Positions 1-64,000 of a stretch of DNA of 64,000 nucleotides are shown here, one piece after another. The stretch is from Geothrix sp. 21YS21S-2. Lineage in GTDB: Bacteria; Acidobacteriota; Holophagae; Holophagales; Holophagaceae. A program made the translations under genes and the position numbers. The notes below the pieces were generated by a model. It did not search any database and was not told where the DNA came from. It was given only the letters and a program-made list of their open reading frames with translations. The DNA lies in assembly GCF_030846775.1 (NCBI RefSeq), contig NZ_CP132910.1, positions 2,080,001 to 2,144,000 on the forward strand. Reading direction: 5' to 3'. The stretch's first letter is position 1. The number at the start of each line of letters is the position of its first letter.

Positions 1-433
1 GGGCCCTGCGGGCCCAGTCCGCCGGCTCCCGGGATTCCTCGGGGTTCACCGGCGCGCGCAGGCGGTCGCCGTCCCGGAGCCAGACCCGTCCTGAATCCGA
101 ATCCACCACGGCCGTGACCAGGGCCTCCCGGGCCAGCCAGGTCCTGAGCGCGGGTTCGGTCCCGGTGGTGAAATCGGGAAACCGCAGGGTCCAGTGCTCC
201 CATTCCTGGGTGAGCCTGGCGGCCTGGGTGTGCGTGGCGGCGAACCACTGGTTGAGGGTCAGGTCCTTCCAGTCGGTGAGCCACCATCCCGGGAGGAAGG
301 CCAGCATGGCGCAGATGGCGGCCCAGGCCACCACCAGGGGCCACACGGCCGCGCGCGGCCCCGGGAGGATCCGCAGGGCCGCGCGAAGGCGCCGGGTGCC
401 AGGTCGTGGCCTGGCGATCGGGACGAGGGGCAT
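1..433 (-). CDS. Hypothetical membrane protein, C-terminus cut by window edge
   Basis: The minus-strand frame stays open from an ATG at 433 to the window edge, so only the first 144 or so residues are visible. A basic start (MPLVPIARPRPG) precedes one hydrophobic segment at about residues 30-50 (WPLVVAWAAICAMLAFLPGW). A Trp-rich region that should lie outside the membrane follows. This is the layout of a sensor protein N-terminus, either a kinase or a chemoreceptor, but no signalling domain is in view. It starts 10 bases after the stop of the TlpA-like gene, so the two are probably co-transcribed. Function unknown. Confidence 0.6.
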   Translation of the reverse strand, partial: MPLVPIARPRPGTRRLRAALRILPGPRAAVWPLVVAWAAICAMLAFLPGWWLTDWKDLTLNQWFAATHTQAARLTQEWEHWTLRFPDFTTGTEPALRTWLAREALVTAVVDSDSGRVWLRDGDRLRAPVNPEESREPADWARRA

Positions 434-443
434 GGAAGGAACC

Positions 444-1580
444 CTACTTCGTCTTGAGAAGCTTGCCTAGGGTCTTGTCCAGCTCTTCGCCCCGCAGGCC
501 CTCGTTGACGGTGATGATCTTCCCGTCGGGGCCCACCAGGATCACGTGGGGGATGCCCCGCACCTGGAAGAGGTTCATGAGGGCCTCCCGCTCCTTGCCT
601 TCGGGGAAGGCGTGGTGCCAGGGCATGGGGGTCGCGGCGTTCTTGCGGAACGCCGCGATGTCACCGGCCTTCTTGTCGCTGGAGACGCTGAGGATCTCGA
701 GGCCGGCGGGATGGTACTTGGCGTAGGCCTTGTGCACGAAGGGCAGTTCGCCCTTGCAGGGGCCGCACCAGGTGGCCCAGAAATCCAGGATCCAGTACTT
801 GCCCTTGAAGCTGGCGGGAGTCAGCACGGTCCCGGGCTTGCCCAGCTCGGCGACCTTGAAGGCGGGCATGGGATTGCCGGCCTTGGGCGCGACCTTGTCC
901 TCCACCTCCGCCTTGGCGATCCACGCGTTCCATTTGGCGATGGCGGGCGAGCCGGGCTCGAAGGCCTGGAGGCGGGCCAGGCCGCTGCGCACCTCCGGGA
1001 TCATCCGGGGCCGGGAGTGCAGTTCGATGGCGCCCTCCAGGGCCATGAGCCTGACCGCGCGGGTGGGGTGCTTCTCGAAGACCTGGTCATAGAAGGCGAA
1101 GGCCTTGGCCGCGGCGGCGGCCTCGGTCTGCTTGGCGAAGCCCCCGCCGCTGGCGTGCCAGGCGATCCAGCCCAGGAACTGGGGATCCACCTCCGCCACC
1201 AGGTCCAGGGCGGGGGAATCGGGCGTGATCTGCCCGGCCAGTTCCAGCATGGAACTCTGGCTCACGGTGGAACTGAAGTTGGCCAGGGCCTCGGGCAGCT
1301 TTCCGGCCTCGGCCGCCAGGGACCGGAGCATGAAGTAGCGGGCCTGGAGCAGGAGCTGGCGGACGCCGGGGCGGGTCTCGTGGGCGATCATCACGGAGAT
1401 GCCCTCGGGCGTTCCCTCCAGGGACAGGTGGATCTTGCCGGCCTTGGCTTCCTTGAGCTGGCTGGGGTAGTTCTTGACGATGGCGGCGTACTTGGCGACC
1501 AGGGCCCGGGTGTCTTCGCCGGGGGCCTGGGCGATGAGCATGGCGGGCAGGAGGGCTGCTGCGGAGAGACGGAGGAGCAT
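444..1580 (-). CDS. TlpA-family thiol-disulfide protein with N-terminal helical region
   Basis: A 378-residue predicted exported protein. A short signal peptide (MLLRLSAAALLPAMLIAQA) precedes about 220 helical residues without a recognised fold. A C-terminal AhpC/TSA-Redoxin-type thioredoxin domain follows, with the catalytic pair in WCGPC at about residues 271-275. Proteins of this layout work in the periplasm on thiol-disulfide exchange. The ATG at 1580 was chosen because the signal peptide starts there; the reading frame extends upstream only into non-protein-like sequence. It lies 65 bases after the TonB receptor gene and is probably in the same transcript. The helical half may be a TPR-like binding region, but I see no clear repeats. 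Confidence 0.8.
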   Translation of the reverse strand: MLLRLSAAALLPAMLIAQAPGEDTRALVAKYAAIVKNYPSQLKEAKAGKIHLSLEGTPEGISVMIAHETRPGVRQLLLQARYFMLRSLAAEAGKLPEALANFSSTVSQSSMLELAGQITPDSPALDLVAEVDPQFLGWIAWHASGGGFAKQTEAAAAAKAFAFYDQVFEKHPTRAVRLMALEGAIELHSRPRMIPEVRSGLARLQAFEPGSPAIAKWNAWIAKAEVEDKVAPKAGNPMPAFKVAELGKPGTVLTPASFKGKYWILDFWATWCGPCKGELPFVHKAYAKYHPAGLEILSVSSDKKAGDIAAFRKNAATPMPWHHAFPEGKEREALMNLFQVRGIPHVILVGPDGKIITVNEGLRGEELDKTLGKLLKTK

Positions 1581-1645
1581 GAAGGAACTCACTTTCAGGT
1601 TGGCCCGCCCGGGATTTCCGGGCAGGCCGTGGGACGAATGGATGG

Positions 1646-4630
1646 CTAGAAGCGGAACCCGACGCGCACCTGGATCTTGCGGGGGGCGGTGTAGTCGCCG
1701 GTTTGGCCATCCGCAAGGATGGAGGGGTTGTTGGTGGGGTTCGGCGCGTTGTAGGGCACGGGTCTGAGGTTCGGATTGGTGTACCAATCCGGGTAGACGG
1801 TGGCAATGGTCGGATCGTAGGGCTTGAAGACCTGGGTGCCGTCCGTGAGCGCCGTGCTGTAGTTCACGAACATGGGCTGCATGTGGTTGAAGACGTTCAG
1901 CACGTCCAGGGCGGTGAAGAAGGTGATCTTCTTGTAGAGCTCGATTTCGTAGCCCACGTGCAGGTCAAACCCGAACTGTTCCGGCCACCAGGTGGGGGAG
2001 TCCGCGTAGTACCGGGTGACGCTGGAGGGGTATCCGTAGCTCTGTACGGCGGCGGAGGTGGGGCCGTTAAAGGTCCGGTAGCCCCGGAAACTCCTTCCCC
2101 AGTAGTTGCCCAGCATGGACACTTCCAGCTTGCCGGCCTTGCCGAAGGAGTGGGTGTAGGTGGCGTCCAGGTGCATCGTGAGCGGGGTGGAGGAGGAGGA
2201 CCACTGGCCGGGCTGGGGACCGAAGGGGTCCACCAGATCGTTGGGGATGAAGTTGCCGAACTGGTTGCGGGAACTGTTCCCCACACCCTGGCCCGCGTTG
2301 GCCCGGGTGTAGGACCAGCTGAAGTTGCCGCCGACATTGAACTCAGGCGTGATCTGGCGCTTGTACTGGACTTCCAGGCCCTCGTAGCGGGCTTCCATGC
2401 CCGAGTCCGTGAAGTACTGTTGCGGAGCCGCGGCGGCGGCGGTGCCGGGTGCGCCCAGGTACTTCAGGCCCACGTAGTTGTCCTGGATCTTATGAATGAA
2501 GGTGGCCGACAGGGACTGGCGGGGATCGGTGTAGCGGTAGGACAGGGTCGCCTCCCGGGACCGGGGCGGCTTGATGTTGGGGTCGGCTGTCACCTTGCGG
2601 CTGGCGAGGGGGTTGGCGGTGGCCTGGTAGGGGTTGCCTTCCCCGAGCTCCGTGGCGGACTTGCCCCATACGGACCAGTTCACGGAGCCGTTGGCGTTCA
2701 GGGCGTCGCCGCCGTTGCCGGCGCCGTAGTACTTGTACTGGCGGACGGGGACCGTATTGGAGACGCTGGTGGCCGAGAAGGTGCTGACGTTGTACTGGCC
2801 CGCGTATTCCGCCAGGCTCAGGGTGAAGACGTGGCGCGTATTGCCCTGGAGGTCATAGGAGGCCGAAAGCCGGGGCGTCACGGACGTGGCGGTGAAACGG
2901 TCCCCTTCGGGATCGAGGTCAACCTGGTTCCGGTCGTAGCGCACACCGACATTGATGGTCCAGTGGTTGTCCAGGGTCCACACGTCGTTGGCGAACAGGC
3001 CGATGATCCGCGTGTCGGCCCCACCCTGGAGGGGATCGAACATCACCAGTTTGGTTCGGTTGGAGTCGTTGACCTCGAGGTTGCGGTAGACCCGGTCCAT
3101 GGAGGGCGGCGCGGCCACCTCCCAGCCGTAGAACCGGATGATGGCGTGGGAAGGGGACATGGCGGCGTAGCCACCATCGGAGCCGGCATAGCTCCCCATG
3201 GAATCGATGCGGCTGTGGTAGTACTGCAGGCCGCCTTCCACGGAGTGGCCGGCATTGCTCCAGGCAAGGTTGACGCCCAGGGTGCGGATCTTCTCCTGGT
3301 TCAGGTTTCCGGCGTTGACGCCGTTGTCGTAGAGGTCGTTGTTGCCCGCGCCCTTGGTGTCCATCCAGGTCACGACGCCGGCGCCGCCCTGGGAGCCGGT
3401 TCCGGGGCCACCGTCCTTCTTGAGCGTCTCGCTGACGATGACGTCCAGCAGGAGGTTGCTGGCCAGGGTGCTGGTCCAGCTCAGCGATTTGTAGGATTTC
3501 TCCGAGCGCAGGGGGCCGTTGCCGGCCGCAATGGTGGAGATGCCCCGGCCGCTGGAGGAGCCTGAACGGGTGGAGAGGTAGCGGCTCCAGGATCCCGACA
3601 CCCGGTTATCGGCGTTCACCTGCCAGTCCAGGCGGATGTCCTTGAGTTCGTCGCCACTGGTGGTGGTGAAGGTGTAGGGCGCGAACAGGCCGCTGCCCAC
3701 GGAACCGGTCTGCACGGTGGTGACGCTCGGCGTGGTGGTCTTGTAGCCCACCGCGAAGAACAGGGTGTCCTTGATGATGGGACCCAGGAAGGTGTAGGAC
3801 TGCACATCCGTGACATGCCTGGGCACTCTCTTGCTGGTGGTGTAGGCCGACTGGCGTGGCAGCGCATTCCAGGAATCGCTCGTGAAATCGTGGCGCACGG
3901 ACCCTTCAAAGGTGTTGCTGCCACTCTTGGTGACGGTATTCACCACCCCGCCCACGAAGCGGCCGTACTTCGCGGATACGCCTGCGGAGAGGACGTTGAA
4001 CTGCTCGATGAGATCGGGGTTCAGGGGAAGCAGCTGGATGCCGCCGCTGGCGGACCGCGACTCGACGCCGTTGATGGTGTAGTTGTTGCCGCCGTCCTCG
4101 GCTCCGTGGAAATTGTATCCCCCGGATGGCGTTCCGGGGAGGGTCTTGAGTGCAGCGTTGTATGGGTTGGAGCCGATGTTGGGCAGGTTGGCGATGGCTG
4201 CCGAATCGAAGTTCCGGCCGGTCACGGCCACGTTGGGGTCCACCCCGACCTCCGGCGCCTGGATGGCGACCACCTCCACGAAGGCCTCCGCCACCAGCGC
4301 CAGGGGCACGTTGACGGTCACGTTCTGGTTGGAGACGATGTTGACCTGGGTGCGGAAAGAGGTCATGCCCTTGGCGGTGACATGGATCTTCACCGTTCCG
4401 GGCATCAGCTGGGGCGCCATGAAGCGGCCGTCGGCGGCGGTGCGGAACTCCCGCACGCCGCGCCCGGTGTCCACCTGCACCAGGGCGCCCGCCATGGGTT
4501 TTCCGCCCGGACCGGTGACCTGGCCCGTGAGGTTGCCCACGGCGGCGCTCTGGCTGAACAGCAGGGTGGACGAGGCGACGATGAGGGCGCAGAGCCTTCC
4601 TGGCCCCGACGAATGTCCGGGTCTGATCAT
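1646..4630 (-). CDS. TonB-dependent receptor, Oar-like, with carboxypeptidase-regulatory domain
   Basis: A 994-residue outer-membrane receptor. A signal peptide (ending about residue 28) is followed by an Ig-like carboxypeptidase-regulatory domain (GNLTGQVTGPGGKPMAGALV, about residues 32-115). Next come a plug domain, with the typical YTINGVESRSASGG stretch near residues 180-200, and a long barrel ending in the aromatic strand IQVRVGFRF. Oar-like receptors of this type are numerous in Acidobacteriota and are thought to import oligomers or move proteins; the substrate cannot be read from sequence. The start is supported by AGGAGG eight bases before the ATG. The next gene in the same direction encodes a TlpA-like protein. 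Confidence 0.9.
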   Translation of the reverse strand: MIRPGHSSGPGRLCALIVASSTLLFSQSAAVGNLTGQVTGPGGKPMAGALVQVDTGRGVREFRTAADGRFMAPQLMPGTVKIHVTAKGMTSFRTQVNIVSNQNVTVNVPLALVAEAFVEVVAIQAPEVGVDPNVAVTGRNFDSAAIANLPNIGSNPYNAALKTLPGTPSGGYNFHGAEDGGNNYTINGVESRSASGGIQLLPLNPDLIEQFNVLSAGVSAKYGRFVGGVVNTVTKSGSNTFEGSVRHDFTSDSWNALPRQSAYTTSKRVPRHVTDVQSYTFLGPIIKDTLFFAVGYKTTTPSVTTVQTGSVGSGLFAPYTFTTTSGDELKDIRLDWQVNADNRVSGSWSRYLSTRSGSSSGRGISTIAAGNGPLRSEKSYKSLSWTSTLASNLLLDVIVSETLKKDGGPGTGSQGGAGVVTWMDTKGAGNNDLYDNGVNAGNLNQEKIRTLGVNLAWSNAGHSVEGGLQYYHSRIDSMGSYAGSDGGYAAMSPSHAIIRFYGWEVAAPPSMDRVYRNLEVNDSNRTKLVMFDPLQGGADTRIIGLFANDVWTLDNHWTINVGVRYDRNQVDLDPEGDRFTATSVTPRLSASYDLQGNTRHVFTLSLAEYAGQYNVSTFSATSVSNTVPVRQYKYYGAGNGGDALNANGSVNWSVWGKSATELGEGNPYQATANPLASRKVTADPNIKPPRSREATLSYRYTDPRQSLSATFIHKIQDNYVGLKYLGAPGTAAAAAPQQYFTDSGMEARYEGLEVQYKRQITPEFNVGGNFSWSYTRANAGQGVGNSSRNQFGNFIPNDLVDPFGPQPGQWSSSSTPLTMHLDATYTHSFGKAGKLEVSMLGNYWGRSFRGYRTFNGPTSAAVQSYGYPSSVTRYYADSPTWWPEQFGFDLHVGYEIELYKKITFFTALDVLNVFNHMQPMFVNYSTALTDGTQVFKPYDPTIATVYPDWYTNPNLRPVPYNAPNPTNNPSILADGQTGDYTAPRKIQVRVGFRF

Positions 4631-4843
4631 GGGATTCCTCCTGGGGATCGAGTTGGGTTGGTTTTCCCTTGGTTGGTTACCATGGTCAGGGCTCGATATA
4701 CCTCCAGCAAGAAGAAATCAAGAGAAAAGAATGCTCCATAACAAGGTTATCCAAATGCGCGCTAAGATATCTAATTATTAGCCTTGCGCTATTAAACCAG
4801 GCCTCTCGTCACAAAGAAGTCGTTTCCTCGTGACGAACGGACT

Positions 4844-5554
4844 TCACCATTTCACCGGCAGTGTCCAGCGGTAGCCCTCCCGTTCCAGCGTCTGGATTGC
4901 CGGGTTCTCGTCCGAGTCCCCCAGCTTCTTCCGCAGGGCGTTGATGTGCTTGTCCACCGTGCGCAACGTGGGATGGGCGTCGGCCTCCCAGGCCAGGTTC
5001 ACCAGGTCCTGGCGCCCGTGGACCCGCCCGGGGTGGGCCAGCAGCACCTCCAGCAGCCGGAATTCCCGCAGGCTCAGCAGCGTGTCCGTGCGGCCCCGGT
5101 GCACGCACAGGTGCAGGTAGTCGATCTTGTAGGGCCCGCTGCGGGCGATGCGCCGCCCCTCGTCCTCCGGCGCGGCCCGGCGCAGGATGGCCCGGATGCG
5201 GGCCGTGAGTTCCAGCATGGCGAAGGGCTTGGCCAGGTAGTCGTCGGCGCCGTAGGAAAGCCCCTGGATCCGGTCCTCGCTTCCGGAGCGGGCGGTGAGG
5301 ATGAGCACGGGCACCTTGTCCTGGCGCCGGCGCAGGGTGCGCAGCACCTCGAAGCCGTCCATGCCCGGCAGGGACAGGTCCAGGACGATGAGGTCCGCCG
5401 CCTCCCGGATGTGGGCGGCGAGACCGCCCTCGCCGTCGGCCTCCAGCGCCGTATTGAAGCCCTCGGACTCCAGGTTGGTCTTCAGCAGCGTCCCAAGGGC
5501 CTCCTCGTCCTCGATGATGAGGACGCGGCGCGGTCGCTGGGGATTGGGGCGCAT
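4844..5554 (-). CDS. OmpR/PhoB-family response regulator
   Basis: A 236-residue two-domain regulator. The receiver domain (residues 10-122) has the acidic pair in IIEDEE, the phospho-acceptor Asp59 (VLDLSLPGMDG), Thr87 and Lys109 (LAKPF). A C-terminal winged helix (about 140-232) binds DNA and ends in the usual EREGYRW turn. No sensor kinase is adjacent, so it is an orphan here; the two kinases of this window lie at 23-26 kb and neither is linked to it. The gene lies upstream of and in the same direction as the TonB receptor gene, 213 bases from it, so it may regulate that cluster. This is an inference from position only. Confidence 0.9.
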   Translation of the reverse strand: MRPNPQRPRRVLIIEDEEALGTLLKTNLESEGFNTALEADGEGGLAAHIREAADLIVLDLSLPGMDGFEVLRTLRRRQDKVPVLILTARSGSEDRIQGLSYGADDYLAKPFAMLELTARIRAILRRAAPEDEGRRIARSGPYKIDYLHLCVHRGRTDTLLSLREFRLLEVLLAHPGRVHGRQDLVNLAWEADAHPTLRTVDKHINALRKKLGDSDENPAIQTLEREGYRWTLPVKW

Positions 5555-5936
5555 GGAACCGATTCAACCACAAGATTGGCCCCGCGCGATGTCAAGGACC
5601 GAAATTCCCCGCAGGACCGTCCGGACTACCTGCAAATTTCGAAACTGGACCGTCACCAGGCCGGGCTGATCCCCGATACTGGAAAACCGGTACCGCTTCC
5701 CTGTCAGGAACCTGATGCGAAGCGTCGCGCAAAGTCTCTAGCTAAAGGAACTAATGGCTCCCTACCTCCAGTCTTAAATCGCGTCGAATTTTTCACTGAA
5801 CGATACATTGTCATCTTGCGAGGCACCGAAAAAGATGAAGCATGGGGAAATCCCCAAAATTACGCTCCCTCCTTTCCTCGATCCGCTGAGGTCTCCCACC
5901 ACGTCACCGCTCCCGTAGCCATTCCCAGGAGGATTC
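5555..5936. other. Intergenic region between divergent genes
   Basis: About 380 bases between the response regulator (leftward) and the M16 peptidase operon (rightward). It must hold both promoters. I see no clear -35/-10 pair, RNA fold or short gene. The AT-richer part at about 5790-5840 is the likeliest place for the operon promoter. Confidence 0.4.
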
Positions 5937-7451
5937 ATGTTCCGCACCCCAGGCCGGGTTGCCGCGGCCGCTTTATGCACCCTGGCGCCCCTTTCGGCCC
6001 AGGACATCCCCGTAACCGAGCGCACCCTCCCCAACGGAATGCGGGTCCTCATGGTCGAGCGCCACGACGAGCCCACCATCTCCTGCGGCTGGGTGGCCCG
6101 GGTGGGCAGCGCCGACGAGCGCCCCGGCATCACGGGCATCGCGCACCTTTTCGAGCACATGATGTTCAAGGGCACCAAGGTCATCGGCACCCGGGACGCG
6201 AAGCGCGACGCCGAGCTGAACGCCCTGCAGGACCGGACCGTGGGCGAGATCCGCAAGGAGCTCGACACCCTCCGGGAGAAGGCGCGACGTGGGGAGATCG
6301 CCGACATCAACGATCCCGGGGCGCGCAGCCCCCGCCATCAGCAGCTCCTGGCCGAGCTTGACAAGCTGGTGCAGGAGCAGCGCGGCCTCATCGTCAAGGA
6401 CGAGCTGGACAAGGTCTACAAGCAGGCCGGGGCCACCGGGCTCAACGCCAACACGACCTCGGACCGCACCTTCTACCACATCGACGTGCCCGCCAACAAG
6501 CTGGAGCTCTGGGCCTGGCTGGAGGCGGACCGCCTGAAGAACGCGGTCTTCCGCGAGTTCTACAGCGAGCGGGACGTGGTGCTCGAGGAGCGGCGCCTCC
6601 GGGTGGAGGCCACGCCCACGGGGAAGGTGCAGGAGACCTTCAACGCCCTGATCTGGCAGGCCCACCCCTACAGCTGGCCCGTCATCGGCTGGCCCAGCGA
6701 CATCACCACCGTCACCCGGGACCAGGCGGACAACTTCTTCTCCACCTACTACGCTCCCAACAACATCACCGCGATCATCGTGGGCGACTTCAAGACCGAG
6801 GAGGCCTTCGCCACCCTCCAGACGTACTTCGGCGGCATCCCCTCCCGGACCACCCTGGCCCCCAGGGTCACGACCCTCGAGCCGCCCCAGGGCGCCGAGC
6901 AGCGCCTGGTGGCCACGGCCAACGCCATGCCCATGGTCCAGGTCACCCACAAGACCGTCCCTTCCGTCCACAAGGACGCGGCGGCCCTGGATGTGCTCAG
7001 CTCCATCCTCAACGGCCAGTCGGGGCGCCTCAACCTGGAGCTCGTGGTCCGCAAGCGGGTGGCCGTCAACGCCGGCGCCGGCAACCGCGGCATGAAGTTC
7101 GGCGGCATCTTCTATCTCGGGGGCGTTCCCGCCCCCGGGCACACGCCCGAGGAGGTGGAAGGCCTCCTCCTTCAGGAGGTGGAGCGCATCCAGAAGGAGG
7201 GCGTCACCGGCCAGGAGCTGCAGAAGGTGAAGAACCAGGTGCAGGCTTCCACCTACGCCCGCATGGAGAACAACGCGGACCTCCGGGACCAGCTGGCCGA
7301 GGCCGAAGGGGCCGGCAGCTACAGGGACTTCCTGGAAGAGCCCGCGCGCCTGAACGCGGTGACCCGCGAGGACGTCCAGCGCGTGGCAAAGGCCTACTTC
7401 GGCCCCGAGTCCCGCAACACGATGGTGATCCGCCGCAAGGAGGCAAAGTGA
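5937..7451 (+). CDS. M16-family zinc metallopeptidase, catalytic subunit
   Basis: A 504-residue pitrilysin-type peptidase with a signal peptide (cleavage near LSAQ, residue 21). The inverted zinc motif HxxEH is intact as His70-Leu-Phe-Glu73-His74, and the distal glutamate region is present (ERDVVLEERRLRVE). M16B enzymes of bacteria often work as a pair of a catalytic and a non-catalytic chain, and the next gene is the second chain. The start is set by AGGAGG six bases ahead of the ATG. This is the first gene of a run that ends with thioredoxin. A charged insert of about 100 residues (around 90-180) between the HxxEH motif and the glutamate region is longer than in compact M16B enzymes. Confidence 0.9.
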   Translation: MFRTPGRVAAAALCTLAPLSAQDIPVTERTLPNGMRVLMVERHDEPTISCGWVARVGSADERPGITGIAHLFEHMMFKGTKVIGTRDAKRDAELNALQDRTVGEIRKELDTLREKARRGEIADINDPGARSPRHQQLLAELDKLVQEQRGLIVKDELDKVYKQAGATGLNANTTSDRTFYHIDVPANKLELWAWLEADRLKNAVFREFYSERDVVLEERRLRVEATPTGKVQETFNALIWQAHPYSWPVIGWPSDITTVTRDQADNFFSTYYAPNNITAIIVGDFKTEEAFATLQTYFGGIPSRTTLAPRVTTLEPPQGAEQRLVATANAMPMVQVTHKTVPSVHKDAAALDVLSSILNGQSGRLNLELVVRKRVAVNAGAGNRGMKFGGIFYLGGVPAPGHTPEEVEGLLLQEVERIQKEGVTGQELQKVKNQVQASTYARMENNADLRDQLAEAEGAGSYRDFLEEPARLNAVTREDVQRVAKAYFGPESRNTMVIRRKEAK

Positions 7452-8926
7452 TGGCCCGCGCAACGATCCTGGCCCTGCTGGTGTCAGGTGCCCTTCTGGC
7501 CCAGGCCCCGCCCCCGAGGCCGGAGCAGCTCACGTTCAAGCCCCTGGCCTTCGAGGTTCCCCGCGCGGCGGATTTCAAGGCGAAGCTCAAGAACGGGATC
7601 CCCGTCTATGTGGCCGCGGACCCCGCCGGCGTGCCCTTCGTGCGGCTTCGGGTGTTCATCCGGGGCGGCTCCTTCCTGGAACCCAGGGGCAAGGAGGGCC
7701 TCGCCTCCCTCACCGGCATGCAGATGCGCGCCGGCGGCACCGCGATGACCCCCGCGGCGGCCCTGGACGAGCGGCTGGAGTTCCTGGCCGGGGACATCGA
7801 TTCCAACATCGGGGATACCTCCGGCGCCGTGGCCATGGAGTTCATGGAGAAGGACCTGAAGGAGGGCCTGGACCTGTTCATGCAGGTGCTGACCCGCCCC
7901 GCCTTCGCCCAGGACCGCCTGGACCAGGCCAAGGAGAACCTCCTGCAGGGCCTCCAGGCCCGCAACGACAAGACCGACGGGATCGCCAAGGTCGAACTGC
8001 CGCGCCTGCTCAACGGCGAGGACCACTTCAGTTCCGCCCAGATGACCGGGGCCAGCCTCAAGGCGATCACCCGCGAGGACCTGGCGGCCTTCCACGCGCG
8101 GCTCCTGCACCCGGAGAACCTGGTGGTCTCGGTGTCGGGCAGGTTCAAGAAGGAGGCCATGCTGGACCTCCTGAACCGCACCCTGGGCGCCCTGAAGCCC
8201 GGCGCCGCCGCACAGGTCAGCCCAAGGGTTCCCGCCCCGTCCTTCCGGCGAAGGCCGGGCATCTACGTGGTGGACAAGGACGTGCCCCAGAGCCTAGTGC
8301 GCTTCGCCCTGCCGGGGCTCCGCCGCACGGATCCCGACTGGCACGCGGCCCAGGTGATGAACCAGATCCTGGGCGGAAGCGGCTTCACCTCCCGGCTCAT
8401 GAAGAAGATCCGCAGCGACGAGGGCCTCACCTACGGCATCGGCACGGGCTTCAGCGACGGCGCCCACTGGAAGGGGAACTGGTCCGGCTCGGTGCAGACC
8501 AAGAACCGGTCGGTAGCCTACGTCCTGCGCCTGGCCCTGGCGGAGCTGGAGCGGATCAAGGCCCAGCCCGTCCCGCCCGAGGAACTGGCCGTCATCAAGG
8601 ACAGCATCGTGCAGGCCTTCCCCTCCCAGTGGGGCAAGAAGGCCAACGTCGTGAACCTGTTCGCGCAGGAGCAGCTCACGGGCTGGCCCGAAAACGGGTG
8701 GGCCGGCTACCGGGAGAAGATCCAGGCCGTCACCGCCGAGGACGTGCAGCGCGCCGCGAGGAAGTACCTGGACCCCGCCCAGCTGGTGATCCTCGTGGTG
8801 GGCAAGGCCGGCGAGGCCGAAGCCGGCGACGGGAAGGACCACCCCGGCGCCCTGAAGGACGTCGCGCCCTTGCCCCTGACGCGCCTGCCCCTGCGCGACC
8901 CCCTCACGCTCAAGCCCCTTTCCTGA
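7451..8926 (+). CDS. M16-family peptidase, non-catalytic partner subunit
   Basis: A 491-residue M16 fold with a signal peptide (MARATILALLVSGALLAQA). The HxxEH zinc motif is absent: the equivalent helix reads GLASLTGMQMRAGG. The C-terminal half keeps the Arg/Tyr pair region (RSDEGLTYGIGTGFS) that completes the active site in two-chain M16B enzymes. It is therefore the expected partner of the preceding gene. The ATG at 7451 overlaps the upstream TGA (TGATG) and sits six bases after AAGGAGG. A GTG at 7448 is possible but too close to that site. Translational coupling suggests a 1:1 ratio. Confidence 0.88.
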   Translation: MARATILALLVSGALLAQAPPPRPEQLTFKPLAFEVPRAADFKAKLKNGIPVYVAADPAGVPFVRLRVFIRGGSFLEPRGKEGLASLTGMQMRAGGTAMTPAAALDERLEFLAGDIDSNIGDTSGAVAMEFMEKDLKEGLDLFMQVLTRPAFAQDRLDQAKENLLQGLQARNDKTDGIAKVELPRLLNGEDHFSSAQMTGASLKAITREDLAAFHARLLHPENLVVSVSGRFKKEAMLDLLNRTLGALKPGAAAQVSPRVPAPSFRRRPGIYVVDKDVPQSLVRFALPGLRRTDPDWHAAQVMNQILGGSGFTSRLMKKIRSDEGLTYGIGTGFSDGAHWKGNWSGSVQTKNRSVAYVLRLALAELERIKAQPVPPEELAVIKDSIVQAFPSQWGKKANVVNLFAQEQLTGWPENGWAGYREKIQAVTAEDVQRAARKYLDPAQLVILVVGKAGEAEAGDGKDHPGALKDVAPLPLTRLPLRDPLTLKPLS

Positions 8927-8939
8927 CTCAGAGGCCCCC

Positions 8940-10682
8940 ATGCCCTTTCCCCGCATCCTGAAGTTCCTTGCCCTGGCCGCGGCACTGGCCCTTTCGGCAT
9001 CCGCTTTTGACAGCGACCCGGAAGTCCAGGTGTCCTTCCAGAAGGGAGCGGTGGTCATCACCACCCCCAAGGGCGCCCACATCAAGAAGTCCTTCACCGA
9101 GGTCATGCTGGCCTCGAAGCCCGGCGCCATCAAGGCGGGCCCCCTGCCCAAGGCCGACGCCCGGGACGAACTCAACGAGGACGTCTACCACGGCACCATC
9201 CTCATCCCCGTCACCGGCAACGGCCTCAAGGGCGAGGTGGCCCTGGACGTGCAGTACCAGGCCTGCACGGAAGGCGCGGGCGGCAACTGCTTCCCGCCCA
9301 CGACCCGGACGATCAAGGTCCAGGCCTCGGAGATCCCGGCGGGAAAGGCGGCGGAGCCCGCCAAGACCGCCGGCCCCGAGAAGGCCGCGGCCACCGCCAC
9401 GGCCCCCGCGGCTCCCCAGGATCCGCCCGCCGCCGCCGCGGCTCCTCTTCCCGAGGCCGCGCCGGCGCCCCAGGCACCCGCCCCCCGGCGGGGCTTCCTG
9501 CTGGCCCTGGTGGTGGTCTTCCTGGCGGGCATGGGCGCCAGCCTCACCCCCTGCGTCTACCCCATGATCCCCATCACCATGGCCATCATCGGCGCCAAGG
9601 GCGGCGGCAAGCTCAAGGGCTTCTCCCTCTCCCTGGTCCTCGTGCTGGGCATGGCCGTGACCTACACGGTGCTGGGCGTCGTGGCCGCCCGCAGCGGCGC
9701 CACCTTCGGGGCCTTCGCCCAGAAGCCGGCCTTCCTGATCCCCGTGTCGGTGCTCTTCGCCGTCTTCTCCCTGTCCCTTTTCGGGGCCTTCGAGATCGCG
9801 CTGCCCCAGGGCCTGCAGAGCCGGCTCCAGGGCAACGGGCCCCGCAAGGGCTACCTGGGCGCCTTCCTCATGGGTCTGGTGCTGGGACCCCTGGCGGCCC
9901 CGTGCGTGGGGCCCATCATCGGCACCGTGCTGGTGGGCATCGCCCAGCAGGGCGACGCCGTGCGCGGCGGCATCCAGCTGTTCACCTTCGCCCTGGGCAT
10001 GGGCGTGCTGTTCCTGGTGGTGGGCACGTTCTCGGCCGGGCTGCCCCGCAGCGGCGACTGGCTCACGCGCTTCAAGTACGTCATGGGCCTCGTGGTGCTG
10101 GGCTTCGCGGCCTGGAACGTGAGGCTGGTGGTGCCCGAGTGGGCCAACTACGGCATGTGGTTCGTCACCGCCCTGGCCGGCGCGGCCGTCTTCGGCGCCT
10201 TCGAGGCCGCCGAGGGCCTCACGGGCCAGCTTCGCAAGGGCTTCGCCGTGGCGATGGTGGCGCTGGCCGTCCTCCTCGGGCTGCGCGCCGTGGAGACGGG
10301 CCTGGAGGTCAAGCTCCTGCCCGCCGGCGGCGCGGTTTCCACGGAGAAGGCCCCGGACCCGTGGGGCTCCGACTATGAGAAGGCCGTGGCCCGGGCCAAG
10401 GCCGAAAAGAAGCTGGTGCTCCTGGACACCTACGCCGTGTGGTGCGCCCAGTGCAAGGAACTGGACGAGAAGACCTGGCCCGATCCGCAGATCGCCGCCT
10501 GGATCAAGGACCATGCCGTGCCCGTGAAGATCGATGCCGACAAGGACCGCCCCGATCTGGCAAGAACTCTCGAGATCCGGAGCTTCCCCACCGTCGTCCT
10601 GCTGAACGGCGAAGGCCGCGAAGTCCGCCGCAGCCTGGGCTACCAGAAACCCGCCGAAATGCTCGCCTGGCTCAAACAGTAG
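8940..10682 (+). CDS. dsbD: Thiol:disulfide interchange protein DsbD
   Basis: A 580-residue three-part protein. A signal peptide and an N-terminal DsbD-alpha domain carry the pair YQACTEGAGGNCFPP (about residues 104-120). An Ala/Pro linker leads to a multi-pass membrane domain starting near residue 185 that holds the conserved LTPCVYPMIPITMAI and PLAAPCVGPIIG cysteines. The C-terminal thioredoxin domain has YAVWCAQCKELDEKTW. DsbD carries electrons from cytoplasmic thioredoxin across the membrane to periplasmic thiol proteins. The next two genes supply exactly the cytoplasmic donors, thioredoxin reductase and thioredoxin, and the TlpA-like protein at 0.4-1.6 kb could be an acceptor. It starts 13 bases after the M16 partner gene. 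Confidence 0.93.
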   Translation: MPFPRILKFLALAAALALSASAFDSDPEVQVSFQKGAVVITTPKGAHIKKSFTEVMLASKPGAIKAGPLPKADARDELNEDVYHGTILIPVTGNGLKGEVALDVQYQACTEGAGGNCFPPTTRTIKVQASEIPAGKAAEPAKTAGPEKAAATATAPAAPQDPPAAAAAPLPEAAPAPQAPAPRRGFLLALVVVFLAGMGASLTPCVYPMIPITMAIIGAKGGGKLKGFSLSLVLVLGMAVTYTVLGVVAARSGATFGAFAQKPAFLIPVSVLFAVFSLSLFGAFEIALPQGLQSRLQGNGPRKGYLGAFLMGLVLGPLAAPCVGPIIGTVLVGIAQQGDAVRGGIQLFTFALGMGVLFLVVGTFSAGLPRSGDWLTRFKYVMGLVVLGFAAWNVRLVVPEWANYGMWFVTALAGAAVFGAFEAAEGLTGQLRKGFAVAMVALAVLLGLRAVETGLEVKLLPAGGAVSTEKAPDPWGSDYEKAVARAKAEKKLVLLDTYAVWCAQCKELDEKTWPDPQIAAWIKDHAVPVKIDADKDRPDLARTLEIRSFPTVVLLNGEGREVRRSLGYQKPAEMLAWLKQ

Positions 10683-10692
10683 AGGGATTCCC

Positions 10693-11682
10693 ATGACCCA
10701 CCGCAGGATCATCATCATCGGCACCGGGCCCGCGGGCTACACCGCTGCCATCTACGCCTCCCGCGCCAACCTGCAGCCCCTGGTGCTGGAGGGCGTCCAG
10801 CCCGGAGGCCAGCTCACCATCACCACCGAAGTGGAGAACTTCCCCGGCTTCCGCAACGGCATCCAGGGCCCCGAGCTCATGGAGGAGCTGCGGGCCCAGG
10901 CCCAGCGCCTGGGCACCGAGATCGCCTCGGAGACCGTCCTGTCCGTCGAGCTCGGCCAGCGCCCTTTCAGGCTGGTGACGGAATCCGGCGCCTACACCTG
11001 CGACGCCCTGGTCATCGCCACGGGCGCCTCCGCCAAGTGGCTGGGCATCGGCAAGGACGAGGACCTGGGCCGCAAGGGCGGAGGGGTTTCCGCCTGCGCC
11101 ACCTGCGACGGCTTCTTCTACCGCGGCAAGGACGTGGCCGTGGTGGGCGGGGGCGACACCGCCCTGGAGGAGGCGCTCTACCTCACCAACTTCGCCAGCC
11201 GTGTGCACCTGGTCCACCGCCGGGAAGGCTTCAGGGCCTCCAAGGCCATGCAGGACCGCGCCCTGGCCCACCCGAAGATCACCGTCCACTGGAACCAGGT
11301 GGTCGCCGACCTGCGCACGCGCCGGTTTGAAGCCTCCCCCGGCAACGAGGTGGAGAAGCTCGGGAGCCTCCTGCTCCGTGACATCCGCGACGGGCGCGAG
11401 TCCTCCCTGGCCGTGGACGGCCTTTTCGTGGCCATCGGCCACCGCCCCAACACCGCCTTCCTCCAGGGCCAGCTCCCCGTGGACGCCAACGGCTACCTCC
11501 TGGTGGAAAAGGGCTCGAGCCGCACCGTCATTCCGGGCGTGTTCGCCTGCGGGGACGTGCAGGACAGCGTCTACCGGCAGGCGATCACCGCCGCGGGCTC
11601 GGGCTGCATGGCGGCCATCGACGCGGAGCGCTGGCTCGCGGAGACCTCCACCTCAATCCCCAAGGAGACCACCCATGTCTGA
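10693..11682 (+). CDS. trxB: Thioredoxin reductase
   Basis: A 329-residue NADPH-dependent flavoenzyme. It has the N-terminal FAD-binding GTGPAGYTAAIYASRANL, the redox pair Cys135-Ala-Thr-Cys138 in ACATCDGFF, the NADPH-binding VVGGGDTALEEALYL and the C-terminal FAD motif GVFACGDVQD. It reduces thioredoxin in the cytoplasm. The gene sits between dsbD (10 bases upstream) and trxA (overlapping by 8 bases), so the operon encodes a full electron path from NADPH to the periplasm. Length and motifs match the low-molecular-weight bacterial family. Confidence 0.96.
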   Translation: MTHRRIIIIGTGPAGYTAAIYASRANLQPLVLEGVQPGGQLTITTEVENFPGFRNGIQGPELMEELRAQAQRLGTEIASETVLSVELGQRPFRLVTESGAYTCDALVIATGASAKWLGIGKDEDLGRKGGGVSACATCDGFFYRGKDVAVVGGGDTALEEALYLTNFASRVHLVHRREGFRASKAMQDRALAHPKITVHWNQVVADLRTRRFEASPGNEVEKLGSLLLRDIRDGRESSLAVDGLFVAIGHRPNTAFLQGQLPVDANGYLLVEKGSSRTVIPGVFACGDVQDSVYRQAITAAGSGCMAAIDAERWLAETSTSIPKETTHV

Positions 11683-11989
11683 CCTCGCCTCCCTCACGGA
11701 CGCCGGCTTCCAGGCCGCCATCGCCCAGGGCGTCACCCTGGTGGACTTCTGGGCCCCCTGGTGCGGCCCCTGCAAGGCCCTCTCCCCCGTGCTGGAGAAG
11801 GTCGCCGCCGACCTGGAAGGCCGGGCGAGGATCGTGAAGATGGACATCGACGCCAACCCCGATACCGCCGCCTCCCTGGGCATCATGAGCATCCCGGCGC
11901 TGGTGCTCTTCAAGGACGGCAAGCGCATCGACCAGCGCGGATCCCAGTCCGCGGCCCAGATCAGGGCGCTGATCGAATCGGCGCTCTGA
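11675..11989 (+). CDS. trxA: Thioredoxin
   Basis: A 104-residue classical thioredoxin with the active site WCGPC (Cys30 and Cys33) and the cis-proline loop MSIPALVLF. It accepts electrons from the upstream reductase and can pass them to DsbD. The start is set by AAGGAG seven bases before an ATG that overlaps the end of trxB. It is the last gene of the run; the next gene is convergent. Expected function is certain, although other thioredoxins probably exist elsewhere in the genome. Confidence 0.96.
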   Translation: MSDLASLTDAGFQAAIAQGVTLVDFWAPWCGPCKALSPVLEKVAADLEGRARIVKMDIDANPDTAASLGIMSIPALVLFKDGKRIDQRGSQSAAQIRALIESAL

Positions 11990-12034
11990 GCCCGCTCCGG
12001 CGGACCGCCGAAGGCGCCGCGAATTGCCGGGACC

Positions 12035-12481
12035 TCAGGCGCCCAGCTGGGGCGGCGTCCGGGAACAGATCATCAGCCGGTTCCAGGCGTTGATCTCGGC
12101 AACGGCGAACGCGAGGTCCGCGATCTCCCGGGTCGAGAAATGGGCGCAGGCCTCCGCGTAGACCGCGTCGGGCACGTCGCCGCCCGTCAGGAGCGTGAGG
12201 CTTTCAGTCCAGGCCAGGGCGGCCCGCTCCCGGGCACTGAAGACCGGGGCTTCGCGCCAGGCCACCAGCAGGTTCAACTGGTCGTCGCTGACGCCGTGCT
12301 TGCGGGCCAGGGGAACGTGCATTCCCAGGCAGAACGCGCAGCCGTTGATCTGGGAGGCCCGGACCTTGACCAGTTCCAGGAGGCCCAGGTCCAGGCCGCT
12401 CTTCTGCACGTAGCTGTGCACGCCGAGCATGGCGGCATACCCCGCCGGGGCGGCCTGGGTGATATCGAAACGCTGATGCAT
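12035..12481 (-). CDS. AhpD-like carboxymuconolactone decarboxylase family protein
   Basis: A 148-residue all-helical protein of the alkylhydroperoxidase-D/CMD superfamily. The redox motif CAFCLGMH (Cys-x-x-Cys-x-x-x-His, about residues 49-56) marks it as a peroxidase-type member. Such proteins detoxify peroxides using the two cysteines. The ATG at 12481 is preceded by GGAG at a good distance; the frame extends seven residues further to 12502 without a better site. It is transcribed towards trxA, so the two genes are convergent, and physical closeness to the thioredoxin genes may or may not be meaningful. Confidence 0.85.
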   Translation of the reverse strand: MHQRFDITQAAPAGYAAMLGVHSYVQKSGLDLGLLELVKVRASQINGCAFCLGMHVPLARKHGVSDDQLNLLVAWREAPVFSARERAALAWTESLTLLTGGDVPDAVYAEACAHFSTREIADLAFAVAEINAWNRLMICSRTPPQLGA

Positions 12482-12758
12482 GCTGACTCCAGAGAAATTC
12501 ATTAACTGCTACTTCACATGTCTTAGTTTATGTCTCCATTCCGCCCTGTCAACACCTCCGTCGGCAAAGGCCGAGGGCCGGATGGTCCAAGGGCCCTGCT
12601 CCAGGTCAATCGCCCGACGCGGTTCCGCGCACCTGCCGATCAAGACAGGGTCAAGGGGAGCCCCCAGGATGCTGAGCGCCTCCAGCAGGCAGAAGATCGA
12701 GGCAAAGCCCCCATCCCCGGAGGCCCGGTTTGGTTCGTCCGCCTGCCACCCACCGCCC

Positions 12759-13172
12759 CTAAGGGGTAACCATTTCGGACCCACTCCCGATCACATTCCG
12801 GATCGTTTCAAAAAGCGAATCGACCGTGTAGGGCTTTGGCAGAAAGGCATTGGGTTTTGCGGCCTCCGGGCACTTGTCCGTGTACCCGCTGCTAAGGATG
12901 ATCTTGACCGAAGGATCAACCTCGCGCATTTTCTCTGCGGCTTCTATGCCACCCAGGCGAGGCATGGTGACGTCCATCAGCACCACGGCAATATCGGCAT
13001 GGCGGGCAGAAAACGCCTCCAAAGCATCAATGCCGTCTTCCGCCAACACAACCTCGAACCCAACGGCTGTAAGGGCCATCAGCGCCATTCTCCGCATCAT
13101 TTCCTCATCATCGACGACCAGGACGAGGACCTTACGGCCTTGGGAATTGGCAGACGTCGGGTAATTATCCAT
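12759..13172 (-). CDS. Stand-alone receiver (CheY-like) protein
   Basis: A 137-residue single receiver domain. It keeps the acidic pair VVDDEE, the phospho-acceptor Asp in VVLMDVTMPRLGG, and the Lys in FLPKPY. There is no output domain. The sequence style (LSSGYTDKCPEAAKPNAFLPKPYTVDSL) is that of receivers found at the C-terminus of hybrid sensor kinases, so it probably acts in a phosphorelay with a kinase encoded elsewhere. No kinase is adjacent. The ATG at 13172 lies behind a G-run (GGGGGG) that may act as the ribosome-binding site; an in-frame upstream start is possible. Confidence 0.85.
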   Translation of the reverse strand: MDNYPTSANSQGRKVLVLVVDDEEMMRRMALMALTAVGFEVVLAEDGIDALEAFSARHADIAVVLMDVTMPRLGGIEAAEKMREVDPSVKIILSSGYTDKCPEAAKPNAFLPKPYTVDSLFETIRNVIGSGSEMVTP

Positions 13173-13507
13173 AGCCCCCCCCCTTATCGAGAGGGTGATA
13201 GGCAATGGGCGGTTTCACAGTCCCAACCTACACAGGATAGGCTTCCCTGCATATTTTTCAATGTCGACTTTTCAAGTATGAATTAAGGATAGGAGGCCTG
13301 TCCTCCGGCCCTTGGCAGCAACGAATAGGGCGCCCCCGCACGGGTGTGCCCCCCCGGTTCAGCATCAGCAATGGGGGAGATTTTGGGGATGGAAAGCAAA
13401 AGGATGAAACCAACCCTACGGGCCGGCACACCTTGCAGTTATCCCAACCCATTTCTGGCTCAAGCATACGAACCAATGCCATGCCCTGTCCCCACAAGGA
13501 GCACCCA
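13173..13507. other. Intergenic region between divergent genes
   Basis: About 335 bases between the receiver gene (leftward) and the hydrolase gene (rightward). It contains poly-C tracts near 13177-13186 and 13350. I recognise no promoter, RNA or reading frame with a credible protein. Confidence 0.35.
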
Positions 13508-14173
13508 ATGCAACGCTGGAAAAAGGCTGTCTTATGGACCACCGGCAGCATCTTCGGAGCCCTTGCCGCAGGGGTGGCTCTCATCTTGAGTGTGGCCCCG
13601 GCGACCGGTCCTTCCAAAGGTCCGAAAATCCCTGAATACGCAACCCCGCGGACGGCCTTGTTGGTGGTGGACCTTCAGGAGGACTACACCGGACCCCAGG
13701 CCAAGCAACCCTACCGTGACGCGGACAGGATCGTATCCTTCGCCAATGGGCTCCTGGCATCGGCCCAAGCCAAGGGGATCCTGGTCGTCCACATCAAAAA
13801 TGAAATCGCCAATCCCATTCTCAAGCTCCTCGTGGGGGGCATCAATGCGCCTGGCGAGCCGGGAACGGAGATGGACCGGCGCCTCCTCCAAGTCCCGGGA
13901 GCCAAAACCTTCACGAAACGGAATTCGGATGCATTTTCCAATCCTGAATTCGACGCCTTCCTCCGGGCCAACCAGGTGAATCAGGTCCTCATCACCGGCC
14001 TGGACGGCGCGATGTGCGTGGACGCCACGGCCAGAGGGGCCTTGGGGCGGGGCTATGCCGTGACAATGTTCACCGGGGGTATTGCAATCCATGGCCGAGT
14101 TCCCATGGAGGCGCTTGCCCGAGGCTGGCGGGAGGCGGGGGCCGTCATCAAATGGGCTCCGGGGTCATTTTAG
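13508..14173 (+). CDS. Membrane-anchored isochorismatase-like cysteine hydrolase
   Basis: A 221-residue protein with an N-terminal membrane anchor (about residues 7-28) followed by an isochorismatase-like hydrolase domain. The catalytic triad is visible: Asp in LLVVDLQEDY, Lys in TFTKRNSDAF, and Cys in GLDGAMCVDATARGALGRG. Family members hydrolyse amides or enol ethers (nicotinamidase, isochorismatase), but the substrate is not predictable. The anchor is unusual because most relatives are soluble cytoplasmic enzymes; it would place the domain outside the cytoplasm if oriented N-in. AAGGAG seven bases before the ATG fixes the start. Codon use is less GC-biased than that of the operons at 6-12 kb. 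Confidence 0.82.
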   Translation: MQRWKKAVLWTTGSIFGALAAGVALILSVAPATGPSKGPKIPEYATPRTALLVVDLQEDYTGPQAKQPYRDADRIVSFANGLLASAQAKGILVVHIKNEIANPILKLLVGGINAPGEPGTEMDRRLLQVPGAKTFTKRNSDAFSNPEFDAFLRANQVNQVLITGLDGAMCVDATARGALGRGYAVTMFTGGIAIHGRVPMEALARGWREAGAVIKWAPGSF

Positions 14174-14482
14174 AAAGAGCCTTGTTGAAGAGTGTCTTTC
14201 CGGCAAGCGGGCAGGACCGCTTGGGTTGACAACCTGGCAGGGGTGTGAGGTTTCAAGGTCGCTCGATCGCCTTGAACTGGAGCTCCTCCTCCTTGAGTGA
14301 GTTCCACAAGCACCCATCCACATCGCCAAGGTTCTTCGGCCCGAGAATCCTCGAGGGGCTTTAGAACGGGTTGCGGGTCCAGAATCCATGCCGGATCTAT
14401 GCCGGAACAGGTCCTGCCGGCTATATGCCACGGCGTTTATATACAAAAGTACACTTGATTTATCAAAGGTATTTACGGGCAT

Positions 14483-14523
14483 GGCCAACGGGATTCGAAC
14501 CCGTGTTATCGCCGTGAAAGGGC
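14483..14523 (-). repeat. tRNA-Glu 3'-end fragment, copy A (distal att-like site)
   Basis: 41 bases here are identical to bases 18522-18562 in the intact tRNA-Glu(UUC) gene, running from the anticodon arm through the T arm into the acceptor 3' strand. The 5' half of the tRNA is missing. The match stops at 14523, where non-tRNA sequence begins. A degenerate form of the tRNA terminator hairpin (CACTTGATTTATCAAAGG) lies just left. This is what is left at the far end when an element integrates into a tRNA 3' end. Confidence 0.85.
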
Positions 14524-14608
14524 TTGTCTACCAACGGCATCGCACAAGTTAAATGATAATGACATTTAGTAATTGAATGTTCAATTCGAGACTGTATCTT
14601 CCCAAGGC

Positions 14609-14704
14609 TTGTCCATGAATCATGGACAAACCCAATTTTTGGACATATCCTGTTTCGCGAACCGGGCTTGTCCAAAAATCAATCGTGTCCATGAATCATG
14701 GACA
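14609..14704. promoter_or_regulatory. Operator array upstream of the AbiEi antitoxin gene
   Basis: Two near-identical perfect palindromes, TTGTCCATGA-A-TCATGGACAA at 14609-14629 and TGTCCATGA-A-TCATGGACA at 14686-14704, flank two half-sites facing each other (TTTTTGGACA at 14636-14645 and TGTCCAAAAA at 14669-14678). All contain the hexamer TGTCCA. They lie 26-120 bases before the antitoxin start. AbiEi proteins are known to bind inverted repeats in their own promoter and repress it, so these are the expected autoregulatory sites. Confidence 0.75.
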
Positions 14705-14729
14705 AACCCGTCACCCTTGCAGGCCTCCC

Positions 14730-15770
14730 ATGCCCAATCTCATATCGATTCCTCCTGAACCGCTCCTCCAGGCAGCCGAATCAGCGCTCCCCAAAGGGCT
14801 GGGGCTGGGCTGGGAGGTCGTCCCCGGAACGGTCGGTCTTGGCGAATCCGGGGATCGGTTGGCCATCAGGTGGGAGGATCGGGAAAAAATCTACCAACTG
14901 GTGGTCCGGCGCATTCATCGTGCGGAGGATTTAGGGCGGATCAAAGCCAGCCGCCCCCCCGCCGAAGACTTCCTCCTGCTCACGCCCTACCTTACCGAGA
15001 ACCTTGCGAGGAAATGCGTTGAACTGGGCATCCCATTCCTGGATGGAGCTGGGAACGCATACCTGACCGCGCCTGGGCTGCGCATCCTGCAGGTCGGCGA
15101 GCACCCGAAACCGGACCTTCTGACGGCATGCGTTCCGCGTTCCTTCCGGCCCTACAACAGCAAAGGCCTCCAGGTGCTGTTCACCTTGCTGAGTGCCCCC
15201 GCGTTGACCAACGCGACTTACCGGGATCTGGCCAAAGCGTCGGGTGTGGCCCGGGGCACGGTCGGCATGGTCCTGAATGATCTGCTGGAAGCCGGATTGC
15301 TGGCCGATTTGCCAGGGGGGAGGGTGATCATCCACTTCCAGCGCTTGCTGGAGGCCTGGGTGGCGAATTATCCCCAGAAACTCCGGCCTCGCCTTGGGCC
15401 CATGAAATTCCGGATGGCCATCCCCCAGGATTGGAGATCGGTGGACTTCGCAAGCATCGACGCTTTCGTGAGCGGTGAAGCGGGAGGGGATCTTCTGACC
15501 GCCAATCTCCAGCCGATGGGAGCCCGGATCTACACCCGGCAACCGTTCGGAAAGATCGCCGCTGCCCTTCGCCTGCGCCCGGACCCAAGGGGAACGATCG
15601 AACTCCTGGAACGCTTCTGGGATTTCCCGAATCCCAAAGCTATCCCGCCAGGGGTGGCCCCTCCACTGCTGGTCTATACCGATCTCATTGCCAGCGGAGA
15701 GCCGCGGAACCTCGACATTGCCAGGATCATCCATGAAACATATCTCAATCCCCCAGGAACGGGCTCTTGA
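14730..15770 (+). CDS. AbiEi-family antitoxin / autorepressor (type IV TA)
   Basis: A 346-residue protein of the AbiEi/COG4861 type. The N-terminal region (1-150) contains the conserved LTPYLTENLARKCVELGIPFLDGAGNAYL-like block. A winged helix follows at about 160-215 (TYRDLAKASGVARGTVGMVLNDLLEAGLL). The C-terminal domain ends in a block with LLVYTDLIASGEPRNLDIARII. In AbiE systems this protein represses its operon and neutralises the nucleotidyltransferase toxin without binding it. The ATG at 14730 begins where family similarity starts; the frame runs upstream through the operator and is not coding there. It overlaps the toxin gene by 38 bases, the normal order and coupling for this family. 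Confidence 0.82.
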   Translation: MPNLISIPPEPLLQAAESALPKGLGLGWEVVPGTVGLGESGDRLAIRWEDREKIYQLVVRRIHRAEDLGRIKASRPPAEDFLLLTPYLTENLARKCVELGIPFLDGAGNAYLTAPGLRILQVGEHPKPDLLTACVPRSFRPYNSKGLQVLFTLLSAPALTNATYRDLAKASGVARGTVGMVLNDLLEAGLLADLPGGRVIIHFQRLLEAWVANYPQKLRPRLGPMKFRMAIPQDWRSVDFASIDAFVSGEAGGDLLTANLQPMGARIYTRQPFGKIAAALRLRPDPRGTIELLERFWDFPNPKAIPPGVAPPLLVYTDLIASGEPRNLDIARIIHETYLNPPGTGS

Positions 15771-16634
15771 CCAGCCCCTGACCCGAATCCTGGAAGGTTT
15801 GGATCAGGCATGCCGAATCGTCGGAATTCCCTATCTCCTGACAGGAGCCATGGCCCGGGAGATTCTCCTGGTCCATGCCTATGGGCTCGCTCCGGGACGG
15901 GCGACTCGCGATGTGGATTTCGGCATGCAGGTGGCGAACTGGGCGACGTTCGAAACCCTGAAGACAACCTTGTTTGCGGCGAATGATTTTCAGCCCGACC
16001 TGAAAATCCCGCACCGGATCTACTCCGTCGCCGAACGAATGGGCATTCGGATGCCCGTGGACCTGGTCCCATTCGGGGCGTCGAGGCCCCAAAGGGGTCC
16101 CTCTCTTGGCCCCCTGACGGAGAATTCGTCATGGACGTGCGGGGCTTCGGAGTGGCTCTCATCCATGGCATCCAGATTGAAATCAAACCGGGCCTGGAAA
16201 TTCTCCTGCCGAACCCTGCGTGCATGACGGTCATGAAGACCTTGGCCTGGAAGGACAGAGGAATGGCCACCCGGGGCCGGGATGCGCTCGATTTGGTTGA
16301 GCTGCTCCTCCGCGCTGAGGATATTTTCGGACTGGAAGTTCTTTACGACGACCACCTGGGGATTGTGGAAGCCAAAGGCGGGGACCTTCAACTCGCGGCC
16401 GCGCAGGTCCTGGGTGCCGAAGCAAGAATGGCGGTGGGAGCCGTCATGGCCCAGGAAGTTGCATCCATTTTGGTCAAAGGCATGGCTGAAAACCTCGTAA
16501 CGCAGCTACTTGAAGGGAGCGGGGGAATGCCTACCACGGAGCGGAATGAATCCATCACGAACATCTTGGAATCATTTCTGAACGGCCTTCAAGGACCCAC
16601 CCCCCCCCCTTTGAGAAGGTTGGGTCAGGAATGA
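15733..16634 (+). pseudogene. AbiEii-family nucleotidyltransferase toxin, frameshifted
   Basis: Two overlapping frames together give one AbiEii-type protein of about 300 residues. The first frame, from the ATG at 15733, has the nucleotidyltransferase core (YLLTGAMAREILLVHAYG, then RATRDVDFGM with the catalytic aspartates) and runs to VDLVPFG at about 16077. From there the second frame continues as GVEAPKGSLSWPPDGEFVMD and on to a helical C-terminal region ending at 16634. The break is at the run of four G at 16075-16078; five would restore the frame. Left uncorrected, the first frame stops at 16227 after out-of-frame residues. It could be a real mutation, a sequencing error or slippage. With the downstream half lost the toxin should be inactive. 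Confidence 0.78.
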
Positions 16635-16877
16635 AAATCGACCGGAAAAATCGCCAGGGGTTCATCCCGACGATAGGGATTGGGAAACAACTGGAGGGAG
16701 TTTCCCCGCACCTCGTCGCAAACACGGCATCGGATCACACTGAGAGGGTGTCTGGATCCGGACGAAAGGGCCACCCTAAGCAGCCTTCTGAAAAAGCTGA
16801 CGGATTTCCATCAGCTTCGCGGCGTGCCCGTGGAACAACCGCCCTGCCCCCACAAGACCTTTGAACGGAGGAATGCC

Positions 16878-17294
16878 ATGAGCAAGGCAATCGAAAACCT
16901 GCAGGCGGCCCTGCAGCGGGCGGCCGCCGGCAGGCCCAGGGTCGGAGGCTTCCCCTACTTGGCTGAGACCCTTCGCCGGGCCGGCGTTGTCCGGAATCTG
17001 TGGTTTCTGCCCGCCTGCCAAAGCACCTTCCTCACCAAGGATGGTCCGGTGGTGATTCAGGGAACACCCCTGCTGCAAGGTCCCGCAGACATCCTCCCCT
17101 TCGACCAGGAGGCCCTCATCACCACGTTGCGCACCGATCAGGAGGGGCTGAGCACCTTCCCCGAATTCCTGGAGGCCTCCTGGCGGGCGGGGGTTGTCCG
17201 CTACGATGTTGACTTTGCAGCGCGTACGGTCGCCTACTACGGCTGCAATGGTGAGGAATACCTCGAAGCCTACCCTGCTGTAGATGTGGAGTGA
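16878..17294 (+). CDS. DUF1398 family protein
   Basis: A 138-residue protein that matches the DUF1398/COG5562 family by its second half: FPEFLEASWRAGVVRYDVDFAARTVAYYG, with a central 'GVxRY' and a C-terminal 'YxGxxGE' pattern. Members occur in bacteria and some phages and have no established function. The N-terminal half (helix rich, then FLPACQSTFLTKDGPVVIQG) is longer than in the shortest members. GGAGG seven bases before the ATG sets the start. It lies inside the tRNA-Glu island, 243 bases after the broken toxin. The preceding frame has a tail resembling the end of a MarR regulator, so the gene may once have followed such a regulator. Confidence 0.72.
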   Translation: MSKAIENLQAALQRAAAGRPRVGGFPYLAETLRRAGVVRNLWFLPACQSTFLTKDGPVVIQGTPLLQGPADILPFDQEALITTLRTDQEGLSTFPEFLEASWRAGVVRYDVDFAARTVAYYGCNGEEYLEAYPAVDVE

Positions 17295-17860
17295 GCGCCT
17301 GACGGCTCAATGCGAGATCAGTCGATGGGGCCTCGCAATATTCCTCCCACACCAGATCCTGTCGGAGCGAAGCCTTACCCATTTTGGAGCATTTTGTGGA
17401 GCAAGTCTCATCCAGAGAACGAGTAGCGCCGCTTAAAGGCAAGAACACCCTTGATTTCTCAAGGGTGCTTACTGGCAGGGCCAACGGGATTCGAACCTGT
17501 GTAATCGCCGTGAAAGCGTGGGTGAAGGCGGGGTTCTATGTTCAAATTTACAATTGGCCGAGGGCAAAATCATCGATTGGCCGACCGGTTTAGTTACAAT
17601 CTGCCGAACAATGGCATTACAATCTGCCGACATGAACGCATCCCACCTCCGCCCCCGATTCGCCGCTCCCCGCCTGCTTGAAGCCATGCAAGACTCGAGT
17701 TCATTTCGACCCCTTCATCGTTTCGCGCGCCTACTCCTTAGGCACCACCGGACGAAAGTCTTCATTTGGGCCGCTCCCCTTCGCCTCCAATCCCAGGGTT
17801 CGAAATCTCCGGAACCCTAGGCGGGCCCTTTCAGTAATGATTAGGTGTGACCAGAATAAA
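17295..17860. other. Intergenic region spanning the junction of the two island segments
   Basis: About 565 bases without a credible gene. It contains tRNA-Glu fragment copy B with a terminator hairpin at 17446-17467. The rest (17520-17860) is AT-richer and shows no RNA or promoter that I can name. Confidence 0.45.
17441..17516 (-). repeat. tRNA-Glu 3'-end plus terminator fragment, copy B
   Basis: About 76 bases match 18484-18559 with only a handful of differences. They cover the terminator hairpin (CACCCTTGA, loop, TCAAGGGTG at 17446-17467), the acceptor 3' strand, the T arm and part of the anticodon arm. Two changes fall inside the tRNA part. The 5' half of the tRNA is missing, so it is not a working tRNA. 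It marks the boundary between the 3.0-kb and 1.0-kb island segments. Confidence 0.85.
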
Positions 17861-18331
17861 TCAACAGATCAACTTATTCACAATAAGATATTTACGTCCT
17901 TCATGATTCAAATCCCAATCGACCCGACCATCCGTGAAACAGGTTCTCGATACGAGGTGAAGGTCGGTCAATTCGTCCAAGCGATATCTAGCCACTTGGT
18001 GGTTCCCAGGCACCTGCCCAAGGTACCCATCCTCCCAGGTGATAGTGCCTTCGGCCACCAACAGTAGAAGGTCCTCTAGTTCACTTTCAAGCCGCTCAGG
18101 CTTACTCCTTTGGAGTTTGCCTTCGAGTTCTTCGATCTGATCTTTCAACCGATAGTTTTCAAGTTCGAAATCTCGGGCGATCAACCGGAACCGCTCAAGT
18201 TCAACCTGGAGGTCCTCCACCCTCTTGTCCTGGGCGGTCATTCGTTCTTTGAGCAGCTCGATCCTTTCCTTGGATACAGCTGCCGATCCATGTTCGATAA
18301 CAAGCTTTTCTAGGAAATCCGGCAATCCCAT
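17861..18331 (-). CDS. Coiled-coil protein with small C-terminal domain, unknown function
   Basis: A 156-residue protein. Residues 20-85 are a charged coiled coil (for example ERMTAQDKRVEDLQVELERF). The C-terminal 60 residues (LLLVAEGTITWEDGYLGQVPGNHQVARYRLDELTDLHLVSRT) look like a small winged-helix domain with a two-strand wing. Proteins with this layout occur on integrated elements near defence genes, but I cannot name a family. GAGGTG seven bases before the ATG supports the start. It is the only gene in the 1.0-kb island segment next to tRNA-Glu. It could be a regulator or a small structural partner. Confidence 0.65.
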   Translation of the reverse strand: MGLPDFLEKLVIEHGSAAVSKERIELLKERMTAQDKRVEDLQVELERFRLIARDFELENYRLKDQIEELEGKLQRSKPERLESELEDLLLLVAEGTITWEDGYLGQVPGNHQVARYRLDELTDLHLVSRTCFTDGRVDWDLNHEGRKYLIVNKLIC

Positions 18332-18486
18332 CGCTTCACCTCTTAATGGATTGGCAAAGCATACCTAGGACCAAGCCAAAAATCCCGGCCCGTCCCCGGA
18401 GATCCGCTGTCATCTCGGAGCATGTTTTTACCGCCGTTTTACCTTGGGCACGCCATAGAAAGAAGTGAATGCCTTTTTAATACAAG

Positions 18487-18512
18487 AACACCCTTGATTT
18501 CTCAAGGGTGTT
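18487..18512 (-). terminator. Terminator hairpin after tRNA-Glu
   Basis: A perfect 11-bp stem, AACACCCTTGA with TCAAGGGTGTT, and a 4-base loop, placed three bases after the tRNA CCA end in the direction of transcription. The following run is only moderately T-rich. Copies of it accompany both tRNA fragments in the island. Confidence 0.75.
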
Positions 18513-18515
18513 TGC

Positions 18516-18590
18516 TGGTAGGGCCAACGGGATTCGAACCCGTGTTATCGCCGTGAAAGGGCGACGTCCTAACCCCTAGACGATGGCCCC
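18516..18590 (-). tRNA. tRNA-Glu (UUC)
   Basis: A 75-nucleotide cloverleaf. The acceptor stem is GGGGCCA/TGGCCCT (first pair G-U), the anticodon loop CTTTCAC gives anticodon TTC, the T arm is CGGGTTCGAATCCCG, and the CCA end is encoded. It is the intact copy whose 3' half is duplicated twice to the left. tRNA-Lys lies 51 bases upstream in the same direction, so the two are probably one transcript. Confidence 0.95.
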
Positions 18591-18641
18591 CTGGGTTGGA
18601 CTTGCTGTGTATCTACTGGTTTTCAAGAACTTCCAGGAGAG

Positions 18642-18718
18642 TGGTGAGCCCAGCCGGACTCGAACCGGCGACAATCTCCTTAAAAGGGAGGTGCTCTAAC
18701 CAGCTGAGCTATGGGCCC
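18642..18718 (-). tRNA. tRNA-Lys (UUU)
   Basis: A 77-nucleotide cloverleaf. The acceptor stem is GGGCCCA/TGGGCTC, the D arm is TAGCTCAGCTGGTTAGAGCA, the anticodon loop CTTTTAA gives anticodon TTT, the T arm is GCCGGTTCGAGTCCGGC, and the CCA end is encoded. It precedes tRNA-Glu on the same strand. Confidence 0.96.
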
Positions 18719-18834
18719 ATGCCGCTGCCGGCGAAAGACTAGTTTGCCTTTGAAACGGCGGAAGGTCAAGGGATGGTTCCCGGGGGCGAGGACCCCGGGA
18801 ACCTTGTTCCGGGGGCCCGCGCCGGACCGGGCTG

Positions 18835-20901
18835 CTACTTGCCGAGGATCTCGCTGACGATGGGCTTGTCGGCGTAGACCTTGTCCAGGGCCTCGATGAT
18901 GGCGCGGGCGTCCACGGCGATGCCGCGGTTGACCTTGCCGTCGTAGAAGAAGTGGCCGGGGAGGCTCTCGATGTTGCCGTCGAAGATCAGGCCGATGAGG
19001 TCGCCCTTGCGGTCGATGACGGGGCTGCCGGAGTTGCCGCCGATGATGTCCACGGCGTGGGAGAAGACGAAGGGGGTGTCGGGGTTCACCTTGGAGCGGT
19101 TCTCGATCCAGCGCCTGGGCAGGGACCAGGCGCCGTTCTCGGCTTCGGGGCCCCAGGCCGCGGCGCGGTCGTAGAGGCCGCCCAGGGTGGTGAAGGGCTG
19201 GATGTGGGTGCCGTTGGCGGGGTAGGAGGCCACGGGGCCGTAGGTCATGCGCAGGGTGAACGTGGCGTCGGGGTAGACGCTCTTGCCGTAGGCCTTGAAG
19301 CGGGCCTTGGCGATGCGGCCGCCGTGCTCGGCCAGGACGGAGGTGACCTGGTCCTCCATCTTCTTGCGGAACTCGCGGTTGGGGCCGTCGATCTTCCGGG
19401 CCAGGACGATCATGGGGTCCTGGCTGGCGTCGATGGCCTTCTTCCCGCCTTCCATGAGGGTCTTGCGCACGGCGGGGTCGCCCAGCTTCGAGCCTTCGAC
19501 GGCGGCCTTGGCGAACTCGGCGGGGGTGCGCCCGGCGAGGATGGACGCCACCAGCGGGGTGCCGGCGGATTCCGTGAGGCCGAAGGTGAACATGGCGGTC
19601 TCGAGGGCGGGGTAGTAGGGGCGGTTCACCTGCAGGCGCTTCCTGACGCCCTCCAGGCGGGTGTCGCGGTATTCCTCGAGGCGCTGGTCGGAAGGCTTGG
19701 CGGACTCGTCGGCCAGGCGCACCAGGGTGAGGGCGTGGCCCAGGAGGCTGCTCTCGTAGGCGGCGCCGGAGCGGGAATTGAGGGCCTGGCTCTCCTGGAA
19801 CAGGGCCTTCTGGACCTGCAGGGCCTTCTCGATGGCGGCCCAGCTCCCGGCGGCGTCGGAGGCGGGGTCGGCGGCCACCTTGGCCTTGAGGACCTCCTCG
19901 GCCTTGGCGATGCGGGCCATGGCCTCCTGGTTCTTCAGGCCGGAGAGGTAGCCGGTCATGGCCTTGAGGCCGTTCTCGATGCCGAAGATGGTGGAGGACA
20001 CCTGGCGCCGGTTCTCGGGGGAAAGCCTGGCGTAGTCCAGGAGGGCCTGGCGCTGCCGTTCGTAGGTCTTGATGCGGTTGGGCAGGGAGAACTCGCCGGC
20101 GAAGGCCATCTGGGCGGAGGTGCCCAGGCGCTCGGTGCTGCCGGGGTGGCCGATGACGAAGGTGAGGTCGCCGTTCTTCACGCCGGTCTTCGTCCAGTTC
20201 AGGTGGTGGGCGGGGTGGTAGGGCTTGCCGTCCTCGTAGACGCGGAAGAGGGTGAAGTCCAGGTTGTGGCGGGGGTAGGTGAAGTTGTCGGAGTCGCCGC
20301 CGAAGAAGGCGATCTGCTGCTCGGGGGCCATCACCAGGCGGATGTCGGTGTGCTTCTTGTACTGGTACATCCAGTACTCGCCGCCGGCGTAGAGGGTCAC
20401 GGCCTCGGCGGTGAGGCCGGTGCGGTCCTGGATCTCCTTGGTGATCCTGCCGAGCTCGTCCTTGCGGGCCTTGAGGGCCTCCTTGTCGCCGGTGCCGGGC
20501 TTCACGGCCTTGTTGACGCGGTCGGTGACGTTTTCCATGGCCATGAGGGTGTAGAGCTCCAGGCCGGGGACCTTCAGCTCGTCGGCGCGGGTGGCGGCGA
20601 TGAAGCCGTCGCGGATGTAGTCGTGCTCCTTGCTGGAGAGCTGCTGCACGGAGCCGCGGCCCACGTGGTGGTTGGTGAGGACGAGGCCGTCGGGGCTGAT
20701 GAAGGAGCCGCTGCCGCCGGGGAAGCGCAGGGAGGACAGGCGCACGTGGTCCAGCCAGGCCTGGTCGGGGGTGAAGTTGTAGTCGGCCTTGAGTTTCTGC
20801 ACCGGCAGGTTGTCGAAGGTCCACATCCCCTCGTCGGCGCGGAGGCTGGGGGCGGAGGCCAGGATGGCCGCCAGGGGCAGGAGGAGGAAGCGCGTCTTCA
20901 T
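18835..20901 (-). CDS. S46-family dipeptidyl peptidase, DPP7-like
   Basis: A 688-residue exported serine peptidase. A signal peptide (to about residue 22) is followed by the family hallmark DEGMWTFDNLP, the catalytic His in VLTNHHVGRG, and the catalytic Ser in GGNSGSPVIDRKG near the C-terminus. The residue 18 positions after that Ser is Gly (FDGN), as in DPP7-type enzymes that cut after hydrophobic residues; DPP11-type enzymes have Arg there. Such enzymes release dipeptides from peptide N-termini in the periplasm and feed amino-acid growth. GGAG before the ATG at 20901 sets the start. A paralogue lies 13 bases upstream. Confidence 0.92.
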   Translation of the reverse strand: MKTRFLLLPLAAILASAPSLRADEGMWTFDNLPVQKLKADYNFTPDQAWLDHVRLSSLRFPGGSGSFISPDGLVLTNHHVGRGSVQQLSSKEHDYIRDGFIAATRADELKVPGLELYTLMAMENVTDRVNKAVKPGTGDKEALKARKDELGRITKEIQDRTGLTAEAVTLYAGGEYWMYQYKKHTDIRLVMAPEQQIAFFGGDSDNFTYPRHNLDFTLFRVYEDGKPYHPAHHLNWTKTGVKNGDLTFVIGHPGSTERLGTSAQMAFAGEFSLPNRIKTYERQRQALLDYARLSPENRRQVSSTIFGIENGLKAMTGYLSGLKNQEAMARIAKAEEVLKAKVAADPASDAAGSWAAIEKALQVQKALFQESQALNSRSGAAYESSLLGHALTLVRLADESAKPSDQRLEEYRDTRLEGVRKRLQVNRPYYPALETAMFTFGLTESAGTPLVASILAGRTPAEFAKAAVEGSKLGDPAVRKTLMEGGKKAIDASQDPMIVLARKIDGPNREFRKKMEDQVTSVLAEHGGRIAKARFKAYGKSVYPDATFTLRMTYGPVASYPANGTHIQPFTTLGGLYDRAAAWGPEAENGAWSLPRRWIENRSKVNPDTPFVFSHAVDIIGGNSGSPVIDRKGDLIGLIFDGNIESLPGHFFYDGKVNRGIAVDARAIIEALDKVYADKPIVSEILGK

Positions 20902-20914
20902 GGGGACTCCAGGG

Positions 20915-22933
20915 TTACTTGGACTTGATTTCGGTGACCAGATGGCGCGCGCCGTAGACCTTGTCGAGGGCAGCGAGGATCGCCGAGGCATCCACGGAGA
21001 TGCAGCGGTTCACCTTCGGGTCGAAGAAATACCGGCCGGCGTTGGATTCGATGTTGCCGTCGAAGGCCAGGCCGATCACCTCGCCCAGGCGGTCCACCAC
21101 GGGAGAGCCGGAGTTGCCGCCGATGATGTCGTTGGTGCTGATGAAATCGAAGTGGGTGGACATGTCCAGCCGGCCCCGGGCCTCCTTCCAGCGCGCCGGC
21201 AGCTCCCAGGAATGGTTCTCGGCCTCGGGACCCCAGGCGTCGGCGCGGTCGTAGAGGCCGCCGAAGGTGGTGAAGGGCTGAACGAGGGTGCCGTTGGCGG
21301 GATAGGTCTCCACCGCGCCATAGGAGAGGCGCAGGGTGAAGGTGGCGTCGGGATAGACGGACCGGCCGCGCACCTGGAAGCGGGCCCGGGCGATCCGGGC
21401 GCCCTGTTCGGCGATGACGGCCCCCGTCTCCTCCTGCATCTGGCGGAGGGACTGGAGGAAGGGATGGAGCCGGCGTCCCAGGACCACCAGGGGGTCGGTG
21501 GAGTCCTTCACGCCGGCCTCGGCGGCCTTGGCGCGGGCGGCGGGGTCACGCAGCAGGGCGGAGGCGGAAAGGGCCTGGGCCGCGGCCTCGGGAGTGCGGC
21601 CGTCCAGGAGCGCCTTCACGAAGGGATGGTCGGGACCCAGCTCCTCCAGGGCGCCCTTGGCGCCCACGAGGAAGTACTCCCGCTCCAGGTCCGGGTTCTC
21701 GATCCTGTGCCTGCGCAGGGAGGCCCTGCGGTCCGCGAGCTCCTTGTCGGTGCGGTACCCCGCGCCCCTCCGGGATGCGGGCAGGGCCGCCTCCTCCTCC
21801 AGGCGGAGCAGGCTGTGGACGTAGCCCGGCAACCTGCCGCCGGCCACGACCTCCTCCCGGGCCATGGCGCTGCGCCGGGCCATGGCCTGGGCCACCAGGT
21901 CCCAGGCCGGGCCCGTGGAGGCCTGCAGGGCCGGATCCTTCGCCACGGCCTCCCGAAGCTCCTTCTCGGCCCTGGCCACGGCGGCCATGGCGTCCTTGTC
22001 CTTCAGGCCCACGGTCTCGTTGACGAAGACCTTGTAGGAGTTCTCCAGGCCCATGAGGGTGCCAGAGACGATGCGCGCGTTCTCGGGGCCCTTGGCCGCG
22101 AAGGCGTGGAGCGCCTTGCGGGTGCGGTCCAGGGCGCGGATGCGGGCGGGGTTCAGGGCGTCCCGGTAGGCCTCCATCTGGGCCAGGGTCTCCAGGCGGG
22201 AGGTGCGGCCGGGGTGGCCCACCACCAGGGTCAGGTCGCCGTACTTCGGTCCCGAGGCCGCGAAGGCCAGGTGGTGGGGCGGCACGTAGGGCTTTCCGTC
22301 CTCGTAGACGCGGAAGAGGCTGAAGTCCAGGTCGTGGCGGGGGAAGGAGAAGTTGTCCCAGTCCATGCCGAAGGCGGCGATGCCGTACTCGGGGGCCATG
22401 ACCAGGCGCACGTCCTTGTGCACCTTGTAGGAATAGATCCAGGACTCGCCGCCCTGGTAGAGGGACACGGGCTCGCAGCGCAGGCCGGTGCGGGCCTCGG
22501 CCTCCTTCGCGAGGCGGGCCAGGGCCTCCCGGGGGCTTCCGGCGGCCTGGGCGACGGCGGCGGAGACGTTCTCCATGGCCATGAGCGTGGCCAGCTCCAG
22601 GCCGGGGACCTTGATCTCGTCCTTGCGGTCCGCGGCCACGAAGCCGTTCTTGACGTAGTCGTGGGCGGCGTCGGAGACGCGCTCGATCCAGCCGTGGCCC
22701 ACGTGGTGGTTGGTGAGCACCAGGCCGTCCCGGCTGATGAAGCTGCCGGTGCCGCCGGGGAAGCGCACCGTGGCCAGGCGCACGTGGTCGAGCCAGGCCG
22801 CGTCCGGGGTGAAACCGTACTTCGCCTTCATCTGGGCCAGGGGCAGGTTGTCAAAGGTCCACATCCCCTCGTCCGCGCGGAGGCCGGTGAGGGCGGCTAG
22901 GGTAAGGGCGATGCCAAGGGCGCTGCGGTTCAT
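20915..22933 (-). CDS. S46-family dipeptidyl peptidase, second copy
   Basis: A 672-residue paralogue of the downstream gene, with the same layout: signal peptide, DEGMWTFDNLP, VLTNHHVGHG with the catalytic His, and GGNSGSPVVDRLG with the catalytic Ser. The specificity position 18 residues after the Ser is again Gly, so it too looks DPP7-like. The two proteins diverge most in the central helical domain, which covers the active site and selects peptides, so their substrate ranges probably differ. CGGAG lies before the ATG at 22933. It is the first gene of the two-gene operon. Confidence 0.92.
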   Translation of the reverse strand: MNRSALGIALTLAALTGLRADEGMWTFDNLPLAQMKAKYGFTPDAAWLDHVRLATVRFPGGTGSFISRDGLVLTNHHVGHGWIERVSDAAHDYVKNGFVAADRKDEIKVPGLELATLMAMENVSAAVAQAAGSPREALARLAKEAEARTGLRCEPVSLYQGGESWIYSYKVHKDVRLVMAPEYGIAAFGMDWDNFSFPRHDLDFSLFRVYEDGKPYVPPHHLAFAASGPKYGDLTLVVGHPGRTSRLETLAQMEAYRDALNPARIRALDRTRKALHAFAAKGPENARIVSGTLMGLENSYKVFVNETVGLKDKDAMAAVARAEKELREAVAKDPALQASTGPAWDLVAQAMARRSAMAREEVVAGGRLPGYVHSLLRLEEEAALPASRRGAGYRTDKELADRRASLRRHRIENPDLEREYFLVGAKGALEELGPDHPFVKALLDGRTPEAAAQALSASALLRDPAARAKAAEAGVKDSTDPLVVLGRRLHPFLQSLRQMQEETGAVIAEQGARIARARFQVRGRSVYPDATFTLRLSYGAVETYPANGTLVQPFTTFGGLYDRADAWGPEAENHSWELPARWKEARGRLDMSTHFDFISTNDIIGGNSGSPVVDRLGEVIGLAFDGNIESNAGRYFFDPKVNRCISVDASAILAALDKVYGARHLVTEIKSK

Positions 22934-23004
22934 GCCGGGCTCCGAAGATGCATCAGTTTACGAGGCCTCGAATCTCCATACAAGGAGGGATTCCAGAGGC
23001 CGGT

Positions 23005-24438
23005 TCAGGCGATGGGCAGGGTGAGCGTCATGGCCGTCCCCTTGCCCTCTCCCTCGCTCGCCAGGGCGATGGTGCCGTTCATCATTTCCATGAGGTGCTT
23101 GCAGATGACCAGCCCCAGGCCCGTGCCGCCGTACTCCCTGGAGTGGCCGCCGTCGGCCTGGACGAATTTCTGGAACAGGCGGGTCTGGGCCTCCTTGGAC
23201 ACCCCGATGCCGGTGTCGGTCACGAGCACGGCGATTTCGCCGAAGCCCCGCTCCACCGACACGGTCACGGCGCCCTCCTTGGTGAACTTCAGGGCGTTGG
23301 AAAGGAGGTTGATGAGCACCTGCTTCAGGCGCCCCGAGTCCGCCATGATCTCGGGCATCCGGTCCACGTCCTCGGGCCAGACCAGGTCCACCTCCGGCTT
23401 GCGCGGGTAGGCCTGGACGATGGTCCTGACCTCGTCCAGCAGCCCCGCGAGGGCGCAGGACTCGATGCGGATCTGCATCCGGCCGCTCTCGATCTTGGCC
23501 AGGTCCAGGATGTCGTTCAGGAGGTCCAGGAGGTGCTTGCCGGAGTTGTAGCTGTCGGCCAGCATCCGGTTCATCTCCTCCTCGTCGTCGTAGAGGCCGT
23601 CCATGACCAGGCGGGTGAAGCCCATGATGCCCGTCAGCGGCGTGCGCAGCTCGTGGCTCGTGAGGGCCAGGAACTCGCTGCGGAAGCGGTCCGCCTCCCG
23701 CAGGGCGGCGTTGGCCTTCTCCAGCTCACCGGCCTGGCGCCTCAGGGTGTCGCGCTGGTCCCCCAGGTCCCGGAAGAGCCACGCGTTGTAGATGCTGGCG
23801 GCCACCTGCCGCTGGAGGATGGTGAGGGAGTTCTGGTCCTCCTCCAGGATCCGGCCCGCGTCCAGCCCGATGATGGCGAAGCCCATGAGGAGAAGCTGGT
23901 TCTCGAAGGGGACGTAGTAGAGGGCCGTGTCCTCGGAGGGCTTGAGGGGGTCGAGGTAGCCCTTGTGCACGGACGGGTCCAGCCACTGGTCCTGGAACAG
24001 CACCATGGGCGCGCCGGGGAAGGGATTGGGGGCGGGAAGCCGCAGGCGCGCCCCCACGGCGCGGGGCAGGCCGTAGGCGCTGCGGGGCTCGTAGCAGGCC
24101 CCGGTGTCCTCCATGATCCACACGATGCAGGTGCGGGCCCCGAACTCCTGGACGAAGACGTCCTGCACGACGCTGGCCACCTGGGCGGCCTTGGGCGTGG
24201 CGGCGAGGATCTCGGCCACGTGCTGGAGCACGCCCATCTGGTGCGACCTGCGCGCGAGCCGGGTCTTGAGCTCGGCGACCTCCTGGGTGAGGGAGGACAC
24301 GAGACGCTGGCCGTGGAGCAGCTCCACCAGCAGTTCGTTGTTCTGGCCCGGGTTCAGGCCGGCGGGGACCGGCCCGGCGGGGGCCGGGCGGTTGGGGGAG
24401 GATCCCGGCTTGAACGGGTTGGGAGGGATGGACGTCAT
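23005..24438 (-). CDS. GAF-domain sensor histidine kinase
   Basis: A 477-residue cytoplasmic kinase. A Pro-rich start and a coiled coil (about 35-75) lead to a GAF-like domain (about 80-230) and then a HisKA domain with the phospho-acceptor His in LALTSHELRTPLTG. The HATPase domain has the N box (NLLSNALKFT), G1 (VTDTGIGVS) and G2 (GGTGLGLVICKHL). It has no membrane segment. No response regulator is adjacent, so it is an orphan. The ATG at 24438 has no clear ribosome-binding site; a TTG at 24474 is the alternative. It is divergent from the next kinase gene, sharing a 97-base promoter region. Confidence 0.87.
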   Translation of the reverse strand: MTSIPPNPFKPGSSPNRPAPAGPVPAGLNPGQNNELLVELLHGQRLVSSLTQEVAELKTRLARRSHQMGVLQHVAEILAATPKAAQVASVVQDVFVQEFGARTCIVWIMEDTGACYEPRSAYGLPRAVGARLRLPAPNPFPGAPMVLFQDQWLDPSVHKGYLDPLKPSEDTALYYVPFENQLLLMGFAIIGLDAGRILEEDQNSLTILQRQVAASIYNAWLFRDLGDQRDTLRRQAGELEKANAALREADRFRSEFLALTSHELRTPLTGIMGFTRLVMDGLYDDEEEMNRMLADSYNSGKHLLDLLNDILDLAKIESGRMQIRIESCALAGLLDEVRTIVQAYPRKPEVDLVWPEDVDRMPEIMADSGRLKQVLINLLSNALKFTKEGAVTVSVERGFGEIAVLVTDTGIGVSKEAQTRLFQKFVQADGGHSREYGGTGLGLVICKHLMEMMNGTIALASEGEGKGTAMTLTLPIA

Positions 24439-24535
24439 TCGTTTTAAGCATGCCCGTCCAGGGGCGCTTTGCAAGATCTCTTGTGGATTTCCCGGAGGTA
24501 GCCTCAGACTGTTTTTTCAACATGATAAGCCTTGG

Positions 24536-25747
24536 ATGAAAGCGGCCCACCTCAAACCCCCCGCCACCGAACGCCTCATCTTCTGGAGCGTGGCCTTCAT
24601 TCTGCTCAGTCAGATGGCCTGGTGGATCAGCCTCCAGATCCGGGAATCCAGGAACCTGCAGAACGCCCGGATCGCCACCATGAGGGCGGGCCGGGCCGAG
24701 GCCTGGCAGATGGACAGCGCCGAGATCCTGCGCATCGTGTTCCAGGGGGACCCGGGCACGGCCAAGCCGGGGTCGGTGGAGGCCAAGCTCCCCCAGTTCC
24801 CTCCCCTGCCCGTTCGCAAAGCCGCCATCGAGGGCCGCTTCCCCTACGTGGCGGTGGTCCCGGGCCCGGTGGAGCCGGACGATCCCATGCTCCTGGACCA
24901 GTCCGCCTACCTCACCCTGCGGGTCGAGATCCTGACGGCCATGGAGCGGGAGCGGACCCTGGCCCTGTGGAGGGCCGGCGGGGAGGCGGCCATCATGGTC
25001 CTGGCCGTGCTCCTGGGCCTCAGCTACATCTACCGCAAGCTCAATTCCGAGATGGAGCTCATGCTCCGCCAGCGCAACTTCATCGCCTCGGTCACCCACG
25101 AGCTCAAGACGCCCATCGCCAGCCTGAGGGTGTGGATCGAGACCCTCTACACACGGGAGCTGGGACCCGAGCGGCGGGCGCGGATCCAGAAGCTCATGGA
25201 CGGCGACCTGGTGCGCCTCACGGAACTGGTCGGCAACCTGCTGGAGGTGGCCCGGGCGGACGCGGGCAGCCTCGACCTGAAGTTCGAGTCCACCGAGCTG
25301 GCCCCCTGGCTGCGCGAGGTGGCCGAGTCCATGGACCACCGGCTGGGGGCGGGATCGCTCGGCCTGGACCTCCAGCTGGGCATCGGAATCCATGCGGACA
25401 TGGACCGCAAGGCCATGGGGCAGGTCATCGACAACCTCCTGTCCAATGCCTTCAAATACGCCCCGGAGCCCCGGTCCACCCTCATCACCCTGGACTCCGA
25501 CGGCGAATACGCCATCATCACCGTCACAGACAGCGGGAACGGGATCAGCCCCCGGGAACTCCCGCGGGTCTTCCAGCGGTTCTACCGGGTGGGCGACGAG
25601 ATGACCCGCCAGGTGCCCGGAACCGGCCTGGGGCTCTTTCTCTGCTGGGAGATCGTCACCCTCCACCAGGGCCAGATCAAGGCGTCCAGTCCCGGTCCGG
25701 GCCTGGGCGCCACCTTCACCGTTCGCATTCCCCTCTCCCCGCGCTAG
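24536..25747 (+). CDS. Membrane sensor histidine kinase
   Basis: A 403-residue kinase with two membrane segments, at about 15-35 and 143-163, bracketing a 105-residue extracytoplasmic sensor region of unknown fold. HisKA follows, with His in IASVTHELKTPIASL, then HATPase with NLLSNAFKYA, VTDSGNGIS and GTGLGLFLC. No response regulator gene is next to it. Instead an ECF sigma gene starts 9 bases after its stop, followed by an anti-sigma gene, so all three are probably one transcript. This is an unusual pairing, because kinases normally signal through receivers. It may control the sigma pair or simply be co-expressed with it. Confidence 0.88.
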   Translation: MKAAHLKPPATERLIFWSVAFILLSQMAWWISLQIRESRNLQNARIATMRAGRAEAWQMDSAEILRIVFQGDPGTAKPGSVEAKLPQFPPLPVRKAAIEGRFPYVAVVPGPVEPDDPMLLDQSAYLTLRVEILTAMERERTLALWRAGGEAAIMVLAVLLGLSYIYRKLNSEMELMLRQRNFIASVTHELKTPIASLRVWIETLYTRELGPERRARIQKLMDGDLVRLTELVGNLLEVARADAGSLDLKFESTELAPWLREVAESMDHRLGAGSLGLDLQLGIGIHADMDRKAMGQVIDNLLSNAFKYAPEPRSTLITLDSDGEYAIITVTDSGNGISPRELPRVFQRFYRVGDEMTRQVPGTGLGLFLCWEIVTLHQGQIKASSPGPGLGATFTVRIPLSPR

Positions 25748-25756
25748 GTTATCTGG

Positions 25757-26362
25757 ATGAATCCTCCGCTTGAAAGCCAGCTCATCACCGATGCCCAGGA
25801 GGGCGACGGGGAAGCCTTCAGCGTCCTGGTGCGCCCCTACCTCGGCCTGTTCTACGCCGGCATCCACCGGATCCTCCAGGACACCCTGGACACCCAGGAC
25901 GCGCTGCAGGAAGCCCTGATCAGCATCCACACGGAGCTGGGACGGTTCCAGGGGAAGAGCAAGTTCTCCACCTGGGCCTACCGCATCTGCATAAATGAAG
26001 CCTTAATGTTACGCAGATCACGGATCCGCCGCCGCGAAGACGCCATCGAAGATTTTTTGCCACGTTTCTCGCCCGACGGGCATCTCATGAATACGGACAG
26101 GATGCGGGACTGGAGCCAGGACGCGATCGCCCTGGTGTCCGTGGAGCGGGACCAGCTGCGGGCCAAGATCCGCGAAGGACTCAACCAGCTTTCCGACGAC
26201 CAGCGCGCTGTCTTCATTCTGAGGGATCTGGAAGGTATGAACACGGACGAAGTGGCCGCCAAGCTCGGCATCAGCAGGGGCTTGGTTCGACAGCGCCTGC
26301 ACCGGGCCCGCCTGGGCCTGAGGGGATTCCTGGATGCGTTCATGACGGGGAGGCGGGGATGA
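25757..26362 (+). CDS. ECF-type RNA polymerase sigma factor
   Basis: A 201-residue sigma factor. Region 2 (about 15-85) contains the core-binding and -10 recognising helices (DTQDALQEALISIHTELGRFQGKSKFSTWAYRICINEAL). Region 4 (about 140-195) has the helix-turn-helix MNTDEVAAKLGISRGLVRQRLHRAR. The linker between them is longer than usual (about 45 residues). The next gene is a zinc-binding anti-sigma factor whose start overlaps this stop (ATGA). It probably directs a stress response that is released when the anti-sigma is inactivated. The upstream kinase gene may be in the same transcript. Confidence 0.9.
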   Translation: MNPPLESQLITDAQEGDGEAFSVLVRPYLGLFYAGIHRILQDTLDTQDALQEALISIHTELGRFQGKSKFSTWAYRICINEALMLRRSRIRRREDAIEDFLPRFSPDGHLMNTDRMRDWSQDAIALVSVERDQLRAKIREGLNQLSDDQRAVFILRDLEGMNTDEVAAKLGISRGLVRQRLHRARLGLRGFLDAFMTGRRG

Positions 26363-27114
26363 GCTTGTTCCTGACGTGCGAAGCTACCAGCACCCTGCTC
26401 TCGGACTTCGAGGACGGGTCGCTCTCCCTGTGGCAGGCCTTCCTGGTCCGGCTCCACCTTCTCTTCTGTCCCTCCTGCCGGGCCATCCTGGCCACCATGC
26501 GCGCCCTGCCCGTCCTCATGGACGACCTGGAACCCGCGGCGCCCGAGGCCGCCGAGGCCGCCCTCGACGGCGCCCTGGCCGCCCTGGGCCGCACCGGGCC
26601 CCGGGCCTGGCCCGCCACGCCCGTGCCGGCCGAGGCCCGGGACCTGCTGGAGGCCGGGCCCGACCTGCCGCTGGCCATCCTCGCCCAGGCCCACCAGACC
26701 GTGGCCAGCGCCCGGGGGCCCCAGCCCGGTCCCTACCACCTGCCCCAGGGCATCCTGGACCGCCTGCCCCCCGAGGACCAGTGGCACTGGGTGGACGGCG
26801 CCCAGGGCCGGCGGCGCGTGGAGCTCCTGAAGGACCCCCAGCGCGGGCTCCGGCTGATCCTGGCCTTCTCCCCCACCGGCGTCCGGGCCAAGGCCCACCG
26901 CCACCTGGGCTCGGAGAGCATCCTCGTCCTCGCCGGCAGGATGAACGACAAGGGCCTGGCCCTCACCGCGGGCGACTGGGTGCATCACGCCCGGGGATCG
27001 GTGCACGCGCCCGAGATCCGGGACGAGGACTGCTGGTGCCTGATCCGGGAAGAGGGCGGCATCGAGGCCACGGGTCCCCTGGACTGGCTGAAGATGAACC
27101 GGGCAGTCAAATAG
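26359..27114 (+). CDS. ChrR-like anti-sigma factor with zinc-binding and cupin domains
   Basis: A 251-residue protein. The N-terminal part (1-60) has the zinc-binding anti-sigma signature, with HLLFCPSCR providing His and the Cys pair. An Ala/Pro-rich linker leads to a C-terminal cupin (about 140-240) with a His-x-His metal site in GVRAKAHRHLGSESILVLAG and further His in DWVHHARGSVHAPE. ChrR of Rhodobacter has the same two-part layout and releases its sigma factor on singlet oxygen; the trigger here is not known. ATGA overlap with the sigma gene shows tight co-translation. It is cytoplasmic, with no membrane segment. Confidence 0.85.
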   Translation: MSLFLTCEATSTLLSDFEDGSLSLWQAFLVRLHLLFCPSCRAILATMRALPVLMDDLEPAAPEAAEAALDGALAALGRTGPRAWPATPVPAEARDLLEAGPDLPLAILAQAHQTVASARGPQPGPYHLPQGILDRLPPEDQWHWVDGAQGRRRVELLKDPQRGLRLILAFSPTGVRAKAHRHLGSESILVLAGRMNDKGLALTAGDWVHHARGSVHAPEIRDEDCWCLIREEGGIEATGPLDWLKMNRAVK

Positions 27115-27183
27115 GCAGAGATAAATCCTTTTTTATCATCTTTTAGTCGGGTAGGCCGGGGAGCTTGCGCTCCCGGCCCCCCT

Positions 27184-27218
27184 CAGATCCGGACGTGCGG
27201 GACTACCGCATCCGGCTC
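27184..27218 (-). ncRNA. Group II intron domain V
   Basis: A 35-base hairpin beginning GAGCCGGATGCGG, with loop TAGT, and returning CCCGCACG, then TCCGGATCTG. It contains the catalytic AGC triad near its 5' end and the two-base bulge region on the 3' side. It is the most conserved part of group II ribozymes and lies just after the maturase stop, as expected. Confidence 0.85.
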
Positions 27219-27222
27219 CTCG

Positions 27223-28551
27223 TCACGGTCGCTGAGGACGTAGTTTCGATGCGTAACTGATGGCTGGGGCCAGTGGGAACCGAGCCAGAAGCTTGTTCAT
27301 GCGATCCCAGGTCATGCGGGCCCGCTGGGACCTCCGGTTGAGCCATCCACGCCACCTTCGCCCAACTTCATAGCGGAAGTGCGCCAGGGCCCTGGAGTTC
27401 CCCGTGATCCCGTAATACCTGAAGTGACCGACCAGTTTCTGGTTGATCGTCCGCCATTGCTCGCGCACCGGGAGGTGGCGGTGTTTGGCCATCCACTCCC
27501 CGATCTTCGTGAGCGCCCGACTCATCCGGCTCTTCGCGGTCTTCCGCTTCACCACCCACCGGCCGTTCTTGGCCGTGGCCCAGTAGTGGGTGAATCCCAG
27601 GAAGTCGAAGTGGCCTGGTCCCCCATTGGGGTCCCTGGGCTCCCTCGGCTTCCAGAACTCCACCAGCCGGGTCTTATCCGGGTGGATCGTCAGGCCATAC
27701 CGCTCGAACCGCTTGGGCAGGACTTCCATAACCCGCTTGGCATCCTCCTCCTGGGCAAAGCCCATCACGAAGTCGTCCGCGTAGCGCACCAGGAAGGCCC
27801 GACCCCGGAGTCGGGGCTTGACCTCCCTTTCAAACCACACGTCCAGCACCTCGTGGAGGTAGATGTTGGCGAGCATCGGACTGACCACCCCGCCCTGGGG
27901 CGAGCCGGTTTCCGGGTGCGTGATGCATCCTTTCTCCAGCACGCCCGCGTTGAGCCATTTGCCGATCAGGCGCCTCAGAACGCCGTCCTTCATCCGCAGG
28001 TCAAGGATTTCCCGCAGCTTCCCGTGGTCCAAAGTATCGAAATACTTACGGATATCCACGTCAAGCACCCAGCCTCCCCCCATGTCCATCAACCCCTGCC
28101 AAATCGCCTCCAGCGCCATGTGCGCGGAGCGCCCGGGCCTGAACCCGTAGGAGCAGTCCAGGAAGTCCTGCTCATAGAGCGGTTCCATCACCATCACCAC
28201 GGCCCTTTGCAGGACCTTGTCTTCGAAGGCGGGAATGCCCAGGGGGCGTTGGCTGCCATCCCCTTTCGGGATGTAGGTTCTCCGGACTGGAGGGGCCTTG
28301 TAGGTGTCGCCGTTCTTAGCCCGGTTCAGGAGGCTCTGGAGGTTGGACTCCAGGTTTTCCCCGTATTCCTTGCCCGTCACGCCGTCCACCCCGGTCGCCC
28401 CATCCTTGCGGGTGCGCCCGAAGGCTTCCTTCATCCAGTCCAGGTCCATGTGGTAGGCCAAGGAGGTGAAAGCCACCTCCGGGTGGATCCTGGCCAGTTC
28501 TGCGATCCGTTGTTGTTTCGTGGAGACGCTGTTGGATGTCATTGCACCCAT
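27223..28551 (-). CDS. ltrA: Group II intron reverse transcriptase/maturase
   Basis: A 442-residue intron-encoded protein. Reverse transcriptase blocks run from RRTYIPKGDGSQRPLGIPAF (about residue 88) through GSPQGGVVSPMLANIYL to the catalytic RYADDFVMGF. The maturase (X) domain follows at about 330-420 (WRTINQKLVGHFRYYG). The protein ends after a short C-terminal region without the HNH endonuclease found in some classes, so insertion would rely on single-stranded or replication-fork targets. The ATG at 28551 lies behind AAGGGAAAG; another ATG is three codons on. All catalytic motifs are intact, so the intron may be active. Confidence 0.93.
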   Translation of the reverse strand: MGAMTSNSVSTKQQRIAELARIHPEVAFTSLAYHMDLDWMKEAFGRTRKDGATGVDGVTGKEYGENLESNLQSLLNRAKNGDTYKAPPVRRTYIPKGDGSQRPLGIPAFEDKVLQRAVVMVMEPLYEQDFLDCSYGFRPGRSAHMALEAIWQGLMDMGGGWVLDVDIRKYFDTLDHGKLREILDLRMKDGVLRRLIGKWLNAGVLEKGCITHPETGSPQGGVVSPMLANIYLHEVLDVWFEREVKPRLRGRAFLVRYADDFVMGFAQEEDAKRVMEVLPKRFERYGLTIHPDKTRLVEFWKPREPRDPNGGPGHFDFLGFTHYWATAKNGRWVVKRKTAKSRMSRALTKIGEWMAKHRHLPVREQWRTINQKLVGHFRYYGITGNSRALAHFRYEVGRRWRGWLNRRSQRARMTWDRMNKLLARFPLAPAISYASKLRPQRP

Positions 28552-29231
28552 TATCTTTCCCTTCAACGGTTCCGTGATCCGGCAGCTCCTTGGCTCCAGC
28601 GGGTCCCGGCGGCCCGGTTCCCCGCGATCATCGCTACTATGAGCTGCTCCGACTTCCGGCCACCCCTCCCGCGCTCCTTCGTTTCCTTCAGTTTGCGGTA
28701 CCGCCCTGTGCCGGCTGTTCGCTCCCGCCGGGGGCGGCACCCCCCGGCGAGCCTGGGTTCGTTTTACGTGGCTTCCCTCACCACTGGGTTGTTGGCGGAG
28801 ATGGCTGGATCTCCCAGGTTCCTGGGGAACCCCTGTGCACGTGCCCTGCTCTATGACCCCGGTGGGACCCTACGGTCAGGCCCTTGCGACCTTCGGGTGC
28901 TGTCTTCCGATCGGAGAACGGCGTCGACTCCCACGGTTGGATGCTTTCGGGGCTCCATCACACGGCCCATGCACTCCCTGTCTACGCTTCACGAGGTCGG
29001 TCGCCCTTCCCCACGCAAGACTCGGTTCCGGCTGCTGGCCAGCTTTGCCGGGCGGGGCTTGCTGCCTCCCCGCTGGGCTCCATTGCGAGGTTTCAGTCTG
29101 TCTTAGGTCATCCATCCTCCTCGCCCAGGCTTGGCCTGGCGCACTCCCCGTCCATCCCCGGCTATTAAAGGCTTAATGAAACCGGGTGCCTGTCCTTGGG
29201 AGGGTTGGCGCCGAGCCCCGGAGGATCTTTC

Positions 29232-29262
29232 GCCGGGGATGGCCGGGGACGGGGATAAAAGC
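29232..29262 (+). repeat. Copy of the sequence targeted by the group II intron
   Basis: The stretch GCCGGGGATGG-CCGGGGA-CGGGGATAAAAG on the plus strand matches the joined exons of the intron on the minus strand, GCCGGGGATGGACGGGGA followed by TAAAAG, except for a seven-base duplication. The copies face each other 88 bases apart. A related GGGATGGACGGGGAT occurs at 55586-55600, suggesting a short interspersed repeat. Confidence 0.5.
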
Positions 29263-29269
29263 TAAGGAA

Positions 29270-30283
29270 TCAAAGGGTTGCTAACCGGCCAGCTGCGAGT
29301 TCGGCGGCTGGGAGTACGGCCCGGTCGGTCACCAGGCTGGTTACAAGGTCGGCCGGGGTCACGTCGAAGGAGGGATTGAAGGCCGGGGTCGTGGACGCGG
29401 CCCAGGCGCCGCGCACCTCGGCGGCGTCGCGCTGCTCGATGGGGATGGCCGCGCCGTCGGGGCAGGCCAGATCCACGGTGGACCAGGGGGCCACGGGGTG
29501 GAAGGGGACGCCGTGGTGGCGGCACTGCACGGCCAGGCCGTAGGTGCCCACCTTGTTCGCGAAGTCGCCGTTGGCCGCCACGCGGTCGGCGCCCAGGAGC
29601 ACCCGCTGCACGCGGCCGTCCCGCAGGAGGATGGCCGCCATGCTGTCGGTGAGGAGGGTGTGGGGGATGCCCAGGCGGGCCAGTTCCCAGGCCGTGAGGC
29701 GGGCCCCCTGAAGGAGGGGCCGGGTCTCGTCCACGAACACGTGGCTGACCTTCCCGGCCTCCCAGGCCCGGCGGATCACCCCCAGGGCGGTGCCGATGCC
29801 GGCGGTGGCAAGGCCCCCGGAGTTGCAGTGGGTGAGCACGGCCTCCCCCGCGCCGAACAGCGGCAGGCCCTGGCGCGCCATGGCCTCGCACAGCGCCACG
29901 TCCTCCACGAAGATGGCCTCGGCCTCGGCGATCAGCTCGGCCACCACCACGTCGTCCTTGCAGCGGCCCCCCTCCAGGACGGCTCCCAGGCGGTCCATGG
30001 CCCACATGAGGTTCACGGCCGTCGGGCGCGCCCGGCGCAGGTGCGCCGCGGCCAGGCGCAGCCGGTCGGGACCGGCGCCGTCCTGGGCGAAGGTCGCCAG
30101 GGAGAGCGCCGCGGCCACGCCGATGAGCGGCGCGCCGCGCACCGCCAGGCGCCGGATGTGCAGGACCATGGCGTCCGGATCGCCCACCTCCAGCCATTCC
30201 TCCCGGTGGGGGAGGAGGGTCTGGTCGAGGATCCACAGCCTGCGGCCGTCGTGGCGGAGGGCGAGGGAGTCGGCTTGCTTCAC
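29270..30283 (-). CDS. mtnA: S-methyl-5-thioribose-1-phosphate isomerase
   Basis: A 337-residue aldose-ketose isomerase of the eIF2B-like family. It converts 5-methylthioribose 1-phosphate to 5-methylthioribulose 1-phosphate in the salvage of 5'-methylthioadenosine. Key features are RRLAVRGAPLIGVAAA, the catalytic Cys in LTHCNSGGLATAGIGTALG, and the catalytic Asp in LLGADRVAANGDFANKVGT. The start is a GTG at 30283, behind AAGGA eight bases away, overlapping the stop of the upstream aldolase gene (GTGA). The pairing with a class II aldolase points to the dihydroxyacetone-phosphate shunt rather than the full methionine cycle. Confidence 0.9.
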   Translation of the reverse strand: MKQADSLALRHDGRRLWILDQTLLPHREEWLEVGDPDAMVLHIRRLAVRGAPLIGVAAALSLATFAQDGAGPDRLRLAAAHLRRARPTAVNLMWAMDRLGAVLEGGRCKDDVVVAELIAEAEAIFVEDVALCEAMARQGLPLFGAGEAVLTHCNSGGLATAGIGTALGVIRRAWEAGKVSHVFVDETRPLLQGARLTAWELARLGIPHTLLTDSMAAILLRDGRVQRVLLGADRVAANGDFANKVGTYGLAVQCRHHGVPFHPVAPWSTVDLACPDGAAIPIEQRDAAEVRGAWAASTTPAFNPSFDVTPADLVTSLVTDRAVLPAAELAAGRLATL

Positions 30284-30924
30284 AGGAGTTTCCTTCCGGA
30301 TTTCCGGCGGGCCTGGCGGAGGGCTTCCACCTCGGCCTCCGGCAGGGGTTGCGCGCCGCCCAGATCGATGGCGGTCTTGAGGATCTGGCAGGCGTGCTCC
30401 AGGCGCTCGATGCCGTTGTACGCCTCTTCCAGCGTCTCTCCCCAGGCCAGGGCGCCGTGGCGGGCCAGCACCAGGAGGCGGTGGTCCGGCAGGAAGGGGG
30501 CCAGGACCTCCCCCATGGCGGCCGTTCCCGGACGGGCGTAGGGCACGAAGGGGATGGTCCCGGCGGCCAGGATCACCTCGGGCAGGGCGTCCGAAGGCAG
30601 GCTGGACCACTCCGGATGCGCCAGGCTGAAGGCGATGGCGGTGGGGGGATGGGCGTGCACCACGGCCCGGGCCTCGGGGCAGGCCTTGTACACCGCCAGG
30701 TGCATGAGGCGCTCCGTGCTGGGCCGGCCCGAGACGATCCGGCCGTCCCTGGCCAGGTAGGCCAGGTCCCCGGGCGCCATGCGGGCCTTGGCCACGCCCG
30801 AGGGGGTGATGGCGATCCGCCCGTCGTCCAGGAGCACGCTGACGTTGCCGTCGGCGGCGGCCAGGAGGTTGCGCGCGTGGAGGCGGCGGCAGACGTCGCA
30901 GATGGAGGCCAGAAGCTTGTACAT
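30280..30924 (-). CDS. Class II aldolase, probable methylthioribulose-1-phosphate aldolase
   Basis: A 214-residue member of the class II aldolase/adducin family. The substrate-binding GNVSV and TPSG motifs, the catalytic Glu in PSTERLMHLAVYK, and zinc ligands in VVHAHPP and ARHGALAWG are all visible. Relatives include fuculose-phosphate aldolase, MtnB dehydratase and the Ald2 enzyme of the methylthio-DHAP shunt. Because it overlaps mtnA, its substrate is probably 5-methylthioribulose 1-phosphate. As an aldolase it would give dihydroxyacetone phosphate and methylthioacetaldehyde. MtnB activity is the alternative; no mtnC, mtnD or mtnK is in view. GGAGG lies close to the ATG. Confidence 0.78.
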   Translation of the reverse strand: MYKLLASICDVCRRLHARNLLAAADGNVSVLLDDGRIAITPSGVAKARMAPGDLAYLARDGRIVSGRPSTERLMHLAVYKACPEARAVVHAHPPTAIAFSLAHPEWSSLPSDALPEVILAAGTIPFVPYARPGTAAMGEVLAPFLPDHRLLVLARHGALAWGETLEEAYNGIERLEHACQILKTAIDLGGAQPLPEAEVEALRQARRKSGRKLL

Positions 30925-30933
30925 GCCTCCAGT

Positions 30934-31788
30934 CTATTTCAGGATGACCCGTTCCGGCTGGCTCAGGGTGAAGGTCACCGCTTTCGAGGCGGGGATCCGG
31001 ATGATCGTGTCGGCCGTGCCCGCGGCCACGGCGGTGCCGGCGGCGGCTCCGATGGCCGCGCCGCCCAGGGCGTGGTCGCCCTGGTGCTTGCCGCTGGAGA
31101 GGATGCCCACCAGGGCGCCCAGGGCGGCGGTGCCGCCGATGAACTTGGCGTTGCGCTCGCCGCGCTTGTCGCCCACCACCAGGTAGGTGCCGGCCTCAAC
31201 GTCATTGCGGCCCACGGTGGAGAGCTGGATGCCCAGCCCGCCCTGCCCGCTCTGCAGCCGGCCGGCCGGTGTGCTCTGCGCCACGACCCCCTTGACGGGG
31301 GTCCCCTTGGGCCAGGCCACCCGGCCCCCCACCGTCACGTCCTCGACCAGGGTGCCTTCCCAGGCGTCCCCCGCCTGGTCCTTCTCGGTGCTCAGCTCCC
31401 GGCCGAGGGCCACGGCCACCTGGGTCCCGGCGGGCACGTCCACGATGACGGCCTTGACGGCTTCGGCCTTGGGGGCGGCCGCCAGGGTCTGGACGTCCTG
31501 GTGGGCCAGCGTGGCGTTCTTCTTGGCATCGGCCAGGCGGCGGTCCAGGGCCTTGATCTGGGCCTTGGACATGTGCTGGACCGTGTCGGCGTCGCCGGCC
31601 GAAGCGTGCTTGCCCGCCTTGATGTCGGCCATCTCCTTTTCGAGCTGGGCCACCCGTTCATCGGCGGCCTTGGCGGCGGCCTGGGCCTGGATCTCGGCCT
31701 CGGTGGGCTTGCGGTCGCACGAAAGCTGCCCGCAGATGATGAAGGAACCAAGGATCCCGGTAAGCAAGAGGGATGATCTAAACGTCAT
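30934..31788 (-). CDS. Envelope protein with coiled coil and glycine-zipper segment
   Basis: A 284-residue exported protein. A hydrophobic N-terminus (MTFRSSLLLTGILGSFIICG, then LSCDR) could be a lipoprotein signal, although the lipobox is imperfect. An Ala/Lys/Glu-rich coiled coil (about 30-95) is followed by a beta-rich domain (about 115-210). A Gly/Ala-rich glycine zipper comes next (GGTAALGALVGILSSG and GGAAIGAAAGTAVAAG, about 215-265). Glycine-zipper proteins insert in or span membranes. No specific function is recognised. GGAGG ahead of the ATG supports the start. It is divergent from hrcA, and 9 bases separate its stop from the aldolase start downstream. Confidence 0.68.
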   Translation of the reverse strand: MTFRSSLLLTGILGSFIICGQLSCDRKPTEAEIQAQAAAKAADERVAQLEKEMADIKAGKHASAGDADTVQHMSKAQIKALDRRLADAKKNATLAHQDVQTLAAAPKAEAVKAVIVDVPAGTQVAVALGRELSTEKDQAGDAWEGTLVEDVTVGGRVAWPKGTPVKGVVAQSTPAGRLQSGQGGLGIQLSTVGRNDVEAGTYLVVGDKRGERNAKFIGGTAALGALVGILSSGKHQGDHALGGAAIGAAAGTAVAAGTADTIIRIPASKAVTFTLSQPERVILK

Positions 31789-31872
31789 GGGGGACCTCCA
31801 GGAAAGACCGAAAAATGAAGTATAGTTGGGACACGCACGACGGGCACCGTCTGCGACCCGGAAATTCCCACC

Positions 31873-32931
31873 TTGGCGCTCAACCTTTCTCCTCGCAGCG
31901 AATCCGTCCTGAAGGCGCTCATCGAGACCTATCTGGTCGAGGGGGAGCCGGTGGGATCGCGCCTCTTGTCCAAGCGCATCCCGGGTTCCTTCTCCTCGGC
32001 CACCATCCGCAACGTCCTGGCGGACCTGGAGGACGAGGCCCTCCTGGACCAGCCCCACACCTCCGCGGGCCGCGTGCCCACGGAAAAGGCCTACCGCTAC
32101 TACGTGGACCACTTCGTCCAGCCCATCCGCCCCGACCCCATCCTGGGGGCCCGGCTCACCGAGGCCATCGGAGGCGTGGAGGGGCAGGCCGGGGACGCCC
32201 AGTGGCTGCGCAACGCCAGCCGGGTGCTGAGCGAGGCCATGAAGGGCATCTGCGTCGCCCTGCCCATGCACCTCACCCGGAGCCGCCTGGTGCGGCTCGA
32301 ATTCGTCCCCCTGGGCCCCGGGAAGCCCCCGGCCCGCATCGTCACGGTGTGGGTGGGCACCGGCGGCGAGGTCGAACACCAGATCATGGAGAACCGCTGG
32401 GGCTTCCCCGCGACCAAACTGGTGGAACTGGGGAACTTCGCAACAGCCCACTTCGGGGGGTGCTCCCTTCCCGAGATGCGGGACCGGCTCATCACCGACC
32501 TGGAGGGCCAGGCCTCCGACGCCCGGGAACTCAGCCGGCGGCTGTCGGAACTGGCCTCCCGCATGACCCAGCCCATGGATTCCCCCCTGGTGGTCGCCGG
32601 CCTGGGCGAGATGGGCCGGTGCCCGGAGTTCCTGGACCCCTCCCGCTTCCGGAACCTGGTGGAGGCCTTCGAGCAGCACGAGCGCCTCGCCCACCTCCTC
32701 AACGCCTTCGCCGTGGCGGCCACGTCCGAGGTCCAGCTCCTCCTGGGTTCGGAGAACCCCTTCTTCCAGGAGATGCCCCTGGCCACCGCCCTGCGCACGG
32801 TCACCATCAACAGGAGCGCCCAGGTCACCTTCGCCCTGGTGGGCCCCCTGCGCCTGGACTACCGGAAGGTGGCGGGGAGCCTGGCGTGGTGGTCGGATGA
32901 AATCCAGAGACGGAAGCCCACATCTGTTTGA
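31873..32931 (+). CDS. hrcA: Heat-inducible transcription repressor HrcA
   Basis: A 352-residue repressor. The N-terminal winged helix has ETYLVEGEPVGSRLLSKRIP and FSSATIRNVLADLEDEALLDQPHTSAGRVPTEKAYRYYVD, the hallmark of the family. A GAF-like central domain and a dimerisation region follow. It normally represses chaperone operons by binding CIRCE and is kept active by GroEL. The only sensible start is a TTG at 31873. It heads the hrcA-grpE-dnaK-dnaJ cluster. I find no CIRCE inverted repeat upstream of it or of grpE in this window, so its target may be groESL elsewhere. Confidence 0.93.
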   Translation: MALNLSPRSESVLKALIETYLVEGEPVGSRLLSKRIPGSFSSATIRNVLADLEDEALLDQPHTSAGRVPTEKAYRYYVDHFVQPIRPDPILGARLTEAIGGVEGQAGDAQWLRNASRVLSEAMKGICVALPMHLTRSRLVRLEFVPLGPGKPPARIVTVWVGTGGEVEHQIMENRWGFPATKLVELGNFATAHFGGCSLPEMRDRLITDLEGQASDARELSRRLSELASRMTQPMDSPLVVAGLGEMGRCPEFLDPSRFRNLVEAFEQHERLAHLLNAFAVAATSEVQLLLGSENPFFQEMPLATALRTVTINRSAQVTFALVGPLRLDYRKVAGSLAWWSDEIQRRKPTSV

Positions 32932-32966
32932 CGCAGTCCCCTTAACATTTCATTATCGAGTACTCA

Positions 32967-33668
32967 ATGACCGAAAAAATCCAACCCCAAACCACGGACT
33001 TCCCCGCCGATCCCCTCCTCCCGGAAAATGACCTCACCGTCGATCTGACCCAGGAGGAGTTTGGCGAAGGGGCGGATCTGCAGGCCCTCGCCGACGAGAT
33101 CGGCGACTACGAGCCGCCCGCGCCCGAAGCGCCCGCGGAGACGGCGGGCATGAGCCGGGAGGACCTGGAGGCCGAGCTGGCCAAGGCCCGGGCCCGCCTC
33201 GAGGCCCTGGAGAAGGCCGAGTCCGACCACAAGGACAAGCACCACCGCCTCATGGCCGACTTCACCAACCACCGGAACCGCGTGGGCCGCGAGACGCAGC
33301 TGGCCGTGACGCTGGCCGAGCGCAAGGTGCTCCTGGAGCTCCTGCCCGTGCTGGACAGCTTCGAGCGCTGCATCAACGCCACCTACACCAGCCTCGAGGA
33401 CTTCCACGCCGGCGTGGTCCTCATCCACCGCCAGATGCAGGAGGCCCTGCGCAAGGCCGGCGTGGAGCCCCTGACCCTGAACGTCGGCGACCCCTTCGAC
33501 GCCCAGCATGCCGAGGCCCTCACCACCACGAGCCAGGCCAGTCTCCCCGACGGGTCCGTGGCCGCCATCTACGAGCGCGGCTACTACCTGCGCGACCAGC
33601 TGCTCAGGCCCGCCCGGGTCATCGTCAACAACCATCCCGAAGGGGATCCCACGCAGGATCCCTCCTGA
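32967..33668 (+). CDS. grpE: Nucleotide exchange factor GrpE
   Basis: A 233-residue co-chaperone that releases ADP from DnaK. An acidic, disordered N-terminus (1-60) and a long coiled coil (about 62-120, including ADFTNHRNRVGRE) lead to the C-terminal beta wing with GVEPLTLNVGDPFDAQHAEAL and YERGYYLRDQLLRPARVIV. All are standard for the family. It lies 35 bases after hrcA and 39 bases before dnaK. The gap upstream includes GAGTACTC, a short palindrome that is not CIRCE. Confidence 0.95.
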   Translation: MTEKIQPQTTDFPADPLLPENDLTVDLTQEEFGEGADLQALADEIGDYEPPAPEAPAETAGMSREDLEAELAKARARLEALEKAESDHKDKHHRLMADFTNHRNRVGRETQLAVTLAERKVLLELLPVLDSFERCINATYTSLEDFHAGVVLIHRQMQEALRKAGVEPLTLNVGDPFDAQHAEALTTTSQASLPDGSVAAIYERGYYLRDQLLRPARVIVNNHPEGDPTQDPS

Positions 33669-33707
33669 ACACCGTAACGCCCACATCGCCCACTCGGGAG
33701 TAACGCA

Positions 33708-35573
33708 ATGGCCGGCAAGCTCATCGGAATCGACCTGGGAACCACCAACAGCTGCGCGTGCGTCATGGAAGGCGGCGAGCGCCGCGTCATCCCCAACCGG
33801 GAGGGGAGCCGCACCACGCCGTCGGTGGTGGCATTCACCGACAAGGGCGACGTCCTGGTGGGGCACATCGCCAAGCGCCAGGCCGTCACCAACCCCCAGC
33901 GCACCCTGTTCGCGGTCAAGCGCCTCATCGGGCAGAAGTTCGGCTCCGACCAGGTGCAGGAGGCCATGGGCAAGCTGCCCTTCCCGGTGGTCAAGGCCCC
34001 CAACGGCGACGCCTGGCTCGGCGTGGGCGACCGCGGCTACGCCCCCCCCGAGATCTCGGCCATCATCCTCAAGGCCCTGAAGGCGTCGGCCGAGGCCTTC
34101 CTCCACGAGGAGGTCTCCGACGCCGTCATCACGGTCCCGGCCTACTTCGACGACGCCCAGCGCCAGGCCACGAAGGACGCCGGGCGCATCGCCGGCCTCA
34201 ACGTCCAGCGCATCATCAACGAGCCCACCGCCGCGGCCCTGGCCTACGGCCTGGACAAGAAGGGCCTCAAGCAGACCCTGGCCATCTACGACTTCGGCGG
34301 CGGCACCTTCGATTTCACGATCATGGAGATGAACGACGGCGTGTTCGAGGTGCTGGCCACCAGCGGCGACACGTTCCTGGGGGGCGAGGACTTCGACCAG
34401 GCCATCCTCATGTGGCTGGTGGAGCACTTCCGCAACTCGACCGGCATCGACCTCACCAAGGACCGCATGGCCCTCCAGCGGCTCAAGGAGGCCTCCGAGA
34501 AGGCCAAGTGCGAGCTCTCCACCCTGGACCGGGTGGAGGTGCGCCTGCCCTTCATCGCCCAGGGCCCCACCGGCCCGCAGCACCTGGAGTCCACCCTCAC
34601 CCGGGAGGACCTGGAGAACATGGTGGCCGACCTCGTGGCCCGCACCATGGGCCCCGTGCAGGACGCCCTGAAGCAGGCCCGCAAGACGGCCCTGGACGTG
34701 GACGAGGTGATCCTCGTGGGCGGCCAGACCCGCATGCCCCTGGTGCAGCAGGTCGTGAAGGACTTCTTCGGCCGCGAGCCCAACCGCGACATCAACCCCG
34801 ACGAGGTGGTGGCCGCGGGCGCCTCGATCCAGGGCGCCGTCCTCACCGGCGAGGTGACGGACCTGGTGCTGCTGGACGTGACGCCCCTCTCCCTGGGCAT
34901 CGAGACCCAGGGCGGCGGCTACGTGAAGATCATCCAGCGCAACACCACCGTCCCCACCCGGGACAGCCGGACCTTCACCACCGTCACCGACAACCAGAGC
35001 CGGGTCGAGGTGCACGTCCTCCAGGGCGAGCGCGAGCTGGCCGAGCACAACAAGAGCCTGGGCCGGTTCGACCTCATCAACCTGCCGCCCCTGCCCAAGG
35101 GCGTGCCCCAGATCGAGGTGGCCTTCGAGATCGACTCCAACGGCATCGTGAAGGTCTCCGCCAAGGACCTCCTCACGGGCCTCGAGCAGAGCATGAGCAT
35201 GCGGCCCTCCTCGGGCCTGTCCGAGCTGGAGATCCAGGCGATGCTCCGGGAGGCCCAGAACAACCAGGAGGCCGACGCGAGGCGCCGCGACGAGCTCAAG
35301 TACATCGCCTCCGCCGAGGGCCTCCTCTTCTCCTGCGACCGCAGCTTCACCGAGTGCGGGAAGTTCCTGGCCCTGGAGGAGCAGACCCTGGTGCGCGACA
35401 CGCTCAACGCCGTGCGCATGGCCGTGGCCAACAAGGACATGGCCGCCGTCAAGTCCTCGGAGGAGCAGCTCCTCGAAGTGCAGAAGCTGCTCACCAACGC
35501 CGTCCTCGTGGCCAGCGAGTCCATGATGAACTCCCTGGACGGGGAGGATGGAGCGGAAAACCGCCCCAGGTGA
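33708..35573 (+). CDS. dnaK: Hsp70 chaperone DnaK
   Basis: A 621-residue Hsp70. The nucleotide-binding domain starts [14 protein letters not shown] and contains [36 protein letters not shown] and [14 protein letters not shown]. The interdomain linker is [18 protein letters not shown]. The substrate-binding domain and helical lid follow, and the C-terminus is short and lacks the long disordered tail of many DnaK proteins. Co-located with grpE and dnaJ, so it is likely the main housekeeping DnaK. The start is the ATG at 33708. Confidence 0.97.
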
Positions 35574-35585
35574 TATTCTGGTGGG

Positions 35586-36755
35586 ATGAAGCGCGACTAC
35601 TATGAAGTACTGGGCGTAGGCAAGGAAGCCACCCTCGACGAGATCAAGAAGGCCTACCGCAGGCTGGCCATGCAGTTCCACCCGGACCAGAATCCCGGGA
35701 ACAAGGAAGCGGAAGAAAAGTTCAAGGAGGCCGCCGAGGCCTACTCGGTCCTCTCCGATCCCGCCAAACGCCAGCATTTCGACCAGTACGGCTTCGCCTC
35801 CTCCGGCGGCCAGGGGCAGAACTTCCAGTTCGACCCCAACCAGTTCGCCGGCTTCGAGGACCTCCTGGGGTCCTTCTTCGGGGGGGGCGGCGGCGGGATC
35901 TTCGCCGACCTCTTCGGGGGCGGGGGCCGCAGGCGCTCCTCCGGAGGCGGCGAACGGGGTTCCGACCTCCAGTACAACCTCCGCATCTCGTTCAAGGACT
36001 CCATCTTCGGGGTCGAGAACAAGGAGATCGAGATCCCGAGGCAGGACGCCTGCGACACCTGCAAGGGGTCCGGCTGCGCCGCGGGAACCAGCGCCCAGGT
36101 ATGCCCCAACTGCCGCGGCAACGGGCAGGTGGCGGTGCGCCAGGGCTTCCTGCAGATGGCCGTGACCTGCCCCCGCTGCGAGGGCCGGGGCCAGATCATC
36201 CCCAGCCCCTGCCCCTCCTGCCGGGGCGCGGGCCGCGTCAACCGGCGCACCAAGGTCCACTTCAAGATCCCCGCCGGCGTGGACCAGGGCCAGCGCCTGC
36301 GCCTCCAGGGCGAGGGGGAGGCCGGCACCGCCGGCGGCGGCCACGGCGACCTCTTCATCCTCTTCGAGATCGAGAACGATCCCACCTACGAACGGGACGG
36401 CTTCGACCTCCACCGCAAGCTGGAGGTGCCCTGGCCCCTCATGGTGCTCGGCGGCAACCATCCGGTGGAGACCCCCTACGGCACCGAGACCGTCCGGATC
36501 GCCAAGGGCACGCCCGCCGACAAGATCATGAAGGTCCCCAACGCCGGCGTCCCGCGCCTGCGGGCCTCGGGCCGCGGCGACCTGTTCCTGCACCTCCGCG
36601 TGGCCGTGCCCACCAAGCTCACCTCCCAGGAGGAGGCGCTGGTGCGCCAGCTCCTCGAACCCGGCGCCGTGGACGGCGAAGGGGCCCAGGAAGAGGGCTT
36701 CCTCGCCAAGGTCTTCGGTTCCGACAAGGGAAAGAAGAACAAGAAGAAACGCTAG
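35586..36755 (+). CDS. dnaJ: Chaperone DnaJ
   Basis: A 389-residue type I J-protein. It has the J domain with HPD ([11 protein letters not shown], about residue 33) and a Gly/Phe-rich region with a GGGGGG tract near residue 100. Four zinc-finger repeats follow ([32 protein letters not shown], about 155-220), then two C-terminal beta domains. The first repeat is followed by CAAGTSAQ. The C-terminus is Lys-rich (KGKKNKKKR). It starts 12 bases after dnaK and stimulates its ATPase. Confidence 0.97.
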
Positions 36756-36777
36756 ACCCTCGCAGAAAGGAGCTCCA

Positions 36778-37569
36778 ATGCGAATCGGCCTCCTCCTGTC
36801 CCTCCCCGCCCTGCTCTCCGCCGCCCAGCCCGCGGCCCTGGACATGAGCCTCGTGAGCAGGGACGGGTTCGCCCTCAAGGGCACCCTCACCATCCCCGCC
36901 CAGGCGGGCCCCCGCCCCGTGGTGATCCTGGCGCACCAGTTCGGGTCCGACCGCACCGGGTGGAAGTTCCTCGTGGACGACCTGAACGCCCGGGGCATCG
37001 CCACCCTCGCCCTGGACCTGCGCGGCCACGGCCAGAGCACGAAAAAGGGCGACGCGAACGTCGCCGTCACCACCGACTTCGCGGCGTCCTCGGCCTCCGT
37101 GCGCTTCGACCTGATCCCCGGCGACCTGGTCCAGGCCGCCCAGTGGGTGCGCCGGCAGCCCCGCATCGACGGCCGCCGCCTGGGTCTCGCGGGAGCCAGC
37201 GTCGGGGCGTACTCCGCCCTGGTGGCCGCCCCCGGCGTCCGCGCCGTGGCCGTCCTGGCCCTCAGCCCCGCCGGCGGCTGGGGCGACAAGCCCGAGCTGC
37301 GCATGGTCCGCGCCGTGGAGCAGGCCAAGGCCTCCGTGTTCGTGGCCGCCGCCGAGGAGGACCCGGCCGCCCTCGCCAACGCCCAGGCCCTGAAGGGCGT
37401 CTTCGGCGTCTACACCCGCATCCGGCCCGGCAAGGAGCACGGGTTCGCCTACCTGCCGGAGCTCACGGGCACCCTGGGCGGCTGGTTCGGCGAGATCCTG
37501 GGCAGGCACCCCGTGGCCATGCCTTCGAAGGCAGCGCCCCTCAAGGTGCCGGCCGAAGATGTGAAATAG
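36778..37569 (+). CDS. Exported alpha/beta hydrolase, dienelactone-hydrolase-like
   Basis: A 263-residue alpha/beta hydrolase with a short signal peptide (to about residue 17). The nucleophile elbow is GASVGAYSA, the oxyanion region is VVILAHQFGSDRTGW, and the C-terminal His is in GKEHGFAYL. The substrate is unknown; relatives include dienelactone hydrolases and acyl-peptide hydrolase-like enzymes. AAAGGAG before the ATG sets the start, 22 bases after dnaJ, so it may be read from the chaperone transcript. It is convergent with the kinase gene, with no gap between the two stop codons. Confidence 0.8.
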   Translation: MRIGLLLSLPALLSAAQPAALDMSLVSRDGFALKGTLTIPAQAGPRPVVILAHQFGSDRTGWKFLVDDLNARGIATLALDLRGHGQSTKKGDANVAVTTDFAASSASVRFDLIPGDLVQAAQWVRRQPRIDGRRLGLAGASVGAYSALVAAPGVRAVAVLALSPAGGWGDKPELRMVRAVEQAKASVFVAAAEEDPAALANAQALKGVFGVYTRIRPGKEHGFAYLPELTGTLGGWFGEILGRHPVAMPSKAAPLKVPAEDVK

Positions 37570-40338
37570 CTAGCCTTTCGCCCGGAGCTCCCGTTCCAGC
37601 AGCTTGCGCAACCGGGAGCGCACGGCCCCGGGCTGGACCGGGGGCAGGAGGGCGAGTCCCTCTTTTGCGGTGGAGCGGGCCAGGTCCAGCCTGCCCTGGG
37701 CGTGATAGGCCTCGGCCAGGCTGAGCATGAAATCGGGCTTGCGGCGGCGGCTGATGGCCACCAGGCGTTGCGCGAACTGGACGGCCAGGCCGGGGTTGCG
37801 CAGGTGCTCGGGGCGCACGCTCAGCAGGGCCGACGTGGCATGGTCCAGCGTCGGGATCGCGGCGTCCTTCTCCTGGGCCCTGGCCTTCAGGACGGCGATG
37901 CCCGAGGCGGACCACTGGGCGCCCTGGGCCCGCAACGGCAGGTCCTGGGCGAGGGTGCCCGCCATCACCTCGTCGTAGGCGAGGTTCGTGACCCATCCCT
38001 GGTTGCCGGGGTCCAGGACCACCAGGCGCCGGAGCACCGCCATGCTGCGGACCAGCAGCTCCACCGCGGACCGGGTGGCGCCGGCCGGGTCCTCCGGGTG
38101 GGGGTTCAGGTCCCGGTCCGCCATCGTCCAGAGGGTCTCGGCCTCGTTGGAGAGTTCCACCGTGAGGTCGTACTGGGCGCGGGTGTCCCGGGGATCGGCC
38201 CCGGCGAAGTATTCGTAGGTCGCGCGGGCCTCCCGGAACGCGGCAAGGGCGGCCTTGTACTCGTGGATCTCCTTCAGGGCCAACCCCAGCTTCCGGCAGG
38301 TGTGGGCGATGCCCCGGCGGAAGGCCGCGCCGGCCCGGTCGGCGGCGGGGATGGCCTCCCAGGCGGCCAGGGAGAGGTGGTACGCCTCCACGGCCTTGAC
38401 GGGGTCGCCTTCGGCGAGGACGTTGGCGATCTTGAAATGGCTGATGGCCAAGGCCCGCCTGGACCGGAGGTGGCCGGGGTCCACGGCCAGGGCCCGCTGG
38501 GCGCAGGCCAGGCCCATGCGGTAGGCCTGGATGGCGCCCTCGGGATCCCCCAGGCTGGGCACGCCCGTCTGGCCCAACTGGTCGCCGAGGCCGCCCCAGG
38601 CCGACCCGGCGTCCGCGATCTGGGTGGCCGTGGCGCCCGGCCCCGCCGCTCTCGCCACGAAGGCGTCCACGGCCGCCCGCATGGAGACGACGGATTCGCT
38701 GGTCCGTCCGATGCCGAAGAGGACCTCGCTCCGGGACTGCTCCGCCAGGGCGAGGACCCCGAGGAGGTCGGGATCCCCCGGCGCCCCGGCGCAAAGCGCC
38801 CTGGCCAGCACGAGGGCCTTGCCCAGGCTCACCAGCGCCCCCTCGCGGTCGCCGATGTTCTGGTCGTAGGGGTTGCCCTGCAGGTTGCCCAGGCGGGTAT
38901 AGGCGTTCACCAGATCCAGGCGGGTGCGCCGGTCCCCGGCCACGTCCCGGGCCATGTGATCGAGGTGCTCCAGGACCCGCTCCACCAGGAGGCGGCGCAC
39001 GGGCGTCGAGCCGGGAAGCTGTTTGACCGCCTCGTCGATTTCCGAAAGGAGGCTGTTGCTGAGCTGCCTCATGTCCTCCGAGCGGGCTTCCGCCCGCTTG
39101 CGTTCCAGCCGGGCCACCCGCACCTGCCAAAGTACGCCCGCCAGGCCCGCCACCAGGCTGAGGCACAGCAGGGCGGCGGCCCCCAGGACCAGCCAGTTGC
39201 GGCGGATGAACTTGGCGGCCCGGTAGGCATGGCTGCCCCTCCGGGCCAGGACCGGCCGCCCGTCCAGGAAGGCCTGGATGTCCCGGGCGAACCCGTCCAC
39301 CGAGTGGTAGCGCTCCTGGGGCTCCTTGCGCATGGCCTTCAGGACGATGGCGTCCAGGTCGGCGTCGGGGGGCTCGGCCGAGCGCCAAACCGCGGACGGC
39401 TTCGGCGGCTGCTCGGTGCAGACCACCCGCAGCAGTTCGGCCGTGGTGCCTTCTTTCAATTCGTAGGGCGGCCTCTCCGCCAGGAGCAGGAAAAGGAGCA
39501 CCCCCAGGGAATAGGTATCCGAGGCGGTGGTGATGGCCTCGCCCAGCACCTGCTCGGGGCTGGCATAGCTGGGCGTGAAGGCCTGGAGCCCGAGGCGGGT
39601 GAAGTCCCCGGGCAGGGGCTGGGGCGCCAGGAGCTTGGCGGTGCCGAAATCCAGGAGCTTGGGCGTGCCGTCGGGCAGCACCAGGATGTTGTCCGACTTC
39701 AGGTCGCGGTGGACGATGAGGTTCTGGTGCGCGAAGTGCACCGCGGAGCACACCTTCTGGAAGAGGAGGAGGCGGTCCCGCACCGTGAGGCGGTTCTCCC
39801 GGCAGAAGCGCTCCAGGCTGATGCCGTCCACATACTCCATCACGAGGTACGGTTCGCCCTCCTCGCTCACGCCGCCATCCAGGAGCCGGGCGATGTAGGG
39901 GTGGACGAGCCCCGCCAGGATCTGCCGTTCCTGCCGGAACCGCTCCCGGAACAGTTCCGTGGCCAGGGGCAGGTCGATGAGCTTCACGGCCACCTGCTGG
40001 TCGAACTGGCCGTCGACCCGGTCCGCCAGGTACACCGCCCCCATGCCGCCCCGCCCCAGCACCCGGCCCAACCGGTAGGGCCCGACCCGCCGCAGGTCGG
40101 GAGCCGCCGCGGCCCGCAGCCCTCCGCCGGACCACCGCGACGCCAGGGCCTCCTCCGCGTAGTGGGCCTCCAGCAGGGACATCACTTCCGCCCGGAGTGC
40201 CGCGTCCCCCGCGCAGCCCGATTCCAGGGCCCGGTCCCTCTGCGGCCCCGGCGCCTCGAGCACCTCGTGGAAGAGCGATTCCGCCCGCCGCAGGGGTTCT
40301 GGGCGATCGTTCCCAGCTGAGGAGGAGGCGGAGGACAC
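37570..40338 (-). CDS. PknB-type Ser/Thr protein kinase with TPR-like extracytoplasmic region
   Basis: A 922-residue membrane kinase. A short helical N-terminus (15-75) is common in kinases encoded with this sigma type. The kinase domain (about 87-350) has GRGGMGAVY, Lys119 in VAVKL, HRDLKSDN (Asp212) and DFG (Asp230), so it is catalytically complete. One membrane segment at about 383-408 is followed by 500 residues of tetratricopeptide-like helical repeats outside the cell. The start is a GTG at 40338 with TGGAG seven bases ahead; reading further upstream would run through the sigma gene. An ECF sigma gene ends 53 bases upstream in the same direction. Confidence 0.88.
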   Translation of the reverse strand: MSSASSSAGNDRPEPLRRAESLFHEVLEAPGPQRDRALESGCAGDAALRAEVMSLLEAHYAEEALASRWSGGGLRAAAAPDLRRVGPYRLGRVLGRGGMGAVYLADRVDGQFDQQVAVKLIDLPLATELFRERFRQERQILAGLVHPYIARLLDGGVSEEGEPYLVMEYVDGISLERFCRENRLTVRDRLLLFQKVCSAVHFAHQNLIVHRDLKSDNILVLPDGTPKLLDFGTAKLLAPQPLPGDFTRLGLQAFTPSYASPEQVLGEAITTASDTYSLGVLLFLLLAERPPYELKEGTTAELLRVVCTEQPPKPSAVWRSAEPPDADLDAIVLKAMRKEPQERYHSVDGFARDIQAFLDGRPVLARRGSHAYRAAKFIRRNWLVLGAAALLCLSLVAGLAGVLWQVRVARLERKRAEARSEDMRQLSNSLLSEIDEAVKQLPGSTPVRRLLVERVLEHLDHMARDVAGDRRTRLDLVNAYTRLGNLQGNPYDQNIGDREGALVSLGKALVLARALCAGAPGDPDLLGVLALAEQSRSEVLFGIGRTSESVVSMRAAVDAFVARAAGPGATATQIADAGSAWGGLGDQLGQTGVPSLGDPEGAIQAYRMGLACAQRALAVDPGHLRSRRALAISHFKIANVLAEGDPVKAVEAYHLSLAAWEAIPAADRAGAAFRRGIAHTCRKLGLALKEIHEYKAALAAFREARATYEYFAGADPRDTRAQYDLTVELSNEAETLWTMADRDLNPHPEDPAGATRSAVELLVRSMAVLRRLVVLDPGNQGWVTNLAYDEVMAGTLAQDLPLRAQGAQWSASGIAVLKARAQEKDAAIPTLDHATSALLSVRPEHLRNPGLAVQFAQRLVAISRRRKPDFMLSLAEAYHAQGRLDLARSTAKEGLALLPPVQPGAVRSRLRKLLERELRAKG

Positions 40339-40391
40339 GGCGGCACTCCAGGGATTCTGATCAAGACTGCGCGAAGCGGGGCCGGGCTGGC

Positions 40392-40964
40392 TCAGCCCTT
40401 GGGCGGGTTCATGCGGCGGAAGAGCCAGGCCTTGGCGAAACTCAGGTGCCGGTCCACCGTGGCCTTTGAGAGGTTCATCAAGGAAGCGGTCTCCTCGGCG
40501 GTGTAGCCCAGGAAATAGCGCAGTTCGATGAGCTGGACCTTCGTGGGGTCCAGGAGCCCCAGGGCGTCCAGCGCGGCGTCCAGTTCGATGAGCTCCGGAC
40601 TCCCGAGGCCCACCCAGGCCAGGTCGTCGCTGAGCGGAACATGCTGGACGGCCCCCCCGCGCCGCTGGGCCTGGGTGCCCCGGGCATGGTCGATGAGGAT
40701 CATGCGCATGACCTTGGCGCAGAAGGTGTAGAAGTGGACCCGGTCCTCCCATGCGGCCTTGCGCTGGTTGTGCAGCCGCAGGTACAGCTCGTGCACCAGG
40801 GAGGTCGCCTGCATGAGACCCGGATCCCGCTCCCGCCGCACATAGGCGGCAGCCACCTCCCGCAGGTGGGGGTAGACCAGGGGGACGAGCTGCTCGAAGG
40901 CATCGGCCTCCCCGTCCCGCCATTTCGCCAGGAGGAGGGTGATCTCGCCAGGTTGCGTTTCCAT
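40392..40964 (-). CDS. ECF sigma factor of the kinase-linked group
   Basis: A 190-residue sigma factor. Region 2 includes ATSLVHELYLRLHNQ and HFYTFCAKVMRMILIDHARG; region 4 has the helix-turn-helix YTAEETASLMNLSKATVDRHLSFAKAWLFRRM. The pattern (ITLLLAKWRDGEADAFEQLVPLVY at the N-terminus) is that of the sigma group encoded next to Ser/Thr kinases in Planctomycetes, Acidobacteriota and relatives. There is no anti-sigma gene, so activity is probably set by phosphorylation by the downstream kinase. The ATG at 40964 is where family similarity starts; longer frames upstream are not coding. Confidence 0.9.
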   Translation of the reverse strand: METQPGEITLLLAKWRDGEADAFEQLVPLVYPHLREVAAAYVRRERDPGLMQATSLVHELYLRLHNQRKAAWEDRVHFYTFCAKVMRMILIDHARGTQAQRRGGAVQHVPLSDDLAWVGLGSPELIELDAALDALGLLDPTKVQLIELRYFLGYTAEETASLMNLSKATVDRHLSFAKAWLFRRMNPPKG

Positions 40965-41118
40965 TGGCAACGTTCCGGGGTCCGCGAGAAAATGTATGAA
41001 TAATTTCCAAGAGTCTAGCATTCCCCGGGTGCCGCCGGGGAAAAGTCGCGAGGCATTTCCGCCCGGCTTTGCGCTGTCTGGAGTGAAGAAGCCCCCCTTC
41101 CCGCTCGAGGAGTGAACC

Positions 41119-42447
41119 ATGTTCAAGCCGTGCCTGATCGTGCCCGTCCTGGTCCTGACCGCGCCGCCGGCCCGGGCGGGCCTCAAGACCCTCGAAAGCC
41201 CCCAGGGCGGGATCATCGTCTACGGGCAGGTGGAGGGCGCCAGGAGCCAGGCGGCAGCCATGGGCTCGGTGCTCCGCTCCGTGCACACCCAGTGCGGCGA
41301 GCGGCCCAAGGTCGGCAAGCCCTTCCAGGTGCGCGGCACCCGCTCCGTGGCGGTCTTCTTCACGGTCACCCGCCGCACCCGGGGCAACAAGGCCGTGGCG
41401 GGCATGGTGATCGCCGCCGACGGCGCCCCGGGCCACCTGGAGGCGGCCCTGGTGACGGATGACGCTGAACGCTTCGGGAAAACGGTCAACCCCATGCTGA
41501 CTCAGCTCTTCGGGGTCTGGAGCCCGGCCGGGGAAGCGGCACCGGCCCCGGCCCGGGGCCGCATCGCCCCCATGCACACCCTCACGCTGCGGGACCGGTC
41601 GGCCACCCTCGCCGTTCCGGATGGCTGGCAGCTCGATCCCCAGAGCGGCGGCGGCAGCGCGAAGGTCACCGGCCCCCAGGGGCAGATCGTCTACTTCAAC
41701 CAGACCCGGATGGCCCATGACCTCACCGATCCCGGAACCCGCCGGCTCGCCCAGAGCGGGATCCGCCCCCATACGGCCGGCTCGATCGTCTGCCCATTCA
41801 ACGTGGACCCGGTCAAGGCCTTCCCCGACCGGTTCCATCAGTTCTACAAGCTCAACGGCCTGACCCTGAACTCAGGCAACTGCCGCTTCGACAAGGTGGA
41901 GCAGGTGCCCAGTCCCAGGGGCCAATCCTGCGTCCACGCCACGGGGCAGGTGAACCCCGACGGCAAGGGCATGCGGGAGATGAACGTGGTCCTGAGCACC
42001 GGCAACTACGTCTCGGGAACCTACCTGGTGATCATCTTCATCACCCTCTGTCCCGTCGCCCTGGCCGACCGGGAGCGGGCCACCCTGGAGTCCCTCTTCG
42101 CCAGCTTCGAGATGAACCCGGCCGTCGTGAATCAGCAGGCCACCGCCATCGCCGCCCCCGGCATCGCCCGCATCAAGGCCATCGGCGCCGCCGCCAAGGC
42201 CGCCTCGGACGCCTCCAATGCCGCCAACGAGCGCCAGCACCAGGCCTGGCGCGCGAACCAGGACAGCCGGGACCGCACCAACGCCGGCTTCCACAACTAC
42301 CTGCTCGACCAGACCGTGATCCTGGACACCCGCCAGAACGCCCACGGCACCGCGTGGAACGCCACCGCCGACGCCCTGGTGCGCGCCAATCCCGAGCGCT
42401 ACCAGGTCGTCCAGACGCCGAATTTCTGGAAGGGCATCGACTACTGA
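41119..42447 (+). CDS. Secreted protein of unknown function
   Basis: A 442-residue protein with a signal peptide (to about residue 20, ARA). I recognise no family. Residues 20-140 and 150-340 look like two alpha/beta domains; the second contains RSATLAVPDGWQLDPQSGGG, a pattern seen in proteins that bind or shield ligands at the surface. The last 90 residues are helical and Ala/Asn-rich (AKAASDASNAANERQHQAWRA). Four or more cysteines suggest disulfides. GAGGAG before the ATG sets the start. It is divergent from the ECF sigma gene across a 154-base gap, so it may be a target of that sigma factor, which is an inference from position. Confidence 0.7.
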   Translation: MFKPCLIVPVLVLTAPPARAGLKTLESPQGGIIVYGQVEGARSQAAAMGSVLRSVHTQCGERPKVGKPFQVRGTRSVAVFFTVTRRTRGNKAVAGMVIAADGAPGHLEAALVTDDAERFGKTVNPMLTQLFGVWSPAGEAAPAPARGRIAPMHTLTLRDRSATLAVPDGWQLDPQSGGGSAKVTGPQGQIVYFNQTRMAHDLTDPGTRRLAQSGIRPHTAGSIVCPFNVDPVKAFPDRFHQFYKLNGLTLNSGNCRFDKVEQVPSPRGQSCVHATGQVNPDGKGMREMNVVLSTGNYVSGTYLVIIFITLCPVALADRERATLESLFASFEMNPAVVNQQATAIAAPGIARIKAIGAAAKAASDASNAANERQHQAWRANQDSRDRTNAGFHNYLLDQTVILDTRQNAHGTAWNATADALVRANPERYQVVQTPNFWKGIDY

Positions 42448-42457
42448 AGGCCTCCGG

Positions 42458-44044
42458 TCAGGCGTACTGGAACCGGGTGAGCCGCTGGCGCAGGTCCTGG
42501 GCCACGGCCGAGAGGTCCTCGACGGTGCGCCCGGTCTCCTCCAGGCTGGACACCAGCTGCACCGTCGCGGTGGCGGTGCGCTCGGTGATGCCGAGGGTCG
42601 AGGCCATGCCGGCGAGGATGGCCTGGCTCTCGGCGGACCGGGCCTCCAGCACCCCCACGGCCCCCATGGCGGAATCCGCCTGCTCCTTCAGGTTGCCTTC
42701 GATGGTCCCCAGGCTGTCGCTGACCATGCGCACGGCCCGGGAACCGACGTCCACCCGCTCGCCGCTTTCCGCGATGAGGCCCTGGATCTCCTTGGCGGCA
42801 CTGCCGCTGCGTTCGGCCAGCTTGCGGATCTCCTCGGCCACCACGGCGAACCCCTTGCCCTGCTGGCCGGCCTTGGCGGCCTCGATGGCCGCGTTGAGGG
42901 AGAGCAGGTTCGTCTGCCGGGCGATGTCGGAGATGACCCCGTTGATGCGGCCCACCTTCTGGGAGCTGTCCAGGATCCCCTTCATGGCCTCCACGGAGGC
43001 GTCCACCTCGCCGAGGCCGCGGGCGCTGGCCTGCAGGGAACTGGCGGCCAGGGTGCTGGCGGACAGGGCCACGGCCTGGACCTCCTGGAGGGAGGCCGCC
43101 AGGGCCCGGACGGCGGAGGTGGACTGGCCCACCTCCTCCCGCTGGCGCTCCGCCCCCTGGCTGATCTCGGACGTGGCCGAGGCCAGCTGGGTGGCGGTGG
43201 TGGAGAGCTCCAGGGCGCCCGAGGCGGAGCGCTCCGCGATGGTCGCGATGGCCTTCAGGTCCTCCCGCAGCTGCTGGAGGGCCTCGCCGAGGCTCCGGGC
43301 GATGAAGCCCAGCTCGTCGCCGCCCAGGACCTTCGGGGCCCGGGTGAGATCACCCCTCCGGAGGGCGTCCATGGCCTCGCCGATCTCCTTGGCGGCCCGT
43401 TCCACCCTGCGGCTCAGGGTCAGCGTGATGAGGATCCCCAGCGCCAGGGCGAGGACCACGGCCCCGGCGACGATGGCCTTCTGGGTGGCGGCGTAGGCGG
43501 TGTCGCGGGCCACGATGTCCTGGGCCCTGCGGCGCTGGTCCTCCTGGAGGGCCTCCAGCTGGGACCGGGCCTCCGCCAGCTCCGCGGAGCCGATGTCCAT
43601 GAGGGCCGGGAGGCGGGAAAGGTCGCGGCGGGCCTCGGCGAAGGCCCCCGCGAAGCCGCTCCGGTAGGTCCCCAGGAGGGCCACCAGGCTGCGCACCTTG
43701 GCCCGGTCGGAGGGATCCCAGGCCTGGGCCTGGAGTTCATCCAGCTCCTTCACGAAGCGCGCGTCCACCTTTTCCGCCATGCCCGCCAGCTTCTGGGTGT
43801 GCTCCGGGAACCTCGCGGCCCCGAGCATGGCCACGTGAAGGACGCGGAGCCGGTTGGCGTCCCCGATGGCGGACGTGATGCGGGAGGCCTTCTCGAGGCT
43901 GTCCGAGAGCACCACCTGGCTTCCGTGGAGCTGGGCGAGGCTGCGCCAGGCCAGGGCGGCCACCGAGACCAGGAGGATGGCCTGGGTGGCCAGGATGAGG
44001 ATGAATTTGGAACGAAGCCGAAGGCCGTCCAGGAATGCGGACAT
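42458..44044 (-). CDS. Methyl-accepting chemotaxis protein
   Basis: A 528-residue chemoreceptor. It has membrane segments at about 13-34 and 190-212, with a 155-residue helical sensor domain between them of the four-helix-bundle type. A HAMP-like linker and the cytoplasmic signalling helices follow, with the highly conserved hairpin tip [20 protein letters not shown] and [22 protein letters not shown] seven bases before the ATG at 44044 sets the start. It lies 22 bases after the sigma-54 activator gene at the end of the decarboxylase gene run, which suggests that it senses the same aromatic acid. No other chemotaxis gene is nearby. Confidence 0.9.
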
Positions 44045-44066
44045 GAATTTCTCCCGTGTCGAAGGC

Positions 44067-46034
44067 TTAGGAAATGTCGTACTGGTGCATCTTCCGGTAG
44101 AGCAGGGGCCGGGAGATGCCGAGGAGCTTGGCGGCCTGGGCCTTGTTGTTGTTGGTGCGGGCCAGGGCGAAGCCGATGGCGCGGCGCTCGGCCTTCTCCA
44201 CCACCTCGTCCAGGGGGCAGTCCTCGTTCTCGCACACATGCCCCGCGCTGGAGCCCACGCCCTGGAGGATCATGCGCACCTGGTCCTCGCTGATGAGGTT
44301 GTCCCGCACGATGGTGAAGGTGCGCTCGAGGACGTTGTGCAGCTCGCGGATGTTGCCGGGCCAGGGATAGTCCTGGAGCAGGTGCTTGGCCCCCTCGGTG
44401 AGGAACTTGGTGGTGATGCCGTGGGTCTTCTGGAGGTCGGCCCAGAAGAGCTTGGCCAGGGCCTTCACGTCCCCTGGGCGGTCCCGCAGGGGCGGGATGA
44501 CGATGGGGATGACGTTGAGCCGGAAGAAGAGGTCCCGGCGGAACTTCTTCTGCTCCACCATGGCCCAGAGGTCCTGGTTGGTGGCGGCGATGACCCGGAT
44601 GTCCACGGGCATGGTGCCTTCGCCCCCCACCCGGTCGATCTCGCGCTCCTGGAGCACCCGCAGGAGCTTGGCCTGGGCCGCCAGGGGCATGTCGCCGATC
44701 TCGTCCAGGAAGATGGTGCCGGTGTCGGCCAGCTCGAACTTTCCGGCCCGGCCGCCCTTCCTGGCGCCGGTGAAGGCGCCGTCCTCGTACCCGAAGAGTT
44801 CGCTCTCGATGAGCGTCTCGGTGATGGCCGAGCAGTTGACGCGCACGAAGGGGCGGCTGTACCGCGGGCTGAGGTTGTGGATGGCGTGGGCGTACACCTC
44901 CTTGCCCACCCCGCTCTCCCCCAGGAGGAGGATGGTGGAGGCGGTGGGCGCGCCCATCATGGCGCGCTCCTTGGCCTGGAGGCTGGTCTCGCAGGTGGCG
45001 ATGATGTCCTCGAAGGAGAAGCGGGTGTCCGAGTGGGGCTTGCCCTTGCTCTTGCGCAGGGCCTCCAGCTCCATCTGGAGCCGCTTGGCCTTGAGGGCCA
45101 GGCGCTGGATCTCCTGGAAGTCCTGGAAGACGATCTTGCCCACGACCCCCAGGCACTTCCCGTCCTTGAAGATGGGAATCCGGCTCACCACGTACTCGTG
45201 GCCGTTGATCGTCTGGATCTCGTCCACCTCGGCCACGCCGGTCCTGGCCACGATGTGCATGCGCGTGTTGTCGATGACCTCGGTGACGGGATGGCCCTCG
45301 GACTGCTCGCGGGTGAGGTGGTGGATCTTCAGGAAGCTCTCGTTCACCAGGGTGATGATCCCCCGGGTGTCCACCACCTGGAGGCCCTCCACGGTGTCCA
45401 GCACGCGCTTGAGGACGTCCACCTCGTCCAGCGCCTCCCGGTAGCCCTGGCTGAGCTGGGCGGTGAGCTCGAACAGCACCAGGGCCCCGATGCCGTCCGC
45501 CCCGGGGCGCACGCGCAGGACCATGAACGCGCGCTGCTGGTTCTGAACGAACCAGAAGGAGACGGGACCCCGGTCCTCCTCCCGGCCCACGGGATGGCCC
45601 GGCAGGAGATCCTCCACGCGCACGTTGACGGCCGGGAAGATGCCCGGGAAGGCCCCGCGCAGGGACGCGTTGGCGAACAGGACCCGCTCCGCGCCGTCGG
45701 TGAGGGCCACCATGGGCTTTTCCGCCCCGGCCAGCATGGAGTGGAGCACCTCCCGCCAGAAGCCTTCCGGCGCGGGCGGCGCCTCCCCGCCGGGGGACGC
45801 CAGGTGTGCGCCCACGGTCTCGTCCGGCCCCCAGGACCCGCCCTGGCGCACCCGGAGGAGATGGCCCATCAGGTCGAAGGTGCCGCAGGGCTGCCCTCCG
45901 GCCCCGGTCACCTCCACCGAGGAGCCGCCATTCACCAGCAGGAGTTCGACAACCTCGTCGACGGCGCAATCACTTGAGACCATGGGAAAGCACGCCGCTT
46001 TTCCATGGGGGGAGTTGATAGGCATGGGAGCCAT
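44067..46034 (-). CDS. Sigma-54-dependent enhancer-binding activator with PAS domains
   Basis: A protein of about 655 residues. The N-terminal 200 residues are poorly conserved and probably PAS-like ([16 protein letters not shown]). A clearer PAS domain is at about 210-320 ([27 protein letters not shown]). The AAA+ domain (about 345-575) has Walker A GESGVGKE, the sigma-54 contact GAFTGA and [10 protein letters not shown] Fis-type helix-turn-helix ends the protein ([21 protein letters not shown]). GAFTGA means that it works with sigma-54, and a -24/-12 promoter lies at 53.08 kb. The start is uncertain: ATGs at 46034, 46025 and 45983 are possible; the first has GAGG upstream. Confidence 0.9.
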
Positions 46035-46090
46035 TATCCCAGGCCTCACCCCCCCCATCAAGGAACACCTGCCGGTGGCGGGAACCATGT

Positions 46091-47422
46091 TCAGATCCGC
46101 GCCTTGAACGTGTAGGTCACTTCCATGCGGAAGAAGTAGCCCGGGTCCTGGGCGCCGTAGTAGCTGCCCGGGGTGAGGCGCTCGTAGAGCACGTGGCCCT
46201 TGAAGCTGTCGTTGACCTTGTAGTCGGCCCGCACCTGCGCGAGGCCGCCCCTGTCCTTGCCCGAGCCGAACTGGCCGGCCACGGCCGCGGGGGCCTCCAC
46301 GGCGGACATCTTGTAGTAGGTGGCCCGCAGGTCGAAGTTCTTCGCAGGGGTCACGCGCACTTCCGCCTCGAACATGCCGGTGTTGGTCCAGTAGCCCACG
46401 CCCTTCTCCGCAGGCTGGGAGTAGATGTAGAGCTCGCTCCACTTGGGCCAGCGGCTGAAGACGGGATCCCAGCCGCCGATCTTGTCGGAGTGGGGGTCGG
46501 TTCCCGAGAGGAGGATGTAGCCCAGGGACACCCGGGGCTTCCAGGAGGCCTCGAAGGACTTCTTCACATGGGTGTAGCCGCCGTAGGCGCCGATGTCCTT
46601 GGAGCCCACGTTCTGGGCGGCATTGGCGGCCTGGGTCCCGAACTGGAAGGCCAGCTCGGCGTTGGCCGACCAGCCGCCGCCGAAGCTGCGGTCCACGCGC
46701 CCGCCCAGGGTGGTGAATTTCCGGTCGGGCTGGTACATGGCGTTGTTCCTCGCCCGGTAGTCGTTGGTCTCGGTCTTGTAGACGGCATAGGCGTCGATCG
46801 TGGTGTCCTTGATCTCCTTGCCCGTGTAGTAGAGGGCCAGGGCCTGCTCGTCCCACTCGGTGAGCCGCTGCACCAGGTTGAGGTCGCTGGGGTCGTTCAG
46901 GCGTGGGAGGTACTTGTCCTGCCGGGGATTGGAGATGGCGATGAACTCGAGCCTCGAGGCGGTGCCCAGGTTCCGGGTGAGGTCGATGGCGTTCATGTAG
47001 GCGCAGCGGGAACCGTCCAGGGCGCTGCCGTCCATGAACACGAAGCCCTCGCCCCGCATGATGTCCTGCCGGCCGGCCTTCACGGCCCAGCCCGGCGCGA
47101 AGCGCCAGTTCAGCGACAGCGTCTCGAAGAATATCTGCCGGCCGTTGTAGGGCACGTCGGGGCGGACCACCTTGCGGTTCTCCTGGGCCAGCCCCGCGGC
47201 CAGCTCCAGGTCCTTGCCGATGTTCAGCTGGCCCCAGAGACGGGTGCGCATGCGGTAGTGGAGGTGGCCGTCGTTGATCTTGTCACTGTGGTCGGTGATG
47301 TTGTTCCACTCCTCGGAACGCACGCGCTCCTCGAAGCCCACGTCGAAGGTGGTCGGCGCCTGGGCGGAAAGCGCGAGCGTGGCCGACAGCGCGGTCACAA
47401 GGGTCCTGCAATTCATTCGCAT
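46091..47422 (-). CDS. Outer-membrane channel, alginate-export-like porin
   Basis: A 443-residue beta-barrel protein with a signal peptide (to about residue 22, LSAQA) and many amphipathic strands rich in Tyr/Trp. It ends in the aromatic strand [14 protein letters not shown]. The N-terminal [20 protein letters not shown] and [15 protein letters not shown] are typical of the alginate_exp-type barrels that pass small anionic solutes. GGAG before the ATG at 47422 sets the start. Placed 32 bases after the activase gene, it probably lets the arylacetate substrate (or product) cross the outer membrane. Confidence 0.83.
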
Positions 47423-47454
47423 GGTCACTCCATTCGATTCGAGGGGGGGGCGGC

Positions 47455-48405
47455 TCAGAAGGGGGTTTCCCAGCCGGTGTAGCAGGTGATGCCCTCTTCC
47501 CTGACCCACTGCGCGTGGGGCTTCAGGTCCTCGAGGGTCATTCCCGGGATGTCCTTGAAGGCATAGTCCTCGCCCACCTGGCGCCACTTGGACTCGCTGA
47601 GCCGGTGGAAGGGGAGGAGGTTGATGACCTCCAGGCCGCACTCCTTGACGAACCGCGCAGTGGCGCGGATGTTGGCCTCGGAGTCGTTCCAGCCCGGGAT
47701 CACCGGGATGCGGATCACGACGAAACAGTCCAGGTCCGAGGCTCCCAGCAGCCTGAGGTTCTTCAGGGTGAGCGCGTTGTCGGCGCCGGTCTTCGCCTTG
47801 TGGGCGACCGGATCCATGTTCTTGATGTCCACGAAGATCCAGTTGAGCAGGGCCGCGGCTTCCATGAAGTAGTCCGAGGGCAGGCTCGCGGTGGTCTCGA
47901 TGCAGGTGTTGATGCGGATCTCCCGGCAGCGCTTGAGGAGGGGGAGCATGAAGTTCCGCTGGAGGAGCGGTTCGCCCCCGGAGAACGTCACGCCGCCGCC
48001 GCTGCCCCAGTAGGCCCGGTCCCGCTGGCAGATGGCGATGATCTGGTCGATGGTGTACCGCTTGCCGCTGAGGACGTTGCCCTCGTGGTAGCAGAACTCC
48101 ACGCATTCGTACGTGGTGCAGTCCGTGCACAGGCTCCGGTCGAAGGTCTCGACGCCGTCGGCCCCAAGGGAGATGGCTCCCTTGGGGCAGGCTTCGATGC
48201 ACTTCCCGCAGTGCTGGCACCGCCCGTCGCGGTGCATGACCACGGGCTTCCTGGAAAGTCCTTCGGGATTGCAGCACCATTCGCAGTTGAAAGGGCATCC
48301 GTTCATGAACACGGTGGTCCGCGTTCCCGGGCCGTCATGCACCGAGTGGGCCTGGATGTCGAAAATGAGCCCGGTGGGCGTGGACGGTTCGGTCGGGATG
48401 GTCAC
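47455..48405 (-). CDS. hpdA: Glycyl-radical enzyme activase for arylacetate decarboxylase
   Basis: A 316-residue radical-SAM enzyme. The SAM cluster motif is CPFNCEWC. Two further cluster motifs (CQHCGKCIEACPKG and CTDCTTYECVEFC) form the ferredoxin-like insert typical of activases for this enzyme class. GGVTFSGGEPLLQ binds SAM. The C-terminal EVINLLPFHRLSESKW closely resembles Clostridioides difficile HpdA. It puts the glycyl radical on the large subunit under anoxic conditions. A GTG at 48405 with AGGAG five bases ahead is preferred over an ATG at 48420 that has no such site. The gene follows the transporter gene by 22 bases. Confidence 0.92.
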   Translation of the reverse strand: MTIPTEPSTPTGLIFDIQAHSVHDGPGTRTTVFMNGCPFNCEWCCNPEGLSRKPVVMHRDGRCQHCGKCIEACPKGAISLGADGVETFDRSLCTDCTTYECVEFCYHEGNVLSGKRYTIDQIIAICQRDRAYWGSGGGVTFSGGEPLLQRNFMLPLLKRCREIRINTCIETTASLPSDYFMEAAALLNWIFVDIKNMDPVAHKAKTGADNALTLKNLRLLGASDLDCFVVIRIPVIPGWNDSEANIRATARFVKECGLEVINLLPFHRLSESKWRQVGEDYAFKDIPGMTLEDLKPHAQWVREEGITCYTGWETPF

Positions 48406-48427
48406 CTTGTCTCCTGGCATTCCGCTG

Positions 48428-49888
48428 CTACTTGTTGAATTCGGGTTCCATGGGCAGCTTGGAGGCCGCCGTCTTCTTGTACTCGGCCTTGAGGGGCAGC
48501 GTGGACGCCAGCAGGATGGAGACGCCGAACGCGCACAGGGCGAACCAGATGGAGTACGTGTACTTGCCGGAGAAGTCCTTCAGCCAGCCGCCGATGTAGG
48601 AGCCGAGGAAGGGTCCGATGCCCATGACGATCATCGTGGCCAGGCCCCAGATCTTGCCCAGGGTCTTGCGGCCGTAGATGGCGCCGGTGTAGCCCACCAC
48701 GCCGCCGGGCACGATGGCCCAGTAGATGGCGAAGATGACGCAGGCGATGTAGGCGAAGATGTCGCCCGAGGGGCTCGCCAGCAGCAGGAGGCAGGCGATG
48801 ACGCCCGTCGCGGGGCCGACGAGGAGCATGATCTTGCGGCCCTTGGCCTCGACGCCCACCTTCTGGACGACCAGGTCGGCCACCTTGCCCATGATGGGCA
48901 TGGAGAAGATGCCGACAAGGCCGATGAGGGCGTAGATGTTGGTGGCCTTCTTGAGGTTGTAGCCCACGTCCTGGGTCCAGTAGCTGACGACCTGGGTCCA
49001 GATGAGGAACTCGCCCATCATGCTGGTGAGGAAGGTGAGGATGCCGCCCCAGATGGCGTACTTGGAGAAGGCTTCGCCGATGGTCCAGTCGATCTCGGCC
49101 ACGGCGGCGGTGCCGGGCGCGGCGGGGATGGCGCCGAAGGGCTTGAGGCCGTAGCGCTCGGGGGACTGCTTGGCCACGAGGACGGCCACCACCAGGGCGA
49201 TGAGGACGATGACGCCCAGGATGGTCATCTGGTAGCGCCAGGCGTGCTCGAGGCCCTGCAGGGCGCTCTTCACGTCGGCCATGGCCAGGACCGCGGGGTC
49301 CTTGAGCTTGGTCGCGATGGCCAGGGCCAGCTGCTTGGGGGCCATGGCCGCGCCGCCCTCGATCAGGGGCCGGATGGCGCCGTCGAGCTTGGCCTGGCTG
49401 GCGGAGAGGGTCGGCTTGACCACCTGGGCCAGGACGAACTGGGCCATGGGGCCGCCGGCGAAGGCGAAGCCCCACATGGTGGCATAGGACTTGCCGATGT
49501 ACCACTTACGAACGGAGACGGTGGAGGTGACCCACAGCATGCCGGTGGCGATGCCGCCCAGGAGGCCGAAGGTGAAGAGGTAGGCCAGGTGGGAATCGAT
49601 GCGGGCCGTCAGGACGAAGCCCAGGGCGCCGAAGACGGCGGCCACGGCATAGACGGGCTTGGTGCCCCACTTGTCCAGGATCATGCCGCTGAAGTAGGCG
49701 GCCACGGCGTAGACGACCATCATGAGCGAATAGCCCAGCGTCACTTCGGCGCTGGTCCACCCCAGGGTGACGGCCATGGGGCCCTTGAGGATGGCGAAGG
49801 TGGCCCGGTACCCGAACAGGCAGAACACGGCCAGCCAGGAGGCGAACACCACGGACCAGCCGTAGAATTTTGCGTTTCTCTCTTCCAT
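48428..49888 (-). CDS. MFS transporter, OFA (oxalate/formate antiporter) type
   Basis: A 486-residue 12-helix transporter. The OFA style is visible in the N-terminal KFYGWSVVFASWLAVFCLFGY, the loop motif DKWGTKPVYAVAA after helix 2, and FAFAGGPMAQFVLAQVV. OFA members exchange carboxylates or import them with protons. The central loop (about 190-290) is long. It lies between the small subunit and activase genes, so the likely cargo is the arylacetate substrate. GGAG eight bases before the ATG at 49888 sets the start. Antiport with a product is unlikely if the product is a neutral phenol, so uptake by uniport or symport is more plausible. Confidence 0.88.
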   Translation of the reverse strand: MEERNAKFYGWSVVFASWLAVFCLFGYRATFAILKGPMAVTLGWTSAEVTLGYSLMMVVYAVAAYFSGMILDKWGTKPVYAVAAVFGALGFVLTARIDSHLAYLFTFGLLGGIATGMLWVTSTVSVRKWYIGKSYATMWGFAFAGGPMAQFVLAQVVKPTLSASQAKLDGAIRPLIEGGAAMAPKQLALAIATKLKDPAVLAMADVKSALQGLEHAWRYQMTILGVIVLIALVVAVLVAKQSPERYGLKPFGAIPAAPGTAAVAEIDWTIGEAFSKYAIWGGILTFLTSMMGEFLIWTQVVSYWTQDVGYNLKKATNIYALIGLVGIFSMPIMGKVADLVVQKVGVEAKGRKIMLLVGPATGVIACLLLLASPSGDIFAYIACVIFAIYWAIVPGGVVGYTGAIYGRKTLGKIWGLATMIVMGIGPFLGSYIGGWLKDFSGKYTYSIWFALCAFGVSILLASTLPLKAEYKKTAASKLPMEPEFNK

Positions 49889-49941
49889 GAGGATTGCTCC
49901 CATTTGTGACGCATTTGGTGTCTGATCTTCCCCCTTCCGCA

Positions 49942-49985
49942 AACCTTCCCGGCGCCCGCGAGGTTCCGCGGAGGCCAGGAAGGTT
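49942..49985 (-). other. Nested stem-loop between hpdC and the transporter gene
   Basis: In the 115-base gap, AACCTTCC and GGAAGGTT (8-bp perfect outer stem) enclose CCGCG and CGCGG (inner stem, 6-base loop). There is no T-run after it, so it is not a standard terminator. It could stabilise the upstream decarboxylase mRNA or reduce read-through into the transporter gene. Confidence 0.5.
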
Positions 49986-50003
49986 CTGGAGGGGCGCCTG
50001 GGT

Positions 50004-50276
50004 TCAGTGGGACTGGTACATCTCACAGGTCGTGGCGACCATGTCGGGATAGGCGAAGAACTTCGGGTCCATCTTGGAGGCCCCGCACACGCCCATCTCG
50101 ATGACGTCCTTGGTGGCGGAGAACTGCTTGCAGCCGGAGCACTTCCTCAGCGGGGCGCAGTTCTCGCACTGTTCGGTGTCGGCCAGGACGATGTTCTTCG
50201 TCAGGTGGCAGATGCCCTTCGACACGTCGATGGCGGCGAAGTTCTGGCAGTCGCGGTGGTTGAGTTTGGTCGTCAT
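50004..50276 (-). CDS. hpdC: 4-hydroxyphenylacetate decarboxylase small subunit
   Basis: A 90-residue iron-sulfur protein that matches HpdC of C. difficile closely in ligand order: His7, Cys10, Cys23 and Cys37 or Cys40 for the N-terminal cluster, and Cys46, Cys49, Cys64 and Cys84 for the C-terminal one. Blocks such as RDCQNFAAIDVSKGICHLTK and CSGCKQF are family-specific. In the known enzyme this chain binds two [4Fe-4S] clusters and is needed for the regulated hetero-octamer. Its presence separates this system from glycyl radical decarboxylases that lack a small subunit. It starts two bases after the large-subunit stop. Confidence 0.93.
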   Translation of the reverse strand: MTTKLNHRDCQNFAAIDVSKGICHLTKNIVLADTEQCENCAPLRKCSGCKQFSATKDVIEMGVCGASKMDPKFFAYPDMVATTCEMYQSH

Positions 50277-50278
50277 GT

Positions 50279-52993
50279 TCAGATCCCTTCGTATTCGGTG
50301 CGGGCGATGAGTTCATCCTGGACGGGCTTGCCGATCTCGACCCAGTACTGGGTGAATCCGGCGACGCGCACCATCAGGTCGCGGTAGTTCTGGGGGTTGG
50401 CCTGGGCGTCCTTGAGCACCTTGGTGTCCACGACGTTGAACTGGATGTGGAAACCGCCCTTGCGCATGTAGGCCTGGCAGAGGTCCAGGAGCTTGCGGGA
50501 GCCGCTGGGGCCCTGGATCGCGCTGGGGTGGATCTTGATGTTGAGCTGGGAGTTCTGGCTCATGGTGTGGTCCCAGATCGCCGCGGAGTTCAGCAGGGCA
50601 TAGACGCCGTTGCGGTCGGTGCCGGGGAAGGCGGAGAGGGAGGCGTCGGCGAAGGTCGTGCCGGCGAGGCGCCCGTCCATGGAGGCGATGGTGGCCGACC
50701 CCATGGCCCCGTGCGTGGACACGGAGATCTGGCAAGGATACATCTTGTGGGCGAACAGCGACTCGTAGTTGGAGCAGTCGGGGCAGAAGAAGTTCTCCCA
50801 TTCGAGCAGGATCTCGTCGGCGAAGGCTTCGTCGTTGCCGTACTTGGGAGCCTGCAGGCACATGAAGTGCAGCTTGTCCCAGGCGCTGGGTCCGTCCTCG
50901 CGCTTCTCCTGGTCGGACAGGGAGAAGGAGTTCACTTCCTTGGCGGTCTTGAAGCCGAAGTTGTCCTTGACGGCCTTCTTCAGGTCCTCGAGGGTGACGG
51001 ACTTGTCGACGTAGACCAGCTTCTTGATGGCGGCCAGGGAGTTGACGGCGGTGATGGTGCCGGCGCTCTCGACGTTGTAGGTGGCGTTGTAGCGGTAGCC
51101 CTTCTCGTCGATGAGGTGGCCGGTGTCAATGCAATCGGGCTTCATGAGCGAGTTGATGACCGCCATGTTGTTCTTGCGCCAGATGTCGTGCTGGACGTTG
51201 TTGGTCAGGGCCAGGACGTCCACGGCCTTCTGCCAGTAGAGCTTGAACTGGTCCCAGAGCTCGTCGTACGTGGTGAACGTGCGGTTGTGCGGCTCGAAGA
51301 CCTTCTGGCCGGTGCGCTGATCCACGCCGTTCCAGAGGACGGCTTCCAGGATCTTGGGCATGGCCAGGAAGTGCACGCCGACGGAGGTGGGCTGGCCGGC
51401 GCCGCCGGGAATGAAGTATTCCTTCCCGTTCAGGTGCAGGGGCTTCCAGCAGCAGGCGGAGGACTCGAGGCAGCCGCCGATGGCCCAGGCGCGGGCTTCT
51501 TCGGGGGTCATGCCCTCGGCGCCGTACTGGTTCATCATGAAGGTCATGGCGCTCTGGTTGTTCATGAACGCGGGATAGCCGACGCCCGTCTTGATGGTCT
51601 CCATGGCCAGCAGGAGGAAGTCCTCGGGGAGCTTCTCGTCGTAGAGCAGCGCCAGGGTGGGCTGAGGCATGGCGTTGGTGAGGCCGGCTTCCAGCAGCAG
51701 GTATTCCAGGCGGTTGCAGGCGTGCTTGCCTTCCTTGGTGAGGCCGCCGATGCTGACGGTGTTGAAGGTGTTGCCGGAGAGCACGCCACCCACGACGCCC
51801 GCGGAGGCGAAGCAGTCGATGGAGGAGATGCTCAGGCGGTAGAGCTCCAGGAGCTCCATGACCTCGTCCTCGGAGATGCGGCCGACGGCGATGTCCTGCT
51901 CGAAGTAGGGATAGAGCACCTGCCCGATGCGTCCGGGGGACATGCCGGAGATGGCGTCTTCGTTCAGCACGGCCAGGTGGAAGGTGAGGATCATCTGGAT
52001 GGCGTCGCGGAAGTCGCGGGGCTTGCCGTGGGCCAGGTACTCGAGGCGCTCGGCGATCTGGTTGTACTCGCGCTTCTGGACGGCGTTCTTCTCCAGCCCT
52101 TCCAGGCGGCGGGCTTCCTTGGCGTAGTTGCTGATCCAGGTGCTGATGCCTTCCAGGACGAGGATGATGGCTTCGTAGTTGAAGAGGCGGTTGGTGCCCT
52201 TGATGCCGTCGCCGTCGGCGCGGCCGGCCACCTTGTCCTTGAGTTCACGGGCGATGGCGAGGAGGCCGTCGATGCCGTACTCGAGGGGGTAGTAGTAGTT
52301 GATGACTTCCCGGCCCTGGGGCAGGGTGTAGCCGGAATCGAACATGCAGAAGATGTTCCGCATGAGGGCTTCCTTCACTTCGTAGTCGGGGACCATCTGC
52401 TCGTACTTGTGGCCCAGGTCGTCGACGGACTTGCCGACCCACTTCTTGGCCAGGTTCAGGAGGCCGGGGACCTCTTCCTGGCGCATGCCGAACTTGCCGG
52501 CCAGGGACACGACCTTGCCGAAGCTCTTGGTGACGTTGCCGCCGCCCGTGCCGAACTTGGAGTGCTCGTCGGCCGAGGCCGAACCGCGCTTGAGGGCGTC
52601 CTGGTAGAGCTCGTCCTCCTTGGCCATGTAGTAGCCCTCGGACAGCCAGGGCATAGGGAAGGACCCGCGGAAGAAGGGGGCCTTGTGCATGACCAGCAGC
52701 TCGCCGGGGTAGATGACCGGGGTCAGGTGGCTGAAGGCGGTCTTCAGGGCCTGGGCGCGGCGGATGACCGGGATCTCCGAATCCAGGGAGAAGTACTCCC
52801 GGGAATACCAGTAGGGGAACTCGTTGTTGGCCGAGGACAGGGTCTGCATGAAGATGTCCTTGAGGGCCTTCACGCGGGCGTGGGGCTCCTTGACGACTTC
52901 CCGGTCCGTGAGGTTCGCCGGGGAATGGCCGCCCGACTCGAAATCCATGGGAATGCCGGCTTCGACCAGCACCTCTTTGAGTTTTTTGGGCAT
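50279..52993 (-). CDS. hpdB: 4-hydroxyphenylacetate-type decarboxylase, glycyl radical large subunit
   Basis: A 904-residue glycyl radical enzyme. The radical site is Gly879 in RVAGFTQYW, and the catalytic thiyl residue is Cys508 in GGCLESS with Glu510 two residues on. His541 and Glu642 match residues that contact the 4-hydroxyl in C. difficile HpdB (His536, Glu637). The reaction is decarboxylation of 4-hydroxyphenylacetate to p-cresol. Phenylacetate decarboxylase, reported from an acidobacterium, is the main alternative, but the retained His/Glu and the small subunit favour the hydroxylated substrate. The start is the ATG at 52993 behind GGAGG; the frame extends 19 residues further without support. 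A sigma-54 promoter lies about 80 bases upstream. Confidence 0.92.
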   Translation of the reverse strand: MPKKLKEVLVEAGIPMDFESGGHSPANLTDREVVKEPHARVKALKDIFMQTLSSANNEFPYWYSREYFSLDSEIPVIRRAQALKTAFSHLTPVIYPGELLVMHKAPFFRGSFPMPWLSEGYYMAKEDELYQDALKRGSASADEHSKFGTGGGNVTKSFGKVVSLAGKFGMRQEEVPGLLNLAKKWVGKSVDDLGHKYEQMVPDYEVKEALMRNIFCMFDSGYTLPQGREVINYYYPLEYGIDGLLAIARELKDKVAGRADGDGIKGTNRLFNYEAIILVLEGISTWISNYAKEARRLEGLEKNAVQKREYNQIAERLEYLAHGKPRDFRDAIQMILTFHLAVLNEDAISGMSPGRIGQVLYPYFEQDIAVGRISEDEVMELLELYRLSISSIDCFASAGVVGGVLSGNTFNTVSIGGLTKEGKHACNRLEYLLLEAGLTNAMPQPTLALLYDEKLPEDFLLLAMETIKTGVGYPAFMNNQSAMTFMMNQYGAEGMTPEEARAWAIGGCLESSACCWKPLHLNGKEYFIPGGAGQPTSVGVHFLAMPKILEAVLWNGVDQRTGQKVFEPHNRTFTTYDELWDQFKLYWQKAVDVLALTNNVQHDIWRKNNMAVINSLMKPDCIDTGHLIDEKGYRYNATYNVESAGTITAVNSLAAIKKLVYVDKSVTLEDLKKAVKDNFGFKTAKEVNSFSLSDQEKREDGPSAWDKLHFMCLQAPKYGNDEAFADEILLEWENFFCPDCSNYESLFAHKMYPCQISVSTHGAMGSATIASMDGRLAGTTFADASLSAFPGTDRNGVYALLNSAAIWDHTMSQNSQLNIKIHPSAIQGPSGSRKLLDLCQAYMRKGGFHIQFNVVDTKVLKDAQANPQNYRDLMVRVAGFTQYWVEIGKPVQDELIARTEYEGI

Positions 52994-53071
52994 CAGATGC
53001 CTCCATAGTGGTGGATGTGTGATTGGCCGGCGATTCGGCCGGAAAAGCATGGGAGTCGGACAACCCAGGTA

Positions 53072-53087
53072 TGCAAACCTGGTGCCA
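53072..53087 (-). promoter_or_regulatory. Sigma-54 promoter of the decarboxylase operon
   Basis: The minus strand reads TGGCAC-CAGGT-TTGCA, matching the sigma-54 consensus with the invariant GG and GC dinucleotides exactly ten bases apart. Transcription would start near 53061, about 68 bases before the hpdB ATG. The sigma-54 activator encoded at 44-46 kb is the obvious partner. Confidence 0.88.
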
Positions 53088-53322
53088 ACCCGAACCCGAT
53101 GTTTTCTATTTGATGAAATATATGATAGTTAGGTATTCAGGAAACGGTCTCCGGACGGAATCCGCGGTGGCGGTTTGGGAATGTGTAACGAATTTTGAGC
53201 CCAAGGATTTTATTTGGGACAAAATCAGCCTTCGGCCAAAATCGGAATTTTCTCGTCAAAATGCATGTAACAAAAGGCTTATCCTAAATTTTGAGATCCG
53301 CCATGAGATGAACGTTTCAAAA

Positions 53323-53340
53323 GCTGACGCACATGTCAGC
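53323..53340. promoter_or_regulatory. Candidate enhancer site for the sigma-54 activator
   Basis: A perfect dyad, GCTGAC-N6-GTCAGC, about 240 bases upstream of the -24 element, within the range used by enhancer-binding proteins. The half-site size fits a Fis-type helix-turn-helix dimer. It is the only perfect dyad of this kind that I see in the region, and it is not proven. Confidence 0.5.
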
Positions 53341-53415
53341 AATTATTACACTCGATTTTAGTGCAATGCCTGCATTCCATGACCAATATAGTATCTGTTC
53401 CGGCAAGGCAGACCC

Positions 53416-54105
53416 ATGTCCCAGACCGAAAATTCCGCCCCGCCCCCGCGTTACGCCGAAGGCCTGCTCCGCTACAAGCATGGCGACCGGGAGGGGGCCC
53501 TCGCCTTCTTCGCGGACCTCGCCCTTTCCCTTCCCGGCGACGCCCAGGCCCACTACCTCCACGGGCTCATCCTGTTCAGGCTGGCGCGGTTCGCCGAGGC
53601 CCAGGCGCCCCTGCGGCGGTCCGCGGACCTCTTCCCCGGGGAGGACGCCCTCATCAAGCTGGCCATGGCCCAGGGCCAGACCGGGAACATGCAGGCCTGC
53701 CTGGCGACCCTGGAGGAAGCCGCGCGCCGGCTTCCCGGGTCCGCCGAGGTTCGCGCCTTCCTGGGCACCACCCTGCGCTCCCTGGACCGGCTGGAGGAGG
53801 CCCTGGAGGCCTACGACGCCGCCCTGGCGAGGAACCCCGACCATGTGCCGGCCCTGTGGGGCCTGGGCCTGGCCCTGGGCATGCGGGACCGCCACGCCGA
53901 AGGCATGGCTGTGCTGCGCCGGGCCATCGCGCTGGACCCCGCCTTCCCTCCCCCCCACTTCCACCTCGGAGTCCTGGCCTGGGCAGCCGGCGACCCCGGG
54001 GAAACCCGCCGGCAGGAGACTCTGCTCCGGACGCTGGCCCCCAGCTACGCCGACCGCCTGGCCCAGATCATGACCCCCGAAAGGACGCCCCATGAAGCCG
54101 TCTGA
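53416..54105 (+). CDS. Tetratricopeptide-repeat protein
   Basis: A 229-residue soluble protein made of about six TPR units (for example AHYLHGLILFRLARFAEAQAPLRRSADLFPG, given here only to its repeat pattern of A-x-G-L and F/Y-A-x-A-x-x residues). No signal peptide or catalytic motif. It overlaps the next gene by 14 bases, and that gene overlaps the following one, so the three form a tightly coupled unit. TPR proteins act as binding scaffolds, and the likely partners are the two downstream proteins. It is divergent from the decarboxylase operon. Confidence 0.82.
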   Translation: MSQTENSAPPPRYAEGLLRYKHGDREGALAFFADLALSLPGDAQAHYLHGLILFRLARFAEAQAPLRRSADLFPGEDALIKLAMAQGQTGNMQACLATLEEAARRLPGSAEVRAFLGTTLRSLDRLEEALEAYDAALARNPDHVPALWGLGLALGMRDRHAEGMAVLRRAIALDPAFPPPHFHLGVLAWAAGDPGETRRQETLLRTLAPSYADRLAQIMTPERTPHEAV

Positions 54106-54664
54106 CCTCGTCACCGAACCCCAGATCCAGCGCATCATCGACCTGGAGTGGCCCATGTTCCACAGCGTGAAGGCGAGCGAACCCGCCGCCTGCCAGGAGG
54201 AGGAGGGCACCTTCCGCCTCATGCGCTGGATGAGCCACTCCGTGCTCCCCCCCGAGGTCCTGGACCCCATGGAAGCCCAGCTGGTGGAGGCCACCGCCCA
54301 GGGCCGGAACCTGATGACCGAGAAGTACGCCCGCATGGCCGGCCAGATCCCGCCCCTCAGGGACACGCCCCTCATCGGCGAGATCGTGGCCGTGGAGGCG
54401 GACTGGATGCTGGCCGTGAACCGGCGCTACCCCCTGACCTTCACGGGGCGCGGCGACCAGTTCAGCACCTACATGGCCGCGGACCTGGAGACCTATTCGG
54501 ACGCGACCCTGCTCCAGTACCACGCCTTCATGCGTTCGGCCCAGGCCGAGGGGCGCAACCTCGTGGAGGAGCGGTACACGAACCTCTTCCAGCGCATGGG
54601 CTGGAGGGACATCGAGGCCAGCGAGGCGCAGACCCGCATGCAGAAGTTCAAGTGCTGCCAGTAG
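54092..54664 (+). CDS. DUF4125 family protein
   Basis: A 190-residue protein matching the DUF4125 family: it opens with LVTEPQIQRIIDLEWPMFHSV, has FRLMRWMSHSVLP, and ends with a block containing NLVEERYTNLFQRMGW. Function is unknown. Many conserved acidic residues and a GEIVAVEADWML helix suggest a helical bundle. The last residues (KFKCCQ) include two cysteines. AAGGA before the ATG is a fair ribosome-binding site. In other bacteria DUF4125 is found fused to or next to DUF4037, as here, so the two probably act together. Confidence 0.82.
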   Translation: MKPSDLVTEPQIQRIIDLEWPMFHSVKASEPAACQEEEGTFRLMRWMSHSVLPPEVLDPMEAQLVEATAQGRNLMTEKYARMAGQIPPLRDTPLIGEIVAVEADWMLAVNRRYPLTFTGRGDQFSTYMAADLETYSDATLLQYHAFMRSAQAEGRNLVEERYTNLFQRMGWRDIEASEAQTRMQKFKCCQ

Positions 54665-55524
54665 GCCTCGGGCTCTCCCGGCGCCTCTTCGAACGCGAGG
54701 TGGCGCCCCGGCTGGGGGGCCTCCCCGCGGCCGCGGGCCTGGTGGGGGAGGGTTCGGACTGCTTCGGCTTCGACGACGAGGTGTCCCGGGACCACGACTG
54801 GGGCCCCGCGGTGTGCCTCTGGTTCCGCCGCGGCGATCCCGCGGCCCCCCTGGAGGCGGTCCTCGCGGACCTGCCGCCGGTCTTCGAGGGGTACCCGGTG
54901 CGCGCCACCCCGGGGCGCACCGGCGTCCTGGAGGCGGGCGCCTTCTACCGCCGCTTCACGGGCCTGGAACGCCCCCCGGAGACCGCCGCGGAGTGGCTGG
55001 CCATCCCCGAGCACGCCCTGGCGGCCTGCACCAACGGCGAGGTCTTCGCGGACCGCTGCGGGGCCTTCACGGCCCACCGGCAGCGCCTCCTGGACCACTA
55101 CCCGGAACCGGTGCGCCTCCACAAGCTGGCCGCGTGCCTGGAGGCGGCGGCCCAGGCCGGGCAGTACAACCTGCCCCGGGCCCTGCGCCGCGGCGACGTG
55201 GTGGCCGCCGCCCTGGCCCAGGCCGCCTTCCTGCGCCACGCCATGGGCGCGGCCTACCTCCTGGCGCGCCGCTACCGGCCCTTCTCCAAGTGGATGTTCC
55301 GGGCCCTCCCGGATCCCGCCCTGGCCGCGGAACTGGAGGGGCTGGCGCGGGCGGGGACGCCAGGGGAGCGCGTCGACCGCGCGGAAGCGGCGTCGGCGAT
55401 CCTCGTCCAGGCTCTGGGCGGCCTCACCGGGAGCCGGGATACGTTCCTCCTGGCCCACGCCCGGGAACTCCGCCAGGGCCTGCCTGGCGAGCTGATGTCG
55501 ATGAACCCGAATGTGGATGGCTAG
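54652..55524 (+). CDS. DUF4037 protein, nucleotidyltransferase-like
   Basis: A 290-residue protein of the DUF4037 type. Near the N-terminus GEGSDCFGFDDEVSRDHDWGP has the G-S plus paired acidic residues of the minimal nucleotidyltransferase fold, so it may transfer a nucleotide to a protein or small molecule. The C-terminal 180 residues are helical. No ATG is suitable; a GTG at 54652 with AGAAG ahead overlaps the DUF4125 gene by 13 bases. The substrate is unknown, and the DUF4125 and TPR proteins are the obvious candidates. Confidence 0.78.
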   Translation: MLPVGLGLSRRLFEREVAPRLGGLPAAAGLVGEGSDCFGFDDEVSRDHDWGPAVCLWFRRGDPAAPLEAVLADLPPVFEGYPVRATPGRTGVLEAGAFYRRFTGLERPPETAAEWLAIPEHALAACTNGEVFADRCGAFTAHRQRLLDHYPEPVRLHKLAACLEAAAQAGQYNLPRALRRGDVVAAALAQAAFLRHAMGAAYLLARRYRPFSKWMFRALPDPALAAELEGLARAGTPGERVDRAEAASAILVQALGGLTGSRDTFLLAHARELRQGLPGELMSMNPNVDG

Positions 55525-55585
55525 GCAAACCAAGAGAAAGGCCCGGCCAGGCCTTATCCTGCCCTTTCCCCTCAATCGGATTCAT

Positions 55586-55600
55586 GGGATGGACGGGGAT
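55586..55600 (+). repeat. Short repeat related to the group II intron target
   Basis: GGGATGGACGGGGAT, lying in the gap after the DUF4037 gene, repeats the core of the sequence that flanks the intron at 29145-29159 (inverted there). Only the core is shared. It may be one copy of a dispersed repeat. Confidence 0.4.
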
Positions 55601-55650
55601 CTTCCTGCCCTTAACAACCCCCTTCTTCCCGAGTCCGGGAAACCCCGGGG

Positions 55651-57258
55651 CTACCGGCTCGCCAGGAACTCGGCATAGGACCCCTGGAAGTCCTCGATCC
55701 CCGCTTCCGTGACCGACCACACCCGCGTCGCCACATCGTGGAGCAGCCCTTCGTCGTGGGTGACCAGCAGCAGGGTGCCGGGGTAGTCCTTCAGCGCCGA
55801 GTTGAGGGCGATGACGGCCTCCAGGTCCAGGTGGTTGGTGGGTTCGTCCAGCACCAGGAAATTGGGCTTCTGGAGCATGAGCTTGCAGAACATCAGCCGG
55901 CAGGCCTCGCCGCCGGAGAGGACCCCGGTGTCCTTCAGGCCCTCGTCCCCCGTGAACAGCATCTGCCCCAGCACCTTCCGGATGGTCTCCAGCGAGGCCT
56001 CGGGATCGAACTGCCGCAGCCAGTCCACCAGCGTGTGGCCGGCGGGGATGGATTCGCGGAAGTCCTGGGCGAAGTAGCCGACGTCCACGCCGTGGCCCCA
56101 CTTCACATCCCCGGAATCGAGGCCACGATCCGCCTCCGTGACGCCGGGGGCGCCTTCCAGCAGGGCCTTGAGCAGGGTCGACTTGCCCGAGCCGTTCCGG
56201 CCCGCCAGGGCGATCTTCTCGCCCCGGGCGACGGCGGCGGTGAACGAGCGCACCACCTCGATGCGGCCGTCCTCGCCGTCGTAGCCCTTGCAGACGCCCT
56301 CCAGGGCCAGGGGATGCCTGCCGCCGGGCACCTCCGCGCCGAACCGGAGGTGGGGCCGCTGGATGTTGGTGGAGGCCAGGTCGTCCAGGGCCAGGCGCTC
56401 CACTTCCTTGCGCCGGGAGTTCACCTGGCTGGAGCGGGTGCCGGCCCCGAAGCGCTGGATGAAACCCTCCAGCTGGCCGATCTTCTTCTCCCGCTGCTCG
56501 TTCTCGGATTCCTTCCGGGTGCGCACTTCCAGCTTCTGGGTGACCATGTCGTCGTAGCCGCCTGTGTACTGGGTGATGGTCTGGTAGTCGATGTCGGCGA
56601 TGCGGTTGCAGACGGCGTTCAGGAAATGGCGGTCGTGGGAGATGACGATGACCGTGCCCTTGAACCGGGCCAGGAACCCCTCCAGCCAGTGGATGGACTC
56701 CAGGTCCAGGTGGTTGGTGGGTTCGTCCAGGAGCAGGGCCCCGGGATTGCCGAACAGCGCCTGGGCCAGCAGGACCCGGACCTTCTGGCCGCCCTGGACC
56801 TCGCCCATGGCGCGCTCGTGGAGCTGCTCCGGCACGCCCAGCCCCTCCAGCAGGATGGCCGCGTCGCCCTCGGCGGTGTAGCCGTCCTCGTCGGCGACGA
56901 TGCCTTCCAGGACGCCAAGGCGCATGCCGTCGGCGTCGGTGATCCCGGCCTTGGAATAGATCAGGTCCCGCTCGTGGAGCGCGTCCCACAGGACCTTGTT
57001 GCCCATGATGACGGTATCCACCACCCGGTACCGGTCGAAGGCGAACTGGTCCTGGGCCAGCACGCCCATGTTCCCGGGCCGCTGGATGGTGCCGGCCGAC
57101 GCCTCGATCTCGCCCGTGAAGACCTTCATCAGGGTGGACTTGCCGCTGCCGTTGGGACCGGTGAGGCCGTAGCGCCGCCCCTTCTGGAAGGTGGTGGTGA
57201 CGTTCTCGAACAGGATCCTGGCGCCGAAGCGCATCGTCACATTCTGTACTGCAAGCAT
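55651..57258 (-). CDS. ybiT: ABC-F ATPase, YbiT type
   Basis: A 535-residue protein with two ABC ATPase domains and no membrane segments. Domain 1 has GPNGSGKSTLMK and LLDEPTNHLDLESIHWLEGFL; domain 2 has GRNGSGKSTLLK, LSGGEACRL and LDEPTNHLDLEAVIALN. The signature of domain 1 is divergent (GEVQGGQKVR). The P-site linker lies between them. Alignment by eye to E. coli YbiT is close throughout (QDQFAFDRYRVVDTVIMG). YbiT acts on ribosomes and tunes translation. The ATG at 57258 begins where similarity starts; longer frames upstream are spurious. Confidence 0.9.
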   Translation of the reverse strand: MLAVQNVTMRFGARILFENVTTTFQKGRRYGLTGPNGSGKSTLMKVFTGEIEASAGTIQRPGNMGVLAQDQFAFDRYRVVDTVIMGNKVLWDALHERDLIYSKAGITDADGMRLGVLEGIVADEDGYTAEGDAAILLEGLGVPEQLHERAMGEVQGGQKVRVLLAQALFGNPGALLLDEPTNHLDLESIHWLEGFLARFKGTVIVISHDRHFLNAVCNRIADIDYQTITQYTGGYDDMVTQKLEVRTRKESENEQREKKIGQLEGFIQRFGAGTRSSQVNSRRKEVERLALDDLASTNIQRPHLRFGAEVPGGRHPLALEGVCKGYDGEDGRIEVVRSFTAAVARGEKIALAGRNGSGKSTLLKALLEGAPGVTEADRGLDSGDVKWGHGVDVGYFAQDFRESIPAGHTLVDWLRQFDPEASLETIRKVLGQMLFTGDEGLKDTGVLSGGEACRLMFCKLMLQKPNFLVLDEPTNHLDLEAVIALNSALKDYPGTLLLVTHDEGLLHDVATRVWSVTEAGIEDFQGSYAEFLASR

Positions 57259-57323
57259 CCAGGTCCCCGCAAACCTATGATTATAGCGGAAACATGTAAA
57301 AAATCGAGGGTTATTCCTGCGGC

Positions 57324-58364
57324 CTAGGTACGGGACAGCCTCCGGCCAAGTCCCATCATCGGCTTCTCGATGAAGCGGAAGGTCAGCGCGGAGAGCCCGA
57401 TGGTCAGCGCCAGCCCCAGGAAGAACCCCGTCCAGGGCCCCAGGCCCCCGGGCACGGCGTGCAGGAGTCCCTCCTGCACCAGGGGGTGGAGCAGGTACAC
57501 CGAGTAGCTCACCTCGCCCAGGAACTTGCCGGCGGTCTTCACCAGGGAGTCGGGGAAGTCGTAGAACGCGAACACGGCCACCGCGGCGAAGCAGACGAGG
57601 CAGAAGTAGTAGCGGGGCCAGCCCACCATGATCTCGAAGTCGTCGTAGAAGTTCCGGTGCCGCAGGGTGAAGGCCAGCACCAGGGCGAGGCAGAGGCCCA
57701 GGAACTGGAGCGTGGTGAGGCGGCCCTTCCAGGCCAGCCGGGCCTGGGCGACGAGCCCGCCCATGAGGAAGAGGAAGGCGTGGTTGGCGACCTGGACGTA
57801 GGCGTGGAACTTCATGTCGCCGTCGAAGGAGGCCTGGGGGACGTAGGTGAAGGACCAGGGCGCCGACAGGGCCAGGAGGGCCAGGGTGCCCACCGCGAGG
57901 AAGGGCTTCCACCGCGCCGCGGCCCAGGCCAGGAGGGGGAAGGCCAGGTAGAAGACGTACTCCATGCCGATGGACCAGCCCCCGGTCACCAGGGAGTGGT
58001 TGGGGTGGATGAGCCCGAAGGTGAAGGTGCCGTTCTCCGCGACCATGCGCAGGGTGTGGCCGGGCCCCGCCTCGAGGCCGAAGACGAGGTTGGCGGCCAC
58101 GGCCAGGTAGTAGAGCGGCGCGATGCGGAAGAACCGCTTCAGGTGGAAGTCCCGCAGCCCGCGCCCGGTGAGGACCTCCGCCCCGTACAGGTAGAAGAAG
58201 CAGAAGCCGCTGATGATGAAGAAGCCCTCCACGCCGTAGGCGCCCACCTTCTTGGTGGTGTAGGCGGCGAACTGGCCCGCGGGGAACACCGGATACCAGT
58301 TGGCGAAGTGGTAGATGGCCACCGCGAAGGCCATCAGCCCCCGGAAGATGTCCAGGGAGTCCAC
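57324..58364 (-). CDS. Membrane acyltransferase, acyltransferase-3 family
   Basis: A 346-residue protein with about ten membrane helices. The N-terminal SLDIFRGLMAFAVAIYHF carries the catalytic His of the family, and FFIISGFCFFYLYG and HLKRFFRIAPLYY are the next conserved blocks. Members O-acylate sugars or lipids on the cell surface; the acceptor here is unknown. The start is a GTG at 58364 with AAGG upstream; a stop lies eleven codons further up, so no ATG is available. It follows purM by 19 bases and is probably in the same transcript, an odd pairing. Confidence 0.85.
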   Translation of the reverse strand: MDSLDIFRGLMAFAVAIYHFANWYPVFPAGQFAAYTTKKVGAYGVEGFFIISGFCFFYLYGAEVLTGRGLRDFHLKRFFRIAPLYYLAVAANLVFGLEAGPGHTLRMVAENGTFTFGLIHPNHSLVTGGWSIGMEYVFYLAFPLLAWAAARWKPFLAVGTLALLALSAPWSFTYVPQASFDGDMKFHAYVQVANHAFLFLMGGLVAQARLAWKGRLTTLQFLGLCLALVLAFTLRHRNFYDDFEIMVGWPRYYFCLVCFAAVAVFAFYDFPDSLVKTAGKFLGEVSYSVYLLHPLVQEGLLHAVPGGLGPWTGFFLGLALTIGLSALTFRFIEKPMMGLGRRLSRT

Positions 58365-58383
58365 CCGGGCCTTGGACGTGGGC

Positions 58384-59421
58384 TCAGCGATAGGTCACCT
58401 TCCCGGTCCCCTGCGCCAGTTCGCCCAGGACCCACGGGGCCTCGCCGGCCTCGCGCAGGTCCTTCAGCACCTCCCCGGCGCCGGCCGCGGGGGCGATGAG
58501 CACCATGCCCACGCCCAGGTTGAACGAGCGCCGGGCGTCGTCCAGGGGCAGGCCCGCGCGTTCCATGAGGAACCGGAAGAGGGCCGGGACCTCCCAGCTG
58601 GACGTGTCGATGGCGGCGTCCAGGTGGGACGGGAGGACGCGGGGGAGGTTGTCCGTGAGGCCCCCGCCGGTGATGTGGGCCATGCCGACGAGCCGTTTCG
58701 CGCGCACCAGGGGGAGCACGGGCCGCAGGTAGCTGCGGTGCACGGCCAGGAGGGCCTGGGCCACGGTCTGGTCCGTGCCGGGGAGAAGGTCGTCCACCTT
58801 GAGCCCGGCCAGTTCGAAGCAGACCTTCCGGGCCAGGGAGTACCCGTTGGTGTGCAGGCCCGAGGAGCGCAGGCCGATGAGGACGTCCCCGGGGGCCATG
58901 GCGGAAAGGCGCGGCAGGAGCAGGGGCTCGTCCACCACGCCGACGATGGTCCCGGCCACGTCCACCTCGCCCTCCGCGTAGACCCCGGGCATCTCCGCCA
59001 TCTCGCCGCCGATGAGGGCCAGGCCCCCCTCGGAGCAGGCCCCGGCCATGCCGCGGACGATCTGCTCGATGACCGCGGGCTCCAGGCGCTGGGCGGCCAC
59101 GTAGTCCAGGAAGAAGAGGGGCCTTGCGCCCTGCACCAGGATGTCGTTGATGCAGTGGTTGACCAGGTCGGCGCCCACGGTGTCCCAGGTGCCGGCGAGG
59201 CGGGCCACCTTCATCTTGGTGCCCACGCCGTCCATGGAGCTGACCAGGATGGGGTCCCCCTCCTCGAACTTCGCGGAATAGAGGCCTCCGAAGAGGCCCA
59301 GGTCGCTGCGGACGCCGGGGGTCCGGGTGGCCTTCACGAGGGGCTTGATCCGGGCCAGGGCGTCGTCCTGGCGGTTGATGTCCACGCCGGAGGCGGCGTA
59401 GGTGACTTTGGTCTCGGGCAT
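58384..59421 (-). CDS. purM: Phosphoribosylformylglycinamidine cyclo-ligase
   Basis: A 345-residue AIR synthetase, step five of purine synthesis. Conserved blocks include TYAASGVDINRQDDALARI at the start, ILVSSMDGVGTKMKVA, VNHCINDILVQGARPLFFLDY, GGEMAEMPGVY and the C-terminal HITGGGLTDNLPRVLP. GGAGAG before the ATG at 59421 sets the start. It is the first gene of a two-gene run with the acyltransferase. No other purine gene is adjacent. Confidence 0.96.
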   Translation of the reverse strand: MPETKVTYAASGVDINRQDDALARIKPLVKATRTPGVRSDLGLFGGLYSAKFEEGDPILVSSMDGVGTKMKVARLAGTWDTVGADLVNHCINDILVQGARPLFFLDYVAAQRLEPAVIEQIVRGMAGACSEGGLALIGGEMAEMPGVYAEGEVDVAGTIVGVVDEPLLLPRLSAMAPGDVLIGLRSSGLHTNGYSLARKVCFELAGLKVDDLLPGTDQTVAQALLAVHRSYLRPVLPLVRAKRLVGMAHITGGGLTDNLPRVLPSHLDAAIDTSSWEVPALFRFLMERAGLPLDDARRSFNLGVGMVLIAPAAGAGEVLKDLREAGEAPWVLGELAQGTGKVTYR

Positions 59422-59513
59422 GGAACTCTCCAGGCTCCGATGATCCCACAAGAAAGGCCGGATTTGCCCTATCGGAACCGCCCCACCCTGCCGATAAGCA
59501 GACCAGGTGGACC

Positions 59514-60101
59514 ATGACCATCGACGCGACCTCCGCACTCAGCACCTACAGCTACCAGTCGACCCTGGCCACGACGAGCCGGGCGAACGCGGTCTTCCAG
59601 GTCCTGGCCCAGGCCTATTCCAACGCCCAGGGCACCTCCTCCGACCCCCTCACGTCCCTGATCAGCCAGACCAACAACGCCCCCCTGGTCTCGGCGATCT
59701 ATACCCAGGGCAAGGCCCTCCAGGCCGCCGGCACGGCCGACGCCGACACCACCGCCACCGGGCTCCTGGGCCTCAGCACCTCCCAGCTCGTCTCCGGCCT
59801 CTCCAGCACGACCAGCTCCTCCTCCCTGTCCGAGCTGTTCGGGGACAGCTCGGCGGGGCTCTCGGGATTCGGCCCGGCCACCGCCAGCGGCTCGGCCCTC
59901 GCCCTCCTGGCGGCCCAGGCCCAGAAGGCCTACGGCGGCGGGAACCTCACGGCGGACGCCGCGTCCCAGGCCGCCGCCAATGCCGCCGCGGCCGACAAGA
60001 CCTCCGGAGCGGGCACGTCCACCAGCCAGACCTACCTGCTCCAGGCTTCGGCGGCCGCCCAGTTGGCCGCAATGAACAACACCTTCACCCTCCTGGCCTG
60101 A
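59514..60101 (+). CDS. Ser/Ala/Thr-rich protein of unknown function
   Basis: A 195-residue protein of low complexity: about half the residues are Ser, Ala, Thr or Gly, with no charged core and no signal peptide. Blocks such as QLVSGLSSTTSSSSLSELFG alternate with Ala/Gln-rich helices (QAAANAAAADKT). Composition resembles secreted rod, hook or surface proteins that leave by a leaderless route, but no family is recognised. AGGTGG before the ATG is a fair ribosome-binding site, and the frame is uninterrupted, so I judge it to be real. folE follows 31 bases later. Confidence 0.55.
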   Translation: MTIDATSALSTYSYQSTLATTSRANAVFQVLAQAYSNAQGTSSDPLTSLISQTNNAPLVSAIYTQGKALQAAGTADADTTATGLLGLSTSQLVSGLSSTTSSSSLSELFGDSSAGLSGFGPATASGSALALLAAQAQKAYGGGNLTADAASQAAANAAAADKTSGAGTSTSQTYLLQASAAAQLAAMNNTFTLLA

Positions 60102-60114
60102 TTGGTGGCACCCT

Positions 60115-60132
60115 GGACACCTGGAGGTGTCC
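60115..60132 (+). promoter_or_regulatory. Palindrome covering the folE ribosome-binding site
   Basis: GGACACCT-GG-AGGTGTCC is a perfect 8-bp dyad whose right arm contains the GGAGG ribosome-binding site and ends at the base before the ATG. T114 and the A of the ATG extend it to nine pairs. It could be a protein-binding operator or an RNA hairpin that hides the start. Confidence 0.55.
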
Positions 60133-60678
60133 ATGGCGTTCGACACGGCGGGTGCGGCGGCGGCGGTGAGGGAGCTCCTGAAGGCCTTCGGGGCGGACCC
60201 GGCCTCGCCCGAACTGGCCGAGACGCCCCAGCGGGTGGCGGATTTCTGGGCGGAACGCCTCGGGGGCTACGCGCAGGATCCGGCCCTGGAGCTGCAGCCC
60301 CTCCCCGGGGACCTGGCCCCCTGCCCCGTGATCCTTGAGCGGGTGCCCTTCGTGAGCACCTGCGAACACCATCTGGCCCCCTTCGAGGGCTACGCCACCA
60401 TCGGCTACCTCCCGGGGGAGGGCGGCACGGTGGGCCTCTCCAAGCTGGTCCGGGTCATCCAGGGCTTCGCCAACCGCCTCCAGGTGCAGGAGCGCCTCAC
60501 CCACCAGATCGCCCGGGCCCTGGAGACCCACCTGCGGCCCGCCGCCTGGGGGGTGAAGCTGGTGGCGGTGCACACCTGCATGTCCCACCGGGGCCTCAAG
60601 ACCCCCAATGTGCCCGTGACCACCGTGGTCCTGGGCGGCCAGTGGCTGGCCCACCCGCCGTCCAGTTTCAATTCTTAA
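60133..60678 (+). CDS. folE: GTP cyclohydrolase I
   Basis: A 181-residue type IA enzyme that makes dihydroneopterin triphosphate from GTP, the first step to folate. Zinc ligands are in STCEHHLAPFEG and HTCMSHRG. The substrate site residues in VGLSKLVRVIQGFANRLQVQERLT are all present. The ATG at 60133 lies five bases after GGAGG; a GTG at 60127 is inside that site and unlikely. No other folate gene is adjacent. Confidence 0.95.
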   Translation: MAFDTAGAAAAVRELLKAFGADPASPELAETPQRVADFWAERLGGYAQDPALELQPLPGDLAPCPVILERVPFVSTCEHHLAPFEGYATIGYLPGEGGTVGLSKLVRVIQGFANRLQVQERLTHQIARALETHLRPAAWGVKLVAVHTCMSHRGLKTPNVPVTTVVLGGQWLAHPPSSFNS

Positions 60679-60752
60679 GTAATTTGTTTTTCCGATCCCG
60701 ACTTGTTTGGTAGGATATACGCGACGCACTCGCGCATGCTTCGGAGGCATAC

Positions 60753-61331
60753 ATGGCTTATGAACCCAAGAATTACGATCATCTCAAGGGCGGCGCCCTC
60801 AAAGGCTTCAGCGACAGCCAGCTGGACCAGCACTTCACCCTCTATAAGGGCTACATCGCCAAGCTGAACGAGATCGAGTCCAAGCTGGCCGAGGCCGACA
60901 ACACCAAGCCCAACTACTCCTTCAACGAGTACACGGAGCTCAAGCGCCGCGAGGCCGTGGCCTTCAACGGCTCCTTCCTCCACGAGCTCTACTTCGAGAA
61001 CCTGGGCGCCAACGGCTCCATCTCCCCCGAGCTCCAGAAGGCCCTGGACGCGCAGGGCGGCAAGGACAAGCTCGTCGCCGACCTCAAGGCCACCGCCCTG
61101 GGCGGCCCCGGCTGGGCCCTGCTCACCCGCAACCGCCGCGACGGCAAGCTCCACACCTACTTCGTCGCCGAGCACCACCTGGGCCTGCCCATCGAGCAGG
61201 ACCTGCTCCTGGTGCTGGACAGCTGGGAGCACGCCTTCATGGTGGACTACGGCATCAAGCGCCCCGACTACATCAACGCCTTCAACGAGAACATCAACTG
61301 GGCCGAGGTTTCCAAGCGCTTCGCGAAGTAG
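60753..61331 (+). CDS. sodB: Superoxide dismutase, iron/manganese type
   Basis: A 192-residue enzyme that converts superoxide to oxygen and peroxide. Metal ligands are His27 (LDQHFTLYKGY), His in NGSFLHELYFENL, and Asp and His in VLDSWEHAFMVDYG. The usual HFNGH-type block is replaced by AFNGSFLHEL, as in a divergent subgroup, so whether it uses iron or manganese is open. GGAGG eight bases before the ATG sets the start. A strong hairpin follows the gene. The AT-rich stretch at 60675-60720 is the probable promoter. Confidence 0.92.
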   Translation: MAYEPKNYDHLKGGALKGFSDSQLDQHFTLYKGYIAKLNEIESKLAEADNTKPNYSFNEYTELKRREAVAFNGSFLHELYFENLGANGSISPELQKALDAQGGKDKLVADLKATALGGPGWALLTRNRRDGKLHTYFVAEHHLGLPIEQDLLLVLDSWEHAFMVDYGIKRPDYINAFNENINWAEVSKRFAK

Positions 61332-61345
61332 GCCGCTCCGGTACC

Positions 61346-61376
61346 TGCGACGGGCCCCCACCGGGGGCCCGTCGCA
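61346..61376. terminator. Bidirectional terminator hairpin
   Basis: TGCGACGGGCCCCC and GGGGGCCCGTCGCA form a perfect 14-bp stem with a 3-base loop, in the 57-base gap between two convergent genes. There is no T-run on either side, so termination may be of the stem-only type. Confidence 0.75.
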
Positions 61377-61388
61377 TGTGCGCGGAAC

Positions 61389-62339
61389 TCAGGAACGGGC
61401 CGTGAGGCCGTCCAGGTAGTGGCCCACCGCGTAGTCCAGCCACCGGTGGCCCGGGAGGTTCCGCGTCACGTAGCCCATGTGCCCGCCGGTGGCCTCCACG
61501 TGCAGATGCACGGCCTCCGAGCGCGGCTGGACGAGGATGTCCCCGGCCGGTGCGAAGGGGTCGTCCAGGGAGGTGAGGATCACCGTGGGCACGTCGATCC
61601 CGGCCAGGTGGGGGCCGCAGGAGCAGAGCGCGTAGTAGGCCTCCCGCGTGGGGAAGCCGGCCTGGGGGGCCGTGTACGCCGCGTCGAAGGCGCGCAGCGT
61701 CCGCGCCGCGCGCGCGGCCTCGCCCCCTGGGCGCCCCGCCACCTCCCGGCGCAGGCGCCGGACGAAGTACTGGTCGTAGACCCGGTTGAAGCCCCGCCCC
61801 AGACGCACGGAGCAGGCCTCCAGATCCGCTGGGGGATTGACCGCGATGGCCCGGTCCGGCAGGTCCAGGTGCCGGTCCCGCCCGGCCAGGAGCAGGAGGA
61901 TGTTGGCGCTGATGGAAAAGCCCACGGCCACCTGAAGCTGGCCCGGGAAGCGCCGGCGCCCCAGGCGCAGCACCGCCGCCATGTCCCCGGTGGCCCCGCT
62001 GTGGTAGGTCTGCCTGGCGAGCCCGGCGCCCTCGCCGGCGCCGCGGTGGTTGGCGGCCAGCACCGCGTGGCCCCGGGCGTGGAGCACGGCGGCGAGGCGG
62101 CGCATGTAGTGGCCGTCCACGCTCCCGCCCAGGCCGTGGAAGAGGTGCACCGCCACGCCGGAGGTGCCGTCCAGGGCCCGCAGCGCCAGGGCGTCCCCGT
62201 CGCCCAGGTCCAGGCGGAGGCGTTCCCAGGGCAGGTCGGCGGGCGGATTGGGGAGGAACTGGGCGGCGATGGTCTGCAGGTGGGCGCCCCTCGCCCACGG
62301 CGGAGGGACGCAGGCCAGCCCGGGCCGCGCACGTTCCAT
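61389..62339 (-). CDS. YheT-family alpha/beta hydrolase
   Basis: A 316-residue hydrolase of the YheT/COG0429 family. It has the N-terminal WARGAHLQTIAAQFLP, the oxyanion region HLFHGLGGSVDGHYMR, the nucleophile in VGFSISANILLLL, Asp in TSLDDPFAP and His in EATGGHMGYV. The family is esterase-like with unknown natural substrates. The ATG at 62339 overlaps the ubiX stop (ATGA-type), so the two are co-translated. An alternative start four codons upstream lies inside ubiX. Residues around the nucleophile (GFSIS rather than GFSLG) differ slightly from the common form. Confidence 0.87.
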   Translation of the reverse strand: MERARPGLACVPPPWARGAHLQTIAAQFLPNPPADLPWERLRLDLGDGDALALRALDGTSGVAVHLFHGLGGSVDGHYMRRLAAVLHARGHAVLAANHRGAGEGAGLARQTYHSGATGDMAAVLRLGRRRFPGQLQVAVGFSISANILLLLAGRDRHLDLPDRAIAVNPPADLEACSVRLGRGFNRVYDQYFVRRLRREVAGRPGGEAARAARTLRAFDAAYTAPQAGFPTREAYYALCSCGPHLAGIDVPTVILTSLDDPFAPAGDILVQPRSEAVHLHVEATGGHMGYVTRNLPGHRWLDYAVGHYLDGLTARS

Positions 62340-62914
62340 CAGCCGCCCCACCTGCGGGCGTCGGCCTCGGGCAGCCCCAGCTGGTCCAGGACCCGGGTGG
62401 CGAAGGCCTGGTACAGGTCGTCGAGCGACTCCGGCTTGTGGTAGAACCCCGGCATGACCGGCATCACCACGGCGCCGGCGTCATGGACGCGCAGCATGTT
62501 CTCCAGGTGGATGCGGTTGAGCGGCGTCTCCCGGAGGCACAGCACCACGGGGCGGCGCTCCTTGAGGCACACGTCGGCCGCGCGCGTGACCAGGCCGTCG
62601 CTCACCCCCGAGGCGATGCGCCCCAGGGTCCCCGCGCTGCAGGGGACGATGGCCATGCCGTCCTGGCGGTGGCTGCCGCTGGCGATGTCGGCGCCCACGT
62701 TGCGCTCGTCCAGGTGGCGCAGCTTGGGGGAGAGCGCCACGACATCCTCCGCGCGCAGCCCGCATTCGTCCAGCAGGCAGCGGCGCCCGGTGGGCGAGAG
62801 CAGGAGGGACACCTGCGCCACCCGAGGGTTCGCCGCCAGGCGCCGGGCCACGGCCACGCCGAAGGCCGCGCCGGTGGCGCCGGTGATGGCGAGGATGATG
62901 CGCCGATTCTCCAT
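62339..62914 (-). CDS. ubiX: Flavin prenyltransferase UbiX
   Basis: A 191-residue enzyme that attaches a dimethylallyl group to FMN, making the prenyl-FMN cofactor of UbiD-type decarboxylases. Conserved parts are AITGATGAAFGVAVARRL, IVPCSAGTLGRIASGVSDGL, RRPVVLCLRETPLNRIHLENM and VMPVMPGFYHKP. No ubiD lies in the window. It overlaps the next gene by one base. The pair is followed on the left by the convergent sodB. Confidence 0.95.
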   Translation of the reverse strand: MENRRIILAITGATGAAFGVAVARRLAANPRVAQVSLLLSPTGRRCLLDECGLRAEDVVALSPKLRHLDERNVGADIASGSHRQDGMAIVPCSAGTLGRIASGVSDGLVTRAADVCLKERRPVVLCLRETPLNRIHLENMLRVHDAGAVVMPVMPGFYHKPESLDDLYQAFATRVLDQLGLPEADARRWGG

Positions 62915-62928
62915 GGCCTACAGGATAC

Positions 62929-64000
62929 CTAGTCCTCGTCGTCCTGGGGCGCGTAGGCCCCGAAGAACAGCGCGTTGTAGAAGGCACGGGTGGTCAGGGG
63001 CGCGCAGCCGCGGTGCACGGGGTCCCCGGAGAAGAGGATGACCGCGCCCCGGCCCTTGTGCTCCCTCAGCGCGTAGGCGGAGTTGCGCACCTTGGCCTCC
63101 AGCTTCGGGGGCAGGAGGCCTGAGAGGTTCAGGTCGCCCGTGCCGAAGCGCAGGGGGTTCTCCCCGCCGGGGCTCAGCTCCAGCACCGGATCGCTGGAGT
63201 CCAGCACGGCGCCCTCGGCGGCGTTGAGGCCCCAGCCCAGGGGATGGGTTCCGTCGATGTCGGCCTTGAGCATGGCGCCGGGGATGGATTCCTGCAGGCC
63301 CTGGTCCTCGCGCTGGGCCCAGGTCAGGGTGCGCTCGGGCAGGGGCGGGGCGGCGGCCTCGCGCTTGGGATCCTTCTCCTTGAGGCGGGCCTCCTCGTCC
63401 CTGCGGGCCAGGAAGCTCACGCCGGCCTCGCTCACGCCGGAGCGCGCCGCGAAGGCGCTGCCGCCCTGCATGGCCACCAGCACCCCGCCGTCCATGGCGT
63501 AGGCCTTGAGCCGGGCCGCGCCCGCGGGTCCCAGCGCGGCCTGCCACTTGGCGCCCAGGCCGTTGTCGTCGGGGAGGATGAGGTGGCTGTAGCGGCGCAG
63601 GTCGGCCTGGGCCAGCCGGCCCGCGCGCAGCTGGGTGAAGGGGATGCCGGCCTCGAGCAGGGCCTGCATCACGGCGCCCACCGCGGTGGGGTCGGCGGGG
63701 GCGTCCATGACCAGGCCCACCCGGGGCGCCCGCAGCGCCAGGGACTTCACGGAGCCCAGGTCGGGCCCCGAAGCCACCGCGCTGGAATCCACGGCGGTGA
63801 CGACCCCCGGAGCCTGGGCGGCCAGGTCCCTTGCGCGGGCCTCGAGGCGGGCCGCGTCGTTGCGCAGCAGGGTGAAGATGGCGGTGCCCGCGGGGTAGGC
63901 GCGGGAGCCCGCCACGAAGGGCGCGGGGGCGGCGGAGCCCCGGAAGCCGTCCTTCAGGAGGCCTTCCAGGACCCGGTCCCGGCCCTCGGCGCCCGAGGAC
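62929..64000 (-). CDS. C-terminal part of an M14-peptidase-like protein, cut by window edge
   Basis: The frame is open to the window edge, giving 356 residues of the C-terminal part. The visible part contains a class I glutamine-amidotransferase-like domain of the type that follows zinc carboxypeptidase domains in large exported M14 proteins: VGLVMDAPADPTAVGAVMQALLEAGIPFTQL, then a small insert rich in Lys/Glu, and a C-terminal region with GRGAVILFSGDPVHRG. The peptidase domain itself would lie beyond the edge, so this is an inference. No catalytic residue is in view. It ends 14 bases before ubiX, in the same direction. Confidence 0.6.
   Translation of the reverse strand, partial: SSGAEGRDRVLEGLLKDGFRGSAAPAPFVAGSRAYPAGTAIFTLLRNDAARLEARARDLAAQAPGVVTAVDSSAVASGPDLGSVKSLALRAPRVGLVMDAPADPTAVGAVMQALLEAGIPFTQLRAGRLAQADLRRYSHLILPDDNGLGAKWQAALGPAGAARLKAYAMDGGVLVAMQGGSAFAARSGVSEAGVSFLARRDEEARLKEKDPKREAAAPPLPERTLTWAQREDQGLQESIPGAMLKADIDGTHPLGWGLNAAEGAVLDSSDPVLELSPGGENPLRFGTGDLNLSGLLPPKLEAKVRNSAYALREHKGRGAVILFSGDPVHRGCAPLTTRAFYNALFFGAYAPQDDED

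Follow-up and report, generated by a model that had tools for sequence, protein, structure and literature searches.

A predicted sigma-54 promoter and a linked enhancer-binding activator for the 4-hydroxyphenylacetate decarboxylase operon of Geothrix sp. 21YS21S-2

The operon for 4-hydroxyphenylacetate decarboxylase (hpd) in Geothrix sp. 21YS21S-2 is preceded by a sequence (53087-53072, minus strand) that, judged from sequence, can be taken with near certainty as a genuine sigma-54 promoter, and by far the best reading, in which we place high confidence, is that this predicted promoter is functional and controlled by the activator encoded in the operon itself. Positions are forward-strand numbers in the window, i.e., the whole 64,000-nt stretch of DNA analysed (NZ_CP132910.1, 2,080,001-2,144,000). 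The predicted arrangement recurs in several other bacterial phyla.

The original prediction had placed a near-consensus -24/-12 site 78 bases upstream of hpdB in the right orientation, and a rereading of the minus strand agrees with it exactly. From 53087 to 53072 the strand reads TGGCACCAGGTTTGCA, which fits TGGCAC-N5-TTGCA (-24 TGGCAC, -12 TTGCA) with 10 bases from GG to GC; 78 bases separate it from the hpdB ATG (52993), which is preceded by GGAGG, and the usual -12 spacing puts the predicted +1 at 53061. It is the sole match in the window to TGGCACN5TTGCW with 0 mismatches. On a sigma-54 matrix with weights hand-written from the known consensus, it also gives the top score in the window (17.5 bits), followed by a 13.5-bit intragenic site on the other strand. 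No sigma-70-like promoter was detected upstream of hpdB.

While the matrix scan covered the window, the genome was searched with strict patterns. TGGCAYN5TTGCW has six matches on both strands of the 5.25 Mb genome and its reversed-pattern control none, and all six lie in the correct orientation 32-107 nt before an SD-led start codon. One of them precedes a type IV pilin gene, and type IV pilin genes are classical sigma-54 targets. The gene for sigma-54 itself, rpoN, whose absence had been named as grounds against the prediction, is present in one copy (PF04552, E 3.1e-59), and its product carries an RpoN-box-like C-terminus, ARRTVNKYREECKIPPASRRRRR. The six matches against none for the control, their positions before start codons, and the presence of rpoN together put the match far beyond chance, and suggest that the canonical sigma-54 consensus is used by this genome. 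By arithmetic from the genome density, the chance of an accidental strict site on the right strand in the 150 nt before hpdB is about 1e-4.

Comparison with close relatives provides a footprint of the same region. The gene order of the hpd operon is the same in Holophagaceae UBA692 (L020, HpdB 97% identical) and in a genome of the same genus (L042, 90%), and an alignment of the three Holophagaceae retains TGGCAY-N5-YTTGCA at the same distance with different spacers (CAGGT, CGCCC, and GCGGC). The flanking upstream sequence has diverged, whereas the promoter elements and two islands are conserved. One island, GTGTAATAATTsCTGACA, contains a putative distal activator site (UAS1, 53334..53350, minus strand), TGTAATAATTGCTGACA, of the form TGT-N11-ACA, which is kept in L020 and L042 and centred about 281 bp upstream of the predicted +1. 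The other island, ATTCGTTACAC, is kept in all three Holophagaceae and overlaps a putative proximal site (UAS2, 53184..53200, minus strand), GCTCAAAATTCGTTACA, centred about 131 bp upstream of the predicted +1.

Several further features of this region were considered and rejected. A perfect inverted repeat around the -12 element, CCAGGT-N6-ACCTGG, was tried as an operator, but reaches a p of only about 0.05; the repeat in L020 differs (p again about 0.05), and no significant inverted repeat was found near -12 at the other loci tested. A hairpin in the leader, CCGGC-N6-GCCGG (53024-53041, minus strand), has a counterpart at the same position in L020 and, in the form CCGGCG..CGCCGG, in L042, but its folding is only about 0.5-1 sd better than that of shuffles (z about -0.5 to -1.1). 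A divergent sigma-54 promoter for the TPR and DUF4125 genes was likewise dismissed, as none is seen on the plus strand (best 4.5 bits). These genes diverge from hpdB: behind the TPR gene lie a DUF4125 gene (54092-54664, plus strand) and a DUF4037 gene (54664-55524, plus strand). DUF4125 homologues also occur near the hpd operon in L010, L013, L014, L021 (two), L031, L034, L020, and L042. Since the same pair is present as LrcL/LrcM in a limonene glycyl-radical operon (PMC12583861), it may serve glycyl radical enzymes more generally.

The operon downstream of the predicted promoter has the order hpdB-hpdC-MFS-hpdA-porin-activator, all on the minus strand. It begins with hpdB (50279..52993), encoding the large glycyl radical subunit of the decarboxylase (NF033715, 1546.7 bits, cut-off 1150), and hpdC (50004..50276), encoding its small Fe-S subunit (NF033716, 73.4 bits, cut-off 50; PF18671). 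These are followed by an MFS transporter gene (48428..49888; PF07690), which is present in the operon of most relatives and probably serves the substrate or product, and by a gene for an HpdA-type radical-SAM activase (hpdA, 47455..48420), for which NF033717 is the best match at 370 bits, below its cut-off of 420. The next gene (46091..47422) appears to encode an outer-membrane porin-like protein, judged from its sequence and with no family match; porin-like homologues are present in the hpd operons of L010, L013, L014, L030, and L034. Of these, L030 (JADBLO010000052.1) is filed as a Thermoplasmata archaeon and is probably misbinned, as its hpd operon is of bacterial type and includes the porin-like gene. 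The last gene (44067..46025) encodes a bacterial enhancer-binding protein (EBP; PF13426, PF00158, PF02954). Because the gaps between the operon genes do not exceed about 115 bp and nothing terminator-like was found between them, the activator gene is probably co-transcribed with the hpd operon; a weak sigma-70-like match before it is at chance level.

The activator has 652 aa, comprising an N-terminal region, a PAS domain, a sigma-54 AAA+ domain, and a Fis-type HTH. Its GAFTGA motif, on which the original prediction had relied, was confirmed. PrdR was rejected as its name, as it scores 427 bits against NF041552, below the cut-off of 795. In a tree with 20 paralogues of the Geothrix genome and other linked activators, it belongs to a clade of hpd-linked activators with a support of 97/96; as the tree covered these sequences, the clade may also hold members unlinked to hpd. 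Activators of Neisseriaceae are sister to the core clade, also with 97/96. Members of the clade adjoin hpdB in Desulfovibrionaceae, Desulfobacterium, Telmatospirillum, BRH_c32, and a Bacteroidetes MAG, and where they do, a sigma-54-like site and UAS motifs are nearly always present. In the HpdB tree, all loci with this PAS-type activator fall in one 22-row clade (100/100), with Clostridia and Atopobiaceae outside. Groupings common to the HpdB and activator trees (e.g., Telmatospirillum with L021/L022) suggest joint transfer.

The relatives compared were 28 loci collected by HpdB similarity, together with loci from whole genomes of the phylum. A sigma-54-like site lies 65-111 nt before hpdB in 11 of the 12 loci with a clade activator (p 0.001-0.031, Markov shuffles), some of these 11 being near-copies of each other, and a clear one is found in only one of the 14 loci without a linked clade activator (L011). 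In three loci (L013, L033, and L034), a kinase-like gene and a response-regulator EBP replace the PAS-type activator; in L034 the histidine kinase has Cache and PAS domains and the regulator consists of REC, Sigma54_activat, and HTH_8. A sigma-54-like site is present in L013 and L034 as well. A divergent LysR gene, without a sigma-54-like site, is seen at two other loci, L008 (Coriobacteriia MAG, HpdB 85% identical) and L043 (from the family to which the window belongs), and the Atopobiaceae loci are without the sigma-54 arrangement. Searches of the phylum of L021 and the class of L013 returned no further hpdB-bearing genomes.

Nine loci added after the motifs and the matrix had been fixed served as a held-out set. 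The three from Desulfovibrionaceae with a PAS-type activator (L097-L099) have a site between -71 and -76; in L101, where a different EBP is encoded in the vicinity, TGGCACGCGGCTTGCT lies at -101. None of the four clostridial loci has a linked clade member, a UAS match, or a convincing site, the best being 7.2 bits (p 0.038) in L093. In one of the loci, L095, a PAS/AAA+/Fis-like regulator with GGFTGA, not GAFTGA, is encoded after the clostridial hpd operon (reverse complement 10822-12186); there is no sigma-54 site before its hpdB, and the regulator is a possible candidate for a clostridial hpd regulator. A number of relatives keep the -24 element and have GT instead of GC at -12 (L009, L012, L013, L014, L021, and L022, and the held-out L097 and L099), which is off-consensus and counts against the promoter reading. 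L098, of the same group as L097 and L099, has GC.

The UAS motif, TGTnAC-N5-GTnACA, came to light in L021 and L022, where it forms a perfect palindrome, and was searched with at most 2 mismatches. With these two loci excluded, it has 16 matches in 3.6 kb of upstream sequence vs. 0.62 expected from the remaining sequence of these loci, while loci without the PAS-type activator have two vs. 0.81 expected; as the loci are partly related, Poisson values overstate the enrichment. The held-out L097-L099 contain seven matches vs. about 0.24 expected. In both locus sets, distal sites are mostly about 175-263 bp and proximal sites mostly 103-125 bp upstream of -24, and the distal site is 258-263 bp upstream in L021, L022, L020, L042, L031, and the window. 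Within the window, UAS1 differs from the 10-position motif at 2 positions, and nothing else in the genome comes within 2 mismatches of TGTAATNNTTGCTGACA; UAS2 is weak and differs at 3. We infer that 53334-53350 and 53184-53200 are putative activator-binding sites.

The distribution of rpoN was compared with that of the site. It was detected in all 13 site-bearing genomes counted and not detected in seven of the 12 siteless ones, among them all five Atopobiaceae genomes tested (Fisher p 0.0016, uncorrected for relatedness among genomes). One exception is L010 (genome G398, a MAG), which has UAS motifs and an activator with an intact GAFTGA, is without a consensus promoter, and has no detected rpoN; this may reflect a missing contig in an incomplete MAG, or a decaying system.

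Based on these features, RpoN-RNA polymerase would bind the -24/-12 elements and form a closed complex that waits there. The activator, product of the last operon gene, would occupy UAS2 and UAS1, some 130 and 280 bp upstream, reach the polymerase by looping, and use ATP hydrolysis to open the promoter once the sensor region of the activator perceives the substrate, for which 4-hydroxyphenylacetate or a related arylacetate is the likeliest candidate. From the function of the operon, 4-hydroxyphenylacetate is probably the inducer. Given the probable co-transcription of the activator gene, the circuit would amplify itself.

Other readings of the same sequence differ in either the activator or the promoter. 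Since the activator has 25 matches genome-wide, counting itself, and many EBPs are known to act on distant genes, a different EBP such as a nitrogen or carbon regulator could activate the sigma-54 promoter while the linked one regulates something else. We regard this as unlikely, as a single activator clade is linked to hpdB across phyla, UAS motifs occur where the PAS-type activator is present and hardly elsewhere, and UAS1 is unique in the genome. It is less likely still that transcription starts from a sigma-70-type promoter as in Clostridioides difficile and that the -24/-12 sequence matches by chance or is left over as a relic. In that organism a SigL-like site is wrongly spaced and inactivation of sigL had no effect (PMC7925072), whereas the Geothrix site has the correct spacing, is selectively conserved in L020 and L042, belongs to a pattern that is rare genome-wide and unique in the window, and recurs in many relatives, with no sigma-70-like alternative upstream of hpdB; a chance match was dismissed on these grounds. 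The least probable reading, to which we give very little weight, is that RpoN polymerase binds here unproductively, e.g., blocking or tuning another promoter. In other bacteria RpoN is known to occupy silent sites as well, but the putative activator sites and the distance to the start codon are as expected for a productive promoter. A functional sigma-54 promoter under the operon's own activator thus remains the preferred reading.

Among known systems, the hpdBCA operon of C. difficile encodes the same enzyme (HpdB, HpdC, and HpdA). It is transcribed from a single sigma-A-type promoter, P1, and its induction by 4-hydroxyphenylacetate needs an upstream inverted repeat and an unidentified positive regulator; its SigL-like site has an N4 spacing, and inactivating sigL did not lower expression (PMC7925072). 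The view that the clostridial enzyme is not under sigma-54 control is thus in line with published data. Neither the published C. difficile primer sequence nor the SigL-like site has a match among the loci compared. In Geothrix, the promoter predicted from sequence is instead of sigma-54 type with a linked EBP. The suggestion of a distinct regulatory design therefore holds with respect to C. difficile, but not more broadly, as the arrangement recurs across phyla and, for glycyl-radical-enzyme operons in general, control by sigma-54 and an EBP has already been predicted in Desulfovibrio (PMC4641369). There, DVU2275 and DVU2827 are the EBPs predicted for two glycyl-radical operons with a pyruvate formate-lyase annotation. 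As in Geothrix, a glycyl-radical-enzyme operon is preceded by a sigma-54 promoter and predicted EBP sites and has a linked EBP, but the operons and their transporters are different, and 4-hydroxyphenylacetate is unmentioned in the text of PMC4641369 that was searched. The closest named family of the Geothrix activator is PrdR, one of the PAS-type EBPs of Clostridiales with UAS of the form TGT-N10-12-ACA (PMC6615313), similar to TGT-N11-ACA; PrdR, however, controls proline reductase, and hpd is unmentioned in the PMC6615313 reconstruction. In a spelling-dependent and non-exhaustive literature search, no paper was found with both "4-hydroxyphenylacetate decarboxylase" and "sigma-54".

We tentatively propose, as a scenario that could well turn out otherwise, that a cassette consisting of the PAS-type activator, its two enhancer sites, and the sigma-54 promoter had a single origin together with a non-clostridial hpd branch, moved with that branch among several phyla, and was lost or replaced by a two-component sigma-54 activator or LysR in some lineages, with the PAS domain acting as a direct sensor of 4-hydroxyphenylacetate. 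Across the loci compared, one enzyme operon is under at least three kinds of putative control (one-component sigma-54, two-component sigma-54, and LysR), and the sigma-54 arrangement is absent in hosts without rpoN. The decarboxylase makes p-cresol, which is toxic, and its regulator has yet to be named in the best-studied p-cresol producer, while here a candidate regulator, a predicted promoter, and putative binding sites can be named. These candidates cover a wide set of environmental bacteria, and would open the p-cresol switch to reporter and deletion experiments.
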